Origin: Candidatus Eremiobacterota bacterium
GTDB lineage: Bacteria > Vulcanimicrobiota > CADAWZ01 > Ess09-12
Direction: 5' to 3'
DNA: 64,000 nt
Assembly (NCBI GenBank): GCA_031082125.1
Contig: JAVHLM010000027.1
Span: 1-64,000 of the forward strand
Part shown: piece by piece, positions 1 through 64,000 of the stretch
How the letters are laid out: each line of letters starts with the position of its first letter
How positions within the stretch are numbered: position 1 is the stretch's first letter
Position numbers and translations under genes: made by a program
Notes under the pieces: generated by a model
The model's input: the letters and a program-made list of their open reading frames with translations, nothing else
What the model was told of the DNA's origin: nothing
Database searches by the model: none

Positions 1-47
1 ATTCTTTGCCTGCGGCAGGGAGGATTATCAGCAGAAGCTTTCTTCCG
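1..47 (-). CDS. Start of an unidentified gene, cut by the window edge
   Basis: On the minus strand an ATG at 47 overlaps the stop codon of the chimeric fragment upstream (TGATG) and opens a frame reading MGGRKLLLIILPAAGKE up to the window edge. A basic N-terminus followed by a hydrophobic run would fit a signal peptide. A weak AGGTGG lies about 10 bases before the ATG. Too little is visible to name it, and it may be chance. Confidence 0.2.
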
Positions 48-51
48 CCCA

Positions 52-404
52 TCAGGTACTGTCCACCTGGTGAGCGAGGACGGTCTTCGCGAGAAGCTTT
101 GATGCCGCGCTTCCTTTTGAACAGTAATAGGTTTCTGTGCCGCCTGTTCCGGGATTATCCGAGGCATTCTGGTGGAGCGAGACAAAGACATCAGCTTTGC
201 TCTCATTGGCCGCTTTGACACGGGCGCCGAGCTCTGTGGGACCCGAGACGGCATCCGTCAGGGAGGTATTGGTTTCCCTTGTCATGATGACCCTGGCGCC
301 TTTGCTTTCGAGGTGCTGCTTCAGGTTCAGCTTCTCAAGGAATCTCGTCCGATAGGTGCTCACCGTCCTTACCGGGAGGTGCATGGCATCGGCCACTTCC
401 TTCA
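52..404 (-). pseudogene. Chimera: LuxR-type HTH second half joined to an amidase fragment
   Basis: The first ~28 codons (KEVADAMHLPVRTVSTYRTR, then FLEKLNLK) are the second half of a NarL/FixJ-type LuxR helix-turn-helix. The rest (ESKGARVIMTRETN, then DVFVSLHQNAS) matches the middle of an N-acetylmuramoyl-L-alanine amidase of the Amidase_3 fold, with the Zn-ligand SLHQN motif. The amidase part lacks its N-terminal zinc histidine and stops at 52 well before the usual end. Both parents are therefore incomplete and the product is unlikely to work. The first half of the HTH lies at 1075-1197, beyond the hicBA insertion. Confidence 0.75.
389..404. repeat. Left 16-bp direct repeat of the hicBA insertion
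   Basis: TCGGCCACTTCCTTCA here is identical to 1111-1126. The two copies bracket the hicBA block. Removing one copy plus the block rejoins the two halves of a LuxR HTH in frame. Confidence 0.85.
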
Positions 405-411
405 AGGAGAT

Positions 412-633
412 TCAACTTGCAGCCTGGTAAATGATCGGGCGATAGCGGGGCGGCGGAATGGGCTTGTTATTCTCTCTCGCGGCGGTCAGCCAATTTTCCC
501 TGGCGATGCGCAATTGCGCGAGTGCTTCTTCCGGAGTGGCCCCAAAAGCCGAACAATGAGAGAGATCAGGAATGTCTGCAATGTAGCCCCCATCTTCATC
601 ACTGTAAAAAATATTGATATGATAATCGCTCAT
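412..633 (-). CDS. hicB: HicB-family antitoxin
   Basis: This 73-residue protein is the typical short HicB antitoxin: a beta-strand start (YHINIFYSDEDGGYIADIPD) followed by the HicB helix (ATPEEALAQLRIARENWL). HicB proteins bind and neutralise the partner HicA mRNA interferase and usually repress their own operon. The gene follows hicA by four bases on the same strand, so the pair is one operon in toxin-first order. Its stop codon sits only eight bases from the left 16-bp direct repeat, so the insertion is trimmed tightly to the module. Family assignment is firm; activity is inferred. Confidence 0.9.
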   Translation of the reverse strand: MSDYHINIFYSDEDGGYIADIPDLSHCSAFGATPEEALAQLRIARENWLTAARENNKPIPPPRYRPIIYQAAS

Positions 634-637
634 ATAT

Positions 638-931
638 TCACTCCTTCAAGGTAAGATTATAACGCTCCGCCAGGCTCAGGAACTGTCGGATCTGATAAGG
701 TTTCGCTTCATTATCCACTTCTTGAAGGTTGATCTGCTCCGGGAGATCGGGATGAGAAAACACATGGTGACTTCCCGATACCCTTGACAGGGTGAAGCCA
801 AAACCTTCAATGAGGCTCGAAAAGTCGGAAAAACGGACATTATTGAGAGAGCCCCGGACCAGACGATGTAAAAGGGCGCGCCTGTTTATACAACTACCTC
901 CCTCGCTACCTTCTTTATCTATATCTATCAT
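638..931 (-). CDS. hicA: HicA-family mRNA interferase toxin
   Basis: The C-terminal ~80 residues carry the HicA double-stranded-RNA-binding-like fold with the hallmark SGSHHVFSHP (the first His is the catalytic position) and the conserved AKPYQIRQFL tail. HicA cleaves mRNA and is held in check by HicB, encoded just downstream. The start is uncertain. The ATG at 931 gives 97 residues, longer than the usual ~80, and an in-frame ATG further upstream (970) also exists. The family normally begins about where the sequence reads RALLHRLVRGSLNNVRFSD. There is no frameshift and the motif is complete, so it is probably functional. Confidence 0.88.
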   Translation of the reverse strand: MIDIDKEGSEGGSCINRRALLHRLVRGSLNNVRFSDFSSLIEGFGFTLSRVSGSHHVFSHPDLPEQINLQEVDNEAKPYQIRQFLSLAERYNLTLKE

Positions 932-1074
932 ATCACAGATAATGACAACGGGCAATGAACCCTGGAGCATCTCTTCCCGGCGACAGGCAGAGATCTGCCA
1001 ATATCCCGGCTCTGAGGTCGTGATAGAGGGTGGGTAGGTCTTCCAGGCAGGCGAGGTTATGCCCCTGTCACTAC

Positions 1075-1197
1075 ACCACAAGCTCCTCTTTTATGGCATA
1101 ACAAGTTATCTCGGCCACTTCCTTCACCGTTTTGCCCGACGCGATGAGCTGAAGCACCTGGTGCTCCCTGTCAGAAAGCTTCCTGTAAAGCTTTTGT
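1075..1197 (-). pseudogene. LuxR-type HTH, first half, interrupted by hicBA
   Basis: The minus strand encodes PQKLYRKLSDREHQVLQLIA and then SGKTVKEVAEI, the first two helices of a NarL/FixJ-family response-regulator output domain. The receiver domain is absent, since in-frame stops lie just upstream at about 1210-1215. After the 16-bp repeat the frame runs into unrelated residues and stops near 1075. Together with 341-404 it reconstitutes one complete HTH (SGKTVKEVADAMHLPVRTVS). It is a gene already decayed at its N-terminus and later split. Confidence 0.8.
1111..1126. repeat. Right 16-bp direct repeat of the hicBA insertion
   Basis: Perfect copy of 389-404 (TCGGCCACTTCCTTCA), 722 bp away. 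It may be a target-site duplication, an att-like core, or a recombination homology. Confidence 0.85.
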
Positions 1198-1238
1198 GGG
1201 AGGAATCATCAAGCTCGAAGGCGAGTTACAGGCTTTGA

Positions 1239-2372
1239 TCACGGTGAGGGCTTCTTCTCGAAGAGCTCAATATACCGGCCGTACCCCTCTTTTTCCAGAT
1301 CCTTCCTGGGGATGAACCTCAAAGCGGCGGAGTTCATGCAGTACCGCTGCCCCGTGGGGAGAGGCCCGTCGTCAAAGACGTGGCCCAGGTGGGAATCGGC
1401 CTTCCTGCTGCGCACTTCCGTCCTCTCAAGAAAAGAGCCCCTCTCCACTTTTTCCACGAGAGCGCCGCGGTCCAGGGGCTTCGTGAAGCTCGGCCATCCT
1501 GTCCCCGAGTCATACTTGTCGGTGGAGCTGAAAAGCGGCTCGCCTGAGATGAGGTCCACATATATCCCTTCCTCGTGGTTGTTCCAGTGTTCATTGTGGA
1601 AGGGCTGCTCGGTGCCGTTCTCCCTTGTCACGCGGTACTGCAGGGGAGTGAGCTTCTGCCTGAGGGCTTCATCTCCCGGAACCGGGGACTCCATCTTCTC
1701 TCCGGAAGGAGAAAGACCGGGGATCGGGCAGGACTTTCCTTTCCAGTGCTCCCTGATGAACTGCTCTCTTCCCGACGCTTCGCGGTAGAGCTTGTAGCGG
1801 AGGGGCTGCCTGCTGGTGTACTGCTGGTGGTATTCTTCTGCGGGGTAGAAGGGTGCCGCCTTCAGCAGCTCCGTCGCGACAGGCCTGCTGAAAATCCCTG
1901 ATTTTTCAAGACCTTTCTTTGACTCTTCGGCACGCGTGCGCTGCTCCTCGCTGGCATAGAATATGGCTGTTCGGTACTGCGGCCCCCTGTCGGCGAACTG
2001 CCCCCCTCCGTCAGTGGGATCGATATGGCGCCAGAACTCATTGAGGAGCTCACCGTAGGAGATCCTCGAGGGATCATAGGTGATCTCCACCGCTTCGAAG
2101 TGGCCCGTCCTTCCCGATGAGACCTCCTCATAGGTGGGATTGGCGCCTGTCCCCCCTGTATAGCCGGAGACGACGCGCTCTACGCCGGGAAGGTCCTTGA
2201 ATGCCGCTTCCATGCACCAGAAGCAGCCTCCTGCGAAAATGGCCTTGCTGCTGTTCATGGTCTTCACGTCCTTTGCTTTTGCATGATGCGATGGCGACCT
2301 TGAGAGAATGAGGAAAGCGGCGATGAATGCCAGAAGAAGAGCCGCTGCAGGAAGAATCAGCCTTTTCACCAT
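1239..2372 (-). CDS. msrAB: Secreted or membrane-anchored MsrA-MsrB fusion
   Basis: Bifunctional peptide methionine sulfoxide reductase of 377 residues. An N-terminal hydrophobic segment (about residues 4-24) exports it, so it probably repairs oxidised Met in envelope proteins. The MsrA domain has GCFWC with catalytic Cys50. The MsrB domain has [18 protein letters not shown] and catalytic Cys345 in [11 protein letters not shown]. The two zinc CxxC pairs of many MsrB proteins are missing, as in other MsrAB fusions. The ATG at 2372 is preferred over the in-frame GTG at 2387 because GAAGGTG sits six bases before it. Two pieces of this gene recur elsewhere in the window: 1662-1910 at 37033-37281, and 2190-2238 at 43070-43118. 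Confidence 0.93.
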
Positions 2373-2529
2373 GAGAATCACCTTCACTCATTCCCGGTGC
2401 TTACCCTGTTCTGGATGCTTGCGAGGGGAGAGAGATTCAAAGGGACGCCTGGCTTCTGCAGATCAGGCCGGTTCATTGCGGGAGCCACATGATAACCCAG
2501 GCGGGAGCCCCGCCGGGGGAAGCCCTCAT

Positions 2530-2883
2530 TTACCGTGGTGGCACGTATGAAGAGCGTGTTCCCTCCTGCTGCACCCCCACAGAGGACTGCTGCCCTGTTT
2601 TCGAGGCATTATCCCCCTCAGGCCCTTTCGCCTTTTTCTTTTCGTCGGCCATTTCCCGGGCCTCCTCTGATAAGCCGGAGTTATCGATTGCAGGAGCCCA
2701 TGTGGACCTCTGTTCCGGCGGAGCGGCATCACTCTGAGGCTGGTGGGCCGGTTTATTGCTGACTGCCCCCCCCATGGAAGGCTTCTGCGATAGATTCGTT
2801 TCACCGCCGGGCTTGTAAGTCTCCGTATTCTGCGGCCTGCCGTGAGATTTCTGTTCCATTCCCTTGAATGAAGAGATTTCCAT
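2530..2883 (-). CDS. Small hydrophilic low-complexity protein
   Basis: Unrecognised 117-residue protein rich in Gln, Lys, Ser, Pro and Glu, with no signal peptide, membrane segment or known motif. The ATG at 2883 is chosen because AGAGGTG lies six bases upstream. The sequence MEISSFKGMEQKSHGRPQNT continues as a largely disordered chain. The low-complexity, signal-free style recalls the N-terminal part of the protein at 16994-18118. It could be an unstructured secretion substrate, but nothing proves that. Confidence 0.5.
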   Translation of the reverse strand: MEISSFKGMEQKSHGRPQNTETYKPGGETNLSQKPSMGGAVSNKPAHQPQSDAAPPEQRSTWAPAIDNSGLSEEAREMADEKKKAKGPEGDNASKTGQQSSVGVQQEGTRSSYVPPR

Positions 2884-3308
2884 AAATACACCTCTTTCTC
2901 TTGATTTCCGCAAGGCTGCGAAGGTGTCCCGTTTTTACCGGGACAGGACTCCCCGGTGAATGCCTCTTTCCCCCATAATCTGACGTTTCCCGCGGCATGC
3001 GGGTCCCCTGCCGGGCCTTCAACCATGATGACCTTCATCCAATGATCTAATTATCACTATTATATCCCAAGACCGCTGTCCATTTCAAGACACCCGCATT
3101 CACTCATCCCGTAGATGGGTGCACTTCCAAAAAGATACAGATGCACAATAAGGACTTTCCCCTCAGTGAGGAGGGGCATTATCCATTATTGCATGAAAAC
3201 GGGAGTGCTCCCACCGGCTCCATACCTGTATCCTGGCGCAGGGCTCGGTGCCCCGCGGCACAGAAGGACACGGGGCTCCATGCTATACTCAGCATGGAGG
3301 TGCTCACC

Positions 3309-3917
3309 ATGGCGGCTGTCGATCCCCTCTCCGGTTTTCACGGCGTAAGGCTCTCACCCGATGCGGTGATCGCGAAGTATCAGTGTCTTGACCTTCCCAT
3401 GAGCCTGCTCTTCGGGAAAACAAGAAAGACGATGCCCTTGAAGCCTTCGGACGTCCTCTCCCTGGCGGAGGCCTACAGGGAAAAGAAGGAGTACCTCCTT
3501 GCCGAGGAGCTGCTCCGGGGTCTGGTGGACGGCAGGGAGCGAAGCAGCGCCCTCTTCTCTCTCGGCCTCTGCTGTCACGGCAGGGAGCGCCATGGTGAAG
3601 CGGCCCGCTGGTATGGCGAATACCTTGCGCAGTCACCCGGCGACAGTTTCCTGAAAGCGCTCGCCCAGGGGAACCTCGCCGATGCGTGCTGCGCCCTGGG
3701 CCTTTATGAGGAGGCCGAGCCGCTGTTCAGGGAGTCCCTCGCCGCATTGAAGGCAATGTTCAGCCAGGCCTACCCGAGCTGCCCTTATTACCACATGCTC
3801 AGAAACTATGCCGGGCTGCTTGAAAAAACGGGCCGGAAAGAGGAGGCGGCGCAGGTGCAGAGCGAAGCCGACGCCGAGGAGGAGCTCTTCTGGAATATCT
3901 GGGTCCGCTGCACTTAG
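3309..3917 (+). CDS. TPR-repeat protein (intact copy)
   Basis: A 202-residue cytoplasmic protein with about three tetratricopeptide-like helical pairs (LSLAEAYREKKEYLLAEELL, ALFSLGLCCHGRERHGEAAR, NLADACCALGLYEEAEPLFR). TPRs mediate protein-protein contacts; no catalytic domain is visible. The ATG at 3309 has GGAGGT seven bases upstream, with a TATACT -10-like box at 3284-3289. An upstream ATG at 3294 lies between that box and the SD and is less likely. A near-identical but truncated copy lies at 26967-27438, including the upstream region. The next gene downstream starts about 90 bases later and may be co-transcribed. Confidence 0.75.
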   Translation: MAAVDPLSGFHGVRLSPDAVIAKYQCLDLPMSLLFGKTRKTMPLKPSDVLSLAEAYREKKEYLLAEELLRGLVDGRERSSALFSLGLCCHGRERHGEAARWYGEYLAQSPGDSFLKALAQGNLADACCALGLYEEAEPLFRESLAALKAMFSQAYPSCPYYHMLRNYAGLLEKTGRKEEAAQVQSEADAEEELFWNIWVRCT

Positions 3918-4007
3918 CAACGGCACTATCCCGCACCCGGCATTGAGACTTACAGAGGAAGAAAACCACGAGGGAAGAAAAAGAAAAGGCGGGAGGTGCA
4001 GTGAAGA

Positions 4008-5492
4008 ATGGAGATCGGCGATACCCCCTCCTTTGACAAGGTCACGAAAAGTGAGCAGTGCCTTTACCTGTCGCTTCTTAATCTTGGCCCGGATGCCGCG
4101 TGGACCCTGGACCTGCTGGAGGAAGCGATGGCCCTGAGCCCCGATCCCGACAGGGAGCTTGAGACTCTCTTCAATGAGGGCTGGCGCCATGAGCTTGTCG
4201 CCGGAACGGCGATGCTCCTCTGCGGCGCCACATCAGCCTCCCTCGAGTCCCTCTGGACCGCTTTTGACAGGGGAAGCTGGGTCTCGCCCCAGCTTTCAGT
4301 GATCGCTTCCGTGAGGGATCCCGGTTTCATAGACAAGGCGAGGCGCCGTCTGCTGACGCGGTGTCCCATTGAAAGGGGCGACAGGCATTCAATGGCACCG
4401 CTGGAAGCCTATGTGGTCCATGGGCCAGAAGGTGACAGGGAGCGATCACCCAAGAATTTCGGTGCCCTCTTTGAGCGTCTCTGGCAGCTTCCGGAAGAGC
4501 GTGAGTGGCTTCTGTCACGCTTTACCTGCGCCGACGTGCTCCGGGAGCTTTTCAAGAACAGAGATGGCGAGACCTATGCAAGGGAATGGGCACAGACAAT
4601 GTCCACGCTGAGACCCCTAGTGAGCCCTCCCCGGGAAGAGGATATTCAGGAGCTTATGACACCGTGGATTACTCCCGAGGCCATAAGGGAGAGCAGAATA
4701 CCTGAAGAGGTCTTCAGGTGCCTCCTGGAATACTATGACGCTCACCGGGTGGCTCTCAAGTGGCTTCTGAAAGGGAGGGAGAAGATAAAGCTCGAGCTGC
4801 AGCGCGATCTGAGCCTCCGCATCGGGAAGGAGCTCATCCCTGAGCCTTATGGCCTGAAGCTTTTTTCCCATCTCGCCGATTACCCGCCCAGGAGAGCGGC
4901 GAAGTTCAGGCAGGAAGGCCCCTCGCTCGCCATAGAGAGGCACGAGAGGATCACCCTGACAGGAGACCGCCTCCCTGGAGTCGATGCCGACCTTATCGCC
5001 TACGGCGCCAAGGATACAGGCGAAATGGGAGGCGGCGCCGCAAACGCCATCCTGGTGGCTGCCGGGGAAGAGGTACTGGATGCCCTGCGTGAAGGCCTGG
5101 CAAAAAGCGGCCGGGAGGTGGGCACCGCCGTCGTGACTGATTCTTTCAAGATCGCCGATAACTGCGGCCCCCAGTGGATCTCACACATAGTTTCAATCAA
5201 AAAGCACACTCCCCGGGGAGCCTGGTGCCCCGAGCCCGAGCGCCTGGCCGGCGGCGTGAGGAAGACAATGGAAGAGGCTGAGCGGCTCAATCTTTTCCGC
5301 GTGGCATTCGCCTCCCTCGGGACAGGGGAGGGGAGAGTGCCGCCGAAGACGGCCGCCCGGCTGATGATCGATACCGTGAGGCAGTATTTCTCTGAACACC
5401 CCGAAAACCTCTTGCAGGTGATGTTCTGCCTGCCCACAACGCGGGATTATGAAGCCTTCGAAAAACACCTGCACCAGGCCCGCCGGCACTGA
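4008..5492 (+). CDS. Macro-domain protein with a helical N-terminal region
   Basis: 494 residues. The last ~170 form a macro domain, the ADP-ribose / O-acetyl-ADP-ribose binding fold. It shows VDADLIAYGAKDTGEMGGGA (glycine-rich ligand loop near residue 335), the strand HIVSIKKH, and FRVAFASLGTGEGRVPPKTA, the usual second phosphate loop. The first ~300 residues are mostly helical with no recognised family. The ATG at 4008 follows GGGAGG by nine bases. Macro domains remove or sense ADP-ribosyl marks; no ADP-ribosyltransferase is visible nearby, so the substrate is unknown. It probably shares a transcript with the TPR gene upstream. Confidence 0.8.
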   Translation: MEIGDTPSFDKVTKSEQCLYLSLLNLGPDAAWTLDLLEEAMALSPDPDRELETLFNEGWRHELVAGTAMLLCGATSASLESLWTAFDRGSWVSPQLSVIASVRDPGFIDKARRRLLTRCPIERGDRHSMAPLEAYVVHGPEGDRERSPKNFGALFERLWQLPEEREWLLSRFTCADVLRELFKNRDGETYAREWAQTMSTLRPLVSPPREEDIQELMTPWITPEAIRESRIPEEVFRCLLEYYDAHRVALKWLLKGREKIKLELQRDLSLRIGKELIPEPYGLKLFSHLADYPPRRAAKFRQEGPSLAIERHERITLTGDRLPGVDADLIAYGAKDTGEMGGGAANAILVAAGEEVLDALREGLAKSGREVGTAVVTDSFKIADNCGPQWISHIVSIKKHTPRGAWCPEPERLAGGVRKTMEEAERLNLFRVAFASLGTGEGRVPPKTAARLMIDTVRQYFSEHPENLLQVMFCLPTTRDYEAFEKHLHQARRH

Positions 5493-5766
5493 TTCCAGGC
5501 ATTTATCACAAAAGTTGAATTCTTTCTGTTTACTGGCCTATGGTCCTGAGAAAATCTGCCAATCGCACAATTGGAATTCCCTCAAAGTCCTTTTTGAGCT
5601 GATTCAAACGCTTCGGCTGCTCTACCCGAAGGTCGCAAGAAGGCAGAGATATAGATATGCGCCCTGTGGAGCACCGAAGCAGGGGAGATAACGATCCCCC
5701 TGAATCCCCGGGGAATCTGCAGCATCATAATTCAGGTATGGGAAAAGATTTGACTAGAAAGGGGAT
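5493..5766. other. Non-coding or decayed stretch
   Basis: No convincing gene. On the minus strand about 5520-5680 reads as a short stop-terminated peptide ending KKDFEGIPIVRLADFLRTIG, which resembles the C-terminal strand and helix of PIN-domain toxins. It lacks the rest of a PIN domain and is at best a remnant. Confidence 0.3.
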
Positions 5767-5772
5767 ATGACC

Positions 5773-6174
5773 ATGACACTCAAGGATTACCTGAGCACCA
5801 AGAGAGGAATCGGTGTGCTTGCTACTGTGGATAAGGATGGAAAACCCGACCTTGCCTACTATGCCCAGCCATTCTATATGGGCGACGAGACAATCGCCTT
5901 CATCATGGCCGACCGTCTCACGCATAAAAATACGGGGGAGAACCCCCATGCCGCTTACCTTTTCTACGAAAGAGACGCTCATTTCAAGGGCCGGAGGTTC
6001 TTCCTCACGAAGCTCAAGGAAGAAACTGATAAAGACAAGATGTATGAGCTCATGAAAGAGAGAGACAGCAAGATGGCCGAGGAGTATAAAGAGGCCGCGA
6101 AATTCCTTGTCTATTTCCACGTGGACAAGGTCCTGGACATATTCGGCGACTGCAAGGACCAGGAGTGCTTCTAG
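5773..6174 (+). CDS. Pyridoxamine 5'-phosphate oxidase-like FMN-binding protein
   Basis: A 133-residue split-barrel flavin-binding family protein. The pattern KRGIGVLATVDKDGKPDLAY, then ETIAFIMADRLTHKN and NPHAAYLFYE, is typical of short PNPOx-like proteins that bind FMN or F420-like cofactors as dimers. The ATG at 5773 is eight bases after AAAGGGG, whereas the ATG at 5767 is only two bases away. The C-terminus ends in Cys-Phe after an acidic helix. The substrate cannot be told from sequence. The gene stands alone between decayed spacers. Confidence 0.8.
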   Translation: MTLKDYLSTKRGIGVLATVDKDGKPDLAYYAQPFYMGDETIAFIMADRLTHKNTGENPHAAYLFYERDAHFKGRRFFLTKLKEETDKDKMYELMKERDSKMAEEYKEAAKFLVYFHVDKVLDIFGDCKDQECF

Positions 6175-6316
6175 GAGGGCATCCTTCCGCCACTCCCTTC
6201 TTCTTCCGGTCATTATCAGAGAATTGAAGAAGGCGCTTGACGAAGCGGCATGTCAAATACTGCGCCGGATCTTCCACGCAATAGTCGACAGGTGGCCCGA
6301 AAGAAAGGGGACCTCT

Positions 6317-6417
6317 TCATAAAGGGGCTCACGAAGCTTTTGTTTCATCACTTCATATGGATGAGGTTGAAAGAACTGAGCATCCTCTTCTTCGTTACCG
6401 GCTTGGGGGTGTGGTGC
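6317..6417 (+). repeat. 101-bp duplicated segment, copy 1
   Basis: About 90% identical to 28105-28205 in the same orientation. In one frame both copies read HKGAHEAFVS...MDEVERTEHPLLRY, so this is probably a coding remnant. This copy ends just before the convergent metallopeptidase stop codon at 6422. Confidence 0.8.
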
Positions 6418-6421
6418 TTCT

Positions 6422-8005
6422 TTACGGGGCGGCAGCGGCTGGATAAATAATGATTTTATTGTTCTCCTTTGCCCACTTCAATGAGCTGGCGAGGATGCTG
6501 AAGCCGTCATAGCTCAATTCGATCTTTCCCTTCAGAACAAAGGAAGAATTCCCGTTGCCGCAGGGTTTCCCCTCATTGACTATTCTTACCTGCGCGGGAA
6601 AATCCGGGGGGAGGACAATCGTGCATCGTCTTTTCTCCGGCTCATAAAGCGTGGGGATATCCCTTATCCGCATCCGGAAGGTTCCGCCTTTTTCGAGAAG
6701 CTGGATGCCTGATTTTATAAGGAAAATTCCCTCCCTCAGCCTCACCAGGTCTGTTGAAATAAACATCTCGCTCAATCCTGAAGGTGCTGCTGAAAGGTCC
6801 ACGACGACTCTCGCGCCGGGTTTTTTCAGGAATTCCTCATAGGTGCCTTCCCGCTCTTTCCACACCCGTGAGCAGAAGGTCTCTTGTTTTTCAAGGATAT
6901 CCTGAAAATCGTATCTCTGCTTTATGGAGGCTGTGTCATAGGTCGCGGCGCCGTAATCGAGCTTCTTTCCCACAGATTTTGCCAGGAGCTCATCAAGCCA
7001 GACTCCATCTTTCCATATCTCCTCCTTCCACTGGAGCGCAAGCCTGTCCAGGGCCAATCCCTCGGCCAGCCCGAGCTGATAGGAGGGGAGAGAGAGGTTC
7101 CCCCTGTCCCCTTCAGAGACAAAACGAAGGGACTGGAGAAGATAATTTCTCACTTCGGGACACCGGTATCCATGAAATTCCCTCGATTCCCTGATGGCGG
7201 GTCTATACCCGTTGCCGGTCTTCTCCGTAATTCGATATCCGACATACGTGGCCAATCCCTCCGTATACTCAGCTTTATTTTCCATCTCCATGTCCCCGGG
7301 AGTGAGTCTGGATCGCCTCTCCGACCGTATCAGAAGGAACTCTTCGATGCGCTTCCTGAAGCGGGAGGGTGTGGAAAGCGCTTCATAGAGCAGCTTCCCC
7401 TCAAGATCCTTCATAGCATTGTTCCAGGGGGAGAACTCAGGATAATTGTTGCACACGGGATAAAACATCTTCCGGATGTTCCTGGTCATCTGCCAGCCGT
7501 GAAATGCTTCGTGGATGAAGATGGGAATCATGAAATCAATCGTCACTTCTGTCTTTAGCTTCTGTATCTCCCGGAGCTTCTGATAAAATATCGGATAAAG
7601 CTGATACGCAGGAACGGCCAGGATTTGTGTGCCTTCCAGGGGCATACTCATTGCGGCTAAGCCCGGAATGAGCGGTCTGTCGGTGAGGTAGAGCGGCTCT
7701 GTCCATCCAGGGAGGGTGAGAGGCGCAAACTCCTTCGGAGGCGAGGGATGACCGATCAGGAGCTCGGAGCTTCTGCCATGCAGCAGGATGGGAACGTGAG
7801 AAAAGTCGAAGCCCGGCCATATCTCCGGCGTCATACTTCCCAGGTTCCTGGCCTCCCTGACGATTTCCAGGTCCATTGGTGAGAAATCACTGAGTATCCC
7901 CCTGCCGGGGACCTGCTCAGCTCCGAATGCCTGGCAGGCGGATATGGTCAGGGCTGTCGCAACCACAATGGCCAGAAGCACCCATAGCCTGATGGCTTCT
8001 CTCAT
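6422..8005 (-). CDS. HExxH-motif lipoprotein, putative metallopeptidase
   Basis: 527 residues with a lipoprotein-type signal peptide (ISAC, Cys24). IFIHEAFHGWQM contains HExxH (His165, Glu166, His169). About 90 residues later, EGLATYVGYRI supplies a plausible third zinc ligand, as in gluzincin-like peptidases. No named family was recognised. The C-terminal ~150 residues look like beta strands. The C-terminus ends AAAAP at the edge of a duplicated segment and may have been rewritten. The gene follows the NapH-like gene by 28 bases on the same strand, and a partial R1 repeat ends about 40 bases upstream of its start. Confidence 0.65.
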   Translation of the reverse strand: MREAIRLWVLLAIVVATALTISACQAFGAEQVPGRGILSDFSPMDLEIVREARNLGSMTPEIWPGFDFSHVPILLHGRSSELLIGHPSPPKEFAPLTLPGWTEPLYLTDRPLIPGLAAMSMPLEGTQILAVPAYQLYPIFYQKLREIQKLKTEVTIDFMIPIFIHEAFHGWQMTRNIRKMFYPVCNNYPEFSPWNNAMKDLEGKLLYEALSTPSRFRKRIEEFLLIRSERRSRLTPGDMEMENKAEYTEGLATYVGYRITEKTGNGYRPAIRESREFHGYRCPEVRNYLLQSLRFVSEGDRGNLSLPSYQLGLAEGLALDRLALQWKEEIWKDGVWLDELLAKSVGKKLDYGAATYDTASIKQRYDFQDILEKQETFCSRVWKEREGTYEEFLKKPGARVVVDLSAAPSGLSEMFISTDLVRLREGIFLIKSGIQLLEKGGTFRMRIRDIPTLYEPEKRRCTIVLPPDFPAQVRIVNEGKPCGNGNSSFVLKGKIELSYDGFSILASSLKWAKENNKIIIYPAAAAP

Positions 8006-8033
8006 AGCACCTCACCAGCTCTCTCTTCTTAAA

Positions 8034-9248
8034 TTAAGAGGAATCTGCATTTCGGCTGCCCCCGGCCTCCGCAACGTCCGTTTTAAATTTACCTTCAGGC
8101 GGCACCATCCGTTTTCCTGATTTCAGACTGATGGAATGGGTGGGACAAACTCCGATACAGGTCGCGCAGGAAAAACAGTCCGGTATTGTTCGTTCACGCT
8201 TCAGAATTGCCTCCATGACAGAAGACGGGCACGCTTTCGCGCATGCTTCGCAGGCGATACAGGTGTCGTAGTCGACGTGTATCTTGAATATGCTTATCTT
8301 CTCAACAAGCCAGCCCACAAGACCAAAGGGGCAGAAGAGATGACACCATGGCCGGTATATGAAGAGCCCGGCGATAAGTATCGCTCCGATAAATATCCAG
8401 CCATGGAAAGCGACAACAGAGGGTTTATAAATTTTAAAAGGATCGACAGCGCCTATAATATCAAAACCCCACGCGAAGGCGCCAATGGCAAGTGCGCAAA
8501 ATGTGGCGATACGAATTGTGTTAGTCACCACAAAAGGAAGTTTTATTTGAAAAAATAGGCCTGTCCTGTCGTTGTCTTTCCGGTTTAAACGAAAAACAGC
8601 ATCCTGAAGAGTGCCGAACTGGCATCCCCAGGAGCAGATGAATTTATTGGCGAGAAAAACCGTAACAAGGAAGAGTGAAAGGGCAATCAAGCGGGGAGGA
8701 AAAATAACCCCCTTCGTCCCCAAAAGAACAACGGCATCCTTCACGGTACCCATGGGGCTTGGGTCTGAGCCAAGAATGACTCCGAAAACCGCGACAGCGA
8801 CAAAGTAGAAAATTCTCCGAATCTTCGGTGTAATTAAACCCTTGCGCATAAACACAAAAACCATTGTTAAAAAACCGAACCAGAGAGCAAACTTGATGGG
8901 TATAAGCACCCAGTTCTTTGATTCAAATTCTTCGTGTAAAGCACCTTCTCTTGTTATCTTTGAAAGTACCTCTTCTTTCGGTATACCTGTCGCCCCAATG
9001 GTTTTTTGAAGATCCTCTTTCACGGTAATACCGAAGACCTCCTTGAGGACCTCTTTCGACAACCCGTTAACCTTGCCGAATTCTTCAATGGTCATGCTTT
9101 CCATTATGGAGAGTGGTTTCTGCTCTTTCATCTCTTCCGTTTTCCCGCCCATGAGCCGCGCAGATAAAGAAGAAAGAAAGACCACCGCAAAGACGATTAC
9201 CAGAAAGAAAACTGCCGCTTTTACTCCATCAGGTTTTTCAATCATCAT
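8034..9248 (-). CDS. NapH/CcoG-like membrane polyferredoxin
   Basis: 404 residues with an N-terminal membrane segment and about four further helices. It has the paired NapH-type motifs CSWGCQFG (Cys205, Cys209) and CHLFCPFG (Cys302, Cys306). Two 4Fe-4S clusters follow, at Cys330/333/336/340 and Cys358/361/364/368. A soluble insert at residues 45-105 looks like a small helical domain. NapH-like proteins pass electrons from quinol to periplasmic reductases. No such reductase is adjacent, except that the secreted MsrAB lies 6 kb away. GGAGGTGG precedes the ATG. The last ~12 residues are encoded by part of the dispersed R1 repeat, so the native tail was probably replaced. Confidence 0.87.
   Translation of the reverse strand: MMIEKPDGVKAAVFFLVIVFAVVFLSSLSARLMGGKTEEMKEQKPLSIMESMTIEEFGKVNGLSKEVLKEVFGITVKEDLQKTIGATGIPKEEVLSKITREGALHEEFESKNWVLIPIKFALWFGFLTMVFVFMRKGLITPKIRRIFYFVAVAVFGVILGSDPSPMGTVKDAVVLLGTKGVIFPPRLIALSLFLVTVFLANKFICSWGCQFGTLQDAVFRLNRKDNDRTGLFFQIKLPFVVTNTIRIATFCALAIGAFAWGFDIIGAVDPFKIYKPSVVAFHGWIFIGAILIAGLFIYRPWCHLFCPFGLVGWLVEKISIFKIHVDYDTCIACEACAKACPSSVMEAILKRERTIPDCFSCATCIGVCPTHSISLKSGKRMVPPEGKFKTDVAEAGGSRNADSS
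8045..8072 (-). repeat. R1 dispersed repeat, partial copy (3' half)
   Basis: Read on the minus strand, GCGGAGGCCGGGGGCAGCCG matches the 3' half of R1 at 30495-30525. It forms the final codons of the NapH-like gene and lies just upstream of the metallopeptidase start at 8005. Confidence 0.7.
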
Positions 9249-9465
9249 AATTCCACCTCCAGGGGGAGGGCAGGCAATGCCCGTAATACAGTATTCTATT
9301 AACCTCTTCAGGCTTCCCCCGGTTTACTGCCTGTTTTCCCCAGCAGCGCCGCCACTTCTCCCGAAGCCCCGACTCATCGTAGATATTGAGAGGGGCCTGC
9401 CTGTCTCTCATGAAATCGTATCCTGCAATTATCAAGAACCGCCGATCTGCTATGATGGCGATGAT

Positions 9466-9837
9466 CTATTTCGGGACGTATATCACCCTGTCCAGAGCGG
9501 CAAAGTGCTCGTCAGAAGTAATGAGAGTGCAGTTTTTTTCAATGGTCGTGGCGTACACAATGGCGTCTGCCATGGGAAGAGAATGTCTTACGCTGAAATC
9601 TGCGGCGAGCAGCGCCAGGTTGCTGTCCAGAGGCACGGTGCGGGTTTTCATTAACTGGCTTATGGCAATCAATGCATTCTCCTCGCCTTTTTCCTTTTTG
9701 ACTTTCTTGTATACTTCATAAAGAATAATCGTTGGCGTATAGATCGTGGAGAGATCATCAAGATACTCCTCGTACTCATCTGCATGAGGCCCGGCAATAA
9801 AGTATTCAATCCATCCGGTGGAATCAATTACCCTCAT
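9466..9837 (-). CDS. vapC: VapC-type PIN-domain toxin
   Basis: 123 residues with the full PIN acidic set: Asp5 in VIDSTGW, Glu41 in ILYEVY, Asp91 in MADAIVYA and Asp109 in ITSDEHF. VapC toxins are Mg-dependent RNases that cut tRNA or rRNA. It overlaps the upstream vapB by four bases (ATGA), the usual translational coupling, and is expressed from the consensus promoter at 10067-10094. It looks intact. Confidence 0.92.
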   Translation of the reverse strand: MRVIDSTGWIEYFIAGPHADEYEEYLDDLSTIYTPTIILYEVYKKVKKEKGEENALIAISQLMKTRTVPLDSNLALLAADFSVRHSLPMADAIVYATTIEKNCTLITSDEHFAALDRVIYVPK

Positions 9838-10040
9838 ATTCGTTCTGCCTCTTCCCGGAGATTGTGGCTATCCATGCCCCTGAGAAAGCCTCGCAGCTCT
9901 TTTAGCGGTCTTTCAGGCACCAAGGTAATTACTTTTCCTTTCACAAAAATCTGAAATTTCTCTCCTTTTTTAATATTAAGAGCCTTTCTTATCTCTTTGG
10001 GGATTAAAATCTGATATTTGGGCGAAATTACTATATCCAT
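9834..10040 (-). CDS. vapB: VapB-type AbrB/SpoVT antitoxin
   Basis: 68 residues. The N-terminal swapped-hairpin AbrB fold (MDIVISPKYQILIPKEIRKA) binds DNA, and the C-terminal tail (LRGFLRGMDSHNLREEAERI) wraps the PIN toxin. It is expected to neutralise VapC and repress its own promoter. The near-palindrome GATAATATTATATC at 10061-10074 overlaps the -10 box and is a likely operator. Confidence 0.92.
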   Translation of the reverse strand: MDIVISPKYQILIPKEIRKALNIKKGEKFQIFVKGKVITLVPERPLKELRGFLRGMDSHNLREEAERI

Positions 10041-10066
10041 TATATTGTTGTGCTCCTTTTGATAAT

Positions 10067-10094
10067 ATTATATCAGAATTATATATAATGTCAA
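10067..10094 (-). promoter_or_regulatory. Consensus sigma-70 promoter of vapBC
   Basis: On the minus strand a perfect -35 TTGACA (10089-10094) is separated by 16 bp from a perfect -10 TATAAT (10067-10072), in an AT-rich island unlike the flanks. GATAATATTATATC at 10061-10074 overlaps the -10 and could be the autoregulatory operator. Confidence 0.85.
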
Positions 10095-10124
10095 CGATAT
10101 TGCTATCGATAAGCATTGTGGAGG

Positions 10125-10190
10125 ATAGAAGCTTAGATCCCGGCGCCCCCCGGCCTCCGCGGATAGTATACAGGAAATTTCGGGAAGAGG
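10125..10190 (-). repeat. R1 dispersed repeat, copy D
   Basis: Minus-strand reading has AAATTTCCTGTATACTATC, then CGCGGAGGCCGGGGGGCGCC, GGGATC and AAGCTTC, matching copies at 30485-30551, 40214-40283 and 51290-51338. The TATACT box is at 10165-10170. It points at vapB but lies outside the vapBC promoter. Confidence 0.85.
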
Positions 10191-10351
10191 TGCGTCAGTA
10201 AACCGGAAAGTCGTCGATAAAGGAGATTATTTTCATCGAGCCTCCGCAGGCACGGCACAAAAGCGGGTCTGCGCCTGAGGGTTCTGCCGCAGCTCATGGG
10301 ATGGCGAGGGTCCCGGCAGCCTGCAGGGCTTGAATACCAGCCCTGAGAGTC

Positions 10352-10380
10352 TGGACATTTCATGCATTTCCTTTTATAAT
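10352..10380 (+). promoter_or_regulatory. Promoter of the Ycf48-like lipoprotein
   Basis: TGGACA (10352-10357), a 17-bp spacer, then a perfect TATAAT (10375-10380), 38 bases before the ATG at 10418. Confidence 0.75.
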
Positions 10381-10417
10381 AAAATGGCACTATCCTGTGC
10401 AGGAAAGGCAGGTCTCC

Positions 10418-12808
10418 ATGAAGGGAACTACGGTTATTCCAGGCTTCTCCGTTCAGCTTTCAGTGCTTCTGCTCTGCCTCTATACAGCGAGCCTCCTCGC
10501 GGGAGGCTGCGCAGGAGGCGGAGGCGCTGCGGGCGGGGGCTTTTCCGGCGGAAGCCCGGGGAAAGCGAAGGTTGTCATCACCCTCCCCTTCCCTCGGAAT
10601 GGCGCCGAGGGCATCGTGAAGCTCTCGGGAGGCATCGCAGGGGGGAAGGACGAGCTTCTCCTCCGCGAGATCCCCGCCGGCACCGCTTACTTTGCCATCT
10701 ACCTCTATGAGCGCGGCACCACCGATAACGCCGTGCCGCCGGTGCGCGTCGACAGGCCCGCCGCGGGGGACTCGGCGACGGCCACGATAGAAAATGTGCC
10801 CATTGGCTGGAAGACCATAAGGATTCTCGCAAGCAACGCGGCAGATGAGGCATTGGCCGAGTCCACCTTCGACGTGAACGTGGTGGCCGGCGACAATCCC
10901 GAGGTGACGATGGTCCTCACCCCTACCATGTCGCCTCTTCCCTCACCCTCGCCGATGCCCACGCCGACGCTCTCTCCTTCTCCGGTCCCTTCGGAATCAC
11001 CCCAGCCTTCACCCCAGCCCTCCGTTTCTCCGACCGCGCCGCCGGGGCCGGGCCCGGGCCCGTCACCATCGCCTTCCCCCACCTATCAATGGAAACAGGT
11101 CAACCCCGCCTCGAGGGGAAATACCCTGAACGCCATTTGGTGCAGTGATTCATCAACCGGCTTCGCGGCGGGCGAAAACGGCGTCGTGCTGAAGCTCTCC
11201 GGGGGCATCTGGTCGGACAATACCCCGTCGCCCGGTCTCGGCACTATCAACGGCATATGGGGCTACAGCACCGGTCCCTCCTCCCAGCACCTGGTGCTGG
11301 TGGGAAACGGAGGCAAAATCACCTACTCGAGCGATCAGCAGAGCTGGCTCTCCGTCAACGAGGGCACCTCAGATCTCAATGACGTATGGGGCGCCGATTC
11401 AGAGAATGTATTCGTGGCGGGAAACAGTGGCACATTTCTGCAAGGGGACGGCGCCGCCTCCTGGTCCCCGGTCGGCGCATTTTCCGTTGATCTTCATGGA
11501 GTAGCCGGCACTTCATCGAGTAATTACTACGTGGCAGGTGCAAGCGGCGCATCGGGCGCCACCATCGCCCACTATACAGGGTCATGGGCCACAGGGCAGA
11601 TAGGAAGTGTCGGCGATATTCTTTATGATGTGTGGGCAGCCAGCGGGACCCAAGCCTGGGCCTGCGGGACTCTCAATTCAAGCGGCCCGAAAAATATCGC
11701 CTATACCAGCGACGGTGGAACTACGTGGGATACCGTCTTTGGGTCGGGGATCGGAACGCCAAAAAGCATCTTTGGAAGCAGCGCCATTAATATCTACGCA
11801 GGCTTTATAGGGTCGACCGGCTCTGTCTGCCATGATACCGGGGGCAATACATGGAGCGACTCAAGCCTTTTTGATAAAGGCATCCTTGACGTCTGGACAG
11901 ACGGAACCACCAGCTATGCCGTAGGTGAAGACGGCATAATAGTGAAAAAGGGAGCGGGCTCCTGGGATTCCATGGGGGGAGGGGCAATAGCCCCCCTCTA
12001 CGGCGTGTGCGGCTACGGCTCCGATGTGATTGCCGTGGGCACCAATGCGAAGCTCTCAAAAAGCACCTTCTGGGGCCAGATGTCTTCATCAGGCAGCACG
12101 TTCTGGGGCAAAGGGGTATGGGGAGGCCCCGGCAGCCTCGCCTATGCGGCAGGAACTGACGGGAGCGGCAGCTGCGTGGTGCAGAAATACGATGGAAGCT
12201 CCTGGGCAGATGATTATTCCCTTGCAGGAGGAGCGGGGTCAAGTTTTTACGCGGTATGGGCAAGAAGCGCGTCGGAGATCTTTGCGGCGGGAAGAACCCA
12301 GACAAGCGGGGGAGTAATTGCGAAAGGGGATGGCACCGGGTGGACTTACGCCGATGTGGGGACCACGAACACGGTCTTTTACGGGATATGGGGCGATCCG
12401 TCAACGGGCCCGGTCTATGCCGTGGGCACTCCCGACGGGTCAAACGGGGTCATCTATAAATACAACGGCTCCGTATGGAACCTGGACTGGACTACGGATG
12501 CCACCCTGCGGGGCATCTGGGGCACGAGCGGCAGCGATATCTACGCCGTGGGAGGAAACAAGGTCATCCATTTCGGCACCGCGTGGACCGAGACCACCGT
12601 CTCCGGGGCGAACTTCCTGGGTATCTGGGGCACCTCCTCATCCAACATCTTTGCCCTTTCGGCCGACGGAACAGTCTATCACTTCAACGGGAGCTCCTGG
12701 TCGGGCACTTCTCTCGGGGGTATCCTTTATTACGGGATAGGAGGCTCCTCCTCGGGCACCGTCTATGTGGTGGGAGCGGGGGGCGTGATCATGCAGTACG
12801 GCCCCTGA
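10418..12808 (+). CDS. Large Ycf48-like beta-propeller lipoprotein
   Basis: 796 residues, predicted exported lipoprotein (LLAGGC, Cys31). After a Gly-rich tether and a ~100-residue beta domain comes a Pro/Ser/Thr linker (about residues 177-225). About a dozen repeats follow, with the cores IWG...S...YAVG or VWAASGTQAWACG and hydrophobic-W-G spacing, as in Ycf48/BNR-type propellers. These usually act as adhesion or assembly scaffolds; no active site is evident. GGCAGGT lies before the ATG at 10418. The 3' end overlaps, on the opposite strand, the open frame of the convergent methyltransferase. Confidence 0.8.
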   Translation: MKGTTVIPGFSVQLSVLLLCLYTASLLAGGCAGGGGAAGGGFSGGSPGKAKVVITLPFPRNGAEGIVKLSGGIAGGKDELLLREIPAGTAYFAIYLYERGTTDNAVPPVRVDRPAAGDSATATIENVPIGWKTIRILASNAADEALAESTFDVNVVAGDNPEVTMVLTPTMSPLPSPSPMPTPTLSPSPVPSESPQPSPQPSVSPTAPPGPGPGPSPSPSPTYQWKQVNPASRGNTLNAIWCSDSSTGFAAGENGVVLKLSGGIWSDNTPSPGLGTINGIWGYSTGPSSQHLVLVGNGGKITYSSDQQSWLSVNEGTSDLNDVWGADSENVFVAGNSGTFLQGDGAASWSPVGAFSVDLHGVAGTSSSNYYVAGASGASGATIAHYTGSWATGQIGSVGDILYDVWAASGTQAWACGTLNSSGPKNIAYTSDGGTTWDTVFGSGIGTPKSIFGSSAINIYAGFIGSTGSVCHDTGGNTWSDSSLFDKGILDVWTDGTTSYAVGEDGIIVKKGAGSWDSMGGGAIAPLYGVCGYGSDVIAVGTNAKLSKSTFWGQMSSSGSTFWGKGVWGGPGSLAYAAGTDGSGSCVVQKYDGSSWADDYSLAGGAGSSFYAVWARSASEIFAAGRTQTSGGVIAKGDGTGWTYADVGTTNTVFYGIWGDPSTGPVYAVGTPDGSNGVIYKYNGSVWNLDWTTDATLRGIWGTSGSDIYAVGGNKVIHFGTAWTETTVSGANFLGIWGTSSSNIFALSADGTVYHFNGSSWSGTSLGGILYYGIGGSSSGTVYVVGAGGVIMQYGP

Positions 12809-13669
12809 TGAAGGTTCCTGCCGCCCGGCGCCTTTTTTCCGCCTCCCCGTGACCCCCACTAAAGACAGCCAGCGGCCGCCGTCGGCTTCCAGGTTGGGGA
12901 CCTCGGAAGGGAACAATAGCGTACCGGCTTCATCACAGGCGTTTTCATACTGAATCCAGTCTTTGACCGCGTCTTTGAGATGGTCGGCTTTTACCTCCTC
13001 GATACAGCTCATTCTGCTCCAGTGCCTTTGCCACCAGGCGGGAGTGTGGAAGCACCAGCACTCGTCTACCCAGAAGGGCGCCCCGGTGGCTTTTACCCTC
13101 ATAAAGTGCTCCGGCGGCTCACCGGTTATCTCTTTCTTCAGCCCCGGTGCTACGATGCCGATCTCCCCGCCCGGTTTCAGGAATTTGATGAAGTAGGGCA
13201 GGTACATCTCATCCGTGCCGTAGTACTGGTAAGAATCCAGGCTGACGATGGCATCGAAGAAGTCCCCGGCGTAAGGGAGTTCATGCGCTTCCGCGTGGAT
13301 GGGGAACACCTGTTTTTCCATACCCGTTTCCTTGACGCGTTGCCAATTCTCCGTAGCCGTGACCCAGAGATCGTTGGCCCAGACTTGCACCCCGAATTCC
13401 CTGGCTAAAAAGATCGAGCTTAAGGCCTTGCCGCAACCCATATCCAGCACACGCATGCCGGGCTTGAGCTCCATCCGTCCGGTCAGCCATTCCGTCAGCC
13501 AGAGAACGTTGGGCCCCATCCAGCCCTTCAGTACCCACGCCGGGTCGTATCTGGCGGAGCGGGGATATTTTTCGTTCTTAAGGAGCTCTTTCATTCTCTT
13601 TTGAGATATTTTGTTGATCGTATTTTTGCGTAATAATTCGCTTCTTTCTTTTTCGGTTATAGCAGTCAT
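12638..13669 (-). CDS. Class I SAM-dependent methyltransferase with read-through tail
   Basis: The 343-residue frame begins at the ATG at 13669, which has AAAGGAG seven bases upstream. Residues ~60-170 form a Rossmann methyltransferase: MRVLDMGCGKALSS (motif I, SAM loop), WANDLW, AHELPYAGDFFDAIVSLDSY (motif IV) and LKPGGEIGIVAPG. The natural end of this family would be near VGVTGRRKKG. About 65 more codons continue antisense into the end of the propeller gene (12638-12808), so the original stop was probably lost. The substrate is unknown; the family resembles small-molecule or ubiE-like methylases. Confidence 0.85.
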   Translation of the reverse strand: MTAITEKERSELLRKNTINKISQKRMKELLKNEKYPRSARYDPAWVLKGWMGPNVLWLTEWLTGRMELKPGMRVLDMGCGKALSSIFLAREFGVQVWANDLWVTATENWQRVKETGMEKQVFPIHAEAHELPYAGDFFDAIVSLDSYQYYGTDEMYLPYFIKFLKPGGEIGIVAPGLKKEITGEPPEHFMRVKATGAPFWVDECWCFHTPAWWQRHWSRMSCIEEVKADHLKDAVKDWIQYENACDEAGTLLFPSEVPNLEADGGRWLSLVGVTGRRKKGAGRQEPSSGAVLHDHAPRSHHIDGARGGASYPVIKDTPERSARPGAPVEVIDCSVGRKGKDVG

Positions 13670-13746
13670 GATTATTCTCCTTTCAAAGTTCATTTTTCCA
13701 GTTGACTATCTGATGGGAAGGGCGGCCGCTCACCCGGGGAGAGGAG

Positions 13747-15504
13747 TTACCTTGCCTTCAGCTCCTTTGCGTCTTTCCCACCGTATTTCTGCAGAAGTTT
13801 GATTATTTCATCATATTTTCCGGCGTCAAAATCATGGAGATGACTGACATAACGTCGAGTGGCGATGTCAAGAACAGTCTTGGCGGTGGCGGCGCCGAGA
13901 AAGGTATAAACAGTGTTCACCTCCGCTCCCTTCTGCAGCAGGAGCTCAATGACATCCTTATGGCCTTCCTCAACGGCAAATCGAAGCGGGGTCATCGTCT
14001 CATTTCTTATATCGACGCTCTCTTTCATGTCTGCGCCCTTTTCCAGAAGCAGCCGAACCACATCGGCATGACCTTCCCTGGAAGCATAATGGAGAGGCTT
14101 CATGCCTGTAGAAGAGTCTTTGGCGTTGATATCTGCGCCGCTCATAATCAGCAGTTCTGAAACTTCCCCGGTGCCGTGCAGGGCTGATATTATAAGGGGT
14201 GTGGAGCCCGCACTATCCCGGGCTTCTATATCGGCCCCCTGTTTAATGAGGCTTTTCGCGATTTTCACGTTGCCCCTCAGGGCGGCATAATGAAGGGGAA
14301 GCCAGCCGTCAAGCGTGGGAAACTGTTTGGCGCCTTTTTCGAGCAGGTAGTCTGCAAGTGCGTTTCTGCGGTAATAGATCGCATGACTGAGGGGGCTCAT
14401 TGCAAAGATGTCAGATATGTCCATACGGGCTCCCCTGTCGGCAAGACATTGCGCAATTTCCCTTGAGGGGGCATAATACAGAGGTGTGCGCCACAATTCA
14501 TCAATTGAGTTCACGTCCTTTCCATTCTTCAGCAATTCTTTCACATTCTTGATGGTGCCGCTTTTCACCGCCAGGTGAAGGGGCGTGGTTTTTTTCTCCA
14601 GATTATCGAACAGTATCGCGATACCCGCAAGCGCTGCTTCACTGGGGTTGAGACTTTTCAGCTTCACTCCATGCTCTTTGTAAGTCGGCAGATCAAGGGC
14701 AGCGCCCAGTTGAATGTAAGGCCGATAGTAACTGAAGACACGATCACTTGAGATAATGTGGTTAAGAATGGTCTTGCCCTTTTTATTCATGATGAGGGGA
14801 TCGGCACCCCGCATGATCAGAAATCTGGGAAAAGGCTCGAGAAAGCTGGTAATGTGCAGAAGAGTGTCGCCATTGTTGTTCCTTGCGTTAATGTCAGCCT
14901 TGTGAGCAATCATCCATTCTATAATGGGGCCGGCGGAGCTCACCTCATAGTTTTTGTAATAAGAGTGAAGCGGGGTATTCCCTTCTGAATCCCTCGCGTT
15001 GATATTCGCCCCGCTCGCAATGAGGATCTTCATGATATCTATTGTCTTCAAGCCAAAGTGAGACCTGTGCAGCGGGGTTCTGCCATTACTGTTACCGGCA
15101 TTGACATCGGCGCCCTTTGAGATAAGGAGCTTGATGGTGCTCTCAATATATGAATATTCATATCCACTCTCAATCACATCGAGCAGCGGTGTAGTTCCGC
15201 GCTCCCCTTTTTCATTTATCCTTGCCCCTTTCGAAATCAAGAATTCCGCTATCTTTTCCCGGCCATTCATCAGAGCATGTTGAAGAGGCGTGCGCTGCAA
15301 TCGGTCCTTGCAATTGACCAGCCGGGGGTCAGCCATGACAAGCTCTTTCACCCTGTCCAGATTTGAGTCATTGATGGCCCGCCGGAGCTGATCAAAATCT
15401 TCCGGGCTCACGTCACCGGTTTTACCTCCGGCATTCTGTGCCGCCAATGGAAGCGCGGCAGCCAGGATAAAGACAAGCAGGAAAAGAAGAGTGATTGTTT
15501 TCAT
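13747..15504 (-). CDS. Exported ankyrin-repeat protein
   Basis: 585 residues with a cleavable signal peptide (MKTITLLFLLVFILAAALPL, then AAQN). About fourteen ankyrin repeats follow, many with the canonical G.TPLH.A...G....V..L...GA.. core (for example STPLIISALHGTGEVSELLI). Ankyrin stacks bind proteins; there is no enzymatic domain. The ATG at 15504 has GAGAGGTG six bases upstream, whereas the in-frame GTG nine bases earlier lies within that site. It is one of four ankyrin genes here (others at 16342, 30560 and 39007), all predicted exported except the 30560 one. Confidence 0.9.
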   Translation of the reverse strand: MKTITLLFLLVFILAAALPLAAQNAGGKTGDVSPEDFDQLRRAINDSNLDRVKELVMADPRLVNCKDRLQRTPLQHALMNGREKIAEFLISKGARINEKGERGTTPLLDVIESGYEYSYIESTIKLLISKGADVNAGNSNGRTPLHRSHFGLKTIDIMKILIASGANINARDSEGNTPLHSYYKNYEVSSAGPIIEWMIAHKADINARNNNGDTLLHITSFLEPFPRFLIMRGADPLIMNKKGKTILNHIISSDRVFSYYRPYIQLGAALDLPTYKEHGVKLKSLNPSEAALAGIAILFDNLEKKTTPLHLAVKSGTIKNVKELLKNGKDVNSIDELWRTPLYYAPSREIAQCLADRGARMDISDIFAMSPLSHAIYYRRNALADYLLEKGAKQFPTLDGWLPLHYAALRGNVKIAKSLIKQGADIEARDSAGSTPLIISALHGTGEVSELLIMSGADINAKDSSTGMKPLHYASREGHADVVRLLLEKGADMKESVDIRNETMTPLRFAVEEGHKDVIELLLQKGAEVNTVYTFLGAATAKTVLDIATRRYVSHLHDFDAGKYDEIIKLLQKYGGKDAKELKAR

Positions 15505-15513
15505 TGAAGCCAC

Positions 15514-15866
15514 CTCTCTTGCAGCTATTGTGCCACCAATCTGGTGCAGATCGGCATATGAGCGTGCAGGGCGATTGCCAGAAACAGCACTTTCTTGAGA
15601 GTTGCTGCGTGTTATGCGTGGAGAGGTGCTTCATTGATTACCGCTTTTTTTGGCAAAAAGAAAAGTTCGCGCCTTCACGATGAATTCCTTCAAGGTGCAG
15701 CCCCGGAAAAGAGGGATTTTCCGGGATTGCAGGAGCCGTGGCTCGCCCTCCTCCATCTCCATTCCACCGGAGGCCCCTTCAAGTGGCTGAAGAATACGTG
15801 AAAAAGGGCCCGGGGCCCCCCGCGTTGAAGCTTTTCAGGGACAAGGACAGAAAAGGAGGAGAGACC
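15514..15866. other. Divergent intergenic region
   Basis: About 350 bases between two divergently transcribed genes. No convincing -35/-10 pair was found by eye. The 3' part (15822-15884, covering the SD and first codons of the gene at 15867) recurs at 41243-41305. Confidence 0.5.
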
Positions 15867-16283
15867 ATGAAAAAGAGAGCCCTTATCATTATCTTTGCAG
15901 CAGCGCTGCTCCTCGCGGCGGTGATGCCGGCGGCAGCCGGCGAGATCACCATACGCAGGGGGGGAAGCCTCTGGGCCACCGTGGAATCGGGGGGCACCAT
16001 CCGCATCAACGGCTCCATCGTCGGTGAGATTGAGTCCGGCGGCACCGTGAGGAAGAACGGCTCCATCGTCGGTGAGATTGAGTCCGGCGGCACCATCAGG
16101 AAGAACGGCAGCATCTACGGGGAAATCGAGTCAAGCGGCACGCTCCGCGTCAACGGCTCAATCGTCGGTGAGATCGAGTCCGGCGGCACCATCAGGAAGA
16201 ACGGCTCCATCTGGGGCTCGGCAACTCCCTGCGATCTTTTCAGGGTGACGGCGGTCCTGATCTTTTTCTCCGGCGACTTCTGA
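15867..16283 (+). CDS. Exported protein with five 16-residue beta repeats
   Basis: 139 residues. A signal peptide ends at AAAGE. Five tandem 48-nt units (15963-16202) follow, each encoding a GSIVGEIESGGTIRKN-like motif. The short G..Y/V-GEIES-GT-R-NGS periodicity implies a beta solenoid or '5-fold beta-flower'-type structure and also recalls bactofilin-like polymers. The tail (about 22 residues) is unrelated and hydrophobic. AAAAGGAGGA precedes the ATG. Function is unknown; a self-assembling envelope or fibre subunit is possible. Confidence 0.7.
   Translation: MKKRALIIIFAAALLLAAVMPAAAGEITIRRGGSLWATVESGGTIRINGSIVGEIESGGTVRKNGSIVGEIESGGTIRKNGSIYGEIESSGTLRVNGSIVGEIESGGTIRKNGSIWGSATPCDLFRVTAVLIFFSGDF
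15963..16202 (+). repeat. Five tandem 48-bp coding repeats
   Basis: Units at 15963, 16011, 16059, 16107 and 16155. Units 2 and 3 are nearly identical in DNA, so slippage or recombination has kept them alike; units 1 and 4 are more diverged. Confidence 0.9.
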
Positions 16284-16341
16284 AGAGAGAGGGCTCCAGG
16301 GGGCAGAGCCGGCTCCATTTCTGCAAGCGAGGACTGCTGCT

Positions 16342-16722
16342 ATGGCGAATTATGGTAAATATCTGACAGCATTTTTCGGGGTTCTGGTGGCGGGATCCCT
16401 CCTGTTCTTTTTTTGCGGCTGCGGGGGAAGGAGCGACATGAAGAAGCTCTGCGCGGCGCTGCAGAACAGGGACGCCTCATCGGCCGAAAAGCTCGTGAAA
16501 AGAAATCCCCGCCTGCTGGGGGCCGAGGTTGACACGCTCGGCGACACCCCCCTTCAAAGAGCGGTGTGGGCGGAGCACCCCGGGACCGTCAGGCTCCTTC
16601 TCTCAAAGGGCGCGCAGGTCAACAGCAGGGACAGGAGCGGCCAGCCCCCTCTCTACTATGCGAAAAAATACAGGCCGGGGAATATCGTGGAGCTTCTGGA
16701 GCGCCACGGGGCGAAAGAGTGA
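16342..16722 (+). CDS. Small ankyrin-repeat lipoprotein
   Basis: 126 residues. Lipoprotein-type signal (FFFCGC, Cys27) and two to three ankyrin repeats (GDTPLQRAVWAEHPGTVRLL, SGQPPLYYAKKYRPGNIVEL). It begins 58 bases after the beta-repeat protein on the same strand and may be co-transcribed. GCGAGGAC lies upstream of the ATG. An 18-bp piece of it (16660-16677) recurs at 43113-43130. Confidence 0.8.
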   Translation: MANYGKYLTAFFGVLVAGSLLFFFCGCGGRSDMKKLCAALQNRDASSAEKLVKRNPRLLGAEVDTLGDTPLQRAVWAEHPGTVRLLLSKGAQVNSRDRSGQPPLYYAKKYRPGNIVELLERHGAKE

Positions 16723-16993
16723 GGGCGCCCTTCCCCGCGTCAATGATGAAGCTGGTTCCCGAAGGGGTGACAGGTCGGTCATCCTCCCGCACTGCGGCTT
16801 CTGAATGGGGGCGGGTCCTTGCAGGAGCCCCGTCTGCCAGCTATCCTCAATCTGAGTAGAGATCTTACCGCACGGACCATCAATCATCATATCATAGAAC
16901 CGGGAAAGAAACTCGTAGTGGGATATGCACTGAGTCCAAGGGCAGCCGTAACGACTGCCCTCTTGGGGTGCCGGCAGAACTCTGAAGGACCTG
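16723..16993. other. Intergenic spacer between convergent genes
   Basis: No gene, promoter or clear terminator hairpin seen. Confidence 0.4.
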
Positions 16994-18118
16994 CTATTTC
17001 AGGTTCTTCTCAAGCCATTGGGCCACATCCTGCGAAGTAGCGAGTGAGCCGTCCTGTATCTTCTGTTCCAGCGCATATCCGTATGCAGTCAATGCAAGAT
17101 CCTGGTGGCTGTTCCCTCTGCGTGGATTATCTGCAGGCCAGGGCTCGTGCGTATAGGGAAGATCGGTGAGAATCTTGGCCACTGAGTCCTTCACGCCCTT
17201 CCTGTCACCGGCCTTTGCACTCTCGATGGCCGATTCGAAGCTGCCCACGTCGGCATGGCTGGCCTGCCACGTCTGCACGACGTTGTTCCATGACCCGCCT
17301 TCATGGTCGCCGGACTTCTCATGGCCTATGGCTGCTCTCTGATATCCATAATAAGCAGGCCCGCTCGTGGACGCGCAGTCAACGGCAGTGAGGAAATGTC
17401 CCACCTGGTTGTTGGAGAGCTCAGGGTTCTTCAGGAGCTTCCCGTCCTGAAAATCAGGATTGAATCCGCTGTCATCGAACTTCTGCGCGAAATGCAGGCT
17501 GCTGCTGCCGTTTCTCGTTGAATCCAGCACATGCTGCATGCGTTCCTTGGCAGTCTTTCCTGGAAGTGAGGGATCCTTGAACATGGAGATGAGCTTGTCC
17601 AGGGATGTTTCCTTTTTGCTCTCCTTAGGTGGTGAAACGGGCTCTGCCGCATGCGCAGGAGCGGGCTTGCCGGCAGTGCCGTCTGCGGCAGCCGGGCCTG
17701 CGTTGCTGCTTTCCCCCGCTGATTTCGTGTCCTTGTCATTCAGGCTCTTCAGCTTGTCATTGAACCAGGCGAGTGCTTCATCACTGCCCTTTTCATCTGT
17801 CCTGCCGGAGTCCTGAGGAGCCGCACCCTTCCCGGAGTCGGCATTCTTCCCGGCATTCGGAGAAGGCTTCTTTTCGTCAGCCTTTCCCGTGAGGTCTTCT
17901 CTCGACTCTGTCGAGATGGTTGCCCTGTCCTCGGGGTTCGTGACCCTGTTCTGTATGCTCTCAGAGGCACCGTCATCTCTTCCCTCCGTCCCGGACGGGT
18001 CCATGCCCGGTGCGGATGGTGACGGAGTCGCTGATGCCTGGCCTGAGTCACTGGCCGACGGCTGAGGAGCAGAACTCTGTACGCTGTCGATGCTGCCTAT
18101 GCTGAAATCATCTGACAT
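16994..18118 (-). CDS. Protein with low-complexity N-terminus and unknown C-terminal domain
   Basis: 374 residues, start ATG 18118 after GGGGGGAAAG. The first ~170 residues are disordered (Ser/Pro/Gly/Asp-rich, DSGQASATPSPSAPGMDPSG). The C-terminal ~190 form a globular, apparently helical domain with HFAQKFDDSGFNPDFQDG, NNQVGHFLTAVDCA and YTHEPWPADNPRRGNSHQDL. NQVGHFLTA is conserved-looking and carries a His, but I cannot assign a family. There is no signal peptide. It sits beside the calpain gene on the same strand (gap ~300 bp). Both have disordered N-termini and could be substrates of a non-Sec export route; that is inference. Confidence 0.6.
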   Translation of the reverse strand: MSDDFSIGSIDSVQSSAPQPSASDSGQASATPSPSAPGMDPSGTEGRDDGASESIQNRVTNPEDRATISTESREDLTGKADEKKPSPNAGKNADSGKGAAPQDSGRTDEKGSDEALAWFNDKLKSLNDKDTKSAGESSNAGPAAADGTAGKPAPAHAAEPVSPPKESKKETSLDKLISMFKDPSLPGKTAKERMQHVLDSTRNGSSSLHFAQKFDDSGFNPDFQDGKLLKNPELSNNQVGHFLTAVDCASTSGPAYYGYQRAAIGHEKSGDHEGGSWNNVVQTWQASHADVGSFESAIESAKAGDRKGVKDSVAKILTDLPYTHEPWPADNPRRGNSHQDLALTAYGYALEQKIQDGSLATSQDVAQWLEKNLK

Positions 18119-18413
18119 GCTTTCCCCCCTGAAGCTGCATGAAAATACCGTATTTATATTATATACCGACATCTGAGATATTTGACTAGTACGAAAGAGG
18201 GACAGACCCCGATTTTTTTTGCCAGGGTCTTACTCCCCGCACTACCCCCGCCAACAGGGAAATAGTGGAGAAGTTCATGTCAGCCGGTGCCGGCTCCGGT
18301 TGCTGCAGAGACAGCCCCTTCACGCTGATTCCGGAGCTTCCGGGAAGAGTCCCGCCCTTCATAGTATACCACTAATACCACGGAGCAATCAAACTTCCTG
18401 AGCAGCCCCACGC

Positions 18414-19709
18414 TTAAGACCCCTCGTCATACCCGATGGCAGTGAAGTTGGCATAGAAGTCCTCCATGGAGATCTCGAAGATGCCGTCGTTGCTGCCGTC
18501 CTGCGCCTGTCCCCCCGCGTTCGTGGGCTCTCCGCCGAAGCCCCAGGGGTTCCTGAACCTGATCCTGTTGGTATCGGCATTGTGCCCGGTGATTGCGTAG
18601 GCGTGATTTCCCGCAATTCCCCTGAGGGAGGGATTTCTCACTGTTGCCGCGGTGATGACCCTCCCGTTCTGCAGGGCCTCCTGCAGCTTGTTCCTGGTGG
18701 TGCCGTACCTGGTGCACCAGAGCCAGTCCACGTCAACGCCGTGGCCTGTCACCGCTCCAAGCCCCGTCCTTATGAGCCCGCCACCGTCGGCGGCCTCGGC
18801 GGGGATGGTGCTCGTCGAGAACCATGCGCCGTTGTTGATGGTCTGGCCGTAAGCTTTTTCGATGATGGCGAGCCACAGCCCGTCAGCCCCCGCGCAGGCG
18901 TAAATGGCTATCTCGGCGTCGGTGGGCGTGCTCACCGTGGCGGGATCCCGCCCCGGCAGGCGCACGGTGTAAGTCCCGTTCCCGTTGTCGGTGATCATGT
19001 TCCTCACCGCCTGGGGGTTGTTCCGGCACAGCCCATAGAGGGGCGCGATGAAGTAGCAGTCACCCAGGTACCCCTGCTGGATCGCCTCGGGATTGGGAGC
19101 GCCGTTGGCGAAGACCTGCCTGGACTGCCCGGCGATCTGGGCCCTCATTGAGCTGAAGCGCCCGTTGATGCTCGATGTGGTATCGTCATTCGGGCTGTTC
19201 TGGTTCCTGTGCTCATACACACTGAGGTCGTTGAGGCTCACTCCGCCTTCAACGAATGTCCCGTCGGGGTAGAGGCTCCTGATCTTGTCATAGAGCGTAT
19301 AGAGCGTGGAGAGGGCAGCAGCATTGTCGCCCCTGTTCGATGAGCTGACAATTGCATTCTGAAGCTCCTCCCTGGAGAGGGAGCCGTCATGGTTTGTATC
19401 CCACTGAGCGAAATTGCTCCTTGCTGTCTGAGAGAAGGTCGTTGGCGGGGCACCGGTGGGCGGTGGCGGAGTCGCCGAGGCTCCCTGGGGAGCAAGGAGC
19501 CCTGCCCTTGGCATGGTGGTGAGCCTTTCGATATGGGAAAGCACAGAGTTGTTAAAGCTGTTCGCCTGGAATGCCGCCACGGGATCAAAGGCGGCGCCCT
19601 GAAGGCCCGCTGACGGCCTGGGTGCCTCGCCGCGGGAGCCCTGCGGCGGTGAGTGAAGAGGAGCTTGAGTGAAATTTCCCGGGACCTGGGTGACGGTGCT
19701 CTCTGTCAT
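18414..19709 (-). CDS. Calpain-family cysteine protease with an EF-hand
   Basis: 431 residues. Order: disordered Pro/Gln-rich N-terminus (1-95), one canonical EF-hand loop (DTNHDGSLSREE, residues 104-115), a helical stretch, then a C2 (calpain) catalytic core. The core shows QQGYLGDCYFIAPLYGL (Cys218), GNHAYAITGHN (His369) and RFRNPWG (Asn387), a complete triad. Calpains are Ca-dependent thiol proteases; the EF-hand suggests Ca gating. There is no signal peptide. TAGGAGG precedes the ATG. The promoter at 19764-19792 would give a leader of about 50 bases. Confidence 0.9.
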   Translation of the reverse strand: MTESTVTQVPGNFTQAPLHSPPQGSRGEAPRPSAGLQGAAFDPVAAFQANSFNNSVLSHIERLTTMPRAGLLAPQGASATPPPPTGAPPTTFSQTARSNFAQWDTNHDGSLSREELQNAIVSSSNRGDNAAALSTLYTLYDKIRSLYPDGTFVEGGVSLNDLSVYEHRNQNSPNDDTTSSINGRFSSMRAQIAGQSRQVFANGAPNPEAIQQGYLGDCYFIAPLYGLCRNNPQAVRNMITDNGNGTYTVRLPGRDPATVSTPTDAEIAIYACAGADGLWLAIIEKAYGQTINNGAWFSTSTIPAEAADGGGLIRTGLGAVTGHGVDVDWLWCTRYGTTRNKLQEALQNGRVITAATVRNPSLRGIAGNHAYAITGHNADTNRIRFRNPWGFGGEPTNAGGQAQDGSNDGIFEISMEDFYANFTAIGYDEGS

Positions 19710-19763
19710 CGCTGCCTCCTATGTAATCACTTTTTATTGTTTACATAATTTACTGTTAATTTA

Positions 19764-19792
19764 AGTATAAGGGATCATGGGGAGGAAAGCAA
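19764..19792 (-). promoter_or_regulatory. Promoter of the calpain gene
   Basis: Minus strand: TTGCTT (19787-19792), 17-bp spacer, TATACT (19764-19769). The leader below it is AT-rich. Confidence 0.7.
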
Positions 19793-20065
19793 TTAACGAA
19801 ATATTGCCGGAATGTTAAGAAATTGTTAAAACCGGGGAAGGCCTCCTGCTGGAAAGAGCCTTTTGCGGGCACCTGGTCATCACATGGATCATGGTTTCCC
19901 CGGTATTTTCGTCACACCGGTCACCCCTGGGCGCTTCTCGGCAAAGCTCTCCGGCTGTCCCACAGGCTGGAGATTCATGGGGTGGGAAAAGTGCATGGGA
20001 AATCAGGCGCCGGTGAGAAATTTCGGACACCGTGTGCAGGGCTCACCAGGAACTCTCCGGGCTTT
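19793..20065. other. Intergenic spacer
   Basis: No gene seen; frames on both strands look like shadows. Confidence 0.4.
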
Positions 20066-20243
20066 TCAGGAGATGGCATAGCAGTCCGTTCCAGAGATGA
20101 TGATATCGGAGCCCTGAGCAACGGACGCTGGAGCAGCTCCTGTAATAACTGGCACGGGAAGAGGACTCGGGCTGGGTGAGGGGCTTGGACCGGGACCGGG
20201 GGGCTCTAGGCTCTGCGCCGGCGATAGTGATGGCTGCGGCGGT
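20066..20243 (-). pseudogene. Fragment of a TIG/IPT-domain lipoprotein
   Basis: The minus strand reads a Pro/Ser linker (GPGPSPSPSPSPLPVPVITG) followed by the first strand of an IPT/TIG domain (APASVAQGSDIIISGTD), then a stop. The signal peptide side is closed by a TAA, and the domain ends after one strand. It resembles the linker and TIG region of the lipoproteins at 28563 and 10418. It is a degraded relic, not a gene. Confidence 0.6.
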
Positions 20244-20260
20244 TACAATACCGCTGGTGC

Positions 20261-22588
20261 TTATCCGGGGAAAGGTGAGAGTGACAGGAGACCCTTTTCA
20301 TAGACCAGGAAAGGGGTGCCTTCCGAAGGGGAGCCGAAGGTGAAGGTGAGCTCGTAAGGCGCCCTGCCTTTCACGGTGAGGGTCCGCAGGCCATGGAGGA
20401 GGTGGAGATGGCAGGCCTCGCAGAGCACAATGAGGTTCCAGGGGTCATCGGTGCCCCCCTGGGAGCGCCTGATGATATGGTGCACATGCAGCTTGCGCCT
20501 GCAGCGGCAGCCGGGGGTCTGGCAGCGGAACCGGTCGCGCTTCAGGATTTTATGGTGATGTGATGCTCTGTGGAAATGCCCTTCGGTGGTCAGGTAATCA
20601 GCAAGCAGGGCGGCAAGGAATCTCTCTTCAGGGCCACCCAAGGCATCATCTGTGGCACCGGCGCCTTCCGCCTGAGCGATATGACTGAGAAAAGCCCGTG
20701 CCGCCACGTTCCAGACCTGATCAAGCTCCCGGGGGAGAAAGAACTTTATCATCATGGAGCTCCCTGCCGCCGGCGAGGGATCTCCCGCCGTGAGGATGTC
20801 CACCAGGAAGGTCTCCTCGGGATTCTCGCCCCGGGGAATGGTGCAGATCTGCCGGGCCTTTTGCCCCGCACACAGCCTGGAATTTCTTTCAATTTCATGG
20901 GAAGCCTCAGAGGCCATCATCTCATCGACATCGCTGAAATACTTCCAGGGCGCATCGAAGCGCCTGTCGCGGCCTGCAATGAGCTTCTCGTCGTCTGACG
21001 CGAGAGGCCACGAAGAGCAAAGAGAGGGGCCCTTATACCACGAGCCATCACGTATGCAGTCCTGCACCTCCGGAGAAAGGCCCCGGAACCTCTCGTCGGT
21101 GAGATAGCGGAGGCCGGGAAGCAAAGTATAATTGTGGGAGACCAGGCAGTCATATTCAAGGATCCTGGCAACTCGCCCCGCCTCTTCCCTGAGGTCCGCC
21201 GTGGGCACGCTCGCGGCATAGGCAATCCACTGCGATTCATTCCTGGAGTCCACCAGAGGGAGGATGAGGCGCGCCTGCTCCCTGGTGATGACGCCCTTCC
21301 TGAAGGCTTCTTCGGTGAGGGAGTGGCGGCGGAATCCCTCGGCGAGCCTTATGATCTGGCGGGTCTGCGCCATCGAGAAGCCGCAGCGCTCCCCGGCATA
21401 GTCCTCGATGAACTCATAGCCGAGAAGGCGGTGGAGCTGCCTCTCATCCATCGCCCGAAGGAGCATCCCCGCTGCCACGTCGAGCCTCTGGCGGATAGAG
21501 GCGGCCCTCCGGAGGCGGCCCGCAACCGCCCTGGCGGAGACCCCGGCGTCTCTTCCCGGCCGGCACTCTTCCAGCCACGACGGGAAATGGATGCTCCAGG
21601 GCTGCTCCCAGGGCGAGCTGAAGGAAAGGCCTCCGAAGGCATGCCCGACAACCTCATCGGGATCGCTCACACGCCGGTTTCTCATCCGCCTTTTCAGGAG
21701 GGGGACCCGGGAGAATATGGGGCGGCTCCCCTCGCTATCGATGGCAGGAAGCTCTGGAGTGACCTCCCCGGAAGTCAGGTAATTGGCGAGAAGCGCCTCG
21801 ACAAATCCGGCGACAGGCCCGTCATAGTGCTCTTTGTCCCTGAAGAGGGAGAGGGCGAAGTCCCAGGTGAGGGCAAGTGAGGGCGCCACGCTGAAATACA
21901 TCATTGTGCCCTCGTCTCCGGCTTCGGGAGCACCTGCGGAAACGGGAGCCGATCCGGCCTTCCCTTCGGCGAGGGCCTTCTTCACTTCCCCCTCGAGGCC
22001 GCACAGGGAGCGCACCTCTGCAACGGCGAGCCACCGGGACTCATTCTCAGGCGTCGCGACCCTCGAGAGATGCCTGAGGGCGCTCTTTGCGATTCTGCCC
22101 TCAAGATAGGCCTCCCGCGTGAGGGGGAGCGCCCTGAGAAGCTCGAAGTTGTGCATCAGCTCCGACGCGGTGCGCCCCGAGAACGAGAGATGCTCCGTGG
22201 CGAAGGTCCCCATGGAGCGGTATCCTAACTGATCAACCCCTTTCGCTTTAAGAGTGACGAGAAGGCCGCCGAGCAGAAGATCCAGTGCGAGGCGGCCGCG
22301 GACTGCCTCACAGAGGGTGAAATCGATCCGTGATGCCCGCTCGTCCCTGTCGATGGAGCCGAAGGTGATGTCCTCGGTGAGCCTTTCTGCTTCGGGAATG
22401 AGGCCCTCCCTGGTGATTTTAACAAGGTGCCCGGGCCTGCAGGGGGTCCCCTCGGGAAGCTCATGAGGCTCGGGGAGAAGGAGCATGTCCTCGTGGTCAT
22501 TAAGGCAGCAAGGATCCGCGAGGTGAAGAAGCTCTTCTTCATCGGGCAGGAAAACTGAGTGAATGGTGTGGGTCTCAAACGTATCCAT
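20261..22588 (-). CDS. Large HNH-endonuclease-domain protein, paralog 1
   Basis: 775 residues. The C-terminal HNH module has CRCRRKLHVHHIIRRSQGG, then DDPWNLIVLCEACH, with the HH metal/catalytic pair and the NL..LC..CH zinc/His end. The N-terminal two thirds hold at least two copies of a DUF222/13E12-like helical unit (GYRSMGTFATEHLSFSGRTA; GYEFIEDYAGERCGFSMAQT). Each unit is followed by LRALPLTREAYLEGRIAKSA-type repeats. Such proteins are mobile or multicopy in many genomes; their DNA target is unknown. The start at 22588 lies only six bases below a -10 box, so the mRNA may be leaderless. It is paralogous to 48318-50564. Confidence 0.82.
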   Translation of the reverse strand: MDTFETHTIHSVFLPDEEELLHLADPCCLNDHEDMLLLPEPHELPEGTPCRPGHLVKITREGLIPEAERLTEDITFGSIDRDERASRIDFTLCEAVRGRLALDLLLGGLLVTLKAKGVDQLGYRSMGTFATEHLSFSGRTASELMHNFELLRALPLTREAYLEGRIAKSALRHLSRVATPENESRWLAVAEVRSLCGLEGEVKKALAEGKAGSAPVSAGAPEAGDEGTMMYFSVAPSLALTWDFALSLFRDKEHYDGPVAGFVEALLANYLTSGEVTPELPAIDSEGSRPIFSRVPLLKRRMRNRRVSDPDEVVGHAFGGLSFSSPWEQPWSIHFPSWLEECRPGRDAGVSARAVAGRLRRAASIRQRLDVAAGMLLRAMDERQLHRLLGYEFIEDYAGERCGFSMAQTRQIIRLAEGFRRHSLTEEAFRKGVITREQARLILPLVDSRNESQWIAYAASVPTADLREEAGRVARILEYDCLVSHNYTLLPGLRYLTDERFRGLSPEVQDCIRDGSWYKGPSLCSSWPLASDDEKLIAGRDRRFDAPWKYFSDVDEMMASEASHEIERNSRLCAGQKARQICTIPRGENPEETFLVDILTAGDPSPAAGSSMMIKFFLPRELDQVWNVAARAFLSHIAQAEGAGATDDALGGPEERFLAALLADYLTTEGHFHRASHHHKILKRDRFRCQTPGCRCRRKLHVHHIIRRSQGGTDDPWNLIVLCEACHLHLLHGLRTLTVKGRAPYELTFTFGSPSEGTPFLVYEKGLLSLSPFPG

Positions 22589-22594
22589 GTAATA

Positions 22595-22623
22595 ATGATA
22601 CCATAGTGAGAGGGAAAAAGCAA
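22595..22623 (-). promoter_or_regulatory. Promoter abutting the HNH-1 start codon
   Basis: Minus strand: TTGCTT (22618-22623), 17-bp spacer, TATCAT (22595-22600), then TATTAC and the ATG at 22588. Transcription starting 6-7 bases below the -10 would begin at the ATG itself. No SD is present. Confidence 0.6.
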
Positions 22624-22714
22624 AAGGACAACCCCCAGAAAAGCCCATATTGAAGGGGTTATTTGGCCATTGCAGGATGCCCCGCCAGAGGCCCTTAAAG
22701 GGTGAAAAGGTCAA

Positions 22715-23012
22715 AAATGACCCTGAAGGCCATAAAAGACCGGCCAGCTAAAGATTGGGCCGGTTTCCATGTGCTTCATGCCGGATCTGCCGCCGGGCGG
22801 AATGTTTTTTTGCGGGGGAAAGATATTATGGCTCCTGACCTGTCGATTCCCTGTAAAGCCGGTTCGGAAAGGCCGGGAGCCACCTGGCTTTCTCGTCTCA
22901 TTCCGGTGAAGGAAATCGGCGCTCAGCGGAAAACATCCATAAGGGGTGCCCATGGGCAGTTTTTCCATGGGGCATGGCCAAAATGCTTTCGCACAATAAG
23001 GAGGAACCTACC
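22715..23012. other. Intergenic spacer
   Basis: No supported gene; only the AAGGAGG site of the next gene is clear. Confidence 0.4.
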
Positions 23013-23399
23013 ATGGGACTGGAAGAGAAACGCGTTATCAAAAAGCTGCAGGAAGAGGTGCTGCCGAGATACCATGACGAGCTTGCCGCCCTGGCAGGCC
23101 GGGAGATACCGGTCACCGTAGCATGGGAGAGCTTCAGCGAAGACCTCAGGGCGATGAAGTTCTTTGAGAACCAGGGGCTGAAGTATATGGTGAGTGCCGT
23201 GAAGGCCGTCTGCAAGGATGATATCGGCAGGGAAGCGGTAAACAAAGGCCTGAAAGAGATAAAGTTCGTCAACCTTGATGATCCCGCCGGGTGCGGGGTG
23301 ACCTTTGCCGGCGGCGTGGTCCTGGTGAAGGGAAGCTGGGCAAAAGCGGGCTACCCACAGGAGGGAGACATCCGTAAGGCCATAGAGAACGGCCTCTGA
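23013..23399 (+). CDS. Conserved-looking hypothetical cytoplasmic protein
   Basis: 128 residues, start fixed by AAGGAGG eight bases before the ATG. It is an acidic/basic alternating helical N-terminus (LEEKRVIKKLQEEVLPRYHD) followed by an alpha-beta region (CGVTFAGGVVLVKGSWAKAG). No family is recognised and no signal or membrane segment is seen. The amino acid mix and SD make it a real gene. It stands alone, followed by an IS21 remnant. Confidence 0.7.
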   Translation: MGLEEKRVIKKLQEEVLPRYHDELAALAGREIPVTVAWESFSEDLRAMKFFENQGLKYMVSAVKAVCKDDIGREAVNKGLKEIKFVNLDDPAGCGVTFAGGVVLVKGSWAKAGYPQEGDIRKAIENGL

Positions 23400-23569
23400 A
23401 ACGCAGTCACCTGCGGCGGTTTCCCTGCCGACCCGCGTGCCGCCATATCTTAAATCTGACCGCAGACTTTACCTTATGCTATCCCAATGCGCTTTCGAAA
23501 CGGTGGCAGAGCTATTTCAGACTGCTTAGGTTCACCAGAGGGCCTGGATAGAGAAGATCATTCTGATGA

Positions 23570-23700
23570 CTCCAAGAGCGCAGGCTATCCACGATTTGCC
23601 GATCCCCGTGGGGCCGGTCAGGATGACATTCCTACCTGCTTTGACCCACCTGCAGCTCACAAGATCTCTCATCACCTCCCGGTCAAGGCCGCGGTGAGTC
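23570..23700 (-). pseudogene. istB: IS21-type IstB ATPase fragment
   Basis: The minus strand encodes HRGLDREVMRDLVSCRWVKA and then GRNVILTGPTGIGKSWIACA. This is the IstB helper-ATPase N-domain junction and Walker A (GPTGIGKS). Upstream and downstream sequence does not continue the family in any frame. It is a relic of an IS21-family insertion. Confidence 0.8.
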
Positions 23701-23823
23701 TGGTATCTCTGGAAATGGTGATCGGTTCTCCCTGGAATACGCGGCCCTCCTCGCCCATGGAGCCATCCGCCATGATGCCAATCTGGAGGGTGCGGTCCCC
23801 CTGCACCTGGCGGCAAATGCCGA

Positions 23824-24198
23824 TTAGAGGCTCAGGATCTCTTTCAGGCTCCATATCACCGAGTGGAAATCTTCAGGGGTGATACTTCCCAGCTTTCGCC
23901 TTACCATGTCCTGCTTCATGGTACGGATAACGGCAGTGACGACCGTGGGATAGAGGAGACCCGCTTTTTTCCATTCATTGAGTGCCGTGTCGCCTGTGAG
24001 AATCCGTCCGGTATTGCCAGTGACTGCAGCCATGATAAGCTCCCTGCGCCCCAGATGATAGCTTTCGGTGCTAAGCACCAGTGCGGGCCTCTGCTTGGTT
24101 TCTTCTTTCTCTGCAGACGCGAAGCTTACCAGTATGATGTCACCTGGCTTATAGGCGATGTTATTTTCAATCTTATCATTCTTTTCCGGCTTTTCCAA
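23824..24198 (-). CDS. MazF/PemK-like toxin
   Basis: 124 residues with the MazF beta-barrel features YKPGDIILVSFASAEKEETK, QRPALVLST and RRKLGSITPEDF. MazF proteins are sequence-specific mRNA interferases. The start (TTG at 24198) is uncertain because no good SD or ATG precedes YKPGD; the N-terminal KPEKNDKIENN stretch may be untranslated. No antitoxin gene is recognisable on this strand upstream, so it is either an orphan or uses a non-standard partner. The divergent hicAB starts 110 bp away. Confidence 0.75.
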   Translation of the reverse strand: MEKPEKNDKIENNIAYKPGDIILVSFASAEKEETKQRPALVLSTESYHLGRRELIMAAVTGNTGRILTGDTALNEWKKAGLLYPTVVTAVIRTMKQDMVRRKLGSITPEDFHSVIWSLKEILSL

Positions 24199-24258
24199 GA
24201 CTCACTTTTTGAGCTTATCAAAAGGAGATTGTCATAGCAGGAGCTCTCCATAACAGCA

Positions 24259-24287
24259 TTGTCTAATGTATATATAAATGTTATAAT
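24259..24287 (+). promoter_or_regulatory. Promoter of the second hicAB module
   Basis: TTGTCT (24259-24264), 17-bp spacer, perfect TATAAT (24282-24287), in an AT-rich island, 22 bases before the hicA ATG. Confidence 0.8.
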
Positions 24288-24308
24288 ATAATAACAGGAA
24301 TAAAAATT

Positions 24309-24515
24309 ATGAGAGTAAGAGAACTTCTCAGAAAAATCAAAGCACAGGGGTGGTTCCTGCTTGAGCACGGAACGGAGCACGATCATTGGACCCATGAGCT
24401 CATTGACGGGTATGTTCCCATAATCCGCCGCTATTCAGAAGAAGTGTCAGCGGGAATCGAGCACAGGGTGAAAAAGCTGATGAGAGAAATTGAAAAGAAA
24501 AAAAGGGGGAAATAA
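24309..24515 (+). CDS. hicA: HicA-like toxin, second module
   Basis: 68 residues beginning MRVRELLRKIKAQGWFLLEH, the usual HicA start. The catalytic loop GTEHDHWTHELIDGYVPIIR replaces the normal GSHxxF with two His in GTEHDHW, so activity is not certain. The C-terminal helix (SAGIEHRVKKLMREIEKKKR) is more basic than usual. The gene precedes hicB by two bases. Confidence 0.75.
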   Translation: MRVRELLRKIKAQGWFLLEHGTEHDHWTHELIDGYVPIIRRYSEEVSAGIEHRVKKLMREIEKKKRGK

Positions 24516-24516
24516 T

Positions 24517-24957
24517 ATGATGAGGTATCCTGCCAGATACCAGAAAGAATCTGATACCATGTATTTTATTGAGTTCATTGATTTCCCTCATGCCATCACG
24601 CAGGGCAAGAATCTGGACGAGCTCAGGAGCAGGTCTCAGGATGTGCTCTCGATGGCAATAAAGCATAACCTGAACAGGGACATTGCCATCCCGGAACCAT
24701 CTCAGGTAGAAGGAGATGATGTTATCTGGGTAGAGCCCTACCCTGAAATCCGCCAGCGCATGGGCCACAAGAAAGGATGCGGGTGCCCGGTGTGCAGAAA
24801 TGCAAGAGGGGAGAGGAAGCGCACCAAAAAGAATATCTTTCTGAGGCTCAATGAAGAACTGGCTCACCTCATAGAGAAAGAGGCGAAGGAGAAAGGCGTC
24901 AAGCGGATAGTAGTAATAGAGACGGCGCTGAAGCAGTACTTCAACAAGGCATCATAA
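24517..24957 (+). CDS. hicB: HicB-like antitoxin with Cys-rich insert and DNA-binding tail
   Basis: 146 residues. Residues 1-75 are the partial RNase-H-like HicB fold (MRYPARYQKESDTMYFIEFI, then DFPHAITQGKNLDEL). A GHKKGCGCPVCRNARGE segment follows that looks like half of a zinc ribbon (three Cys plus a nearby His), then a ribbon-helix-helix-like tail (KNIFLRLNEELAHLIEKEAK). HicB proteins neutralise HicA and repress the operon through an RHH or HTH tail. The Cys insert between the two is unusual. GGGGGA lies six bases before the ATG. Confidence 0.8.
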   Translation: MMRYPARYQKESDTMYFIEFIDFPHAITQGKNLDELRSRSQDVLSMAIKHNLNRDIAIPEPSQVEGDDVIWVEPYPEIRQRMGHKKGCGCPVCRNARGERKRTKKNIFLRLNEELAHLIEKEAKEKGVKRIVVIETALKQYFNKAS

Positions 24958-25061
24958 ATTACCGGCCCCGGCCATTGGTGCAATCGAGCTGAATCGCAGG
25001 TGCCTGAGCACCGCTTCCTGGAATTTTTTTCTCTCTGGCCCCTCCTGCCTCTCTTCGCCAG

Positions 25062-25105
25062 GAACTATTCGGACATTTCCGGAATTTACCTGAATAAGTA
25101 CCGTG
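25062..25105 (+). repeat. R1-like repeat, 5' half only
   Basis: CAGGAACTATTCGGACATTT then CCGGAATTTACCTGAATAAG resembles the upstream half of the R1 copy at 40227-40300 (minus strand). The TATACT box is degraded here. It lies 33 bases before the phospholipase-like gene. Confidence 0.5.
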
Positions 25106-25137
25106 CCGGCTTGTGCACCACTCAAAAGGAGGCTTCC

Positions 25138-26622
25138 ATGAAACACAGGCGTTATCTCTCCGCGCTCTCAGCTCTCTTCCTCGTCTTGCTCGCCGCAGCT
25201 TTCATGCTCTCAGGCTGCTCGTCTTCCGGCTCAGGGAGCGCCCAGGCTGCAGGCTGCGGGGACGGCGGTATTCTCGCGAAAGCCTCACGCGAGGAAAAAG
25301 GGGGGTGGGTCTTCATCCACATCGAAGGCGCACCCGGTGATCGCGGCTACCAGTACGGCCATCTCTGCGCTCCCGAGATAGATGATTTCATCACGGTGCT
25401 GAAAGTGTATCTCCAGAACACTACCGGCAAGGACTGGGACTTTTACCGGAACGCGGCAGCAACAATCATGGCTCCCCGCATAGAGAAGGAGTACATGGAC
25501 GAGCTTGCAGGCATTGCGGCGGGGCTGCAGGCGAGGGGGATGTCCTATGATGTGACGGACATGATAGCATCGAACGCCAATATGGAGCTCTCGGAATATT
25601 ACCTTCCCTCGATTTCAACGACGACAGAAAAGATCCACCGGGGACGGATTCCGAAGATGCGATGCTCAGCGTTTATCGCCACCGGTTCCTGCACGAAGGA
25701 CGGTAACGTGGTCATGGGGCACAATTCCTGGGATGACTATATAATCGGCCAGAGAGGGAAAATCATTCTTGATATAAAGCCTTCGTCGGGATACAGCATC
25801 ATCATGCAGGCCTGGCCCGGCTTCATCGACAGCGGCACCGACTTCTACGTGAACTCAGCCGGCATTGTCATCACGGAGACCACCATCGGCAATTACTCCG
25901 GCTTTGACACGCAGGGCGTGCCCGAGTTTGTCCGGGCAAGAAAGGCTGCGCAGTACTCAGCCTCCCTCGATGACTTCGTGCGGATCATGAGAGAGAATAA
26001 CAACGGCGCCTATGCCAACAGCTGGCTCATCGGCGACGTCAACACCAGGGAGATAGGAAAGCTCGAGCTGGGGCTCGTGAACTCTTCGTTCTACCGCTCC
26101 AGGCAGGGCTATTACGACGGGGAAAACTATGTCGATGACTCCAAGATGATCAGGGATGAGTGCAGCCCCACCTGCTGGGACACCAGCCAGAACTGGCCCA
26201 TGGCGCTTGCCAACACCAACTGTGTCACCGCGAGGCGCCTGCGATGGAATGCCCTCATGACCCAGTACAAGGGCACCGTTGATGTGGAGCTGGGCAAGCA
26301 GTTCGAAGCCGATCAGTATGAACAAGCCCTAGGCAGGATCAACCCCGGCGGGCTGGTGCTGATGGCCCGGATGGAGATCACCAATGTGCCGGAGATGCCG
26401 GGCTTCGAGGCACCCCGTCCTTTCGGCGCCAATGACGCCAAGGTAGTCGATGCGACGCTCGCGAAATCGATGAGCTTCTGGGCCAGAATAGGCCACCCCG
26501 ACGGCTCGACCTTCACCTGGGACCAGTTCCTCATCGACAACCCGCAGTTCGCCTGGGAGGCTCCCTATCTCAAGCCCCTGGAGGACAATCCCTGGACGCT
26601 CTTCAGCGCCTCGGGCCGGTGA
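25138..26622 (+). CDS. Phospholipase-B-like Ntn-hydrolase lipoprotein
   Basis: 494 residues, lipoprotein signal (MLSGC, Cys27). The region RCSAFIATGSCTKDGNVVMG (nucleophile candidate Cys177), then HNSWDDY and VNSAGIVITETTI, matches the C45/phospholipase-B-like family. These are autocatalytic N-terminal-nucleophile hydrolases that cleave amide or ester bonds in lipids and acyl-amino acids. ARKAAQYSASLDDFVRIMRE and YANSWLIGDV are also typical. AAAGGAGG precedes the ATG. As a surface lipoprotein it could act on host or prey lipids; the substrate is unknown. Confidence 0.82.
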   Translation: MKHRRYLSALSALFLVLLAAAFMLSGCSSSGSGSAQAAGCGDGGILAKASREEKGGWVFIHIEGAPGDRGYQYGHLCAPEIDDFITVLKVYLQNTTGKDWDFYRNAAATIMAPRIEKEYMDELAGIAAGLQARGMSYDVTDMIASNANMELSEYYLPSISTTTEKIHRGRIPKMRCSAFIATGSCTKDGNVVMGHNSWDDYIIGQRGKIILDIKPSSGYSIIMQAWPGFIDSGTDFYVNSAGIVITETTIGNYSGFDTQGVPEFVRARKAAQYSASLDDFVRIMRENNNGAYANSWLIGDVNTREIGKLELGLVNSSFYRSRQGYYDGENYVDDSKMIRDECSPTCWDTSQNWPMALANTNCVTARRLRWNALMTQYKGTVDVELGKQFEADQYEQALGRINPGGLVLMARMEITNVPEMPGFEAPRPFGANDAKVVDATLAKSMSFWARIGHPDGSTFTWDQFLIDNPQFAWEAPYLKPLEDNPWTLFSASGR

Positions 26623-26966
26623 AGACCTCCGCCGCGGGAAGGTGAAGAGCCTGCCGCAGACAGCCGGGATTGAATCAATAAGAGCGCTCTTGATGATTCT
26701 GGAATGGGCGAAAAATTCTTGCCATGGGGGTTCTTTTTTGCTCATATGGGTGGGAGGCAGAAAGGCAGACTGCTATCCTTAAAAGCCGCGGTCTCTTCGG
26801 ACCCGCTTTGAGAAGTGGCTCCACGTGCTGAGGTTCGGGGAGCACTATACCTTTGACTCCGGGAAGGTTCCCGGAGTGCTGAAGAACGAGGAGGAGATCC
26901 CGATGGCATGAGCCTCTGACCATTGCCGGGAAGACGTTCTGACTGAATCTGCAGAACTGCAGGAAG
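26623..26966. other. Spacer holding a nuclease/transposase remnant
   Basis: Apart from the 39-codon remnant at 26795-26911 nothing is recognisable. Confidence 0.4.
26795..26911 (+). pseudogene. C-terminal fragment resembling PD-(D/E)XK (Rpn-like) transposases
   Basis: The frame reads RFEKWLHVLRFGEHYTFDSG and then KVPGVLKNEEEIPMA before a stop. F.KWL.....P..L..EEEI.MA is characteristic of the helical end of Rpn/PD-(D/E)XK family 'transposase' proteins. The catalytic domain is missing. Confidence 0.5.
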
Positions 26967-27438
26967 TGCCCTGCGGCACAGAAACACACGGGGCTTCATG
27001 CTATAGTCAGGATGGAGGTGCTCACCATGGCGGCTGTCGATCCCCTCTCCGGTTTTCACGGCGTAAGGCTCTCACCCGATGCGGTGATCGCGAAGTATCA
27101 GTGTCTTGACCTTCCCATGAGCCTGCTCTTCGGGAAAACAAGAAAGACGATGCCCTTGAAGCCTTCGGACGTCCTCTCCCTGGCGGAGGCCTACAGGGAA
27201 AAGAAGGAGTACCTCCTTGCCGAGGAGCTGCTCCGGGGTCTGGTGGACGGCAGGGAGCGAAGCAGCGCCCTCTTCTCTCTCGGCCTCTGCTGTCACGGCA
27301 GGGAGCGCCATGGTGAAGCGGCCCGCTGGTATGGCGAATACCTTGCGCAGTCACCTGCGGCGGTTTCCTGAAAGCACTCGCCCAGGGGAACCTCGCCGAT
27401 GCGTGCCGCGCCCTGGGCCTTTATGAGGAGGCCGGGCT
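26967..27438 (+). pseudogene. Truncated, frameshifted copy of the TPR gene
   Basis: Nearly identical to 3249-3721 including the upstream region and start. At 27355-27363 one base is lost relative to 3637-3646, shifting the frame so translation stops at about 27371. Similarity continues to about 27438 in the shifted frame and then ends abruptly, before the last TPR. The first 115 codons are almost unchanged, so the duplication is recent. Confidence 0.85.
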
Positions 27439-27461
27439 GCTCTGTCCACCCGCCCGCCCGG

Positions 27462-27998
27462 TCAGCTCATTGATGATAAGGGCTGCTGTCGAAGATGGGT
27501 AAGATATCGCCCCAGGGGGCCCTTTCCGTTCTGATCGATTTTCGAGAACAGCACGCCGTATTCGTGGGAGCCCTCCCGTTCCCCCCGCCAGACTGTTTTT
27601 ACAAAAAACAGTCCCATCTCTCCTCCGAATCTCAGCACTATGCTGACCCACGATTCCAGTGCGAGCGCTCCCTCAGTCCTGATCCTCAGGCCGCCCGGGC
27701 TGGCGTCAACGACCTGGGCATTGAAAGAGCTCAAGCCGTCGGGATGGCAGATTGCCCTCTGGCCGTCAGGGTATCTCCGGGACCGTCTTTTTTCGCGGGT
27801 ATGGATGGGTATGCTTCTCTTCGGTCTTCCCCTGACAAGCCACCCTCCCCGGAGCTCAAGCTTCCCCTCTTCATTGCCTTCGGGACCCGGCCCGGCGCCG
27901 TTGCCGCCCCTCTTCTCACTCCTCAGCCAGTCAAGCGTCATCAGTGCCGATATCATATGGAGAGCCTCATTTCGGTGAAGTTTTCCCTTTGCCATCAT
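27462..27998 (-). CDS. PilZ-domain protein
   Basis: 178 residues. The C-terminal half is a PilZ domain: RRSRRYPDGQRAICHPDG gives the RxxxR cyclic-di-GMP arm, and AQVVDASPGGLRIRTEGALA the D/NxSxxG motif. KTVWRGEREGSHEYGVLFSK closes the barrel. PilZ proteins couple c-di-GMP to motility or pili. The N-terminal 75 residues are variable. The start is one of two adjacent ATGs with only GGTGA upstream. The gene converges on the truncated TPR copy. Confidence 0.85.
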   Translation of the reverse strand: MMAKGKLHRNEALHMISALMTLDWLRSEKRGGNGAGPGPEGNEEGKLELRGGWLVRGRPKRSIPIHTREKRRSRRYPDGQRAICHPDGLSSFNAQVVDASPGGLRIRTEGALALESWVSIVLRFGGEMGLFFVKTVWRGEREGSHEYGVLFSKIDQNGKGPLGRYLTHLRQQPLSSMS

Positions 27999-27999
27999 T

Positions 28000-28560
28000 A
28001 TATCACCAGGGCATTACAGAACTCTTACACAGGAATTCCATGGGGAATCGGAAAGCAGTAAACCAGAGAGAGGCGTAAAATTACGGAAGAACTTTTTGCT
28101 CAAATTCATAAAGGGGCTCATGAAGCTTTTGTTTCAGCACTTTATATGGACGAGGTTGAAAGAACTGAGCATCCTCTTCTTCGTTACCAGCTTGAGGGTG
28201 TGGTGACGATTATATCGTGGAAGTCATTGAAGTGACTGAGCAAGCGAGAAAAGTTGCCGCTGCGTATGTGAGCGCCGGAGCGTTTATCGGTGGTAATCGA
28301 TAGTACCGCCGAGTTTACCGCAAATGATCTGGAAATCGGGATCTGATTCGCGATTGCAATCGATAGTCATGGGACAGGAATTGAGATGATATCTTTGAAT
28401 CACTGGCAAAGGAAGTCACCGCGGCGAGAATCTTTGACGATGAGGCCGCGCCGGTGGCGGAAGCGTTCAGGAATATGATTCAGCGCTGATATTTTATTTA
28501 TGCTTACAGGTGCAGCACGCTCTGATGCGCGATGTCTTCAAAGCGCACCTGGACAGCTCT
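28000..28560. pseudogene. Decayed toxin-antitoxin-like region
   Basis: No intact gene. Plus-strand scraps read HKGAHEAFVSALYMDEVERT (28107 onward), then DYIVEVIEVTEQARKVAAAY, then SAGAF, a segment typical of PIN-domain proteins before the DDALH motif. Further on, ESLAKEVTAARIFDDEAAPV is broken by stops. It is probably an old PIN-type module. The first scrap duplicates 6317-6417. Confidence 0.5.
28105..28205 (+). repeat. 101-bp duplicated segment, copy 2
   Basis: Copy of 6317-6417. Here the open frame extends further upstream (EELFAQIHKGAHEAF), so this copy is nearer the ancestral gene. Confidence 0.8.
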
Positions 28561-28562
28561 CC

Positions 28563-30317
28563 CTATTTTGTCCTCATGACGCGGAAGCCCACATCGGTAT
28601 AGTAAAAAAAAGGCTCAAGGGAATTCCTGTACCCTGAAGCGCAGGCATTTGCAGGGAGGTCGTAGCAGCCGCCGCGCAGGCAGCGGTATTGTCCGGTGAC
28701 GGGGCCCTTGGGGTTGCGTGTCGGCGAGCCGCCGGTGAAGCCGTCGCTCGGGAATGCCCCATCGCCGTACCAGTCGCTAATCCACTCGTATATGCTTCCG
28801 CTCATATCATAGAGTCCAATCCCGTTGGGCTTTTTTGTGCCGGCGGGGTGCACGAGGTCGGGAAGCTTTGAATTCGACCAGAACCAGAGAAAGGTCCAGC
28901 CCGGGTCACTGGCATCGCTGTCGCTCAGTGCATCGCCCCAGTAATAGGAAGTCGTTGAAACCGCGCCGTTCTTGTCCTTGATCCGGCACGCATATTCCCA
29001 CTCCGTTTCGGTGGCGAGGCGGTAGCCCTTCCTTTCGGGATGGTAACTCGCCCCCCCCTGGCCCCACCGGCCGCTCCCGTCATCGGTAAAAGGGCCGTAG
29101 CAGAGATCGGCGTCGGTCATCCCATGCTGTTTCGTGAGCCAGTTGCAATAAGCGACGGCGCCGTACCAGGTCACAATGTTAACGGGCCAGGTGCCCTTCT
29201 CGGGACTTATGATGGTGAAGTGCGGCGTTTCATAATTGTACTGGATGCCGCTCCATGAGCTGGTGTCAGAGGGATACCACCAGTATTGTCCTCCCTCGTA
29301 TCCGTTTTCCATTCCCTGGGCCGTCATGTCATTGAGGAACTGGCAGTATTCATTATTGGTCACCTCGTACTGCCCCATGGAGAAGGCGCTGACCGTCACC
29401 CCGTTAATCGAGGTGCCCTGCGCCGCGATGGTCGCACCGGGAATTTCCAGGGCGCCGACGACAAGCTTCCTCGTCCCCTCTTTTCCCCCGTATGAGGCCT
29501 TTACTTCCAGGGCCTCCATGGAGTTTCTGGTTTTAAGCGATGATCCGTCATAGTACCCCGCCTTGAAGAGGCCCTTCTTCCCGGAATCCATGAAGCCCAC
29601 GGTGGCCGCTTCGCCGGAGCCCCACTTTTTCACCGACCACGTGGCATCACCTGTGATATCCTTCTGCTGCCCGCTGGAATCGGTGATGAAGGCGGTGAAC
29701 TGCTCCTCGTCGGGATCGCCGTCCTGCCCGATTGCAGCAGGCGCCTTCCTCTGCCCCATACAGGTCCTGGCTGAAGTGATTTCCACGCCTCCGCCGCCAT
29801 AGACATCCGTCGGCGAGGGAGAAGGTGAAGGCACGGGGGGGGTGGGCTGAGGTGCAGGATTGGGAGTGGGATTGCCTGGCACGGTGCAGGCAACTCCCCC
29901 TGATGCCGATGAGGCGCCCCAGGCATTCACCACGAGCACCTGGAGCGACTCTCTGGAGGAGCTGTTTTTTATCGGCGCGCCCTGGGGAACCTGGCAGACT
30001 ATCGATGAATCGGACCATATGCCGTAGCTGGAAGCCTTCACGACAGTGCTCCCGTCGCTGAAGGCCACGTAGCCGGAGGCCCCGCCGCTCTGCTGCGAGG
30101 CTCCGAATCCGCTGCCCTTCACTTCGCACCAGTCGCCCACTCTGAGGGGAGAGCCCCCATTGTCCAGGTTGCTCACCGCCGTGACCTGTGGATTGGCAGC
30201 GCCACCTCCTCCGCCATAGCCTCCGATCTGTGCATTATCACTGCCGCTGCAGCCTGCACAGTACCAGGACAGGATGAGCAGAAGCGCCAGACCGTAAAAA
30301 CTGAAGGGATGTTTCAT
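28563..30317 (-). CDS. Lipoprotein with TIG domain and FGE/sulfatase-modifying-factor domain
   Basis: 584 residues. Lipoprotein signal (CAGC, Cys23), Gly-rich tether, IPT/TIG domain (~residues 38-140: PQVTAVSNLDNGGSPLRVGD), Pro linker, a beta domain, then an FGE-sulfatase domain (~310-584). The last shows MGQYEVTNNEYCQFLND, PVNIVTWYGAVAYCNWL, GYRLATETEWEYACR, GLYDMSGSIYEWISDWYG and CLRGGCYD. Most bacterial proteins of this architecture are C-type-lectin-like binders, not formylglycine generators. The catalytic Cys pair could not be confirmed. AAAGGAC precedes the ATG. Confidence 0.85.
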   Translation of the reverse strand: MKHPFSFYGLALLLILSWYCAGCSGSDNAQIGGYGGGGGAANPQVTAVSNLDNGGSPLRVGDWCEVKGSGFGASQQSGGASGYVAFSDGSTVVKASSYGIWSDSSIVCQVPQGAPIKNSSSRESLQVLVVNAWGASSASGGVACTVPGNPTPNPAPQPTPPVPSPSPSPTDVYGGGGVEITSARTCMGQRKAPAAIGQDGDPDEEQFTAFITDSSGQQKDITGDATWSVKKWGSGEAATVGFMDSGKKGLFKAGYYDGSSLKTRNSMEALEVKASYGGKEGTRKLVVGALEIPGATIAAQGTSINGVTVSAFSMGQYEVTNNEYCQFLNDMTAQGMENGYEGGQYWWYPSDTSSWSGIQYNYETPHFTIISPEKGTWPVNIVTWYGAVAYCNWLTKQHGMTDADLCYGPFTDDGSGRWGQGGASYHPERKGYRLATETEWEYACRIKDKNGAVSTTSYYWGDALSDSDASDPGWTFLWFWSNSKLPDLVHPAGTKKPNGIGLYDMSGSIYEWISDWYGDGAFPSDGFTGGSPTRNPKGPVTGQYRCLRGGCYDLPANACASGYRNSLEPFFYYTDVGFRVMRTK

Positions 30318-30484
30318 GGCATTGTCCTTTCATCGCAGTGCGCTTTACAGGTGAGCCCCTCCGGGAGCTCCAGGCGATTATTTTGATTTCATAACTTCCG
30401 GGCTCATGGGGAGTTATTTATGCTGCAGAAAAATCCTGCATGCTACGGATCCGCTCCCTGGCAAGCCGTCACAGGCATGAGGAG

Positions 30485-30551
30485 GAGGATAGGAAGCTTG
30501 GTTTCGGCTGCCCCCGGCCTCCGCAGATAGTATACAAGAAATTATGGGGAA
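30485..30551 (-). repeat. R1 dispersed repeat, copy C
   Basis: Minus strand: ATAATTTCTTGTATACTATC, then TGCGGAGGCCGGGGGCAGCC and AAGCTTCCTATCC. TATACT is at 30529-30534 but the -35 position (AAGCGC) is poor. It points at the FGE lipoprotein, 170 bp away. Confidence 0.85.
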
Positions 30552-30559
30552 GCGCTTTT

Positions 30560-32443
30560 TCAGCGGTGCTCCACTTCATGGCGGGCTGTAACGCTGAAGG
30601 GATGAAAAGGATCGAGCTTCCTGAGCTTTAAAAAGCACTTCTCCGCTTCGTCATGCTTGTTCTCTTTTCTCAGGATTTCCCCTTTGAGATACCACATGTC
30701 AGACAGGCCGGGTCGCTTTCTTATCTGGGTATTGATTCTCTCAATGGTCACTGTCGAAGGGCTCTCAATGAAGTCAATATAGAATCTTGAGGCGATTCCA
30801 TAAAAAGACAGAGGGTCCGTTGCCGCCGAGACACGGAAATGGTCCGCTGCCCGCGTGTGCAGGCCTGCGAAGAGGCACATCCGGCCGCTTTGGAAGTGGA
30901 CTCGCAGGTTCTTGCTGTCAGCCTGGAGATACTCATTGCAGAGATCGGCCGCCTCGGCATACTTGCCTTCAAGGGAAAGGATAAGGGCCTTGAAATAAAG
31001 ATGCTCTCTGTCGGGAGGGCTCAGCCTCCTGGAAGCGCTCAAATGTCTTTCTGAAGCCGTGCCGTCACCTCTCTGCGCTTCGAGCAGCGCCAGACAGTTG
31101 TGAATGCTGCAGTCCTCCTTATTTTCCCTGAGAGCTCTTCTGTAGTGCTTCCTCGCCGCTTTGAGCCTGCAGGCATTGTGATGAGCCACTCCGCTGTTCA
31201 CCAGCGCACTTGACCGGTAATATTCATCCATTTCCGCCAGCCTGAAAGACCTGATGGCTTTGGCAGTGAGCTCTGTCTCAATGTACATTTTCCCTATCTC
31301 AAAGCTGGTGTAGCCTGAAGACCCGTATCCGATGGACATCCTGAGAAGCTCCTCGAGGTTCCTCTTCTTCCCTGATTCAATGAGATATTTTCCAAGAAGG
31401 CAGACATGGTCCGCCCTGGGATGGATCTTTATCAGATCAGCGACAAGCTTCCATGATTCCTTCTCCTTTCCCGTGAGGCGGCAGAGGTGCGAGAGCCTGA
31501 GGATGACCCACTCATAGAGCGGATCGAGGCTCAGTGCCTCCCTGTAAGCCTCGGCTGCCTTTTCCCATGCGCCTTCCTCTTCGAGGGCCCTGCCTTCCTC
31601 CACCTTCTGCCGGGCTTCCCGGCTCGTTATCATGAAAGCCTTCTGCCAGGGTGAGACCGCCAGCGCATCGAAGGCCACATCGGCATCGAGCAGACTATTG
31701 TTCATGACGGAAAAGCAGTCAAGAAAATCCTCTTTTCCATCTGAATGCTTCAGCAAAGCGGCCCCTTTGGAGAGCAGCAGCCTTATGAGAGACCTTTGAG
31801 CAGCCAAGACCGCAAGGTGAAGAGGACTGTAGCCATATCCATCATTGGCGTCAATGCATGCTCCGTGGTTGATAAGCAGTTCAGCGACGGGTAATGAGCC
31901 CCTTGATGCCGCATTGCATAATGGAGTGGTGCCTCGCTTTGTTTTCATATCAATCGCGGCACCGCGGCTGATGAGTACAGCAGCTGCCTTCGGGCAGTTT
32001 TCTGATGCCGCGATGTGAAGAGCAGAATGCCCTTTGCTTATGGTGGCATTCAGGTCAGCCCCTTTCTCGACAAGCACTTCCACCGCTTCCGCATTGTCGG
32101 CCAGCACTGCCCACATGAGGGCCGTCTCTCCCTCTTCATTGGCCTGATTGATGTCAATCCCCCCGGCCAGCGCCAGATTGATAAGCTCGAGGGATCCTGA
32201 ACTGGCGGCAAAGTGGAGGGCTGTTGCTCCTTGAGGGCCTCTCGCTTTGAGGGAGGCTCCCTTCAAGAGAAGGAGATTCGCCACCTCCACAGAGCCATCA
32301 CTCAGGGCGACAAGCAGCACACTTTTTCCCCGCTCATTCGTTCCGCTCACGTCTGCACCGTTACGGAGAGCCGATTCGGCGAGGGCAAGATCGTTGTTTT
32401 CTGCAGCCTTGAAAAGGCTGAGCTGCGGGTCTTTCAGAGACAT
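30560..32443 (-). CDS. Cytoplasmic ankyrin-TPR protein
   Basis: 627 residues without signal peptide. About seven ankyrin repeats (residues ~5-235, for example GATALHFAASSGSLELINLA) are followed by about eight TPR units (residues ~280-625, for example EKAAEAYREALSLDPLYEWV and DEAEKCFLKLRKLDPFHPFS). Two protein-binding solenoids in one chain suggest a scaffold. The TPR half resembles the giant pseudokinase-TPR protein at 59696. No SD stands out before the ATG at 32443. Confidence 0.85.
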   Translation of the reverse strand: MSLKDPQLSLFKAAENNDLALAESALRNGADVSGTNERGKSVLLVALSDGSVEVANLLLLKGASLKARGPQGATALHFAASSGSLELINLALAGGIDINQANEEGETALMWAVLADNAEAVEVLVEKGADLNATISKGHSALHIAASENCPKAAAVLISRGAAIDMKTKRGTTPLCNAASRGSLPVAELLINHGACIDANDGYGYSPLHLAVLAAQRSLIRLLLSKGAALLKHSDGKEDFLDCFSVMNNSLLDADVAFDALAVSPWQKAFMITSREARQKVEEGRALEEEGAWEKAAEAYREALSLDPLYEWVILRLSHLCRLTGKEKESWKLVADLIKIHPRADHVCLLGKYLIESGKKRNLEELLRMSIGYGSSGYTSFEIGKMYIETELTAKAIRSFRLAEMDEYYRSSALVNSGVAHHNACRLKAARKHYRRALRENKEDCSIHNCLALLEAQRGDGTASERHLSASRRLSPPDREHLYFKALILSLEGKYAEAADLCNEYLQADSKNLRVHFQSGRMCLFAGLHTRAADHFRVSAATDPLSFYGIASRFYIDFIESPSTVTIERINTQIRKRPGLSDMWYLKGEILRKENKHDEAEKCFLKLRKLDPFHPFSVTARHEVEHR

Positions 32444-32783
32444 AAAGGATCCCTCCCGGGCTGGAGAGGCTGAATATCATTTCTTTGGGTCTCCCAGGAT
32501 TATATCATTGCAGTGTGCTGCGGTCAATTCCAAGGGAGAAGAGGGTGCCATTGAAGACCTGAAGCGTTTCTTCAGGACCATGGAGTTCGTCAGGAAAGTC
32601 ACTTTCGAGGAGAAGGAGAGGAGAAAATGGCAGAAGGCCGCCGGGAGCATAGTTCCACGGGGTGATGACAGTGCCGAAGATACCTGATCTCAGCGCGGCA
32701 GCACCTCGGACATACTCCTTTCTGATTGATGGTGCCAGTTTTCATGCCTTCATACCGGAGGTCTTTCAGGGTCCGCGTCACCG
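32444..32783. other. Spacer with a possible coding remnant
   Basis: About 32523-32687 on the plus strand reads IEDLKRFFRTMEFVRKVTFE then EKERRKWQKAAGSIVP before a stop. The composition is protein-like, but no start or family is visible. Confidence 0.35.
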
Positions 32784-33180
32784 TTAAGAGCCAAGGCTCT
32801 GAAAGCCACATTCCACGAAATGGCGGTCAAAGGCAAAGACATGTCCTATCTCTTTTTCTCATAAGGGCAAAACTGGTGCAGTCAACGAGACTGAGACTTC
32901 TCCTGCCGGCGGCGATGAGGCTTTCCGTGCCGATACGGTGCAGCACCGCATCAACCCATTCCACGTGAAGCAGGGGAGCGATACTGTCAAGGAATGCTCT
33001 GACAGCCTCCACACCAACCCTGTTCTGGAGCAGCGATATTGTCTCGACGATCACATAATTGCTGCTTACGAGAGGCTCTCCCGATTCAAGAAGCCCCTCC
33101 CATATCTTCCGGGCTGCGCCGTGATTGATATCGTTGCCCAGAAGCACTGCAAGGAACGCTGAGGTGTCAACATAAGTCAT
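32784..33180 (-). pseudogene. vapC: VapC-type PIN toxin, frameshifted near the C-terminus
   Basis: The frame starts MTYVDTSAFLAVLLGNDINH and has Asp5, Glu46 (YVIVETISLL) and Asp99 (SLVDCTSFA). It then reads MRKRDRTCLCL and stops at 32827. One base over, the same DNA reads HVFAFDRHFVECGFQSLGS, the normal PIN ending with the fourth acidic residue, stopping at 32784-32786. A single-base insertion near 32850 therefore removed the last active-site strand. The start overlaps vapB by four bases. Confidence 0.8.
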
Positions 33181-33425
33181 GGGTGATGCTCCTCGAAGAG
33201 GTAGGAATCGTGGCGTAAAGAGAGATCTTTCTGCTCCGACGTGAAACGGCCTGCAACCGCAAGGGCTTTTTCAATCCTTACCGCGCGGCTTGCATCCTGA
33301 ACTGACTCAATGAGGAGATTGACCGCCTCGCGGATGAGCGAAGCGGTGGATTCATTTCTTGCGGCAGCCATTTTCTTGAGAGCCAGGGCCTGTTCCTCGG
33401 TGAGTTGAATCTGCGTGCGGATCAT
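33177..33425 (-). CDS. vapB: Ribbon-helix-helix antitoxin of the frameshifted vapC
   Basis: 82 residues: RHH strand and helices MIRTQIQLTEEQALALKKMA, then NESTASLIREAVNLLIE, then a toxin-binding tail. GGAGG lies seven bases before the ATG at 33425. The promoter at 33459-33487 is intact. The antitoxin is preserved although its toxin is broken. Confidence 0.85.
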   Translation of the reverse strand: MIRTQIQLTEEQALALKKMAAARNESTASLIREAVNLLIESVQDASRAVRIEKALAVAGRFTSEQKDLSLRHDSYLFEEHHP

Positions 33426-33458
33426 GAGATTGCCTCCATGAGGTAATGCTCTGATGTA

Positions 33459-33487
33459 ATGATAACACATTTTTTCTCTTCCTGCAA
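33459..33487 (-). promoter_or_regulatory. Promoter of the second vapBC
   Basis: Minus strand: TTGCAG (33482-33487), 17-bp spacer, TATCAT (33459-33464). Confidence 0.65.
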
Positions 33488-33519
33488 AAGCTGTCCGGGC
33501 AGGTAACCCGCACCACGCT

Positions 33520-33591
33520 AATCTCACTATTCTTGGCAGGAGTTTCCATGGAACCACCATCCCCATCGCAGCAACAAGCCGCTTCTTCGAG
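33520..33591 (+). repeat. Fragment of the M20 peptidase 5' end (third copy)
   Basis: 72 bp nearly identical to 41489-41560, covering the leader and first ~15 codons of the M20 gene. At 33588-33593 it joins GAGGAGAGGAAGCGAGATCC, an R1-flank sequence. Confidence 0.85.
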
Positions 33592-33595
33592 GAGA

Positions 33596-33618
33596 GGAAG
33601 CGAGATCCCGGCCCCCCC
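33596..33618 (-). repeat. R1 repeat tail fragment
   Basis: Minus strand GGCCGGGATCTCGCTTCCTC matches the R1 3' tail seen at 40214-40235 and 41217-41240. Confidence 0.55.
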
Positions 33619-33620
33619 CG

Positions 33621-35156
33621 TCAGTGGATCCACCTGAAGCTCCTGTTGATGGGGAGCTTTATACCGCCAATGATGACAAGGCTTTCGTCCTGATCGACGG
33701 TGACGCCCTGGGTGACGCCCTCTTTTCCCGCATTCTCTGCAATGGTATTCTCTTTCAGTGTCTCGACGCTTCCCCTGTCGAAGGGAGCGAGGTGAATGAG
33801 GCTCCCGGGCCCGCCGTCGAAGAGGAGGTCCATGCTTCCATCACGGTGAGCATCTGCCTTCAGCAGATCCATGGGGTCCCTGAAGGTCCTGGACCAGAGG
33901 GGCGAGCCGTCGGTGTCGAAGGCCTGGAGGCAGCAGGCACCGGGGGAGCCTCCATGGGTACGGCCTTCCAGGAAATTTGAGAAGACAAGGACATGGCCTC
34001 TCGAGTCCATGAATACTTTTTCTCTTCCCGCCCCGCTCTCCGTGGAGGGCAGCGGTGCCCTCCACTTTTCAGAGCCGTCGTCATTGAAGGCAATAAGGGC
34101 TCTCTCGGCGGGTGGGGCACTGCCGGGAGTTTTTGCGGCACCAAGCCTCAGGGCCACTGAGCAGATGGTGCCTCCAGGACCCTGGACGCTTTCCCTCACG
34201 ATAGTATAGTCTTTCGCGGCCAGCTCTATTGGCTTTGTCGCTCCAGGCTTCAGCAGGTATGTGGCAGGCATCCCCGCCTTCAGGGGTGTGGCAGTGACTA
34301 CGACAGAGCCGTCAGTCAGCACGTGGTGGTCATCAAGCCGCTTCGGCGAGTCGCCTCTCCCGCTGTAGTCGTCGCCCGTGACGCCGGGAACCCGGGGGAG
34401 GAGCCTTTTCCTGGTCCTGCCTGAGCCGTCATGCATGGTATATGAAGGCCTGCTGGTATAGAGATCGCAGTCATAGCATGTGCCAAGCTCGTCAAAGCAA
34501 AGCTGGTGGCCCGGGCCTGACGAGGTAATCTTCGTGACCTCTCCACCTTTCACGATGGAGGCCTCGCTGCTGTTGTGCACGATGAGGGCTTCCCCCCTGC
34601 TGTTCACCTGTACAGACTCGATGAAGGGTGAGAGGCCGTGCTCATTGAGGTTGACGCTCCACTGCTGCGTTCCATCGGGGGTATAGGAGGTGACGAGGGT
34701 GGGATCACTGTAGCCCTTTCTTCCAAGGAGCAGAAAGGTGCCGTCAGGAGCCCCGTAGAGCTTGCAGGCTGTCGTGGAGATCACACTCTTTTGCTGCATG
34801 GAAGGATCAAAGAGCACGAGATCCCTGGGGGAATCCATATGGGGGCCCCTCTTGACGAGGGCCGCCGTCGTGCCCCCGGCATTCCTGGCGATGCAGTCAT
34901 GCTGATAATACCCGCCGTCCGGATCGGGGAGTCCCAGCGGCTTGACTATGGCGTCGGTGACTGACTTTTCCAGCGTTGCCGTGGCGTTTTTGTCCAGGAT
35001 GAGCTGCCTGAGGCCCTCCTGGCGCGCCGTATCGCCCTCAGGAGACGGTGATTCCTCGAAGCGCTCCGCTGCATCTTCAGGCCCGCTGTCATTGACAGGC
35101 AAAGGGGGAGGAAGGTGCGGTCTTTCCTGGTGAAATCTCTGGGGCTCAATCTTCAT
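33621..35156 (-). CDS. PQQ-like beta-propeller protein with C-terminal IIGG motif
   Basis: 511 residues, no signal peptide. A Pro-rich start (PHLPPPLPVNDSGPEDAAER) leads into PQQ/WD-like blades (LVTSYTPDGTQQWSVNLNEH, ALIAFNDDGSEKWRAPLPST, CCLQAFDTDGSPLWSRTFRD) with the DG..W signature. The chain ends ESLVIIGGIKLP plus a short tail. Two other propeller proteins here (40577, 53637) end with a related motif. The start at 35156 follows GGGAGG; the promoter at 35212-35240 is near-consensus. Function is unknown; the shared tail suggests sorting or docking. Confidence 0.75.
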   Translation of the reverse strand: MKIEPQRFHQERPHLPPPLPVNDSGPEDAAERFEESPSPEGDTARQEGLRQLILDKNATATLEKSVTDAIVKPLGLPDPDGGYYQHDCIARNAGGTTAALVKRGPHMDSPRDLVLFDPSMQQKSVISTTACKLYGAPDGTFLLLGRKGYSDPTLVTSYTPDGTQQWSVNLNEHGLSPFIESVQVNSRGEALIVHNSSEASIVKGGEVTKITSSGPGHQLCFDELGTCYDCDLYTSRPSYTMHDGSGRTRKRLLPRVPGVTGDDYSGRGDSPKRLDDHHVLTDGSVVVTATPLKAGMPATYLLKPGATKPIELAAKDYTIVRESVQGPGGTICSVALRLGAAKTPGSAPPAERALIAFNDDGSEKWRAPLPSTESGAGREKVFMDSRGHVLVFSNFLEGRTHGGSPGACCLQAFDTDGSPLWSRTFRDPMDLLKADAHRDGSMDLLFDGGPGSLIHLAPFDRGSVETLKENTIAENAGKEGVTQGVTVDQDESLVIIGGIKLPINRSFRWIH

Positions 35157-35211
35157 CTCCCACCTCCCGGCATGCCGCATGTTCCTCATCTTTCAATCGG
35201 CAGCAGTATAA

Positions 35212-35240
35212 ATTGTATCGCACCAGGGGCGGTATGTCAA
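35212..35240 (-). promoter_or_regulatory. Promoter of the propeller gene
   Basis: Minus strand: perfect TTGACA (35235-35240), 17-bp spacer, TACAAT (35212-35217); about 55 bases to the ATG. Confidence 0.8.
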
Positions 35241-35587
35241 CAGATCCGGAGAAGGTTCCTGATCGGCATGATCAAGAGCGTCTGCAGATGCAGTATTGCA
35301 GATTCTCCGGACAGGCAGTGACGCGGCTCTTGAACTTGCCGTGCAGAGTATACTCTGCCTTGGGTATTGCCACAATCAGAAGTGTCTGCTCAGGCTTCAG
35401 GGGTCGCTTTGCCAGGCTCTATTTCTATGGCCGCCCGGCATGCCTGTCATCGCGCCGGATTACCTGTCACCTCCCCAGGTACGCGTCTTGCCGATCCAAC
35501 GTGGGAAAGGCCGCCCGATAGTGCTATCATGAGAAAAAAAGAAGAAGCATCGTGCGGAGGAGAAATACTCGGAAAGGCAGTGAGCCT
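35241..35587. other. Intergenic region with a 16-bp palindrome
   Basis: No gene supported. Contains the perfect palindrome GCAGAGTATACTCTGC at 35343-35358. Confidence 0.5.
35343..35358. promoter_or_regulatory. Perfect 16-bp palindrome, possible operator
   Basis: GCAGAGTATACTCTGC reads identically on both strands and lies between divergent genes. Its centre contains TATACT. A dimeric regulator site is plausible. Confidence 0.4.
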
Positions 35588-36505
35588 GTGACTGTTATTC
35601 CCTCAGCTCCCCCGGCGAATCTTTTTGATGCTTCCCTCGAGCCTCTCCCCCCCGCGGAAGAGCCCCGGATCGAGGTTCCTCCCTATTCACCCGACTCTTT
35701 CACCCTGGCAGGCGCCTGCGGCTCTGAATGGTGCCCCGGTCCCCCCGTCCCTCCCTCGCAGCTTGCGCGGGAAGGCTGGCATGCGATGGCCGGAGCTTCG
35801 AGCGCCTATGAGCAGTGCTCCATAGGCCGCTCCTACACGGAGAGGATATATTACGCCGCCATGAGCCCCGCAGAGAAAGCGCTTGCAGGGACTGCCCTCA
35901 GCGCCTCGTACGCTCTTGAAAACCCTCTGTCAACCGTTGATCTCTTTTACCTCTCCTTTGGCGCCATCTCGGCGGGCCTTCAGGGCCCCGCGGCGGCGGT
36001 TCTCGCGAGAACGGGCCGCGACGCCCTCATGAAAGCCCGTGGGCCCCGCGATCAATGCCACATGGGGCTCGCCTTCTGCGATGCCGTCAAGAAGAACACC
36101 GCGGACAGCGCAGGCGCTGCACTGATCAATACGGCTTTTGAAGCCTACGGCTCCCTGGAGCATGCCGGCTCCGCGGCGTCTCTGCTTGAGCGCGCTCTTT
36201 CAGCCTTCACCCCGTGGGGCATCGGAGGCCCCGTGGAGGCCGTGCTGGGGAAAACGGGGTGCGAGGCGATGGGCGGCGCAAAGCACAACAGGGACCGCTG
36301 CAAAATTGGCTATGTCTTTACCCGCTCAATAAGGGACACGACGGTCCATGAAGGGGAGAAGGCCGCCGCGCAGGCGGCGCTTGACGCTTACGGTCTGGCG
36401 CCCGACGCCTCCTCTGCCGCAGAGGCGCTCCAGCAGTACCTGCAGAAGTTCGCGGGCCTTCCTCCTTTTCCCTCAGGAGCCCTTCTCTCAGGACTGCAGG
36501 AGTGA
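35588..36505 (+). CDS. Protein with three ~85-residue Cys-containing repeats
   Basis: About 305 residues (GTG start at 35588 after AAAGG; a GTG at 35552 is also open). After a Pro-rich N-terminus come three internal repeats, each with AM.GA....(Q/R)C.IG..(F/Y) followed by an Ala-rich helix and a GP..AVL..TG..AM hinge. Examples are HAMAGASSAYEQCSIGRSYT, ALMKARGPRDQCHMGLAFCD and EAMGGAKHNRDRCKIGYVFT. No family is recognised and no signal peptide is seen. The stop overlaps the leader of the broken M20 copy. Its last 23 bp recur at 41301-41323. Confidence 0.65.
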   Translation: MTVIPSAPPANLFDASLEPLPPAEEPRIEVPPYSPDSFTLAGACGSEWCPGPPVPPSQLAREGWHAMAGASSAYEQCSIGRSYTERIYYAAMSPAEKALAGTALSASYALENPLSTVDLFYLSFGAISAGLQGPAAAVLARTGRDALMKARGPRDQCHMGLAFCDAVKKNTADSAGAALINTAFEAYGSLEHAGSAASLLERALSAFTPWGIGGPVEAVLGKTGCEAMGGAKHNRDRCKIGYVFTRSIRDTTVHEGEKAAAQAALDAYGLAPDASSAAEALQQYLQKFAGLPPFPSGALLSGLQE

Positions 36506-36507
36506 CC

Positions 36508-37042
36508 ATGGAACCACCATCCCCATCGCAGGAACAAGCCGCTTCTCCGGGCGAGGGAAGCGTTTCCGATATCCCCGGCGGAGCTGCGCCTCCCTTGAAT
36601 GCCCCATGCGCGGAAGATCTCTCGGATTATGCAGTGAGGCTCTTTCAGGAGTACCTCAGGATTGACACGACCAACCCGCCGGGCAGTGAGTTCCGTGCCG
36701 CCCTTTTTTTCAAGAAGGTCTTCGACAGGGAAGGCATGGAAAACCAGGTCTTTGAATATGCCCCCGGCAGAGCCAACTTTTATGCCTGCCTGAAGGGAGA
36801 CGGCACAAGGCGCCCTTTTATCCTGTTCAACCACAGCGACGTGGTCCCCTCAGATGAGGCCTGTTGGAGCACCGGACCCTTTTCCGGGGAGATAAGGGAT
36901 GGCTTCATATTTGGCCGTGGCGCCGTAGATATGAAATCAATGGCGATAGTGCAGCTTATGGCGATGCTCAGGCTCAAGCGCCAGGGATTCCCCTTGAAGG
37001 GAGATATCATATTTCTTTCCGTTGCCGATGAAGAGGGCTTCA
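36508..37042 (+). pseudogene. M20 peptidase, 5' half only (truncated copy)
   Basis: Near-identical to 41517-42051 (offset 5009 bp). The frame is intact through HSDVVPS and GRGAVDMK up to ADEEGF, then switches at the microhomology GAGGGCTTCA into antisense msrAB sequence. The substrate and dimerisation domains are lost, so it cannot be active. Confidence 0.9.
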
Positions 37043-37281
37043 TCTCCAGGAACCGGGGACTCCATCTTCTCTCCGGAAGGAGAAAGACCGGGGATCGGGC
37101 AGGACTTTCCTTTCCAGTGCTCCCTGATGAACTGCTCTCTTCCCGACGCTTCGCGGTAGAGCTTGTAGCGGAGGGGCTGCCTGCTGGTGTACTGCTGGTG
37201 GTATTCTTCTGCGGGGAAGAAGGGTGCCGCCTTCAGCAGCTCCGTCGCGACAGGCCTGCTGAAAATTCCTGATTTTTCAAG
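37033..37281 (+). pseudogene. Antisense msrAB fragment fused to the truncated M20
   Basis: Copy of 1662-1910 with only a few base differences. It represents msrAB in reverse relative to the M20 frame. The chimeric frame stays open for ~80 codons and stops at 37272. The 3' edge joins the IS110 fragment at TTTTTCAAG. Confidence 0.9.
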
Positions 37282-37282
37282 G

Positions 37283-37428
37283 CTTTTCAGGTATGCCTTC
37301 AGTTTTACAGGGCTGTTGGAAAACTTTTTTCTTCCCAGTGTTTCGCCGCTTTCCTCGTGCATCGCCACCGCGACGATTGTCTCCTTGTGGATGTCCAAAC
37401 CGACGTAGAGTGTGGTATAATCTCTCAT
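37283..37428 (-). mobile_element. IS110-family transposase, N-terminal fragment
   Basis: Minus strand from the ATG at 37428 (AAGGAGGT upstream): MRDYTTLYVGLDIHKETIVA, then VAMHEESGETLGRKKFSNSP. YVGLDIHK..I..A is the first Asp of the IS110 DEDD domain. After ~48 codons the frame passes into msrAB sequence. No inverted or flanking ends were seen. Confidence 0.85.
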
Positions 37429-37501
37429 GGGACTGACCTCCTTTGCATTCACTGCGGTTTCTGACATGGAGGGCATTCTCGCATAGTATGAAAATGAAGG
37501 G

Positions 37502-37717
37502 GTGCCTGCACCGGGAAAGAGCCTGATGGCAGAATTGCTTTCCAGGATCGTGAGGCTTGAGGAATTTCCAGAAAGCGGCCTCATAGTACCTGAGTTTGGC
37601 AATGAGCATGTCCGTGAGATCATTCACCTCCCTTTCCGCATCGTATACAGGTGCGATAAAAAGAGAGTGCGTATTATCCGCCTGTGGCGAAGCGAAAGAA
37701 TTATGAAACTCCCGTAA
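37502..37717 (+). pseudogene. ParE/RelE-type toxin, N-terminally truncated
   Basis: Reads MAELLSRIVRLEEFPESGLI, then VPEFGNEHVREIIHLPFRIV and VRIIRLWRSER, the ParE/RelE core with P.SG..VPEF....REI....RI.Y. The first strand and helix expected in a full ~95-residue toxin are absent, and no antitoxin is adjacent. Confidence 0.7.
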
Positions 37718-37854
37718 TCGATGTCTCCCCTTAAGCTTGCTGAAAACTCTTTTACCGTCTCGAAGGCGCATTGGCAGAGCCTGGGGTAGAGCCTGTGGTC
37801 AATTTTGTGCTCAAAAAAGCATCACTATCGCACCAATTAAAAGGAGCATACCGC

Positions 37855-38100
37855 TTAATTGGGCGATAGTACAAAGTAGATGCGCAGCATCCTGGGAATG
37901 GTAAAGGTGCTGGTTCTTATCGGCACCTGAGTGTCAATGATTTCTTCTGTAAGGGATTCTCCACGCTCGAGGGCTCGCCGCTGGCTGCACGTCGGGCAGA
38001 AGCACCTGCATTTGCAGGAGTATGGCTGGAGATACTCATCGCCGCAGTCCAGATATGCTTGAATCATTTCCCACGGGCGTGCTGACGATTGTATCTTCAC
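37855..38100 (-). mobile_element. IS91-like transposase zinc-binding fragment with internal deletion
   Basis: Minus strand: RPWEMIQAYLDCGDEYLQPY, then SCKCRCFCPTCSQRRALERG and VPIRTSTFTIPRMLRIYF. This is the N-terminal zinc-binding domain of IS91/IS801-type transposases. The normal spacing between the first Cys pair is shortened, as if deleted between two CGD codons. The rest is absent. Confidence 0.7.
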
Positions 38101-38130
38101 TGCCGGGCTGTCACCATTTTTACGTGATCA

Positions 38131-38159
38131 TTGAATAACATGCGCTCAGCAGGTATAAT
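38131..38159 (+). promoter_or_regulatory. Promoter of the PIN module
   Basis: TTGAAT (38131-38136), 17-bp spacer, perfect TATAAT (38154-38159), 18 bases before the start codon. Confidence 0.8.
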
Positions 38160-38177
38160 GAGAGCAGAGGGATGGAT

Positions 38178-38642
38178 ATGAGCGACACATTCCGGTTATT
38201 CTTTGACACATCTGTGTTTGGCGGCTATCATGATCAGGAATTTGCCGAGGAAACCCGTCAACTGTTCCACTATGCAAGAACAGGCAGAATTACGATAGTC
38301 ATCAGCGATGCAATAATCAGGGAACTTGAGAGGGCTCCGGTAGATGTAAAGCAATTACTTCATGATTTCAAAGACTTCATCGAAGTCGTGGCTATCGATG
38401 CCCGTATGTATGCCCTTGCAGAAAAATATGTCGCAGGCGGTATCATCCCGTTGAAGTGGTCTGACGATGCGCTCCATGTTGCGACGGCGACAATAGTGGA
38501 AACTGATGCAATTGTGTCGTGGAATTTCAAACATCTTGTGAGATTTGACAGGATTCGTGCATTCAACCAGGTAAACTTCGCCGGTGGTTATGGCATGGTG
38601 ACCATCATTTCACCAAAGGAGGCTGAACTGAGCGATGATTAA
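38178..38642 (+). CDS. PIN-domain toxin
   Basis: 154 residues: LFFDTSVFGGYHDQ (Asp), SDAIIRELERAP (Glu), WSDDALHVATATIVETDAIV (Asp pair) and SWNFKHLV, the full type II PIN set. The ATG at 38178 fits AGAGGG better than the ATG at 38172. It overlaps the downstream small gene by eight bases. The toxin is first in this operon, unlike vapBC. Regions around it are moderately AT-rich. Confidence 0.88.
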   Translation: MSDTFRLFFDTSVFGGYHDQEFAEETRQLFHYARTGRITIVISDAIIRELERAPVDVKQLLHDFKDFIEVVAIDARMYALAEKYVAGGIIPLKWSDDALHVATATIVETDAIVSWNFKHLVRFDRIRAFNQVNFAGGYGMVTIISPKEAELSDD

Positions 38643-38829
38643 GGAGTTCGATTGCGTGGAGATGAAACACAGGATCCAGGAGCAGATATATGAGGAAACC
38701 CGGCACATGACCGTGCAGCAGAAGCTTCATTACTTCCGGGAGGGTGCATTGAACAGCGAGTTTGGCTATCTGTTGAAACGGGAAGACATGCCCGGCGAAA
38801 AGAACTCCGGGAAAAGAAGAGCGCTATGA
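38635..38829 (+). CDS. Antitoxin-like small protein paired with the PIN toxin
   Basis: 64 residues, MIKEFDCVEMKHRIQEQIYE, then MTVQQKLHYFREGA. Short charged helical proteins of this type follow PIN toxins in toxin-first modules. It overlaps the toxin gene by eight bases, so translation is coupled. The family name is not certain. Confidence 0.75.
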   Translation: MIKEFDCVEMKHRIQEQIYEETRHMTVQQKLHYFREGALNSEFGYLLKREDMPGEKNSGKRRAL

Positions 38830-39006
38830 ACTGGCTGCCCGGCCTACAGTATTCACAAACATTGCCCGCGCCTGTGCTGTCATAGAGCCCTTCACACCCA
38901 CATGCCGTCCGTGGAGGAAAAAGCTCCCGGCGCACTGGTGTGGAAAAACCGGCATGTCCCCGAGGTTGCCAGCCGAGGCGGCTTTCCTGGCCACCTTCTT
39001 GCCGTG

Positions 39007-40188
39007 CTATTCCTTTGCACCATTGACTTTAAGGATTTTGATTATCTCATTGTCGCCTTTCTTGATCGCTTCCCGGAGCGGGGTGATTCCATCTTTTGAC
39101 TTCGCGTCAACATCAGCTCCTTTTGAGATGAGGAGCTCTACTATTTCCTTCCTGCCTTCCTTACATGCTGAATGCAGGGGAGTGCAGCCACGACTATCCC
39201 TTGCATTCACCACGGCTCCCTTGAGGATGAGAAGCTCCACTGTGCTCTTGTGACCTTTCAGGCTCGCCATTATGAGTGGTGTTTCGCAGCGATTGCTCCT
39301 GGCATTGATATTCGCACCCTTTAAGATGAGGAACTCCGCTGTTTCTTTGTGTCCATTTAAGCTTGCTCCGTGAAGGGGGGAGAAGCCAAGGGCCTCTTTG
39401 TCATTCACCTTTGCTCCCTTCAGAATGAGATATTCCACGATTTCCTTGTGCCCATTAAAACTCGCCCATTGGAGAGGAGTCATTCCATCACCGGCTCTTG
39501 CATTCACCTGAGCCCCCTTGAGGACGAGAAGTTCCACCGTACTTTTGTGACCTCCTGCACTTGCCTGATGGAGCGGGGTGCCTCCCTCATCCGTTTTTTC
39601 ATCCAGTAGAGCGCCATGTTTGATGAGGACCTCGGCTGTCTCGCTGTGCCCTTCAATGCAAGCATAGTAGAGTGGAGTGAAACCCTTCTTGCTCTTAATA
39701 TTTACATCAGCGTCCATGGCAAGGAGGAGCTCAACGACCTCCTTATAACCGCCCAGGCTTGCCCTTGAGAGAGGAGTCACCCCTTCATTGTTACCTTCAT
39801 TAATGTCTGCACCTTTTGAGAGAAGTATCCTCACATGCTGTATGCGGCCTGCAGTACTGGCATAGATTAGGGGCGTATTGCCATTGTTATCTTTCGCATT
39901 TACCGAGGCACCCTGAGAGATAAGGTATTCAACGACATCACCATGGAAATATTCGCTTGCATGGGCAAGCGGGGTAGCGCCATTCTTGTCCTTCGCTTCG
40001 AGAAGAGAGGGATTCCCTTTGAGAATGCTCCTCACCGCTTTAAGGTTGCCATGAAAAATAGCCCGATTGAGGTCTTCCAGAGTCTGCCTGTGCGCACAAG
40101 AAGTGACGCCGAGTAAGACCATCAGAACAGAAAGGAGACGGAGCCGTGAGGTGTATTTCAAAGGCTTGGTCTCTCTTGAGCTTTTCAT
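39007..40188 (-). CDS. Ankyrin-repeat lipoprotein
   Basis: 393 residues with a lipobox (VTSC, Cys31) and eleven regular ankyrin repeats. Many are nearly identical (GHKSTVELLILKGA.VNAR), which suggests recent internal duplication. The repeat consensus is close to the ankyrin consensus throughout. The ATG at 40188 is chosen because it begins the signal peptide; the SD is weak (GGGGG). The R1 repeat 30-90 bp upstream supplies a good promoter. Confidence 0.9.
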   Translation of the reverse strand: MKSSRETKPLKYTSRLRLLSVLMVLLGVTSCAHRQTLEDLNRAIFHGNLKAVRSILKGNPSLLEAKDKNGATPLAHASEYFHGDVVEYLISQGASVNAKDNNGNTPLIYASTAGRIQHVRILLSKGADINEGNNEGVTPLSRASLGGYKEVVELLLAMDADVNIKSKKGFTPLYYACIEGHSETAEVLIKHGALLDEKTDEGGTPLHQASAGGHKSTVELLVLKGAQVNARAGDGMTPLQWASFNGHKEIVEYLILKGAKVNDKEALGFSPLHGASLNGHKETAEFLILKGANINARSNRCETPLIMASLKGHKSTVELLILKGAVVNARDSRGCTPLHSACKEGRKEIVELLISKGADVDAKSKDGITPLREAIKKGDNEIIKILKVNGAKE

Positions 40189-40213
40189 AATTGAGAGATT
40201 GACCCCCTTCGAG

Positions 40214-40283
40214 GAGAGGAACTCAGATCCCGGCGCCCCCCTGCCTCCGAAGATAGTATACAGTAAATTTCCGGAAAAGTCCA
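40214..40283 (-). repeat. R1 dispersed repeat, copy B, with promoter
   Basis: Minus strand: TGGACT (40278-40283), 17-bp spacer, TATACT (40255-40260), then ATCTTCGGAGGCAGGGGGGC, GCCGGGATC and a purine/pyrimidine tail. It is the best match to copy A at 51290-51338. The promoter reads into the ankyrin lipoprotein. Confidence 0.85.
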
Positions 40284-40489
40284 AATAGTTCCTGGTGAAG
40301 AGCTGTGTAGGAGGCCGAAAATCTACGAAATTCAAGGAAGCGGGTCGTCAGTGCGAGGAAAAAGGCGGGAGCGAAACACCCCTGTCCTGTGCGCGCAGAG
40401 CCAGAGCCTATCAGCCCCTTTTGTCTTCAGTTGTGTCCCAAGAACAGATTGTGAGGAAATACTGCTGAACTGTTACATTCTCTCCCTAT

Positions 40490-40545
40490 CTGTGAGCATC
40501 CTGTGAGCCTCCTGTGAGCTTCCCGTGATGGTACCCCGCTATACT
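40490..40545 (+). promoter_or_regulatory. Three tandem 11-bp repeats upstream of a TATACT -10 box
   Basis: CTGTGAGCATC (40490-40500), CTGTGAGCCTC (40501-40511) and CTGTGAGCTTC (40512-40522), then a degenerate CCGTGATGGTA (40523-40533), end six bases before TATACT (40540-40545). No -35 hexamer is present; the repeats occupy its place. The period and CTGTNA core resemble OmpR/PhoB-type direct-repeat boxes. Confidence 0.65.
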
Positions 40546-40576
40546 GTAGACATCAAGAGAACGAGGAGATATTCCA

Positions 40577-41173
40577 ATGACACACCAGGCAGCAGTCTTC
40601 AATCCCGCATGTTTCATGATGAACACGACAGCCATGGAGGCGCTCAGGGTGATGCACCAGGCGCTCCCGGCGGGTGGCGCTCCTTTCACTCACCGGGCTG
40701 ACGGCTATGATGGATCTGCAACTGCTCCGCCGGCAGGAGATGCGCAGGGTGCCGGGAGCATCTCACTGGACAGGGCGGCATCTTTGCTGGCCCCGGTAGT
40801 ATCGGCTGTCACCCCGGCCTGGGAGTTCCAGACCGGGGATATGGTTGTATCCTCCCCCCGTGTGGGCCCTGACGGCACGGTTTATGTGGGAAGCCGTGAT
40901 AAGAAGGTCTATGCCATCAATCCAGATGGCACAGAACGCTGGGAGTTTGAGACCGATGGCTGGGTGGGCTCCTCACCCTCCACAGGCCCTGACGGCACGG
41001 TCTACGCGGGAAGCGGTGATGCGAAGGTCTATGCGCTCCGCGACCCTTTTCAAATGGCTTTGGCCCTGGCGAATGCCGGGGATCAAGATGAGGCGCCCGC
41101 GGGTAAAGACGAAGTGACTGCCGAAGAGGGGTGGCTCATCATCGGTGACGTCCGTCTGCCGGTGAAGACATAG
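40577..41173 (+). CDS. Short PQQ-like protein with two blades and C-terminal IIGD motif
   Basis: 198 residues, no signal peptide. An Ala/Gly-rich N-terminus leads to two near-identical 40-residue PQQ blades (SSPRVGPDGTVYVGSRDKKV, then SSPSTGPDGTVYAGSGDAKV). They are encoded by DNA with an exact 120-bp period (40866 and 40986). Two blades cannot close a propeller, so it may oligomerise or have lost blades. The end EEGWLIIGDVRLPVKT matches the tails of the proteins at 33621 and 53637. GAGGAG lies eight bases before the ATG; the promoter carries the 11-bp repeats. Confidence 0.75.
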   Translation: MTHQAAVFNPACFMMNTTAMEALRVMHQALPAGGAPFTHRADGYDGSATAPPAGDAQGAGSISLDRAASLLAPVVSAVTPAWEFQTGDMVVSSPRVGPDGTVYVGSRDKKVYAINPDGTERWEFETDGWVGSSPSTGPDGTVYAGSGDAKVYALRDPFQMALALANAGDQDEAPAGKDEVTAEEGWLIIGDVRLPVKT

Positions 41174-41216
41174 TCTGTCTTTTCACCCCGGTTTTTTTCT
41201 CTAAAAGATGAATTAT

Positions 41217-41305
41217 TAGGAAGCGAGATCCCGGCGCCCCCGGCGTTGAAGCTTTTCAGGGACAAGGACAGAAAAGGAGGAGAGACCATGAAAAAGAGAG
41301 CCCTT
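41217..41305 (+). repeat. Chimeric patch: R1 tail plus 5' end of the beta-repeat gene
   Basis: GAAGCGAGATCCCGGCGCCC (R1 tail) joins at a C-rich stretch to 41243-41305, a 63-bp copy of 15822-15884 with the SD and first codons (MKKRAL) of the beta-repeat gene. It then joins 41301-41323, a copy of 36480-36502, sharing GAGCCCTT. Confidence 0.85.
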
Positions 41306-41504
41306 CTCTCAGGACTGCAGGAGCACTGAGATACCAGGGGAGCCTCCTGCTTCTCCCTTCCCGAGACCTTTTTCAGGCCTTCCTGTGAAAGCGCTCCGTG
41401 GCATCCATGGAGTTTCTTCGGGGTAAAACACCCTCGGCATGCTCCTTGTAAGGGGAAGGATACTGCCCTGAAAGATTGAATTATCCTGAATCTCACTATT
41501 CTTG
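41306..41504. other. Spacer downstream of the chimeric patch
   Basis: Begins with the 36480-36502 copy. The rest (41324-41488) is unrecognised; no gene supported. Confidence 0.4.
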
Positions 41505-41516
41505 GCAGGAGTGACC

Positions 41517-42914
41517 ATGGAACCACCATCCCCATCGCAGGAACAAGCCGCTTCTCCGGGCGAGGGAAGCGTTTCCGATATCCCCGGCGGAGCTGCGCCT
41601 CCCTTGAATGCCCCATGCGCGGAAGATCTCTCGGATTATGCAGTGAGGCTCTTTCAGGAGTACCTCAGGATTGACACGACCAACCCGCCGGGCAGTGAGT
41701 TCCGTGCCGCCCTTTTTTTCAAGAAGGTCTTCGACAGGGAAGGCATGGAAAACCAGGTCTTTGAATATGCCCCCGGCAGAGCCAACTTTTATGCCTGCCT
41801 GAAGGGAGACGGCACAAGGCGCCCTTTTATCCTGTTCAACCACAGCGACGTGGTCCCCTCAGATGAGGCCTGTTGGAGCACCGGACCCTTTTCCGGGGAG
41901 ATAAGGGATGGCTTCATATTTGGCCGTGGCGCCGTAGATATGAAATCAATGGCGATAGTGCAGCTTATGGCGATGCTCAGGCTCAAGCGCCAGGGATTCC
42001 CCTTGAAGAGAGATATCATATTTCTTTCCGTTGCCGATGAAGAGGGCTTCAGCGAAGGTTCTGCCTGGATGGCGAAAAACAAGGGCGGCCTCCTCTCCGG
42101 CGCGGAGTTTCTTCTTGATGAGGTAGGATACATTCATTCCAGGGAAATGGAAGGAAGCAGCGAGGAAGAAGTGCTCTACTACGAGATCGCCACTACCGAA
42201 AAATCCCCGCTCTGGCTCAAGCTTACCGCTCGCGGGACACCGGGGCACGCTTCCACACCCGACCGTGACGGCGCACCCCACAGGCTTGTCAGGGCCCTCG
42301 GCAGGGTGCTTGACTACCGGCCGCCTGCGGTCATCCTCCCGCCCATGAGCAGGTTCTTCAGGGATATGATGAGAGCCGACGCAGACGAGCTCGTGAAGGA
42401 CCCTGAGAAAGCCGCAGAGGTCTTCAATGACCCCATCTATCATGCCATGACCCACAACACGATAACCCTGACAGAGCTGGAAGGGAGCAAAGCCATCAAC
42501 GTCATACCCGGTGAGGCTTCTGCAAGCCTTGACTGCCGGCTTCTCCCGGGAGAGGACCGCACCCGCTTCGTGGAGAAGGTGAAAGAGCTTGCCGGTGACG
42601 AGCACATTGACGTGACAGTCCTTTTTTCCTACGAGGCAAATGCTTCAAGCCCTGATTCTGCGCTTGTCCGGGCCGTGGAGCGGTCGGCAAAGAAGCTTGA
42701 TCCTGCAGTCATCGTCACCACCACGGTATCTCCTTATTGCGATGACAGCCACTTCTTCAGGGAGCTGGGGATAGAATGTTATGGCTTTGCGCCAATCCAG
42801 TTCACCAGCGAGGAGATGGCAAGTGCCCATGGCAACGACGAGCGCATGAAAGTGTGCAAAATCGCCCCGGCGACAGCTCTCATGGTCGATATCATTGAAG
42901 AGCTCAACCGGTGA
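41517..42914 (+). CDS. M20-family zinc metallopeptidase (intact copy)
   Basis: 465 residues of the ArgE/DapE/CPG2 type. NHSDVVPSDE and FGRGAVDMKS supply metal His and Asp, LSVADEEGFSEGSAWMAKNK the catalytic Glu pair, then the dimerisation domain (TARGTPGHASTPDRDGAPHR). HGNDERM is the last metal His. These enzymes hydrolyse acyl-amino acids or dipeptides. CAGGAG lies five bases before the ATG at 41517. A Pro/Ser-rich ~30-residue N-terminal extension is unusual and cytoplasmic-looking. One half copy (36508) and one 5' scrap (33520) exist. Confidence 0.92.
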   Translation: MEPPSPSQEQAASPGEGSVSDIPGGAAPPLNAPCAEDLSDYAVRLFQEYLRIDTTNPPGSEFRAALFFKKVFDREGMENQVFEYAPGRANFYACLKGDGTRRPFILFNHSDVVPSDEACWSTGPFSGEIRDGFIFGRGAVDMKSMAIVQLMAMLRLKRQGFPLKRDIIFLSVADEEGFSEGSAWMAKNKGGLLSGAEFLLDEVGYIHSREMEGSSEEEVLYYEIATTEKSPLWLKLTARGTPGHASTPDRDGAPHRLVRALGRVLDYRPPAVILPPMSRFFRDMMRADADELVKDPEKAAEVFNDPIYHAMTHNTITLTELEGSKAINVIPGEASASLDCRLLPGEDRTRFVEKVKELAGDEHIDVTVLFSYEANASSPDSALVRAVERSAKKLDPAVIVTTTVSPYCDDSHFFRELGIECYGFAPIQFTSEEMASAHGNDERMKVCKIAPATALMVDIIEELNR

Positions 42915-42917
42915 GGA

Positions 42918-43065
42918 GAGCCGGGGAGAGCCTGCCGGAGCTCATCGACGGTTGTGAAGCTCCCCAGGACCCACTTGTTGAAATCGTTGAAGCTGAGAAC
43001 ATTCCGGTCACGGTCCGTCACCCCGGGAAACTCGGTGAAGCCAGGCAGAAAGAGAGCCTCGAGGG
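42918..43065 (-). pseudogene. Fragment of a choloylglycine/penicillin-acylase-type hydrolase
   Basis: The minus strand reads LEALFLPGFTEFPGVTDRDR, then NVLSFNDFNKWVLGSFTTVD and ELRQALPG. L.LPG......LS...W.LG...TVDE...AL is typical of the mid-N-terminal part of linear amide C-N hydrolases (peptidase family C59). No catalytic Cys start or C-terminus is present. Confidence 0.55.
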
Positions 43066-43069
43066 ATCA

Positions 43070-43130
43070 AAGGTCCTTGAATGCCGCTTCCATGCACCAG
43101 AAGCACCCTGCTGCGAAAAAATACAGGCCG
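43070..43130 (+). pseudogene. Patch of msrAB and ankyrin-lipoprotein sequence
   Basis: 43070-43118 copies 2190-2238 (the MsrA active-site region, two mismatches). At GCGAAAA it switches to 43113-43130, identical to 16660-16677 of the small ankyrin lipoprotein. Confidence 0.8.
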
Positions 43131-43146
43131 CGTGTTCCCTCCCTTC

Positions 43147-45420
43147 CTATTGATTAAGCTGCCGCCCGATGGTGAAGATCAGCGAGTGAGGATCGCCGCT
43201 GTTCTTTATATCACCGGAGAGCTCCCAGAACATGATGCCTCCCAGTCCCCTGCTTTTTATCAGGCTTATTTTTCCTGAGAGCGATTCGGTATCCTCGTAA
43301 GTGACGAACATTCCGCCGCCGGCCCTGCCGCTCAGGTTCTTCCCGTAAAGCCATGGAGCATTCGCCGCGCTGTCCCAGTAACGGGTATAGTCTGAAGAAG
43401 CCTCCAGGAGCTGGTGAATTCTCCAGTAATCAAGCATGCCCGCCTCCCAGTTTCCCGGCGTGTTCGTCGCGGGCAGGGAAGGTCCCGGCTGGAAGAGGCC
43501 GTTACCGGCCGCTGCCACACCCTCCCATGCGCGCCCGTAGAAAGGCACGCCCAGGCCGAGCTTTTCCGCCGGTACACCACCTGAAAGGTAAGCGCTCACC
43601 GTCCACGTGGTGTTGAGCTCGTGGCGCCCGGCCGAGGGATCTTGAGGGTTCATCGAGAGGGGGCTGTGGTGGTTGGTCACGTTTTCCCATCCCCCGTGGA
43701 AATCATAGGTCATGACGTTGATGAAGTCAACGGCGCGGGCAAGCCCGGGGAGGTCGAGATTCGCAATATTGGCCGACCCTGCCGGAGCGGCGAAGGAGAG
43801 GAGGTAGTGCCTCCCGTCAAGGGCGCCCCGGGCGTCAAGCTGCGCCCTCAGCTCCTCCATCAGGAGGATGAAGGAGGCTCTGTCGGAAGCGGCGGGGTAT
43901 TCCCAGTCAATGTCGATGCCGTCAAAGTCATGGCGCTTCATGAGGCTCACGCACGACGAGGCGAAGGCTTTCCTCGACGAGTCGGCCCGGGCCACGGGGG
44001 GGAAGAGATAGCTGAGGGTCCAGCCGCCGACCGACATCATGGTCTTCACGTGGGGATGGATTTTCTTGAGCTGGCGGAGCCTTCCCAGGTTTCCAGCCTC
44101 TCCTTGTGCCGATTCATCCCATGTCTGGTCTGGAAACCCTTTGTCCTGGGCCCCGGTGAAGACTTTCTGAGTGTCGGCCCATGGATCGAAGAGCTGGACG
44201 GTGCTGCCTGCGGGGTCAATGGTGAAGAAGGCGTAATTGATATGGGTGACGCTGTCGGCGGGGATATCGGTCACCTGGTAGTTCCGGTCGTAGATTCCCC
44301 ATGACACGAAGTAGGCAACGGCGCGTTTCCCTCCCGCGGAAGGGGGTGCCGTGGGAGAAGGCGATGGCGCAGGTGACGGCGCAGGTGACGGCGTGGCTGT
44401 CGGAGAAGGAACAGGCGATGGAGTGGCTGTCGGAGATGGCACAGGTGCAGGCGAAGGAGCGGGCGTTGGTGAGGGCTGCACTGCTCCACCATTTATGGTC
44501 ACGTGGGATGGAGGGAGCGATACATTGCCGGGGCTCCCGCAGAATCCAAAGGAGAGGCTTGCGCCGGGGGCGATGCTCCTGTTGTAGGAGAGGGCTGCAA
44601 TCCTGTAATGAGCTCCCGTGCGGGAGACCACGGCGGCATCCCAGATGCTGCCGATGCTCCTGTCAAAGTCGAATTCGCAGGACCAGTCGGCAAGGGCGGA
44701 GCTCCCGTGGTTGGTGATGGTGACGCTCCCCGTGAAGCCGCTCCCCCAGTCGCTGGTCGTTTCATACCTGAATGAGGCCTGAGCCGGAGGGGAAGAAGAG
44801 GACGTGGGAGTCGGCGACGGCGCAGGCGTCACGGTAGGCGTCGCGGTAGGCGTCGCGGTGGTTGTAGCGGTAGGTGTCGCGGTAGGTGCCGGCGAAGGCA
44901 CCTCGCCGGTGAGCCTGCAGTTTTCAGGCTTTGAAGTCACCCTCCCCGGTGAGCCGTTGAATCCGAAGCTCACGCTCTTCCCCGCATCTATCCAGGAGTT
45001 CCATGACTCGCCCTTCAGCACGTAGCTCGAGCCGCTCCTGCTCACGATGCCTGCGCACCATATGCTGTCAATGGAGCGGTCAAAGGTGCACGCGAGCCTC
45101 CAGTTGCTGATCCTGGTTTTCCCGAGGTTTTTTATGGTCACTTCTCCGGTGAAGCCGCTTCCCCAGTCGCTCGTCACCTTGAATATCACCGAATAATCCG
45201 TTGAGGGGATTTCGCTCATGACGGCTTGTGCCCCCCGCATGGAGAGCTCAGGCGTCGCTGCCGTGCTTTTTCCCTGAGAGGCTCCCGCCTGCGGGCTCCC
45301 CTGGCTCCAGTCTCCCGGGCCGCCGCTTCCGCATCCCCACGTGAGACAGAGCACTGCAGAGAGCGCCACGGCCAGGAGCAGCGCCGCGGAAGCAGAAAAG
45401 GAAGAGCTATGCCTTGTCAT
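43147..45420 (-). CDS. GH18 chitinase lipoprotein with two CBM2 modules
   Basis: 757 residues. Exported, probably lipid-anchored (TWGC, Cys30). Two CBM2-type carbohydrate-binding modules (about residues 70-175 and 215-320: TSDWGSGFTGEVTIKNLGKT, TSDWGSGFTGSVTITNHGSS) carry the W residues of the binding face. Pro/Thr/Ser linkers separate them. The GH18 barrel follows (KRAVAYFVSWGIYDRNYQVT), with the catalytic FDGIDIDWEYP, MTYDFHGGW, and GIMFWELSGD at the end. It should cut chitin or related GlcNAc polymers. AAGAAGG precedes the ATG at 45420. Confidence 0.93.
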   Translation of the reverse strand: MTRHSSSFSASAALLLAVALSAVLCLTWGCGSGGPGDWSQGSPQAGASQGKSTAATPELSMRGAQAVMSEIPSTDYSVIFKVTSDWGSGFTGEVTIKNLGKTRISNWRLACTFDRSIDSIWCAGIVSRSGSSYVLKGESWNSWIDAGKSVSFGFNGSPGRVTSKPENCRLTGEVPSPAPTATPTATTTATPTATPTVTPAPSPTPTSSSSPPAQASFRYETTSDWGSGFTGSVTITNHGSSALADWSCEFDFDRSIGSIWDAAVVSRTGAHYRIAALSYNRSIAPGASLSFGFCGSPGNVSLPPSHVTINGGAVQPSPTPAPSPAPVPSPTATPSPVPSPTATPSPAPSPAPSPSPTAPPSAGGKRAVAYFVSWGIYDRNYQVTDIPADSVTHINYAFFTIDPAGSTVQLFDPWADTQKVFTGAQDKGFPDQTWDESAQGEAGNLGRLRQLKKIHPHVKTMMSVGGWTLSYLFPPVARADSSRKAFASSCVSLMKRHDFDGIDIDWEYPAASDRASFILLMEELRAQLDARGALDGRHYLLSFAAPAGSANIANLDLPGLARAVDFINVMTYDFHGGWENVTNHHSPLSMNPQDPSAGRHELNTTWTVSAYLSGGVPAEKLGLGVPFYGRAWEGVAAAGNGLFQPGPSLPATNTPGNWEAGMLDYWRIHQLLEASSDYTRYWDSAANAPWLYGKNLSGRAGGGMFVTYEDTESLSGKISLIKSRGLGGIMFWELSGDIKNSGDPHSLIFTIGRQLNQ

Positions 45421-45781
45421 TCTATCGCCTTCTTTCTTAAAACATGGGAAGAAGAGAAACCGTGCACTCTCATTATAGCCGTTATATCGCCCTGCCGCAC
45501 CATTCCTGCGGCCTATCGCCCTCATCGCGGGGGGACTATCTTCCGGTAGTTCAAACGCGCACCTCACCGGATCTTCACATGGGTAATCTTATGAGCTGGC
45601 ATGACCCAGGGCTTTACTCTAGACCCCTGTGCCGATATCCCTCCCTTTTCCCCCGCCCTCCGCAGGTCCTGTCGTAAAAAAACTCCCTGAATAACAGGAT
45701 TCTAGGTTACGTTAAAATAACTTCATGAAGAGAGGGTTTTGCAGTAATGCCATCCTCTGATTTTCTCAAGGAGGGCCTCAT
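45421..45781. other. Divergent intergenic region
   Basis: Between the chitinase and glucanase genes, transcribed apart. No firm promoter could be picked; an AT-rich stretch at about 45707-45730 may hold one for the plus strand. Confidence 0.4.
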
Positions 45782-48055
45782 ATGAACCACCACTCCCAAG
45801 GCAAGGCAATAGTGATACTCTTCGCGGCGCTCATCCTTCTCTTCACCACTGCAGGGTGCGGCACCTCGACTTCAGGCGACTCGGCGTTCTTCTGGGGAAA
45901 CGGCTCCACCACGGCCGCGACCTCCACGGTGAGCGGAAAAATAGTCAGTCCCTTCACCCTGCAGCCCTTGCAGGGAGTGAGCTGCACCCTCGAGGCCGTC
46001 TCGGGGAGCTCATACTCCGCCTCTACCGCCCTTACCGATTCCCAGGGAGCCTATTCCTTCTCCGGCGTGCCTTCCGGAAGCTACCGCCTCACCACGAAGA
46101 AGGAGGGCAATATCACCGATGCCATGTATTTCACCGTGACTCAGGACATGGTCATCAACGTCATCAGCATGAAAAATGACGAATGGATGGCCGTGATGGG
46201 CACCGATCATCCCTATGACGCCACCATGGCCTACGTGAGCGCCGTCATCGATTCCACCGGGGGGGGAACGCTTCCCATACCGTCTTCCGCAGCCTCGAAA
46301 GAGGCCGGCAGGGATAAAGTGCTTGTGGATCTCTTCTCCGCCGGCAAGGCGAAAGGCTCGGGGTACCAGTCCCGCAGCTACATGGACGCTCAGGGCAAAG
46401 CTGACTGGAATGCCACCTCCACTTCCACGAGAGGGACGGCGCTCTTTTACAAGGTCAAGCCGGCCGATACCTACACCATGACCGCCGTGAAGGCGGGAAA
46501 GACCATCAAGAGCGTCACCGTCACCACCCCCGCCCAGGGGCAGGTCACCAATTACCTGATGACTCAGCAGGACGGCGGCTCGGGCCTCCCCATCACCATA
46601 AGTAACCAGTCCGGCACTACGGCATATGTCTTCTTTACAGGAACTTCCGTATCGGTTGATCCCCCGGCCACAGACTGCGCCCACAGTGTATCCATCGCAT
46701 CCAATTCTTCACAGGTATTCAACCTCGCTTCAATAAGTGCCGGGCGCATCTATGTATCCTATGGCCAGGCCCTTTCCACCGATTCTCCGGACGGGGCAAA
46801 TTCAGGCGATCCCGATTATAATACGCGCTTTGACAAGGTGGAGATCACCTATACTCCCACCAGCGTGGCGGGGAATTTTACCGGCACTGCCGATCTCACG
46901 GCCGTTGACTTTTTTGCCATACCTTTCGTGCTCCAGACCTCGATACAGGGAACGACAATCACGCAGCTCTCCCTCGCACAGGGTCAGACGGCCACCACCC
47001 TCAATGCCGCTCTCGCGAACCTCGCACCGTCAGCCGTCGTCACGAATCCCGCGACCAGCACTACAGTAAGGATCCTCTCTCCTTCCAAGTGCCCTGCGCC
47101 ATACCAGACATTCGACAGCCTCCTTAACTCCATGAACGCCTCGACGTCCTTCACTATTTCCGGCACCTACTACGGAACGCAATCCAGTAACTACAGCTTC
47201 ACAGGGAGTGTCCAGGGCAGTGGCAAGAGCGGAACCATCGCTCTTCAGGATGCCAATTCCAATAACCTGACGATTGCCATGAGCAGCCTCATGTATGACC
47301 AGACTGACCTGATCAATCACAACGGGATATACACCTGCAACGGCTCGTTCACGGCGAACGGCGCCACGGAGCAGGTCTCCGCCAACGATGTGTTTGCGGC
47401 GGTGTACAGGGATCTGGTGACCGGCTTCAACCTGGGCTTTGTGACCGCAGGAAGCAACCAGAGCTCGGGCTGGTGGTCCCAGGCTCCCTTTCAGTCAGGC
47501 ACCACTTACAATCAATACGCCCAGGTCATCAGCACTTACTATCCCGGGGCATACGGCTTTCCCTTCAGCGACAGATACAAATCAGTGCTTGCAAGCCTGG
47601 GAAGCTCCAACAACTGCGGAGTTGACGGGATGACCATCACGATCCTCGGCGATACCGCCTCTCCTCCCTCTTTCAGTTACAGCGGCACCGTCGATCCCCA
47701 GAGCGGATCCGGACCGACATTCACCATAAGCATCACTACCGCGCAGAGTATCCTCAATATCCCCTACACATTCGACCAGCAGGCGTACCAGGGAGGGCTC
47801 ACCTATACATTTCCGTCCACGCAGGTGAGCTACGGCCCTCAGGCGCCGAATTCCGCTGAAGTAACCAGCATACCTACAACGAACGGGCTCAATATCTATA
47901 ACCTCGTGTTCAGCCAGATGTACTCGTACCAGGTGCTTGTCTATGTGGCGAACAACCAGATTCAATGGGCCACTATCGCGGGAGGCGGGAACTCCACCTG
48001 GAGCCCGGGGAGCGGGGGAGGCGGAGTCCTCTTTATCGGAGGCGTGCTCGATTAG
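45782..48055 (+). CDS. GH64/thaumatin-like beta-1,3-glucanase lipoprotein
   Basis: 757 residues. Lipoprotein signal (TAGC, Cys26), a carboxypeptidase-regulatory-like beta sandwich (about residues 48-125: SGKIVSPFTLQPLQGVSCTL), a spacer domain, then a GH64-like part. The last shows LPITISNQSGTTAYVFFTGT, GRIYVSYGQAL, YNTRFDKVEITY, LTAVDFFAIPF, NDVFAAVYRDLVTGFNLGFV and YNQYAQVISTYYPGAYGFPF. GH64 enzymes release laminari-oligosaccharides from beta-1,3-glucan. AAGGAGG lies seven bases before the ATG. With the chitinase next door it suggests attack on fungal or algal walls. Confidence 0.78.
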   Translation: MNHHSQGKAIVILFAALILLFTTAGCGTSTSGDSAFFWGNGSTTAATSTVSGKIVSPFTLQPLQGVSCTLEAVSGSSYSASTALTDSQGAYSFSGVPSGSYRLTTKKEGNITDAMYFTVTQDMVINVISMKNDEWMAVMGTDHPYDATMAYVSAVIDSTGGGTLPIPSSAASKEAGRDKVLVDLFSAGKAKGSGYQSRSYMDAQGKADWNATSTSTRGTALFYKVKPADTYTMTAVKAGKTIKSVTVTTPAQGQVTNYLMTQQDGGSGLPITISNQSGTTAYVFFTGTSVSVDPPATDCAHSVSIASNSSQVFNLASISAGRIYVSYGQALSTDSPDGANSGDPDYNTRFDKVEITYTPTSVAGNFTGTADLTAVDFFAIPFVLQTSIQGTTITQLSLAQGQTATTLNAALANLAPSAVVTNPATSTTVRILSPSKCPAPYQTFDSLLNSMNASTSFTISGTYYGTQSSNYSFTGSVQGSGKSGTIALQDANSNNLTIAMSSLMYDQTDLINHNGIYTCNGSFTANGATEQVSANDVFAAVYRDLVTGFNLGFVTAGSNQSSGWWSQAPFQSGTTYNQYAQVISTYYPGAYGFPFSDRYKSVLASLGSSNNCGVDGMTITILGDTASPPSFSYSGTVDPQSGSGPTFTISITTAQSILNIPYTFDQQAYQGGLTYTFPSTQVSYGPQAPNSAEVTSIPTTNGLNIYNLVFSQMYSYQVLVYVANNQIQWATIAGGGNSTWSPGSGGGGVLFIGGVLD

Positions 48056-48166
48056 CTCCCCTGCTCTCACTCCAGGGTGGTTGCATTGCCCGGATGCGGG
48101 AGGCCCTGGCCCTGAGTTCCTGAACATGCGGCTTTGCACGATCATCACGAACACAGGGAGGTCTCC

Positions 48167-48268
48167 ATATACCGCAAATTCGCTCTTGGCATCATGGTGA
48201 TGACCTTGCTGATCACCCTGGCAGGCTGCGGGTCGGGTGACGGATCGTCTTCATCCTTCACCAGCTAA
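48167..48268 (+). CDS. Tiny lipoprotein-signal peptide with an ATA at the start position
   Basis: GGGAGGT is placed five bases before ATA, which opens YRKFALGIMVMTLLITLAGC then GSGDGSSSSFTS and a stop (33 codons). The lipobox LAGC is clear, but the mature part is only 13 residues. ATG at 48194 is internal to the signal. Either a real micro-lipoprotein with a rare start, or, more likely, the truncated 5' end of a larger lipoprotein whose ATG mutated to ATA. Confidence 0.4.
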   Translation: MYRKFALGIMVMTLLITLAGCGSGDGSSSSFTS

Positions 48269-48317
48269 GGACCCATCGCAGGCAGGCCGGCAAAAGGGAC
48301 CGGCCGCAAAATGACCA

Positions 48318-50564
48318 TCAGCGGCCTCTCCCGCCGCGGGGGAAGATGATGGTGAGGCCGTGAGGAGCCGTGCCCCTGATGACAAGGTGGCCTTCGTGGA
48401 GGCACCGCAGGTGGTGGGCCCTGCAGAGGGTGATGAGATTGCTCTCGATGGTGGGGCCGCCGTGGGAGCGGTATCTGATATGATGGCCGTGGAGGTTGCG
48501 CCGGCAACGGCAGCCGGGAGCCTGGCACTGGTAGCGGTCCCTGGCAAGTACGCGGCTGTGGAGATTTCTTTTTTCGGGGTGGTCCCAGGCGGCGAGGAAA
48601 GTGTCGAGGAGGGCCTCGATGAAGAGGGCGAGGTCCTGCCCGCCATCAGTGGCTTCTTCCGTCCTGCCGGCTTCCCAGAGCCTCACGGCGTGGTTCCAGA
48701 GAGGGATGAGATCCCTTTTCAGGAAGAAGCGGATGAGGGCACCCCTGTCTGGAGGGTTTGATCCAAAGGTCCCCTCTTTTGAGGGCTCTCCCGAGAGGAT
48801 TGACAGGATCTCGGGGAGCTCGGGGTGCTCCCCGCCCCCGGTGACCTGCCAGATGACGGCGGGATTCTCCCCCCATGTAGACAATGAGCCTCCTTCCAAA
48901 GTTTTCTGCTGTGCACATTTTTGGACTGCGGTGTCCAAACCCATATCCCCATTGGGTTCCGTGCCATTTGATGCAGGAGCGTGGACCCTCTTGACGGACC
49001 TCCCCGTGACGGCCACCTCGAAGGCCTCGGGATGGATGTCCCACTTTTTATGGACCGCCCTCTTCGCGAAGCAGAGGAACGCCTCGACGGCCTGGATGAG
49101 AGTGGCCACCGGCACCTCCTGGGCGTAGGAGAGCCACGCCCCCTTGACGCGGGTCCCCTCGTTAAAGACCTTCGAGAGATGCCTCGCCTGCTCGGGGGTG
49201 AGCTTTCCCCCCTGCACAAGGTCGAGCATGTCGGGATACTCCAGATAACTCCTTTCCATTTTGATGAGGGAATAGGCGGTGCTGCGGGACATCCCCAGGC
49301 GCTCCCTGGTGTAATGCCCCAGGCTCAGGAAGAGCATATCTTTATAGAGGCCGAAATTGTTGAGGGTGCGAAGGAGCCTCCCCTGGTAGAAGGAGAGGGA
49401 GTGGCGCAGCGTCGCCATCTTCCGAAGCCGTGCGACCGTCTCGAAGGGATCGGCGGGAGGGCGCACCAGGGTGCCGTCAGGGGTGACGGCGGTATCGGCA
49501 TCAGACCTGTGGCTCCCTGGAAACTGAAACTCCGGGGGAAGCTCCACCGTGACGGGCTTCCAGGGGAGGAACTCCCAGAGGTGCGACACCTCTTCGAGAT
49601 CCCTGTGGACCTGGCGGGCAAGCTCTTTGTCCCGCTCGCCGAAGGGTGCCTCGTCATCGAGGGAGCCGATTAGCCCCGCCAGGGCGCCAAGGAGAAGAGC
49701 CTTCTCCTCGAAGGCGGGATCAGCGCCGGTCTCCCTTGTGCCGGAAGCATCAGAGTCGTCACGAGAGGGTGCCCCGAGCCCCTCGAGCGGCGCCGAAGCG
49801 ACAAACTCGCCGAGAAGGCCCTCCACGAACGACTCTGAAGGGAGTTCCGCCTCCTCCATCCTGTGGAAGACTTCAAGAGCCCTGTCCCATTTTGCCGCAA
49901 CAGCAAAAGGAACCCGCACGCCCACCGCGAGGCTTCTCTCCTCTTCGTCATCATTCCCGGCGACGAATGCGTTGATGCCGCTCCCCCCGGCGCCGCCTTC
50001 AACATCCCCCGAACCACCCCTTGTGCCGGCCTCCCCGGCACCTGATTTAAAACACTTCACCTCCTCTTCAAGTTCTCTCACGGTGCACTGCATGGCCCTG
50101 GAAAGCCACTCCGCCTCGGTCTCGGGCGCCACGACCTGGAAAAGATACCGCAGCGCGCTTTTGCGCAGAAGCCCCTGTTCAAGAGCCTCCCTGATGAGAG
50201 GGAACTTCTGAAGGGCCTTCGCGTTCCGCATCATCTCATAGCCGCTCCTGGAGGAGATACCCAGCTCTTCCCGCACAAAGTCGGAAACCCGCATATAGCC
50301 GAGCTTCTCGAGCTTCCCGTCAAGGGAGAGAAGGGCTTCCCCGATGAGGAGATCGAGTTTTGTGCCGGCGGAAGAGAGGCACCAGAGGTTCCAGTCCAGG
50401 ACCTCGCCTGTGAGATCGCGGAATATGTGGCGGCAGTTCGAGCGCGAGAGCACCTCGTCGGCGCCGTACGTGACCAGCGGGAGGCCCGGGGCAGCTTTGA
50501 AAACCTGCCCGCCCTCCATGGCGGCCTCGTAGCCGGGATACTCGCGGATCGCGCCGGTATTCAC
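48318..50564 (-). CDS. Large HNH-endonuclease-domain protein, paralog 2
   Basis: 748 residues with a GTG start at 50564 after AAAGGAGG. Same architecture as 20261-22588: two DUF222-like helical units (GYMRVSDFVREELGISSRSG, GHYTRERLGMSRSTAYSLIK) and a C-terminal HNH (CRCRRNLHGHHIRYRSHGGP, then SNLITLCRAHH). Between them lie a Gly-rich insert (residues ~170-195) and variable regions. HNH metal ligands are conserved. Function is unknown; such families are often amplified in genomes without clear phage or IS context. Confidence 0.82.
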   Translation of the reverse strand: MNTGAIREYPGYEAAMEGGQVFKAAPGLPLVTYGADEVLSRSNCRHIFRDLTGEVLDWNLWCLSSAGTKLDLLIGEALLSLDGKLEKLGYMRVSDFVREELGISSRSGYEMMRNAKALQKFPLIREALEQGLLRKSALRYLFQVVAPETEAEWLSRAMQCTVRELEEEVKCFKSGAGEAGTRGGSGDVEGGAGGSGINAFVAGNDDEEERSLAVGVRVPFAVAAKWDRALEVFHRMEEAELPSESFVEGLLGEFVASAPLEGLGAPSRDDSDASGTRETGADPAFEEKALLLGALAGLIGSLDDEAPFGERDKELARQVHRDLEEVSHLWEFLPWKPVTVELPPEFQFPGSHRSDADTAVTPDGTLVRPPADPFETVARLRKMATLRHSLSFYQGRLLRTLNNFGLYKDMLFLSLGHYTRERLGMSRSTAYSLIKMERSYLEYPDMLDLVQGGKLTPEQARHLSKVFNEGTRVKGAWLSYAQEVPVATLIQAVEAFLCFAKRAVHKKWDIHPEAFEVAVTGRSVKRVHAPASNGTEPNGDMGLDTAVQKCAQQKTLEGGSLSTWGENPAVIWQVTGGGEHPELPEILSILSGEPSKEGTFGSNPPDRGALIRFFLKRDLIPLWNHAVRLWEAGRTEEATDGGQDLALFIEALLDTFLAAWDHPEKRNLHSRVLARDRYQCQAPGCRCRRNLHGHHIRYRSHGGPTIESNLITLCRAHHLRCLHEGHLVIRGTAPHGLTIIFPRGGRGR

Positions 50565-50832
50565 AATTATCCTCCTTTCGTCGGTATAGATAAGAAGAAA
50601 CTTATGTATCTCTTATCTCAATTATATCTCATTGTGTAGTAAAAGTCAAAAGAAGTAACTGCCTGAAAGCTTGTGGCTATTGGGATTGAAGGTCGTCGCC
50701 AGGTGGCCGCCAGAGGGCCCGCGAGGCTCTTTGTGCGTTTTTTCCGCCAGGCGGCCCTTAATGGCTCACCAGCGCAGAGAAACGGCCTCCTGCGGCAGGG
50801 CGGGGAGGCGCGGAAGGGAAAGGGGGAACGAA

Positions 50833-50943
50833 ATTATCTCTATGACGACGGCTCTGATCATAACTGTGGCCGTATCGCGCGGCTGAACGCCGACGGCACC
50901 TTCGACACTGACTTCAATCCCGGGAGGAGCGCGTATTCTGAAG
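50833..50943 (+). pseudogene. Fragment with one delta-60 repeat
   Basis: Reads GRIARLNADGTFDTDFNPG, the core of the delta-60 (PF17164-type) beta-propeller repeat. It is flanked by unrelated frame, with no further blades. Confidence 0.65.
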
Positions 50944-50969
50944 ATGAGCATACCCAGGGGGCCTGTCCT

Positions 50970-51008
50970 CCCCTTGAAGGATCGGGGACAGGCCGATCCT
51001 TCAAGGGG
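50970..51008. repeat. 16-bp perfect hairpin with competing fold
   Basis: CCCCTTGAAGGATCGG (50970-50985), loop GGACAGG, CCGATCCTTCAAGGGG (50993-51008). The loop is complementary to CCTGTCC at 50962-50968, so an alternative stem is possible. No T-run follows. Confidence 0.85.
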
Positions 51009-51205
51009 AGCATCATTATACCTGCGCACCAAAGACCCCTGGCCGATTACTATTTCCTCGATGTTGTTCTCGGCGCAACTGGAGATATAAGGATCGGGGC
51101 TGATGGGCTCTGGTTCTGCGCATACAGCATCAGGGCTTTCAGCCTGATATCCCGCCCTTTTCTTCGCACTGACACACCGCTTCCCGGAGTTTTTCTTTGC
51201 CCCCC

Positions 51206-51271
51206 ATTCACCTCGATAGTTACAATGGATAGGCACTGACCTGCCCATCCATTGTAACTATCATTCACCTC
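51206..51271. mobile_element. 48-bp inverted-repeat element with 9-bp target duplication
   Basis: ATTCACCTC (51206-51214) directly abuts GATAGTTACAATGGAT (51215-51230). Its perfect reverse complement ATCCATTGTAACTATC (51247-51262) directly abuts a second ATTCACCTC (51263-51271). The inner 16 bp contain a 4-bp extension of the stem after one mismatch. It is a minimal transposon footprint with no coding content. Confidence 0.8.
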
Positions 51272-51289
51272 TTTCGTGGGGAAATTTTC

Positions 51290-51338
51290 TAGACTTTTCC
51301 GGAAATTTCTTGTATACTATCTTCGGAGGCCGGCGCAC
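51290..51338 (+). repeat. R1 dispersed repeat, copy A, with promoter
   Basis: TAGACT (51290-51295), 17-bp spacer, TATACT (51313-51318), then ATCTTCGGAGGCCGGCGC. It lies directly upstream of the membrane-protein gene, whose GGGAGGT and GTG follow at 51345-51356. Confidence 0.85.
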
Positions 51339-51355
51339 CGTAACGGGAGGTCAGC

Positions 51356-52492
51356 GTGAGTGACCACAGGAAGCATCTCTGGGTCAGGGGGGGTACCGCC
51401 CTGGCGACTCTCGGCATGTTTTATTTCGCAATGTTTTACCTGCTTATATTTATCTCGGCATCTCTGATGAACTCGCTCCCTTCAGATTCGCATTTTCCGG
51501 CGGTGGTGGCGGTGGCATTTCCTGCAACGGCCATACTTGCCTTCCTCTTCATCTTCGTCAACGATTACTGGAAGATCGAGCCGGCAAGAGCAAGGCGGTT
51601 TTTCGCCTCGCTTTTTCCGGCAAGGACAATTCCCTCCGCGGACATTGCCTCAGTGCTCGTCGACAAGGCTGGCGGGAATGTGTTTGCCCTTGCGCTGAAG
51701 CTGAAAGACGATACCACCGCGGTCATATTGAATACCAATGACCTGCTCTGGGTCGAATCGACAGCCCGGCAGATAGCCTCGATCCTTGAGGTTCCCGTAG
51801 AGAACAGGGCGGAGGAAGCCTCCGTAAGGGCCTCAGAGCAAGGGATATGGGACAGAAGCCTCGCTGAAGGCACAAAAGAAGTCCCCTTCTACCTGCAGAA
51901 TATCGTGGAGGACAGCGAGTACGGCATGGCGGAAGCGGAAAAGGCCATCACCGAGGAGCGGTCCCCCGATAGTATCACCTTCCGCTTCGAGGCGGGCAGT
52001 TTTTACCACAGTCCCCGCCACTGCACCCACAACATTCTTGTGATTGCCTCATTTCTGGCATTCCTTACGGCACTTTTCACGCTTATCTACTACCAGGGGC
52101 CATGGTGGCGACATATCATCAACTACACCTTCATCATCTCCTCTCTGGTCTCGGGATTTCTTTTCTATCTTTCCATGCGCATCATTGAAAAAAAAGCCGC
52201 CAGCGTCAGGGTGACCCGCGATGACCTTACCCTGGCGATGGAAGGCTCATCTCCCTTTTCCCTCCCCCTTGCCTCAATTATGAGGATGGAAGCAATCATA
52301 TCGGTGACGGGCCATAACCGCTACACCAGAGAAACGAGGCCCGAATCGGGATATCTGGGCATCCTGACAGGGGAGAGGCTCTACTCGCTTGAAGACGTGG
52401 ACTTCCCGGTCCTTCAGCTCCTCGAGCGCAGGATAAAGAGCGCCGCCCGGGAGTTCCTTGAGACCCCTGCCTCTCCCGGCGCCACCGGGTGA
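51356..52492 (+). CDS. Four-helix integral membrane protein of unknown function
   Basis: 378 residues, GTG start after GGGAGGT. Two N-terminal membrane helices (about residues 18-45 and 52-75), a ~110-residue cytoplasmic domain, two more helices (~222-245 and ~252-278), and a C-terminal ~100-residue domain. The two cytoplasmic domains look alike (strand-rich, AVILNTNDLLWVESTARQIA; GILTGERLYSLEDVDFPVLQ), with a PH-like arrangement. No family is assigned. Its promoter is the R1 repeat, only 38 bp from the start. Confidence 0.7.
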   Translation: MSDHRKHLWVRGGTALATLGMFYFAMFYLLIFISASLMNSLPSDSHFPAVVAVAFPATAILAFLFIFVNDYWKIEPARARRFFASLFPARTIPSADIASVLVDKAGGNVFALALKLKDDTTAVILNTNDLLWVESTARQIASILEVPVENRAEEASVRASEQGIWDRSLAEGTKEVPFYLQNIVEDSEYGMAEAEKAITEERSPDSITFRFEAGSFYHSPRHCTHNILVIASFLAFLTALFTLIYYQGPWWRHIINYTFIISSLVSGFLFYLSMRIIEKKAASVRVTRDDLTLAMEGSSPFSLPLASIMRMEAIISVTGHNRYTRETRPESGYLGILTGERLYSLEDVDFPVLQLLERRIKSAAREFLETPASPGATG

Positions 52493-52530
52493 CCTCTGCC
52501 CCCTCCCGCTGAATCTTCCGGCAACAAAGG

Positions 52531-52740
52531 AGAGCCCGCCATCCTCAATTTCTGGCCACTTGACGGTAATAATATCCTGGCCTGTACCTCGAGCGGCGCT
52601 TTCAGGTACTCAGCACCCCAGGATAAGTGGGAGCAAATCAATGAATTTCCGCTCCTGGGAAAAGGCCGGTATGAGATCAACAGCGTAATTTCAAGCTCAC
52701 TCCGCACCTGCATCTTTATGGGAGAGCGCCCCCCCTTTTG
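52531..52740 (+). pseudogene. Beta-propeller scrap
   Basis: The plus strand reads NFWPLDGNNILACTSSGAFR, then YSAPQDKWEQINEFPLLGKG and a few more codons before a stop at about 52749. It looks like one blade of a propeller (GNNILACTSSGAFRY). The remainder is missing on both sides. Confidence 0.5.
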
Positions 52741-53373
52741 CTATTGTTGAATCTTATGTCTTTTCCTTATTACATTATCAATGAGAAACTGTAATCTCTC
52801 TAATTCTTTAGGCAAGCCTTTCCCGATATATTGTTTCAAGTATTCAGACGAACTTAAGAATCGTATATCTTCTTTAGAATGAGTCTTCTCCAGAAAAGTC
52901 TTCTCCACTGATTTCCCGTTTATAGATAACCTGAAGCTTCTGAAGGCACAATCATTGGGCACATTATTGATTTCTTCTTCGAAAGTCCTGGTGATGAATT
53001 CATTTTTCGCAAGCTCCCGCAATATTTCTAAAATCTCTTCTCTTGTTATGAGATATTTGTATCGGGGATGATCCCAATACCCATTTTTTTCGCAGAATGA
53101 AGTGGTATTATACCACACAATCCCATTCCCATTAATATTTAGTCCATCTTCGATCACAGCTTCACCAGGCGGGCCGCCCCCGTTATATTTATAAGATATT
53201 TTCAGATCTTCCGGAAGTTTTTCAGAGAATATTATTCTGTGAAGTTCTTTATTCAGCAGCAATTTTTCAGTCGATGCGTCGGGCGGTAATTCATTTGGAA
53301 CTGCCGGTGGAAATGCAAGGAAAGAAAAAAGGAGAAGAAAGATACTGAGTCTTGAGAAATATACCTGTTTCAT
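52741..53373 (-). CDS. AT-rich secreted protein of unknown function
   Basis: 210 residues, signal peptide MKQVYFSRLSIFLLLFSFLA. No family is recognised. The mature part holds EILEILRELAKNEFITRTFE and SFRLSINGKSVEKTFLEKTH, with a helical C-terminus. Base composition is clearly lower in GC than all neighbours and the codon use differs (many AAT/ATA/AGA), so it was probably acquired recently. The promoter is consensus-like (53433-53461). The SD is weak. Confidence 0.75.
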   Translation of the reverse strand: MKQVYFSRLSIFLLLFSFLAFPPAVPNELPPDASTEKLLLNKELHRIIFSEKLPEDLKISYKYNGGGPPGEAVIEDGLNINGNGIVWYNTTSFCEKNGYWDHPRYKYLITREEILEILRELAKNEFITRTFEEEINNVPNDCAFRSFRLSINGKSVEKTFLEKTHSKEDIRFLSSSEYLKQYIGKGLPKELERLQFLIDNVIRKRHKIQQ

Positions 53374-53432
53374 GTTCATAAGGATTCGAATAATACTCCC
53401 CGCATTGGAACTTTTGTGACATCCCAGATATC

Positions 53433-53461
53433 ACTATATATAATGCGGTATCCTATGTCAA
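53433..53461 (-). promoter_or_regulatory. Promoter of the AT-rich secreted gene
   Basis: Minus strand: perfect TTGACA (53456-53461), 17-bp spacer, TATAGT (53433-53438). Confidence 0.8.
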
Positions 53462-53636
53462 CTGCAGGCAGACTTTCATGCTCTTCTTTGAGAATCTGCG
53501 ATGCTGCAATTACCTCTCCTCTTAAGCATAAGTTAACACTCTGTCAATACCGCACACTTTTCTTTTCAGGTATACTACATGGAGCCGGGCAGAATGGCGT
53601 TGGTACCGTCTGTGCGGCAGATCATGGAAGGGATTG

Positions 53637-55061
53637 ATGACCATGGATATTCAGCCAATGCGGATGAGCGGGGACCTGGGACAGGTCACCCGGGCGAAGC
53701 CGGTCGATGCTCCCGGGACCGTGACGGACAGTGTTTCGATAGGAGGGGGCGGCTCCGGCGGGAGAAAGATTGATCCCGCCCTTATCAGGGAGGTTTTTCA
53801 CCGGCCTGAGCTCAAGACCATCTGGAAGATGATGATTCCCTTTTCGTACGGCCATGACAGGGCAGTGCTGCCGATGGAAGACGGGAGCGTGTGCGTGGGA
53901 ACCTACCACCAGATGACCTGTCTCGATGCCGGGACCGGCAAGGTCAGGTGGACCAGGGAGGGCATTGATGATTATTTCGGCGGCGTGGACGATTCAGATT
54001 ATCACGGCGGCAGGCTCTATATCAGGCTTCACGATGTAGACCACAGCAATAATAATCACGTGCAGGTGCTCGACGCGCTCGATGGAAATGAGAAATGGAA
54101 GCACCCGCTTGCAGATTACGAGTGTCTCCGGGTCAGTGACGACGGGGATGTCAGGATGAGGGAAAAGAATGGCTTCGTGGTGCTTGACGGCAACGACGGA
54201 ACTGAAAAGAAAAAGGTGATCCTCAAAGAGGTGGGCGATGATACCTACGTGGAGCTCAAGGCGCTGAAGAAGGACTATGCCTCGGTGGTCTGCACTCCCG
54301 CTGATATGTACGCGCTTTCGCCCGACGGCGAGGTGCTCTGGAAAGGCGGGAAGACCTTCGGGGCGGCGGCTTTTGTGGATCGCGGGGTGGTGTGCGAAGA
54401 TAAGGGGGAGTTCCCCGTTCTGAGAGACTCACAGAGCGGGGAGATTCTCTGGAAGAGCCCGAAGGGAAAGCTGAGAATAGATCGCCTCTCGGACAGGGAG
54501 CTCTATGGATGTGACATCTATGATCTCTATTGCCTTGATCTCTCCGACGGGCATGTGAAATGGTCACTCAAGGGTGAGCAGGACCATTACTCCGTCATCA
54601 AGGCCATCGATCCCGACGGCACCCCGTACGTAGCAAGGGGAAACCGCATGGAGGCCCTCGACCCCGAGACAGGAAAGCCCCGGTGGTCGGTCCCGCTCCC
54701 GGTGGAGCAGACGGAAAGGCGGCTTTCCGCGAAGCAGCAGGGCGACATGCTGTATCTCAGCGACAGCAGGAGACTGTATATTGTGGACGTGAAACAGGGG
54801 CTCATGGTAAACCAGTATGTCCCTGAAGAGGGCTCCGAGATAACCAGCTATACTCTTTCGCCCGATGAAAAGCTCTATGTGCAGCTGAGCCAGCAGAAAC
54901 ATAAGCATGACGGCTCATCGGTCCTTCACTGTATCGATTTGAAGCCACCCTCGGCGAAGGCGGGGAAGGATCAGGCACAGGATCCGCCGGGGGAATCGAT
55001 TGTGGAGATGGACGACTGGGTGGTCATAGGGGGAATCAGGATAGAGCGGGAGCAGCGGTAA
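53637..55061 (+). CDS. PQQ-like beta-propeller protein with C-terminal IGGI motif
   Basis: 474 residues without signal peptide. A short Gly-rich N-terminus (SIGGGGSGGRKID) is followed by PQQ blades with the D-x-G-x-x-x-W signature: MTCLDAGTGKVRWTREGIDD, VQVLDALDGNEKWKHPLADY, MEALDPETGKPRWSVPLPVE and YCLDLSDGHVKWSLKGE. The tail reads VEMDDWVVIGGIRIEREQR, related to the ends of 33621 and 40577. Starts at 53637 or 53643 (GGAAGGG upstream). It precedes the membrane protein at 55083 by 21 bases, so the two form an operon. Confidence 0.78.
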   Translation: MTMDIQPMRMSGDLGQVTRAKPVDAPGTVTDSVSIGGGGSGGRKIDPALIREVFHRPELKTIWKMMIPFSYGHDRAVLPMEDGSVCVGTYHQMTCLDAGTGKVRWTREGIDDYFGGVDDSDYHGGRLYIRLHDVDHSNNNHVQVLDALDGNEKWKHPLADYECLRVSDDGDVRMREKNGFVVLDGNDGTEKKKVILKEVGDDTYVELKALKKDYASVVCTPADMYALSPDGEVLWKGGKTFGAAAFVDRGVVCEDKGEFPVLRDSQSGEILWKSPKGKLRIDRLSDRELYGCDIYDLYCLDLSDGHVKWSLKGEQDHYSVIKAIDPDGTPYVARGNRMEALDPETGKPRWSVPLPVEQTERRLSAKQQGDMLYLSDSRRLYIVDVKQGLMVNQYVPEEGSEITSYTLSPDEKLYVQLSQQKHKHDGSSVLHCIDLKPPSAKAGKDQAQDPPGESIVEMDDWVVIGGIRIEREQR

Positions 55062-55082
55062 GGCACGAGAGGAGGCTTTTCA

Positions 55083-56483
55083 ATGAGCTCACAGGAGAAG
55101 AGGAGCAGGCCCGTGCTCTTATGGATTCTCATTGCGGCAGTTCTTCTTGCCGCTTTCTGGCTCTATTTCGGAGAGACTCTCTTCACAAGGGAGAGCTCCC
55201 TTCTGGGTGCCACCTGCCAGCCTGCGGAGAAAATCCCGCCTGAAGAGAACGCCTGGCCTGAGTATGAGAAGGCTCTGCTGGCCATGCAGAAGGATGAGTG
55301 GGAAAAAGGCCCTTTCCGGGAATGGTGGGTGCCGCCCGGGAAGGAGAAGTCGCGCTTCACCGCTGAAGAAAAGACGTTCCTGGACAGGTTCCGGGGTGCC
55401 TTCAGCGCGCTTGAGGCGGGAGCTTCAAAGCCCGGGTGCCAGTATCTGGAAGAGGAGCGCTCATCGGCGGTGGCCCCCGTTCCTGCACAGCTTCGCATGC
55501 TTGACAGGCTCATATCCCTCCAGTGCCGCAGGCTCTTCCTGGAAGGGCGGTTCAGGGAGTGCGCCGAGCTCAGCGTGGCGATGTACCGGTTCGGCGCAGA
55601 CCTCTTTGACCCCCGCTCAGGTGACGTCCATGCAATAGCTTCCATCTGCTGCCTCGAGACTGCCTGGTGCTCCCTCCAGGACCTGCTCAACAATGAGGCC
55701 TCCGGGACCTCCTGCGCAAAAATGATTTTCAGGGGAGTCCATGACGCGAACCTCAGGATGCCGACAGCCTTCCAGTTCGTAGAGGCGAGGTACAGATGGC
55801 ATGACTGCACCATTGAGGATATTGTCCTCCATGGAAGGGGCGACAGGTGGGGGATTTATTTCCCCGATACCATCAGTCAGGCCCGAAGGCTGTCTCCCCG
55901 TGCCAGGAAGATCGTAGTCGATGCCGTGGTCCGTGCCCACCGGGATGCCCTTGCGGCTCAGGAGAAGAACCTGAAGAGCTGGGACTTTGAAGCCTACAAT
56001 GCCCTGTCAGTGACCCATACGGGGCGCGTTCCTCACAGTAAGCTCATCCTGATGTCACCCTTTCTGCCAAGCGCGAAAACGAGGGCATGTTCCTTCCTGT
56101 TCACCGCGAATCCCGACAGCCTCGAGCTTCACCATCATTTTTTTTCACAGAATACTCCTGTTATGGAGCTTTACCTGATCAAGGCCGACGGGGTGGCGCT
56201 GGAGGCCATGGCCGCAGTCGTGGCATATAAGGCCGCCCATGGAGAGTACCCGGGAAGCCTGGAGGACGCTTTCAGGCAGTTCACCTTGCCTGTGCCCGGC
56301 GATCCTGCAACTGGCACGGCGGTGAAATACCGTCTTGAAGGAGGCAGGCCTGTCATATGGCTCCCGGGACTTGACCGGAAGGATGACGGTGGCAAAGAGC
56401 CATACCGGCACAATGCTACAATAATTCTCGAGGGCACCGACCTGATATACCGTCATGGAGAGACGCCGCCCTACCGGAAATAG
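55083..56483 (+). CDS. Type-II membrane protein of unknown function
   Basis: 466 residues with one N-terminal membrane anchor (RPVLLWILIAAVLLAAFWLY) and a long soluble part. About residues 60-350 are helical (W-rich: EKGPFREWWVPPGKEKSRFT). The final ~90 residues (MAAVVAYKAAHGEYPGSLED, then PGDPATGTAVKYRLEGGRP) match the pseudopilin-like C-terminal end seen in many planctomycete-type surface proteins. GAGGAGG precedes the ATG. It is operonic with the propeller gene. Function is unknown. Confidence 0.7.
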   Translation: MSSQEKRSRPVLLWILIAAVLLAAFWLYFGETLFTRESSLLGATCQPAEKIPPEENAWPEYEKALLAMQKDEWEKGPFREWWVPPGKEKSRFTAEEKTFLDRFRGAFSALEAGASKPGCQYLEEERSSAVAPVPAQLRMLDRLISLQCRRLFLEGRFRECAELSVAMYRFGADLFDPRSGDVHAIASICCLETAWCSLQDLLNNEASGTSCAKMIFRGVHDANLRMPTAFQFVEARYRWHDCTIEDIVLHGRGDRWGIYFPDTISQARRLSPRARKIVVDAVVRAHRDALAAQEKNLKSWDFEAYNALSVTHTGRVPHSKLILMSPFLPSAKTRACSFLFTANPDSLELHHHFFSQNTPVMELYLIKADGVALEAMAAVVAYKAAHGEYPGSLEDAFRQFTLPVPGDPATGTAVKYRLEGGRPVIWLPGLDRKDDGGKEPYRHNATIILEGTDLIYRHGETPPYRK

Positions 56484-56685
56484 AAACTGCCTCTCCGGTG
56501 TCCACCCGTTGACAATCGATTGCCGCCACGTCAGGCCGGACCGCATTACTCATTTAGTTTTCTCTCATCCTCTATCTGTCTGGTATATCTCTGTAAGATG
56601 TCACCTTCACTCTTCAGCTTTTCCTGAATTATTCTCTACACATCCTCTTTTTTTCGGGAGGCTCCCCGCCAGGCACCTTTCCTCC
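56484..56685. other. Spacer between convergent genes
   Basis: No gene and no clear terminator hairpin. Confidence 0.4.
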
Positions 56686-58113
56686 TCACCGCGGCTTTGT
56701 CGCCTTTTTCACAAAGGGGAGGAGGACCTGGCGGGCAAACCCGGCAAACTGCTCAACATGCTGCGGGGGAACCCTGGTTTCGAGGCAGTAGAAGATAAGG
56801 TAAGAACCCTCTCCCTCAACTATCCACCCTGAGGGCCACAGGCTGAAAGTGAACCTGACGATGTCCTTCATCGGGTTCTCGGTAAAGGCATCAACTATCT
56901 CGGGGCGGAAGAATTTCTCAACAGCCTTTCTGTCGGGGCCTGTGACAAAAAAAATCTTTGAGAAGGAAGGGCTCTCACTGAAATCGATATCGGGATCCTG
57001 GCCGAATACAGTGAAATCCAGGATCGATTCTCCCCGCATGAAGAATCTCGGGACGCGGCCTCTCACCAGGGTTATGAGCGCGACGGTGTGGCGTACCGGG
57101 CTGTTCCGGCCCTCACTATGGCAGTAAACGACTCTGACAGAAAAGTCCGCCGCCGGAAAAGTGCCGAGATCATCCAGCTTGTCGAGAAGGGGCAACAGTG
57201 CCTTACCGGTATAAGGGTAAGGGGTCAGGGAAAACCTTGACAGAATGGTGAGCACGGCTTTTCTCTCGGCCTCCATCTCTCTTCTGGTCTTTGACGAATC
57301 ATCCTTGAAAGTGATCTGTTTCAGGTCCAGGAGAAGCTCTGTCATCGACTGATAGCGCTCTCCCGGGTTGACGGCAAGGCACTTCATTATGATGCTCTCA
57401 AAACCGGGGGAGACAGAGCTGTTCTGCTCCCTGAGGGGGGGCAGCCTGAAATGATATCCGGCGATATCCCGGTCAGTCAGCAGGTAGTAGAGGGTGGCTC
57501 CGAAGGAATAGATGTCGGACCGCTGATCTGACTGGCCTGAGCCGTATTGCTCCGGAGGGGCGAAGCCCGGCGTGCCGAGTGACTGGGTGTCCCGGAGCTT
57601 CACGGGGCTGAAGTACCTGGCGATTCCAAAATCCACCAGCATTATCCTCTGAGTCACAGAGGAAACCATGATGTTGGAGGGCTTGAGATCTCGGAATATG
57701 ACGGGCTCCGGTCTGAGATTGTGAAGATACTCGAGGATTGACGCGAGCTGGGTCGACCAGGCGTGGACCTCCCCGGCTTTGAGCTTTCGTTTTTTCCCCT
57801 TGTGGAGCTCTTCAAGGTTTTTCCCGGGAATATACTCCATCACCAGATAGTGCCGCCTGCCGGCAGAAAAGAAATCCATGATGGAGGGAAGGCCCGGGTG
57901 CCTGAGGCGCCTGAGAAGCTCCGCCTCCCGCCTGAAGAGCTCCTCGTGCTCGCCATGATCCCCGGAGGTGCCCTCCGGCTCTTCAATCTCCTTCAGAGCG
58001 AGCCGCTTCCCCGGCTCATTGACGGCCTCGGCGAGGTACACCGACCCGTATGAGCCCCTGCCCAGAATCCCGAGTATCCTGTATTTTTCAGCAATGATCC
58101 CGCCAGCTTCCAT
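56686..58113 (-). CDS. Ser/Thr protein kinase, catalytically complete
   Basis: 475 residues. Kinase domain ~1-270: G-loop LGRGSYGSVYLAE, Lys41 in LALKEIEE, catalytic loop FRDLKPSN (Arg141-Asp142, Asn147), DFG at 161-163, GTPGFAPPEQYG (activation-segment end) and SDIYSFGATLYYLLT. The ~200-residue C-terminal domain is unassigned (strand-rich, FRPEIVDAFTENPMKDIVRF) and has no membrane helix. Phe in place of His in the HRD motif is common among bacterial kinases. It lies divergent to pilT and near the pseudokinase-TPR gene, so substrates could be there. Confidence 0.9.
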   Translation of the reverse strand: MEAGGIIAEKYRILGILGRGSYGSVYLAEAVNEPGKRLALKEIEEPEGTSGDHGEHEELFRREAELLRRLRHPGLPSIMDFFSAGRRHYLVMEYIPGKNLEELHKGKKRKLKAGEVHAWSTQLASILEYLHNLRPEPVIFRDLKPSNIMVSSVTQRIMLVDFGIARYFSPVKLRDTQSLGTPGFAPPEQYGSGQSDQRSDIYSFGATLYYLLTDRDIAGYHFRLPPLREQNSSVSPGFESIIMKCLAVNPGERYQSMTELLLDLKQITFKDDSSKTRREMEAERKAVLTILSRFSLTPYPYTGKALLPLLDKLDDLGTFPAADFSVRVVYCHSEGRNSPVRHTVALITLVRGRVPRFFMRGESILDFTVFGQDPDIDFSESPSFSKIFFVTGPDRKAVEKFFRPEIVDAFTENPMKDIVRFTFSLWPSGWIVEGEGSYLIFYCLETRVPPQHVEQFAGFARQVLLPFVKKATKPR

Positions 58114-58587
58114 GTGCTTCCTCTCCCCCCGGCTGCGGGGCGAGCACTACTTTGCCAGAGGCTCTCACAATCCCTCCTGTGCCCTTTGAAAGGGTTCCGG
58201 AACTGACGACTGATTGCCGGCTCTTCACGATACTTTTTTCCCGGGACGTCTTCGTTCATGACAGAACTGATGTGTTTCTTCATATCATCGAAAAGACGGG
58301 AGATATTCTCTGCTACGGCAACCCGCAGCCCGAAGAGATGCTCCGGGAGCAGATAGAGCGGGTAAAAGAGATCGAAGCACTCACCGGGGAGGCACATGCA
58401 GGTGAGCCGTGAGCTGCGGGAAAAGGAAAGTGCTCCTTCTTCTGCGAGCATGCTGTCAGGCGGTACGGGGAGACCCGCAAGGAAATGCTGCAGAACAGGG
58501 AAAATATAATTGAAAAGATTGTAAGCAAAAAGGTTTTCTTCAGTCCTGAAAGAAGTCATGGTAAAACAGAGAAAACGAGGATCCACC
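58114..58587. other. Divergent region between kinase and pilT
   Basis: A plus-strand frame (58152-58412, TTG start) reads DVFLHIIEKTGDILCYGNPQ, then EEMLREQIERVKEIEALTGE with protein-like composition, but no SD or homology is seen. Its reverse frame is equally long. I make no gene call. Confidence 0.3.
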
Positions 58588-59628
58588 ATGGAAATCACCG
58601 AACTCTTCCAGGACACCATCTACGGCGGCGGCACCGATCTTCACCTCAATCCCGGCTATCCCCCGATGATACGAGTCGAGGGAACGATAAAGAAGATGGA
58701 GGGGGCCCTCCTTGACGCGGACATGATTTACGACCTCATTGCCCCCATCCTGTCAGAAGAGCAGAAGGCTCTTCTGGACAAAGGCCATGAAGTGGACTTT
58801 GCCTATGAGCTGCCGAACTTTGCCCGATTCAGGATAAATGTCTTCAAGCTCCTCCGCGGCATCGCCGTGGCGTGCCGTATCATCCCCCTCACGCTCCCGG
58901 ATTTTTCGGAGCTGAACCTTCCTTACCAGTTGAGCGATCTGGCCTCTCTTGACAAGGGGCTTATCCTGGTGACGGGGCCCACAGGCCATGGGAAATCAAC
59001 GACCATTGCCGCAGTTCTCTCCATCATTACCAATTCAAGGGATGATCACATCATTACCATTGAGGACCCCATAGAATTTGTCTTCCCCACCCATAAATGC
59101 CTTGTCTCCCAGAGAGAGCTTGGAACTCACACCCTCTCATTTGCCTCGGCGCTGAAAAGCGCCCTCAGGGAGGACCCAGACATCATCATGGTCGGCGAGA
59201 TGCGTGACGTGGAGACGGCAGCCCTCACCCTGACGGCTGCCGAGACAGGGCACCTGGTCTTCTCGACGCTTCACACCAACTCTGCCATGTCAACGGCACA
59301 GAGGATCGTGGACATGTTCCCCCCCCACCAGCAGCAGCAGATACGGGTACAGCTTGCCGACAACATCAGGGCAGTCATCTGCCAGACCCTCATTCCCAGG
59401 AAGGACAACATGGGAAGGGCACCGGTCTGCGAGATTATGTTTGGAAGCCCTGCCATAAGGAACCTGATCCGCGAAGGCAAGACCCACCAGCTGGAAACGG
59501 CCATCCAGACCGCCATCAAGGAAGGGATGCAGACCTTCGACCAGTCTCTCAAGCAGCTTCTCTCCAGCGGCCTTATCACGAGGGAAGATGCCATGGCGAG
59601 GGCAAGCAACAAGAATATTTTCTCCTGA
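58588..59628 (+). CDS. pilT: PilT/PilU-family type IV pilus retraction ATPase
   Basis: 346 residues, standard length. Asp box region, Walker A GPTGHGKST (130-138; His where Ser is usual), ITIEDPIEFVF, Walker B DPDIIMVGEMRD, His box TAAETGHLVFSTLHTNSA and the AIRNLIREGK retraction-type motif. It powers pilus retraction and twitching as a hexamer at the inner membrane. A GAGG lies six bases before the ATG. No other pilus gene is in the window. The flanking kinase, PilZ protein and pseudokinase may regulate motility. Confidence 0.95.
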   Translation: MEITELFQDTIYGGGTDLHLNPGYPPMIRVEGTIKKMEGALLDADMIYDLIAPILSEEQKALLDKGHEVDFAYELPNFARFRINVFKLLRGIAVACRIIPLTLPDFSELNLPYQLSDLASLDKGLILVTGPTGHGKSTTIAAVLSIITNSRDDHIITIEDPIEFVFPTHKCLVSQRELGTHTLSFASALKSALREDPDIIMVGEMRDVETAALTLTAAETGHLVFSTLHTNSAMSTAQRIVDMFPPHQQQQIRVQLADNIRAVICQTLIPRKDNMGRAPVCEIMFGSPAIRNLIREGKTHQLETAIQTAIKEGMQTFDQSLKQLLSSGLITREDAMARASNKNIFS

Positions 59629-59695
59629 GTGACGGACCTGCGGCAAAGGACCTTACCGGGAATTCATGGGAGCGAAATGGTGACAGCGAGGGACT

Positions 59696-62600
59696 TCAGA
59701 AAGCGCCGTCGAGCTTCAGAAGGTCAAGAAGGTGAAGCGGCTCCCTGAATTCAAGGGATTCCGGCAGGGGGAGGTCGAAGGGAAGCGCGAAAGAGTCTTC
59801 AAGAGGAAGAACGAACTGGGGTGCCCTTGAATCCTCAATTCTCTCGCGCCACCTCTCATAGGTCCTGGCATCGCTTGATTCGGCGTTGCGCATGGCATCT
59901 GTGCAGGCGCCGTAGTCGTTGGTGATCTTGTAAAGGGCTGCCTTCCCCAGCCATGGGAGTGCCATGCGGGGATTAAGGGTGAGTGACCTGGTGAAATAAT
60001 TCTGAGCTCTCTCGTGGTCATCGACGGAAAGTGCCGCAATACCGCAGTTATAGCAGAGAGCCGCATTTTTTTCCTCCCTTGCGCAGAGATCGGAGAAGCA
60101 CTTGAGGCTTTCCCTGTAGTTCCCCATGAGAAACAGAATAATCCCCCTGAGGTTGCCCGCTGAAAGGTCTTCCGGCCTGTAATAAAGGGCCCTTGAGATG
60201 CTCTTTTCTGCTTCGCTGACGTTTCCAAGCTCCTTCAGGATCTTTGACTTGGCGAGATGGGCAGGGAAGCTGTCATCAGAGGTCCTGAGGGCTCTCTCGA
60301 TACATTGCAGGGCCTGGAGGCCGCGGCCGCTCTGGGCGTAAAGAATGCCAAGGTTGAGCCAGTGCTGGGCATTGTCACGATCATGCTCCAGGGACTGCCT
60401 GAAATATTTTTCCGCCTTTTCCTGCTGGCCAAGGTGCCAGCAGGTGGCGCCAATAAACTGGTAAATGAGCTGAGCCCTGTGGGGATTGACAAGGAGGGAA
60501 TGCTCAAAAGACTTCAGGGCACTGTTATAGTGGCCCTCCTGATACCCGGCGATTCCTTCAAGCAGGTAGAGGCCGCTGTCAAGGCTGTGTGACGCCAGGG
60601 CTCTTTCCAGATATTCTGCTGCTTTCTTGCCGTCCCCCGTCCTGATCGAGAGCACCGCAAGGCCTTTCAGAAGGGGAACATTGTGAGGATCATAGACGAG
60701 TGCTCCTGAAAGAAGCGAGATGGCTTCGCCGTACATTTTTGAAGAGACGAAAGAGGAGGCCCTCAGCAGAGAGAAGAAGCCGCTATGGTCTGAGGTCTGT
60801 ATGCTTCTGTAATAATTGAGGAACTCCATATTTGCTCCAGACTCAAGGAGAATCCCGGCCTTCTTGGCGACGAGAAAAGAGGAGCCGGGCTTTCTGGCGA
60901 GGGCATTGTCCATCGCTTCGAGAGCTTTTGTGTACTCCTTTCCCTCCGCGGCAAGATGGGCACTGACATAGGCCGAGGTGATGTCTGCTTCGCCGGTTGA
61001 AGAGAGCTTCCCAAAGTAGTTGGCAGCCTCTGTCCAGTTTGATTTCATCTCGTAGCTCTTCCCCATGCCGAGGAGGGCCGCGGCATCGGAAGAATCAAGC
61101 TTGAGGCTCTCGGAAAAGCATAGTGAAGCCTCGGCAATCCTTCCCACATACAGCTCCAGGAAGCCCCTGAGGTTCCAGTACTCGATGCTCTGCTTGGGGA
61201 GCTTCCATTGGGCCATCTGCTTGCGGAGAATTTCGGTCACGAGCAGGCAGGCCCTCTCTTCATCATGGTGCTGTATATAGTGCCACACGAGCCTCATCCA
61301 TGAAAGGTGGAAAGAGGGAAGGAAGCCTATCATTTTTTTGTGATAGTCCTCCAGGGTTTCGCGGGGAGTATGAGACGGCGCGCTCTCTATAAGATGGCGG
61401 TAAAGCCCCGGGGAGCGCGGGTGCTTTTCTTTGAAAAGCCTGAGGCAGCCCTCGGCCTTCTCGTTGTCACCCAGTGCGCCCAAGGCCTTGCCGGAATAAA
61501 AGAGGGCGCCCGGGGATTCCGGCTCTCGCTTCAGGACCTCGCTGAAAAACCGGAGGGCTTCTTTATGGTCGCCCTTTTCGAAAGCTCTCAGGCCCTGCAT
61601 CAGGGCCATCCATTCTTCTCCCTTCGGCTCCCTTCCGCCTTTACCGAAGAGTCCGCCCAGGATGCCTCCCCCCCTGCTCTTCTCGCCCTCAGCGGCAGAT
61701 TTTTCGATCAATGAGAGCAAGCTTTTGCTCCTTGCGACTTCAAAACCCATATCCATGGACTTCCTGAGTGAATGCCTCGCCTTGCCTGGATCGCCCTTGA
61801 TGAAATAAAGCTGGGCCGCCGTGAAGAATACCTGGGGGTCCTGAGAGGTCTCCTCCACCAATGAGAGGTAAACCAGGGCATCGTCCACGCTGCAGAATAT
61901 TGAGAGAAAGGTTGAGAGCTCGTAGGAGGGACTGGTGAGGGTAATGGCATTGAACTGGCTTATTTTTGAGACGATTGCGCTCTTTTCCCTTATCCAGTGA
62001 AGTGCTGAATCAGAGACATGCTTTGCCTGGCCTGAAAGGCCGGCCTCTTTCTTGATCTCCTCGCAGAGAGAGACGGCTTTCTCGTAGAAGCCCATCTTGA
62101 GGTTGAGGGAGGCGATCTTTGTCTTTATTCTGGTGGTGCCTGCGTCAAGATGGAGCGATTCAGTGAGGAGCCTGAGGGCTTCGGAATGCAGCACCATCTC
62201 CTCAAGAAGCTGTGCCTTTGCGACGATAAGATCGATGTTGTCATTTTCTATTTTCAGCGCATGATCAATGATGCTGAGGGCCCTGCGCAGGTCTCCGAGC
62301 CCCTTGTAGCAGCCCGCCATGCCAAGGCGGACTTTCAGGGAATGAGCCTTGAGGGTAAGCGCTTTCTGAAAGACCTCGAGGGCTTCGTGGTGAAGGCCGG
62401 TCCATGAGAGGGAAGAGCCCAGGTGATAGAGGGCTTCCATATCGCCCGGATTTATCTCACTGGCTTTTCTGAAGCATTTGACCGCCTCTTCATACTGGAA
62501 TATGGCCATGAGGGTTTCCCCCTTCGCAATCCAGGTCTCTTCGTGAAGGGGGTTCTCCTCAAGATCCATGGTGAAGTAGTCAAGCGCTTCCAAGTGCCTT

Positions 62601-64000
62601 CCTGCGAGTGAAAGGACCCTCCCCCTGCTTCTCTGCATTTCGGAGTTCCCGGGAGCGAGATCCAGCGCTTTTTCCAGCGAGTCCAGGGCTTCTTCGTGCC
62701 TGCCTTCAGCGGCAAGAAGATTACCTCTCTTATGCCACAGCTCAGGGTGCTCCGGGCTGATGGCAAGAGCGCTGTCAAGTGCTTTTGATGCTTCGGCGTT
62801 ACTGCCGAGGGAAATCAGGGAAGAGGCCTTTTCCATAGTGGCGGAGAGTGATCTCGGGTTGATGGCGATAGCCTGCTTGAAGGCCGTGAGGGCTTCCCTG
62901 TGTCTTCCCATGGAAGCCAGGATTTTCCCCTTGTCGCTCCAGTCAGTGTCCGAGAGCATGTCATCTTTTTCCGGGACTGCGAAAGGCTGACCGAAAAGCT
63001 CGCCATAGGTTGATTGCAGAGCCTGGTAAAGCGTATTGAAATCATGGTGTCTTGACTGGCGGTCCTTTTCAAGGCATTTCATGGTAATCTGTGAGAGGGA
63101 ATCCGGCACATCGGCATTGAAGGCCCTGGGAGGCTCGGGATCTCTGGTGAGATGGCCCAGAATCACTTCGTCGGGATCTTCATGATAGAAGGGGTTTGTG
63201 CCGGTGAGCATGGTGTAGAGGAGCGTCCCGAAAGAATAAATATCGGAAAGAGGGGTCAGGGCTTTCTTATCAGAGAAAAGCTCAGGAGCGAAGCACGAGA
63301 GGACGCTGCAGAGATCGGGCAGCGCCGCGCCCCCTTCTTCATTGTGGCGGGCAAGCGAGATAAGCTTTCCATCAGTAAGCTCGTCGTCGAAGATTCTCAG
63401 GAGACCGTAACCTATGATGCGGGCCACACCGTTCCGCGTGATAACGACGCTCGAGGGAGATAAGCCCATGTGGAGCAGCCCCTTTTTCAGATATGCATGG
63501 TGCATGGCCGCGCAAATCTGGAGAGCATATTCAAGGGAGGTCTTGAGAGGGGGGAGCTCATTTTCCAGCATGCTCTCAAAGCTCCTGGCCGGCACATACT
63601 CGAAAAACACGCAGGGCTCCTTTTCTATTTCCCTTATGGACTTCGCAGCCACGATATTCCGCTGGCTTTCAAGGCTCAGAAGCTCTCTGCCGTGTTTCAG
63701 GAACTTCTGAATGTGACGGCTGTCAGAAAGGAACTTCGTTTTCATGGTGTACATCGTGAAGAGCTGCCCATGCTCCAGGTCAAGCACCGTGGCCGAGAGA
63801 TCCATCTTTCCCGGCATCACCTCTATGAGGGCAAACTTGTCCTGAAAAATCGCCCCTGGTTTCCAGCGGTGGAGCTGGTGCGAGTAGGTGCCCTCCATGC
63901 CGTGAGCTTCATCGGGAATCAGCGGGTGGCTTTTGCTGTCAATAAAAGGGAGAGAGCGCTCAAGGGTTTCCCTGCAATAGGCTGCGGCATCGTTGAAATT
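59696..64000 (-). CDS. Giant pseudokinase-TPR protein (5' end beyond the window)
   Basis: 1400 residues from the ATG at 63898, but the frame stays open to the window edge (34 more codons, NDAAAYCRETLERSLPFIDS), so the true start lies outside. The first ~300 residues keep the kinase fold (SDIYSFGTLLYTMLTGTNPF, helix LQICAAMHHAYLKKGLLHMG). HRD has become HMGL (143-146) and DFG is GYG (163-165), so it is a pseudokinase. About 20-25 TPR units follow over ~1000 residues (EDLAAYF-type, e.g. HEEALDSLEKALDLAPGNSE). It may scaffold signalling around PilT, which converges on it. Confidence 0.88.
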   Translation of the reverse strand, partial: NFNDAAAYCRETLERSLPFIDSKSHPLIPDEAHGMEGTYSHQLHRWKPGAIFQDKFALIEVMPGKMDLSATVLDLEHGQLFTMYTMKTKFLSDSRHIQKFLKHGRELLSLESQRNIVAAKSIREIEKEPCVFFEYVPARSFESMLENELPPLKTSLEYALQICAAMHHAYLKKGLLHMGLSPSSVVITRNGVARIIGYGLLRIFDDELTDGKLISLARHNEEGGAALPDLCSVLSCFAPELFSDKKALTPLSDIYSFGTLLYTMLTGTNPFYHEDPDEVILGHLTRDPEPPRAFNADVPDSLSQITMKCLEKDRQSRHHDFNTLYQALQSTYGELFGQPFAVPEKDDMLSDTDWSDKGKILASMGRHREALTAFKQAIAINPRSLSATMEKASSLISLGSNAEASKALDSALAISPEHPELWHKRGNLLAAEGRHEEALDSLEKALDLAPGNSEMQRSRGRVLSLAGRHLEALDYFTMDLEENPLHEETWIAKGETLMAIFQYEEAVKCFRKASEINPGDMEALYHLGSSLSWTGLHHEALEVFQKALTLKAHSLKVRLGMAGCYKGLGDLRRALSIIDHALKIENDNIDLIVAKAQLLEEMVLHSEALRLLTESLHLDAGTTRIKTKIASLNLKMGFYEKAVSLCEEIKKEAGLSGQAKHVSDSALHWIREKSAIVSKISQFNAITLTSPSYELSTFLSIFCSVDDALVYLSLVEETSQDPQVFFTAAQLYFIKGDPGKARHSLRKSMDMGFEVARSKSLLSLIEKSAAEGEKSRGGGILGGLFGKGGREPKGEEWMALMQGLRAFEKGDHKEALRFFSEVLKREPESPGALFYSGKALGALGDNEKAEGCLRLFKEKHPRSPGLYRHLIESAPSHTPRETLEDYHKKMIGFLPSFHLSWMRLVWHYIQHHDEERACLLVTEILRKQMAQWKLPKQSIEYWNLRGFLELYVGRIAEASLCFSESLKLDSSDAAALLGMGKSYEMKSNWTEAANYFGKLSSTGEADITSAYVSAHLAAEGKEYTKALEAMDNALARKPGSSFLVAKKAGILLESGANMEFLNYYRSIQTSDHSGFFSLLRASSFVSSKMYGEAISLLSGALVYDPHNVPLLKGLAVLSIRTGDGKKAAEYLERALASHSLDSGLYLLEGIAGYQEGHYNSALKSFEHSLLVNPHRAQLIYQFIGATCWHLGQQEKAEKYFRQSLEHDRDNAQHWLNLGILYAQSGRGLQALQCIERALRTSDDSFPAHLAKSKILKELGNVSEAEKSISRALYYRPEDLSAGNLRGIILFLMGNYRESLKCFSDLCAREEKNAALCYNCGIAALSVDDHERAQNYFTRSLTLNPRMALPWLGKAALYKITNDYGACTDAMRNAESSDARTYERWRERIEDSRAPQFVLPLEDSFALPFDLPLPESLEFREPLHLLDLLKLDGAF

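Follow-up and report, generated by a model that had tools for sequence, protein, structure and literature searches.

The present study identifies a 48-bp palindrome, termed E48, that interrupts a promoter-bearing copy of the dispersed repeat R1 in the window (the whole 64,000-nucleotide stretch of DNA analyzed) and that, judging from the sequence, inserted there with duplication of the 9-mer ATTCACCTC. Four copies of E48 occur in the genome, and all of them face a predicted promoter at one distance and in one orientation. Our preferred reading, about evenly balanced between right and wrong in our judgment, is that E48 is a very small non-autonomous mobile palindrome acting as a portable upstream regulatory site.

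E48 consists of two perfectly complementary 16-bp arms (51215-51230 and 51247-51262) with 16 bp between them, and the two copies of ATTCACCTC lie flush against its edges without any gap. In these respects the sequence-only reading, which had described the exact 9-bp repeat, the perfect inverted repeats, and their 16-bp middle, was confirmed. The longer stem that it proposed was also found: with one mismatch allowed, the arms reach 21 nt (95%) around a 6-nt loop and fill nearly all of the 48 bp. The folding energy of the hairpin was −20.2 kcal/mol, as compared with −5.8 kcal/mol for shuffled sequences (z = −7.4). Perfect arms of at least 13 bp were found 14 times in 881 kb of the genome, and E48 accounts for three of these. 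The termini are GATA and TATC, and the probability of an exact flush 9-mer duplication arising by chance is about 4^-9. Two known kinds of element were tried and rejected, namely an intrinsic terminator, since the T-run after the stem is missing at all three full copies, and an integron attC site, as inspection of the sequence placed the GTT and AAC boxes in reverse order. Rfam gave no match above the gathering score and three sub-threshold matches. A second strong hairpin lies 200 bp upstream, at window positions 50959-51010, where two overlapping inverted repeats (GGCCTGTCC / TCCCCTTGAAGGATCGG / GGACAGGCC / GATCCTTCAAGGGGAG) stand in the order A B A' B'; the genome holds no second copy of this hairpin.

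Homology to R1 is present on both sides of E48, placing E48 inside an R1 copy. The earlier description of E48 as lying 20 bp upstream of an R1 copy was therefore incomplete. Eleven aligned R1 paralogs lack E48; at the place where two copies of ATTCACCTC enclose E48 in the window, they carry a single 9-mer (e.g., TTTCACCGC or CTTCACCGC). A query built from the window flanks, with E48 removed and a single 9-mer kept, gave 31 matching places; two of these were the window's own flanks, and more than 10 of the others were near full length. Furthermore, local alignment to two paralogs improved when E48 and one 9-mer were deleted, the score rising from 89 to 126 with one and from 102 to 147 with the other. 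The empty paralogs with their single 9-mer thus show that E48 did insert in the window and that the 9-bp target duplication is genuine. The duplication itself is observed, whereas the 9-bp staggered cut that would have produced it is what we infer. R1 is about 130 to 200 bp long and precedes unrelated sequence; its −35, −10, and leader (GGAGGCCGGGGGGCGCCGGGATC...) are conserved, and it could be a mobile promoter. Coordinates of all features are collected in the table.

Table. Positions of E48, its target duplication, and associated features (window positions unless a contig or locus is named)
Feature	Location	Strand	Basis
E48 palindromic element, GATAGTTACAATGGAT-AGGCACTGACCTGCCC-ATCCATTGTAACTATC	51215-51262	+	sequence; identical copies in genome
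Left 9-bp target duplication copy, ATTCACCTC	51206-51214	+	sequence; one copy at matching place in empty R1 paralogs
Right 9-bp target duplication copy, ATTCACCTC	51263-51271	+	sequence; empty R1 paralogs
R1 copy, promoter-bearing, broken by E48 and one 9-mer	51143-51336	+	blastn matches to many genome copies, eleven aligned without E48
Further R1 copy in window	40240-40461	-	
R1 copies elsewhere	C14:49811; C8:221498 and 66434; C44 (five copies); C13:105195; C27:69025 and 85551; C21:89713		
Predicted sigma70-type promoter, TAGACT-17-TATACT	51290-51318	+	27 bp downstream of E48 edge; conserved across R1 copies
Predicted membrane protein gene, 378 aa	51356-52492	+	downstream of window promoter; no Pfam or NCBIfam match
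Identical E48 copy	C8:135927-135974		
Identical E48 copy	C54:15992-16039		
41-bp E48 copy, 7 bp missing at gene-distal end	C7:131183-131223		
HNH-endonuclease family members	window 48318-50564; L031:13190-15703; L029:6243-8660	-	

The search of the genome (7.43 Mb in 69 contigs, with 2 to 3% of the assembly missing) returned three identical 48-bp copies, in the window and in contigs C8 and C54, and one 41-bp copy in contig C7. The flanks of the four are unrelated to each other, and no diverged copies were found at E values up to 10. The sequence-only reading had called for further 48-bp copies with different 9-bp duplications; the copies are present, but those in C8 and C54 carry no duplication at all, the exact 9 bp being confined to the window copy. 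An exchange of flanks between copies was rejected as an explanation, as the 9-mers mismatched in the combinations compared by eye. Searches for empty sites of the C8, C54, and C7 copies returned only the loci themselves, apart from homology of the far left flank of the C54 copy to sequence preceding HNH genes; this homology breaks off about 50 bp short of E48. An adapter or assembly artifact was also rejected because the flanks are unrelated, the promoter spacing is obeyed, and the Tn5 mosaic end is absent. Beyond this genome, none of 148 other genomes in the phylum contained the core pattern of paired arms, a longer pattern was not found in GTDB contigs, nor a similar one in IMG/VR, and plasmids and phages gave only partial matches at chance level.

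The IS that had been predicted to share these ends was found neither in this genome nor in the others searched. The genome contains seven exact matches to the arm, every one of them an arm of E48; the IS256-type transposase domain PF00872 has no match there, and 97 relatives gave two single-arm matches with one mismatch, which is the chance level. In C7, a gene for an IS110-family transposase (L029:9725-11100), broken into two frames, starts about 90 bp from the 41-bp copy, on the side where the 7 bp are missing. This copy may have been the target of that transposase.

The promoter scan (8/12 or better over about 100 bp) gave the following best sites at the four loci. E48 is followed after 27 bp by TAGACT-17-TATACT in the window, TTGACA-17-TATAAT in C54, and TTGACA-17-TAAAAT in C7, and after 26 bp by TTGCCC-17-TATAAT in C8. 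The −35 hexamers of the window and C8 are weak. Corresponding distances from the E48 edge to the predicted −10 were 50, 50, 50, and 49 bp, respectively. Agreement of four offsets within 1 bp has a chance of about 3e-5 if offsets are uniform over 0 to 60 bp, for a rule that was noticed post hoc and in four copies. The asymmetric center of E48 has one orientation towards the gene at all four copies, which by itself has a 1 in 8 chance. In 881 kb of the genome, E48 was the only hairpin with arms of at least 10 bp found in the 130 bp preceding promoters that scored 10/12 or better. If the transcription start is set 7 nt after the −10, E48 would span about −63 to −110, with arm centers at about −70.5 and −102.5, i.e., 32 bp or three helical turns apart. 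The C54 promoter (L031:16090-16102) is a perfect TTGACA-17-TATAAT whose end lies 6 nt upstream of the antitoxin ATG, pointing to a leaderless antitoxin mRNA.

Three of the four E48 promoters lie at type II toxin-antitoxin genes. Downstream of E48, an RHH antitoxin precedes a PemK/MazF toxin in C54 and a MazF toxin in C7, whereas in C8 MazF lies before E48 and a PF09720 antitoxin after it; NCBIfam agrees with these assignments below its cut-offs. The C8 mazF ORF reaches into E48, where it ends (...AMKIVTMDRH*), and the joined flanks would read AAG TGA, so that the stop would probably fall at the same point even without E48. Since the 12 mazF genes in 7.43 Mb, taken as operons of about 0.8 kb, make up 0.13% of the genome by a hand estimate, chance does not explain why three of the four copies are found at them. 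HNH-endonuclease genes also lie near three E48 copies; this link is weaker because such genes are very numerous. Their family, of proteins of about 800 aa, is very large, with 123 matched stretches in this one genome. At the window copy, the predicted promoter precedes the gene of a predicted membrane protein, which bears out the earlier placement of the element in the control region of that gene. No relatives or orthologs of this protein were found in GTDB contigs at the sensitivity used.

Taken as a portable regulatory site, E48 would be moved by an enzyme acting in trans. In the window it inserted into the R1 copy, and a 9-bp staggered cut would account for the duplication of ATTCACCTC. At all four copies its gene-proximal edge lies 26 to 27 bp before the predicted −35, at about −63, in a fixed orientation. 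The two 16-bp arms, on one helical face, would then bind a putative regulator, which would touch RNA polymerase in class I geometry, at promoters that in three of four cases are those of toxin-antitoxin genes. At rrnB P1, the Fis sites are located near −71 and −102, and the similarity of these positions to the E48 arm centers is suggestive. E48 lies in helical phase upstream of its predicted promoters, as class I activator sites do. CRP bound at −61.5, −71.5/−72.5, or −81.5/−82.5 gives strong class I activation, which is lost at −66.5 and −76.5 (PMC6301791), and in E. coli mazEF a site for the activator Fis precedes the operator (PMC4803016). We favor the regulatory-site reading because the arm positions fit the CRP geometry and because of this Fis site, which like E48 lies upstream of a toxin-antitoxin operon. 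E48 differs from such activator sites in that it is an identical 48-bp block moved as a unit and the protein bound to it is putative. Counting against this reading are the number of copies, only four, the lack in C8 and C54 of the duplication that a plain DDE-type element should leave, the weak −35 hexamers of the window and C8, the post hoc recognition of the spacing rule, and the 1 in 8 chance of a shared orientation. The placement may result from promoter-directed insertion or from retention by selection; the data do not separate the two, and both may act.

The first of these could be the whole explanation, E48 itself being possibly functionless: an enzyme would insert it at a set distance upstream of promoter-bound RNA polymerase or of bent DNA there. 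We regard this as possible, though rather unlikely. The known copies all share a single distance and orientation, and none was found elsewhere, as expected of targeting and not of random insertion followed by selection; moreover, the E48 edge at about −63 falls where the footprint of RNA polymerase has its upstream limit. In contrast, E48 is missing from dozens of promoter-like sites (10/12 or better) in the 881 kb sampled, the preference for toxin-antitoxin genes is not a random choice of promoters, and the mobilizing enzyme for such insertion was not found. Earlier reports of promoter-phased insertion in bacteria were not found in the literature searched, coverage of which was incomplete. 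Yeast Ty3 inserts at a fixed distance at tRNA genes, and E48 resembles Ty3 and similar retroelements in its fixed distance upstream of transcription starts, although it is bacterial, 48 bp long, and found at sigma70-type promoters. A combined form would be a bacterial mobile palindrome that inserts upstream of RNA polymerase bound at a promoter, always at the same distance and with a preference for toxin-antitoxin genes, and thereby distributes a regulatory site through the genome; we entertain it with considerable doubt.

It is improbable that E48 is an ordinary MITE of an unseen DDE-transposase IS that makes 9-bp duplications, with the promoter spacing due to coincidence or intergenic bias. 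The terminal inverted repeats, the lack of coding capacity, the 9-bp duplication at the window copy, and the dispersed copies (three identical and one of 41 bp, all with unrelated flanks) speak for this reading. However, neither an autonomous IS sharing these ends nor, in the 148 other genomes, the paired arms could be found, two full copies stand without duplication, and the concordance of spacing would be left to chance. MITEs are usually larger than 48 bp, which also speaks against this assignment. In the neisserial Correia elements, promoters and an IHF site alter the neighboring genes (PMC10969869). E48 shares with such MITEs its non-coding nature, inverted-repeat ends, dispersal, positions upstream of genes, and, in the window, a duplication; it differs in its size, in having no parent IS found, in showing a duplication at one of three full copies, and in keeping one promoter distance at all four. 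Membership in MITEs or REPs is not established because only the window copy has the duplication and no transposase was identified. Of the earlier proposal of a transposon remnant or tiny MITE, the mobile-type insertion with its 9-bp duplication stood, in light of the empty R1 paralogs; the class assignment is not established.

A never-mobile conserved operator of a regulon, beside which the 9-bp repeat in the window is accidental, would account for the fixed spacing, the palindromic form, and the three functionally coherent targets, but we hold it to be very improbable: the empty R1 paralogs reveal E48 and one 9-mer as an extra block, the 9-mer is exact and flush, and 48/48 identity including the asymmetric center, with sharp boundaries, is unusual for operators. 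REP elements are small palindromes, mainly extragenic (PMC3733652), and are known as targets of IS (PMC1525189). E48 is likewise a short imperfect palindrome in mostly intergenic places, and an IS110-family gene adjoins the C7 copy; still, a REP-type palindrome moved by a tyrosine transposase (RAYT) is scarcely credible, as the Y1 transposase domain PF01797 had no match in the genome (2 to 3% of the assembly being missing), the GTAG (or CGTC) end tag, as defined in PMC3733652, is absent, the copies number only four and keep a fixed distance upstream of promoters, and the window copy has a 9-bp duplication.

If mobile as read here, E48 would be among the smallest bacterial mobile palindromes described, a claim that we make tentatively and jointly with that of fixed-distance targeting. 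If the spacing rule holds, E48 would be either an element of bacteria whose integration is guided by the promoter complex, for which no precedent was found, or the means by which a natural regulon was built through transposition of a ready-made upstream site. Furthermore, if the toxin-antitoxin link is true, several of these operons would be under common control from outside their own autoregulation.
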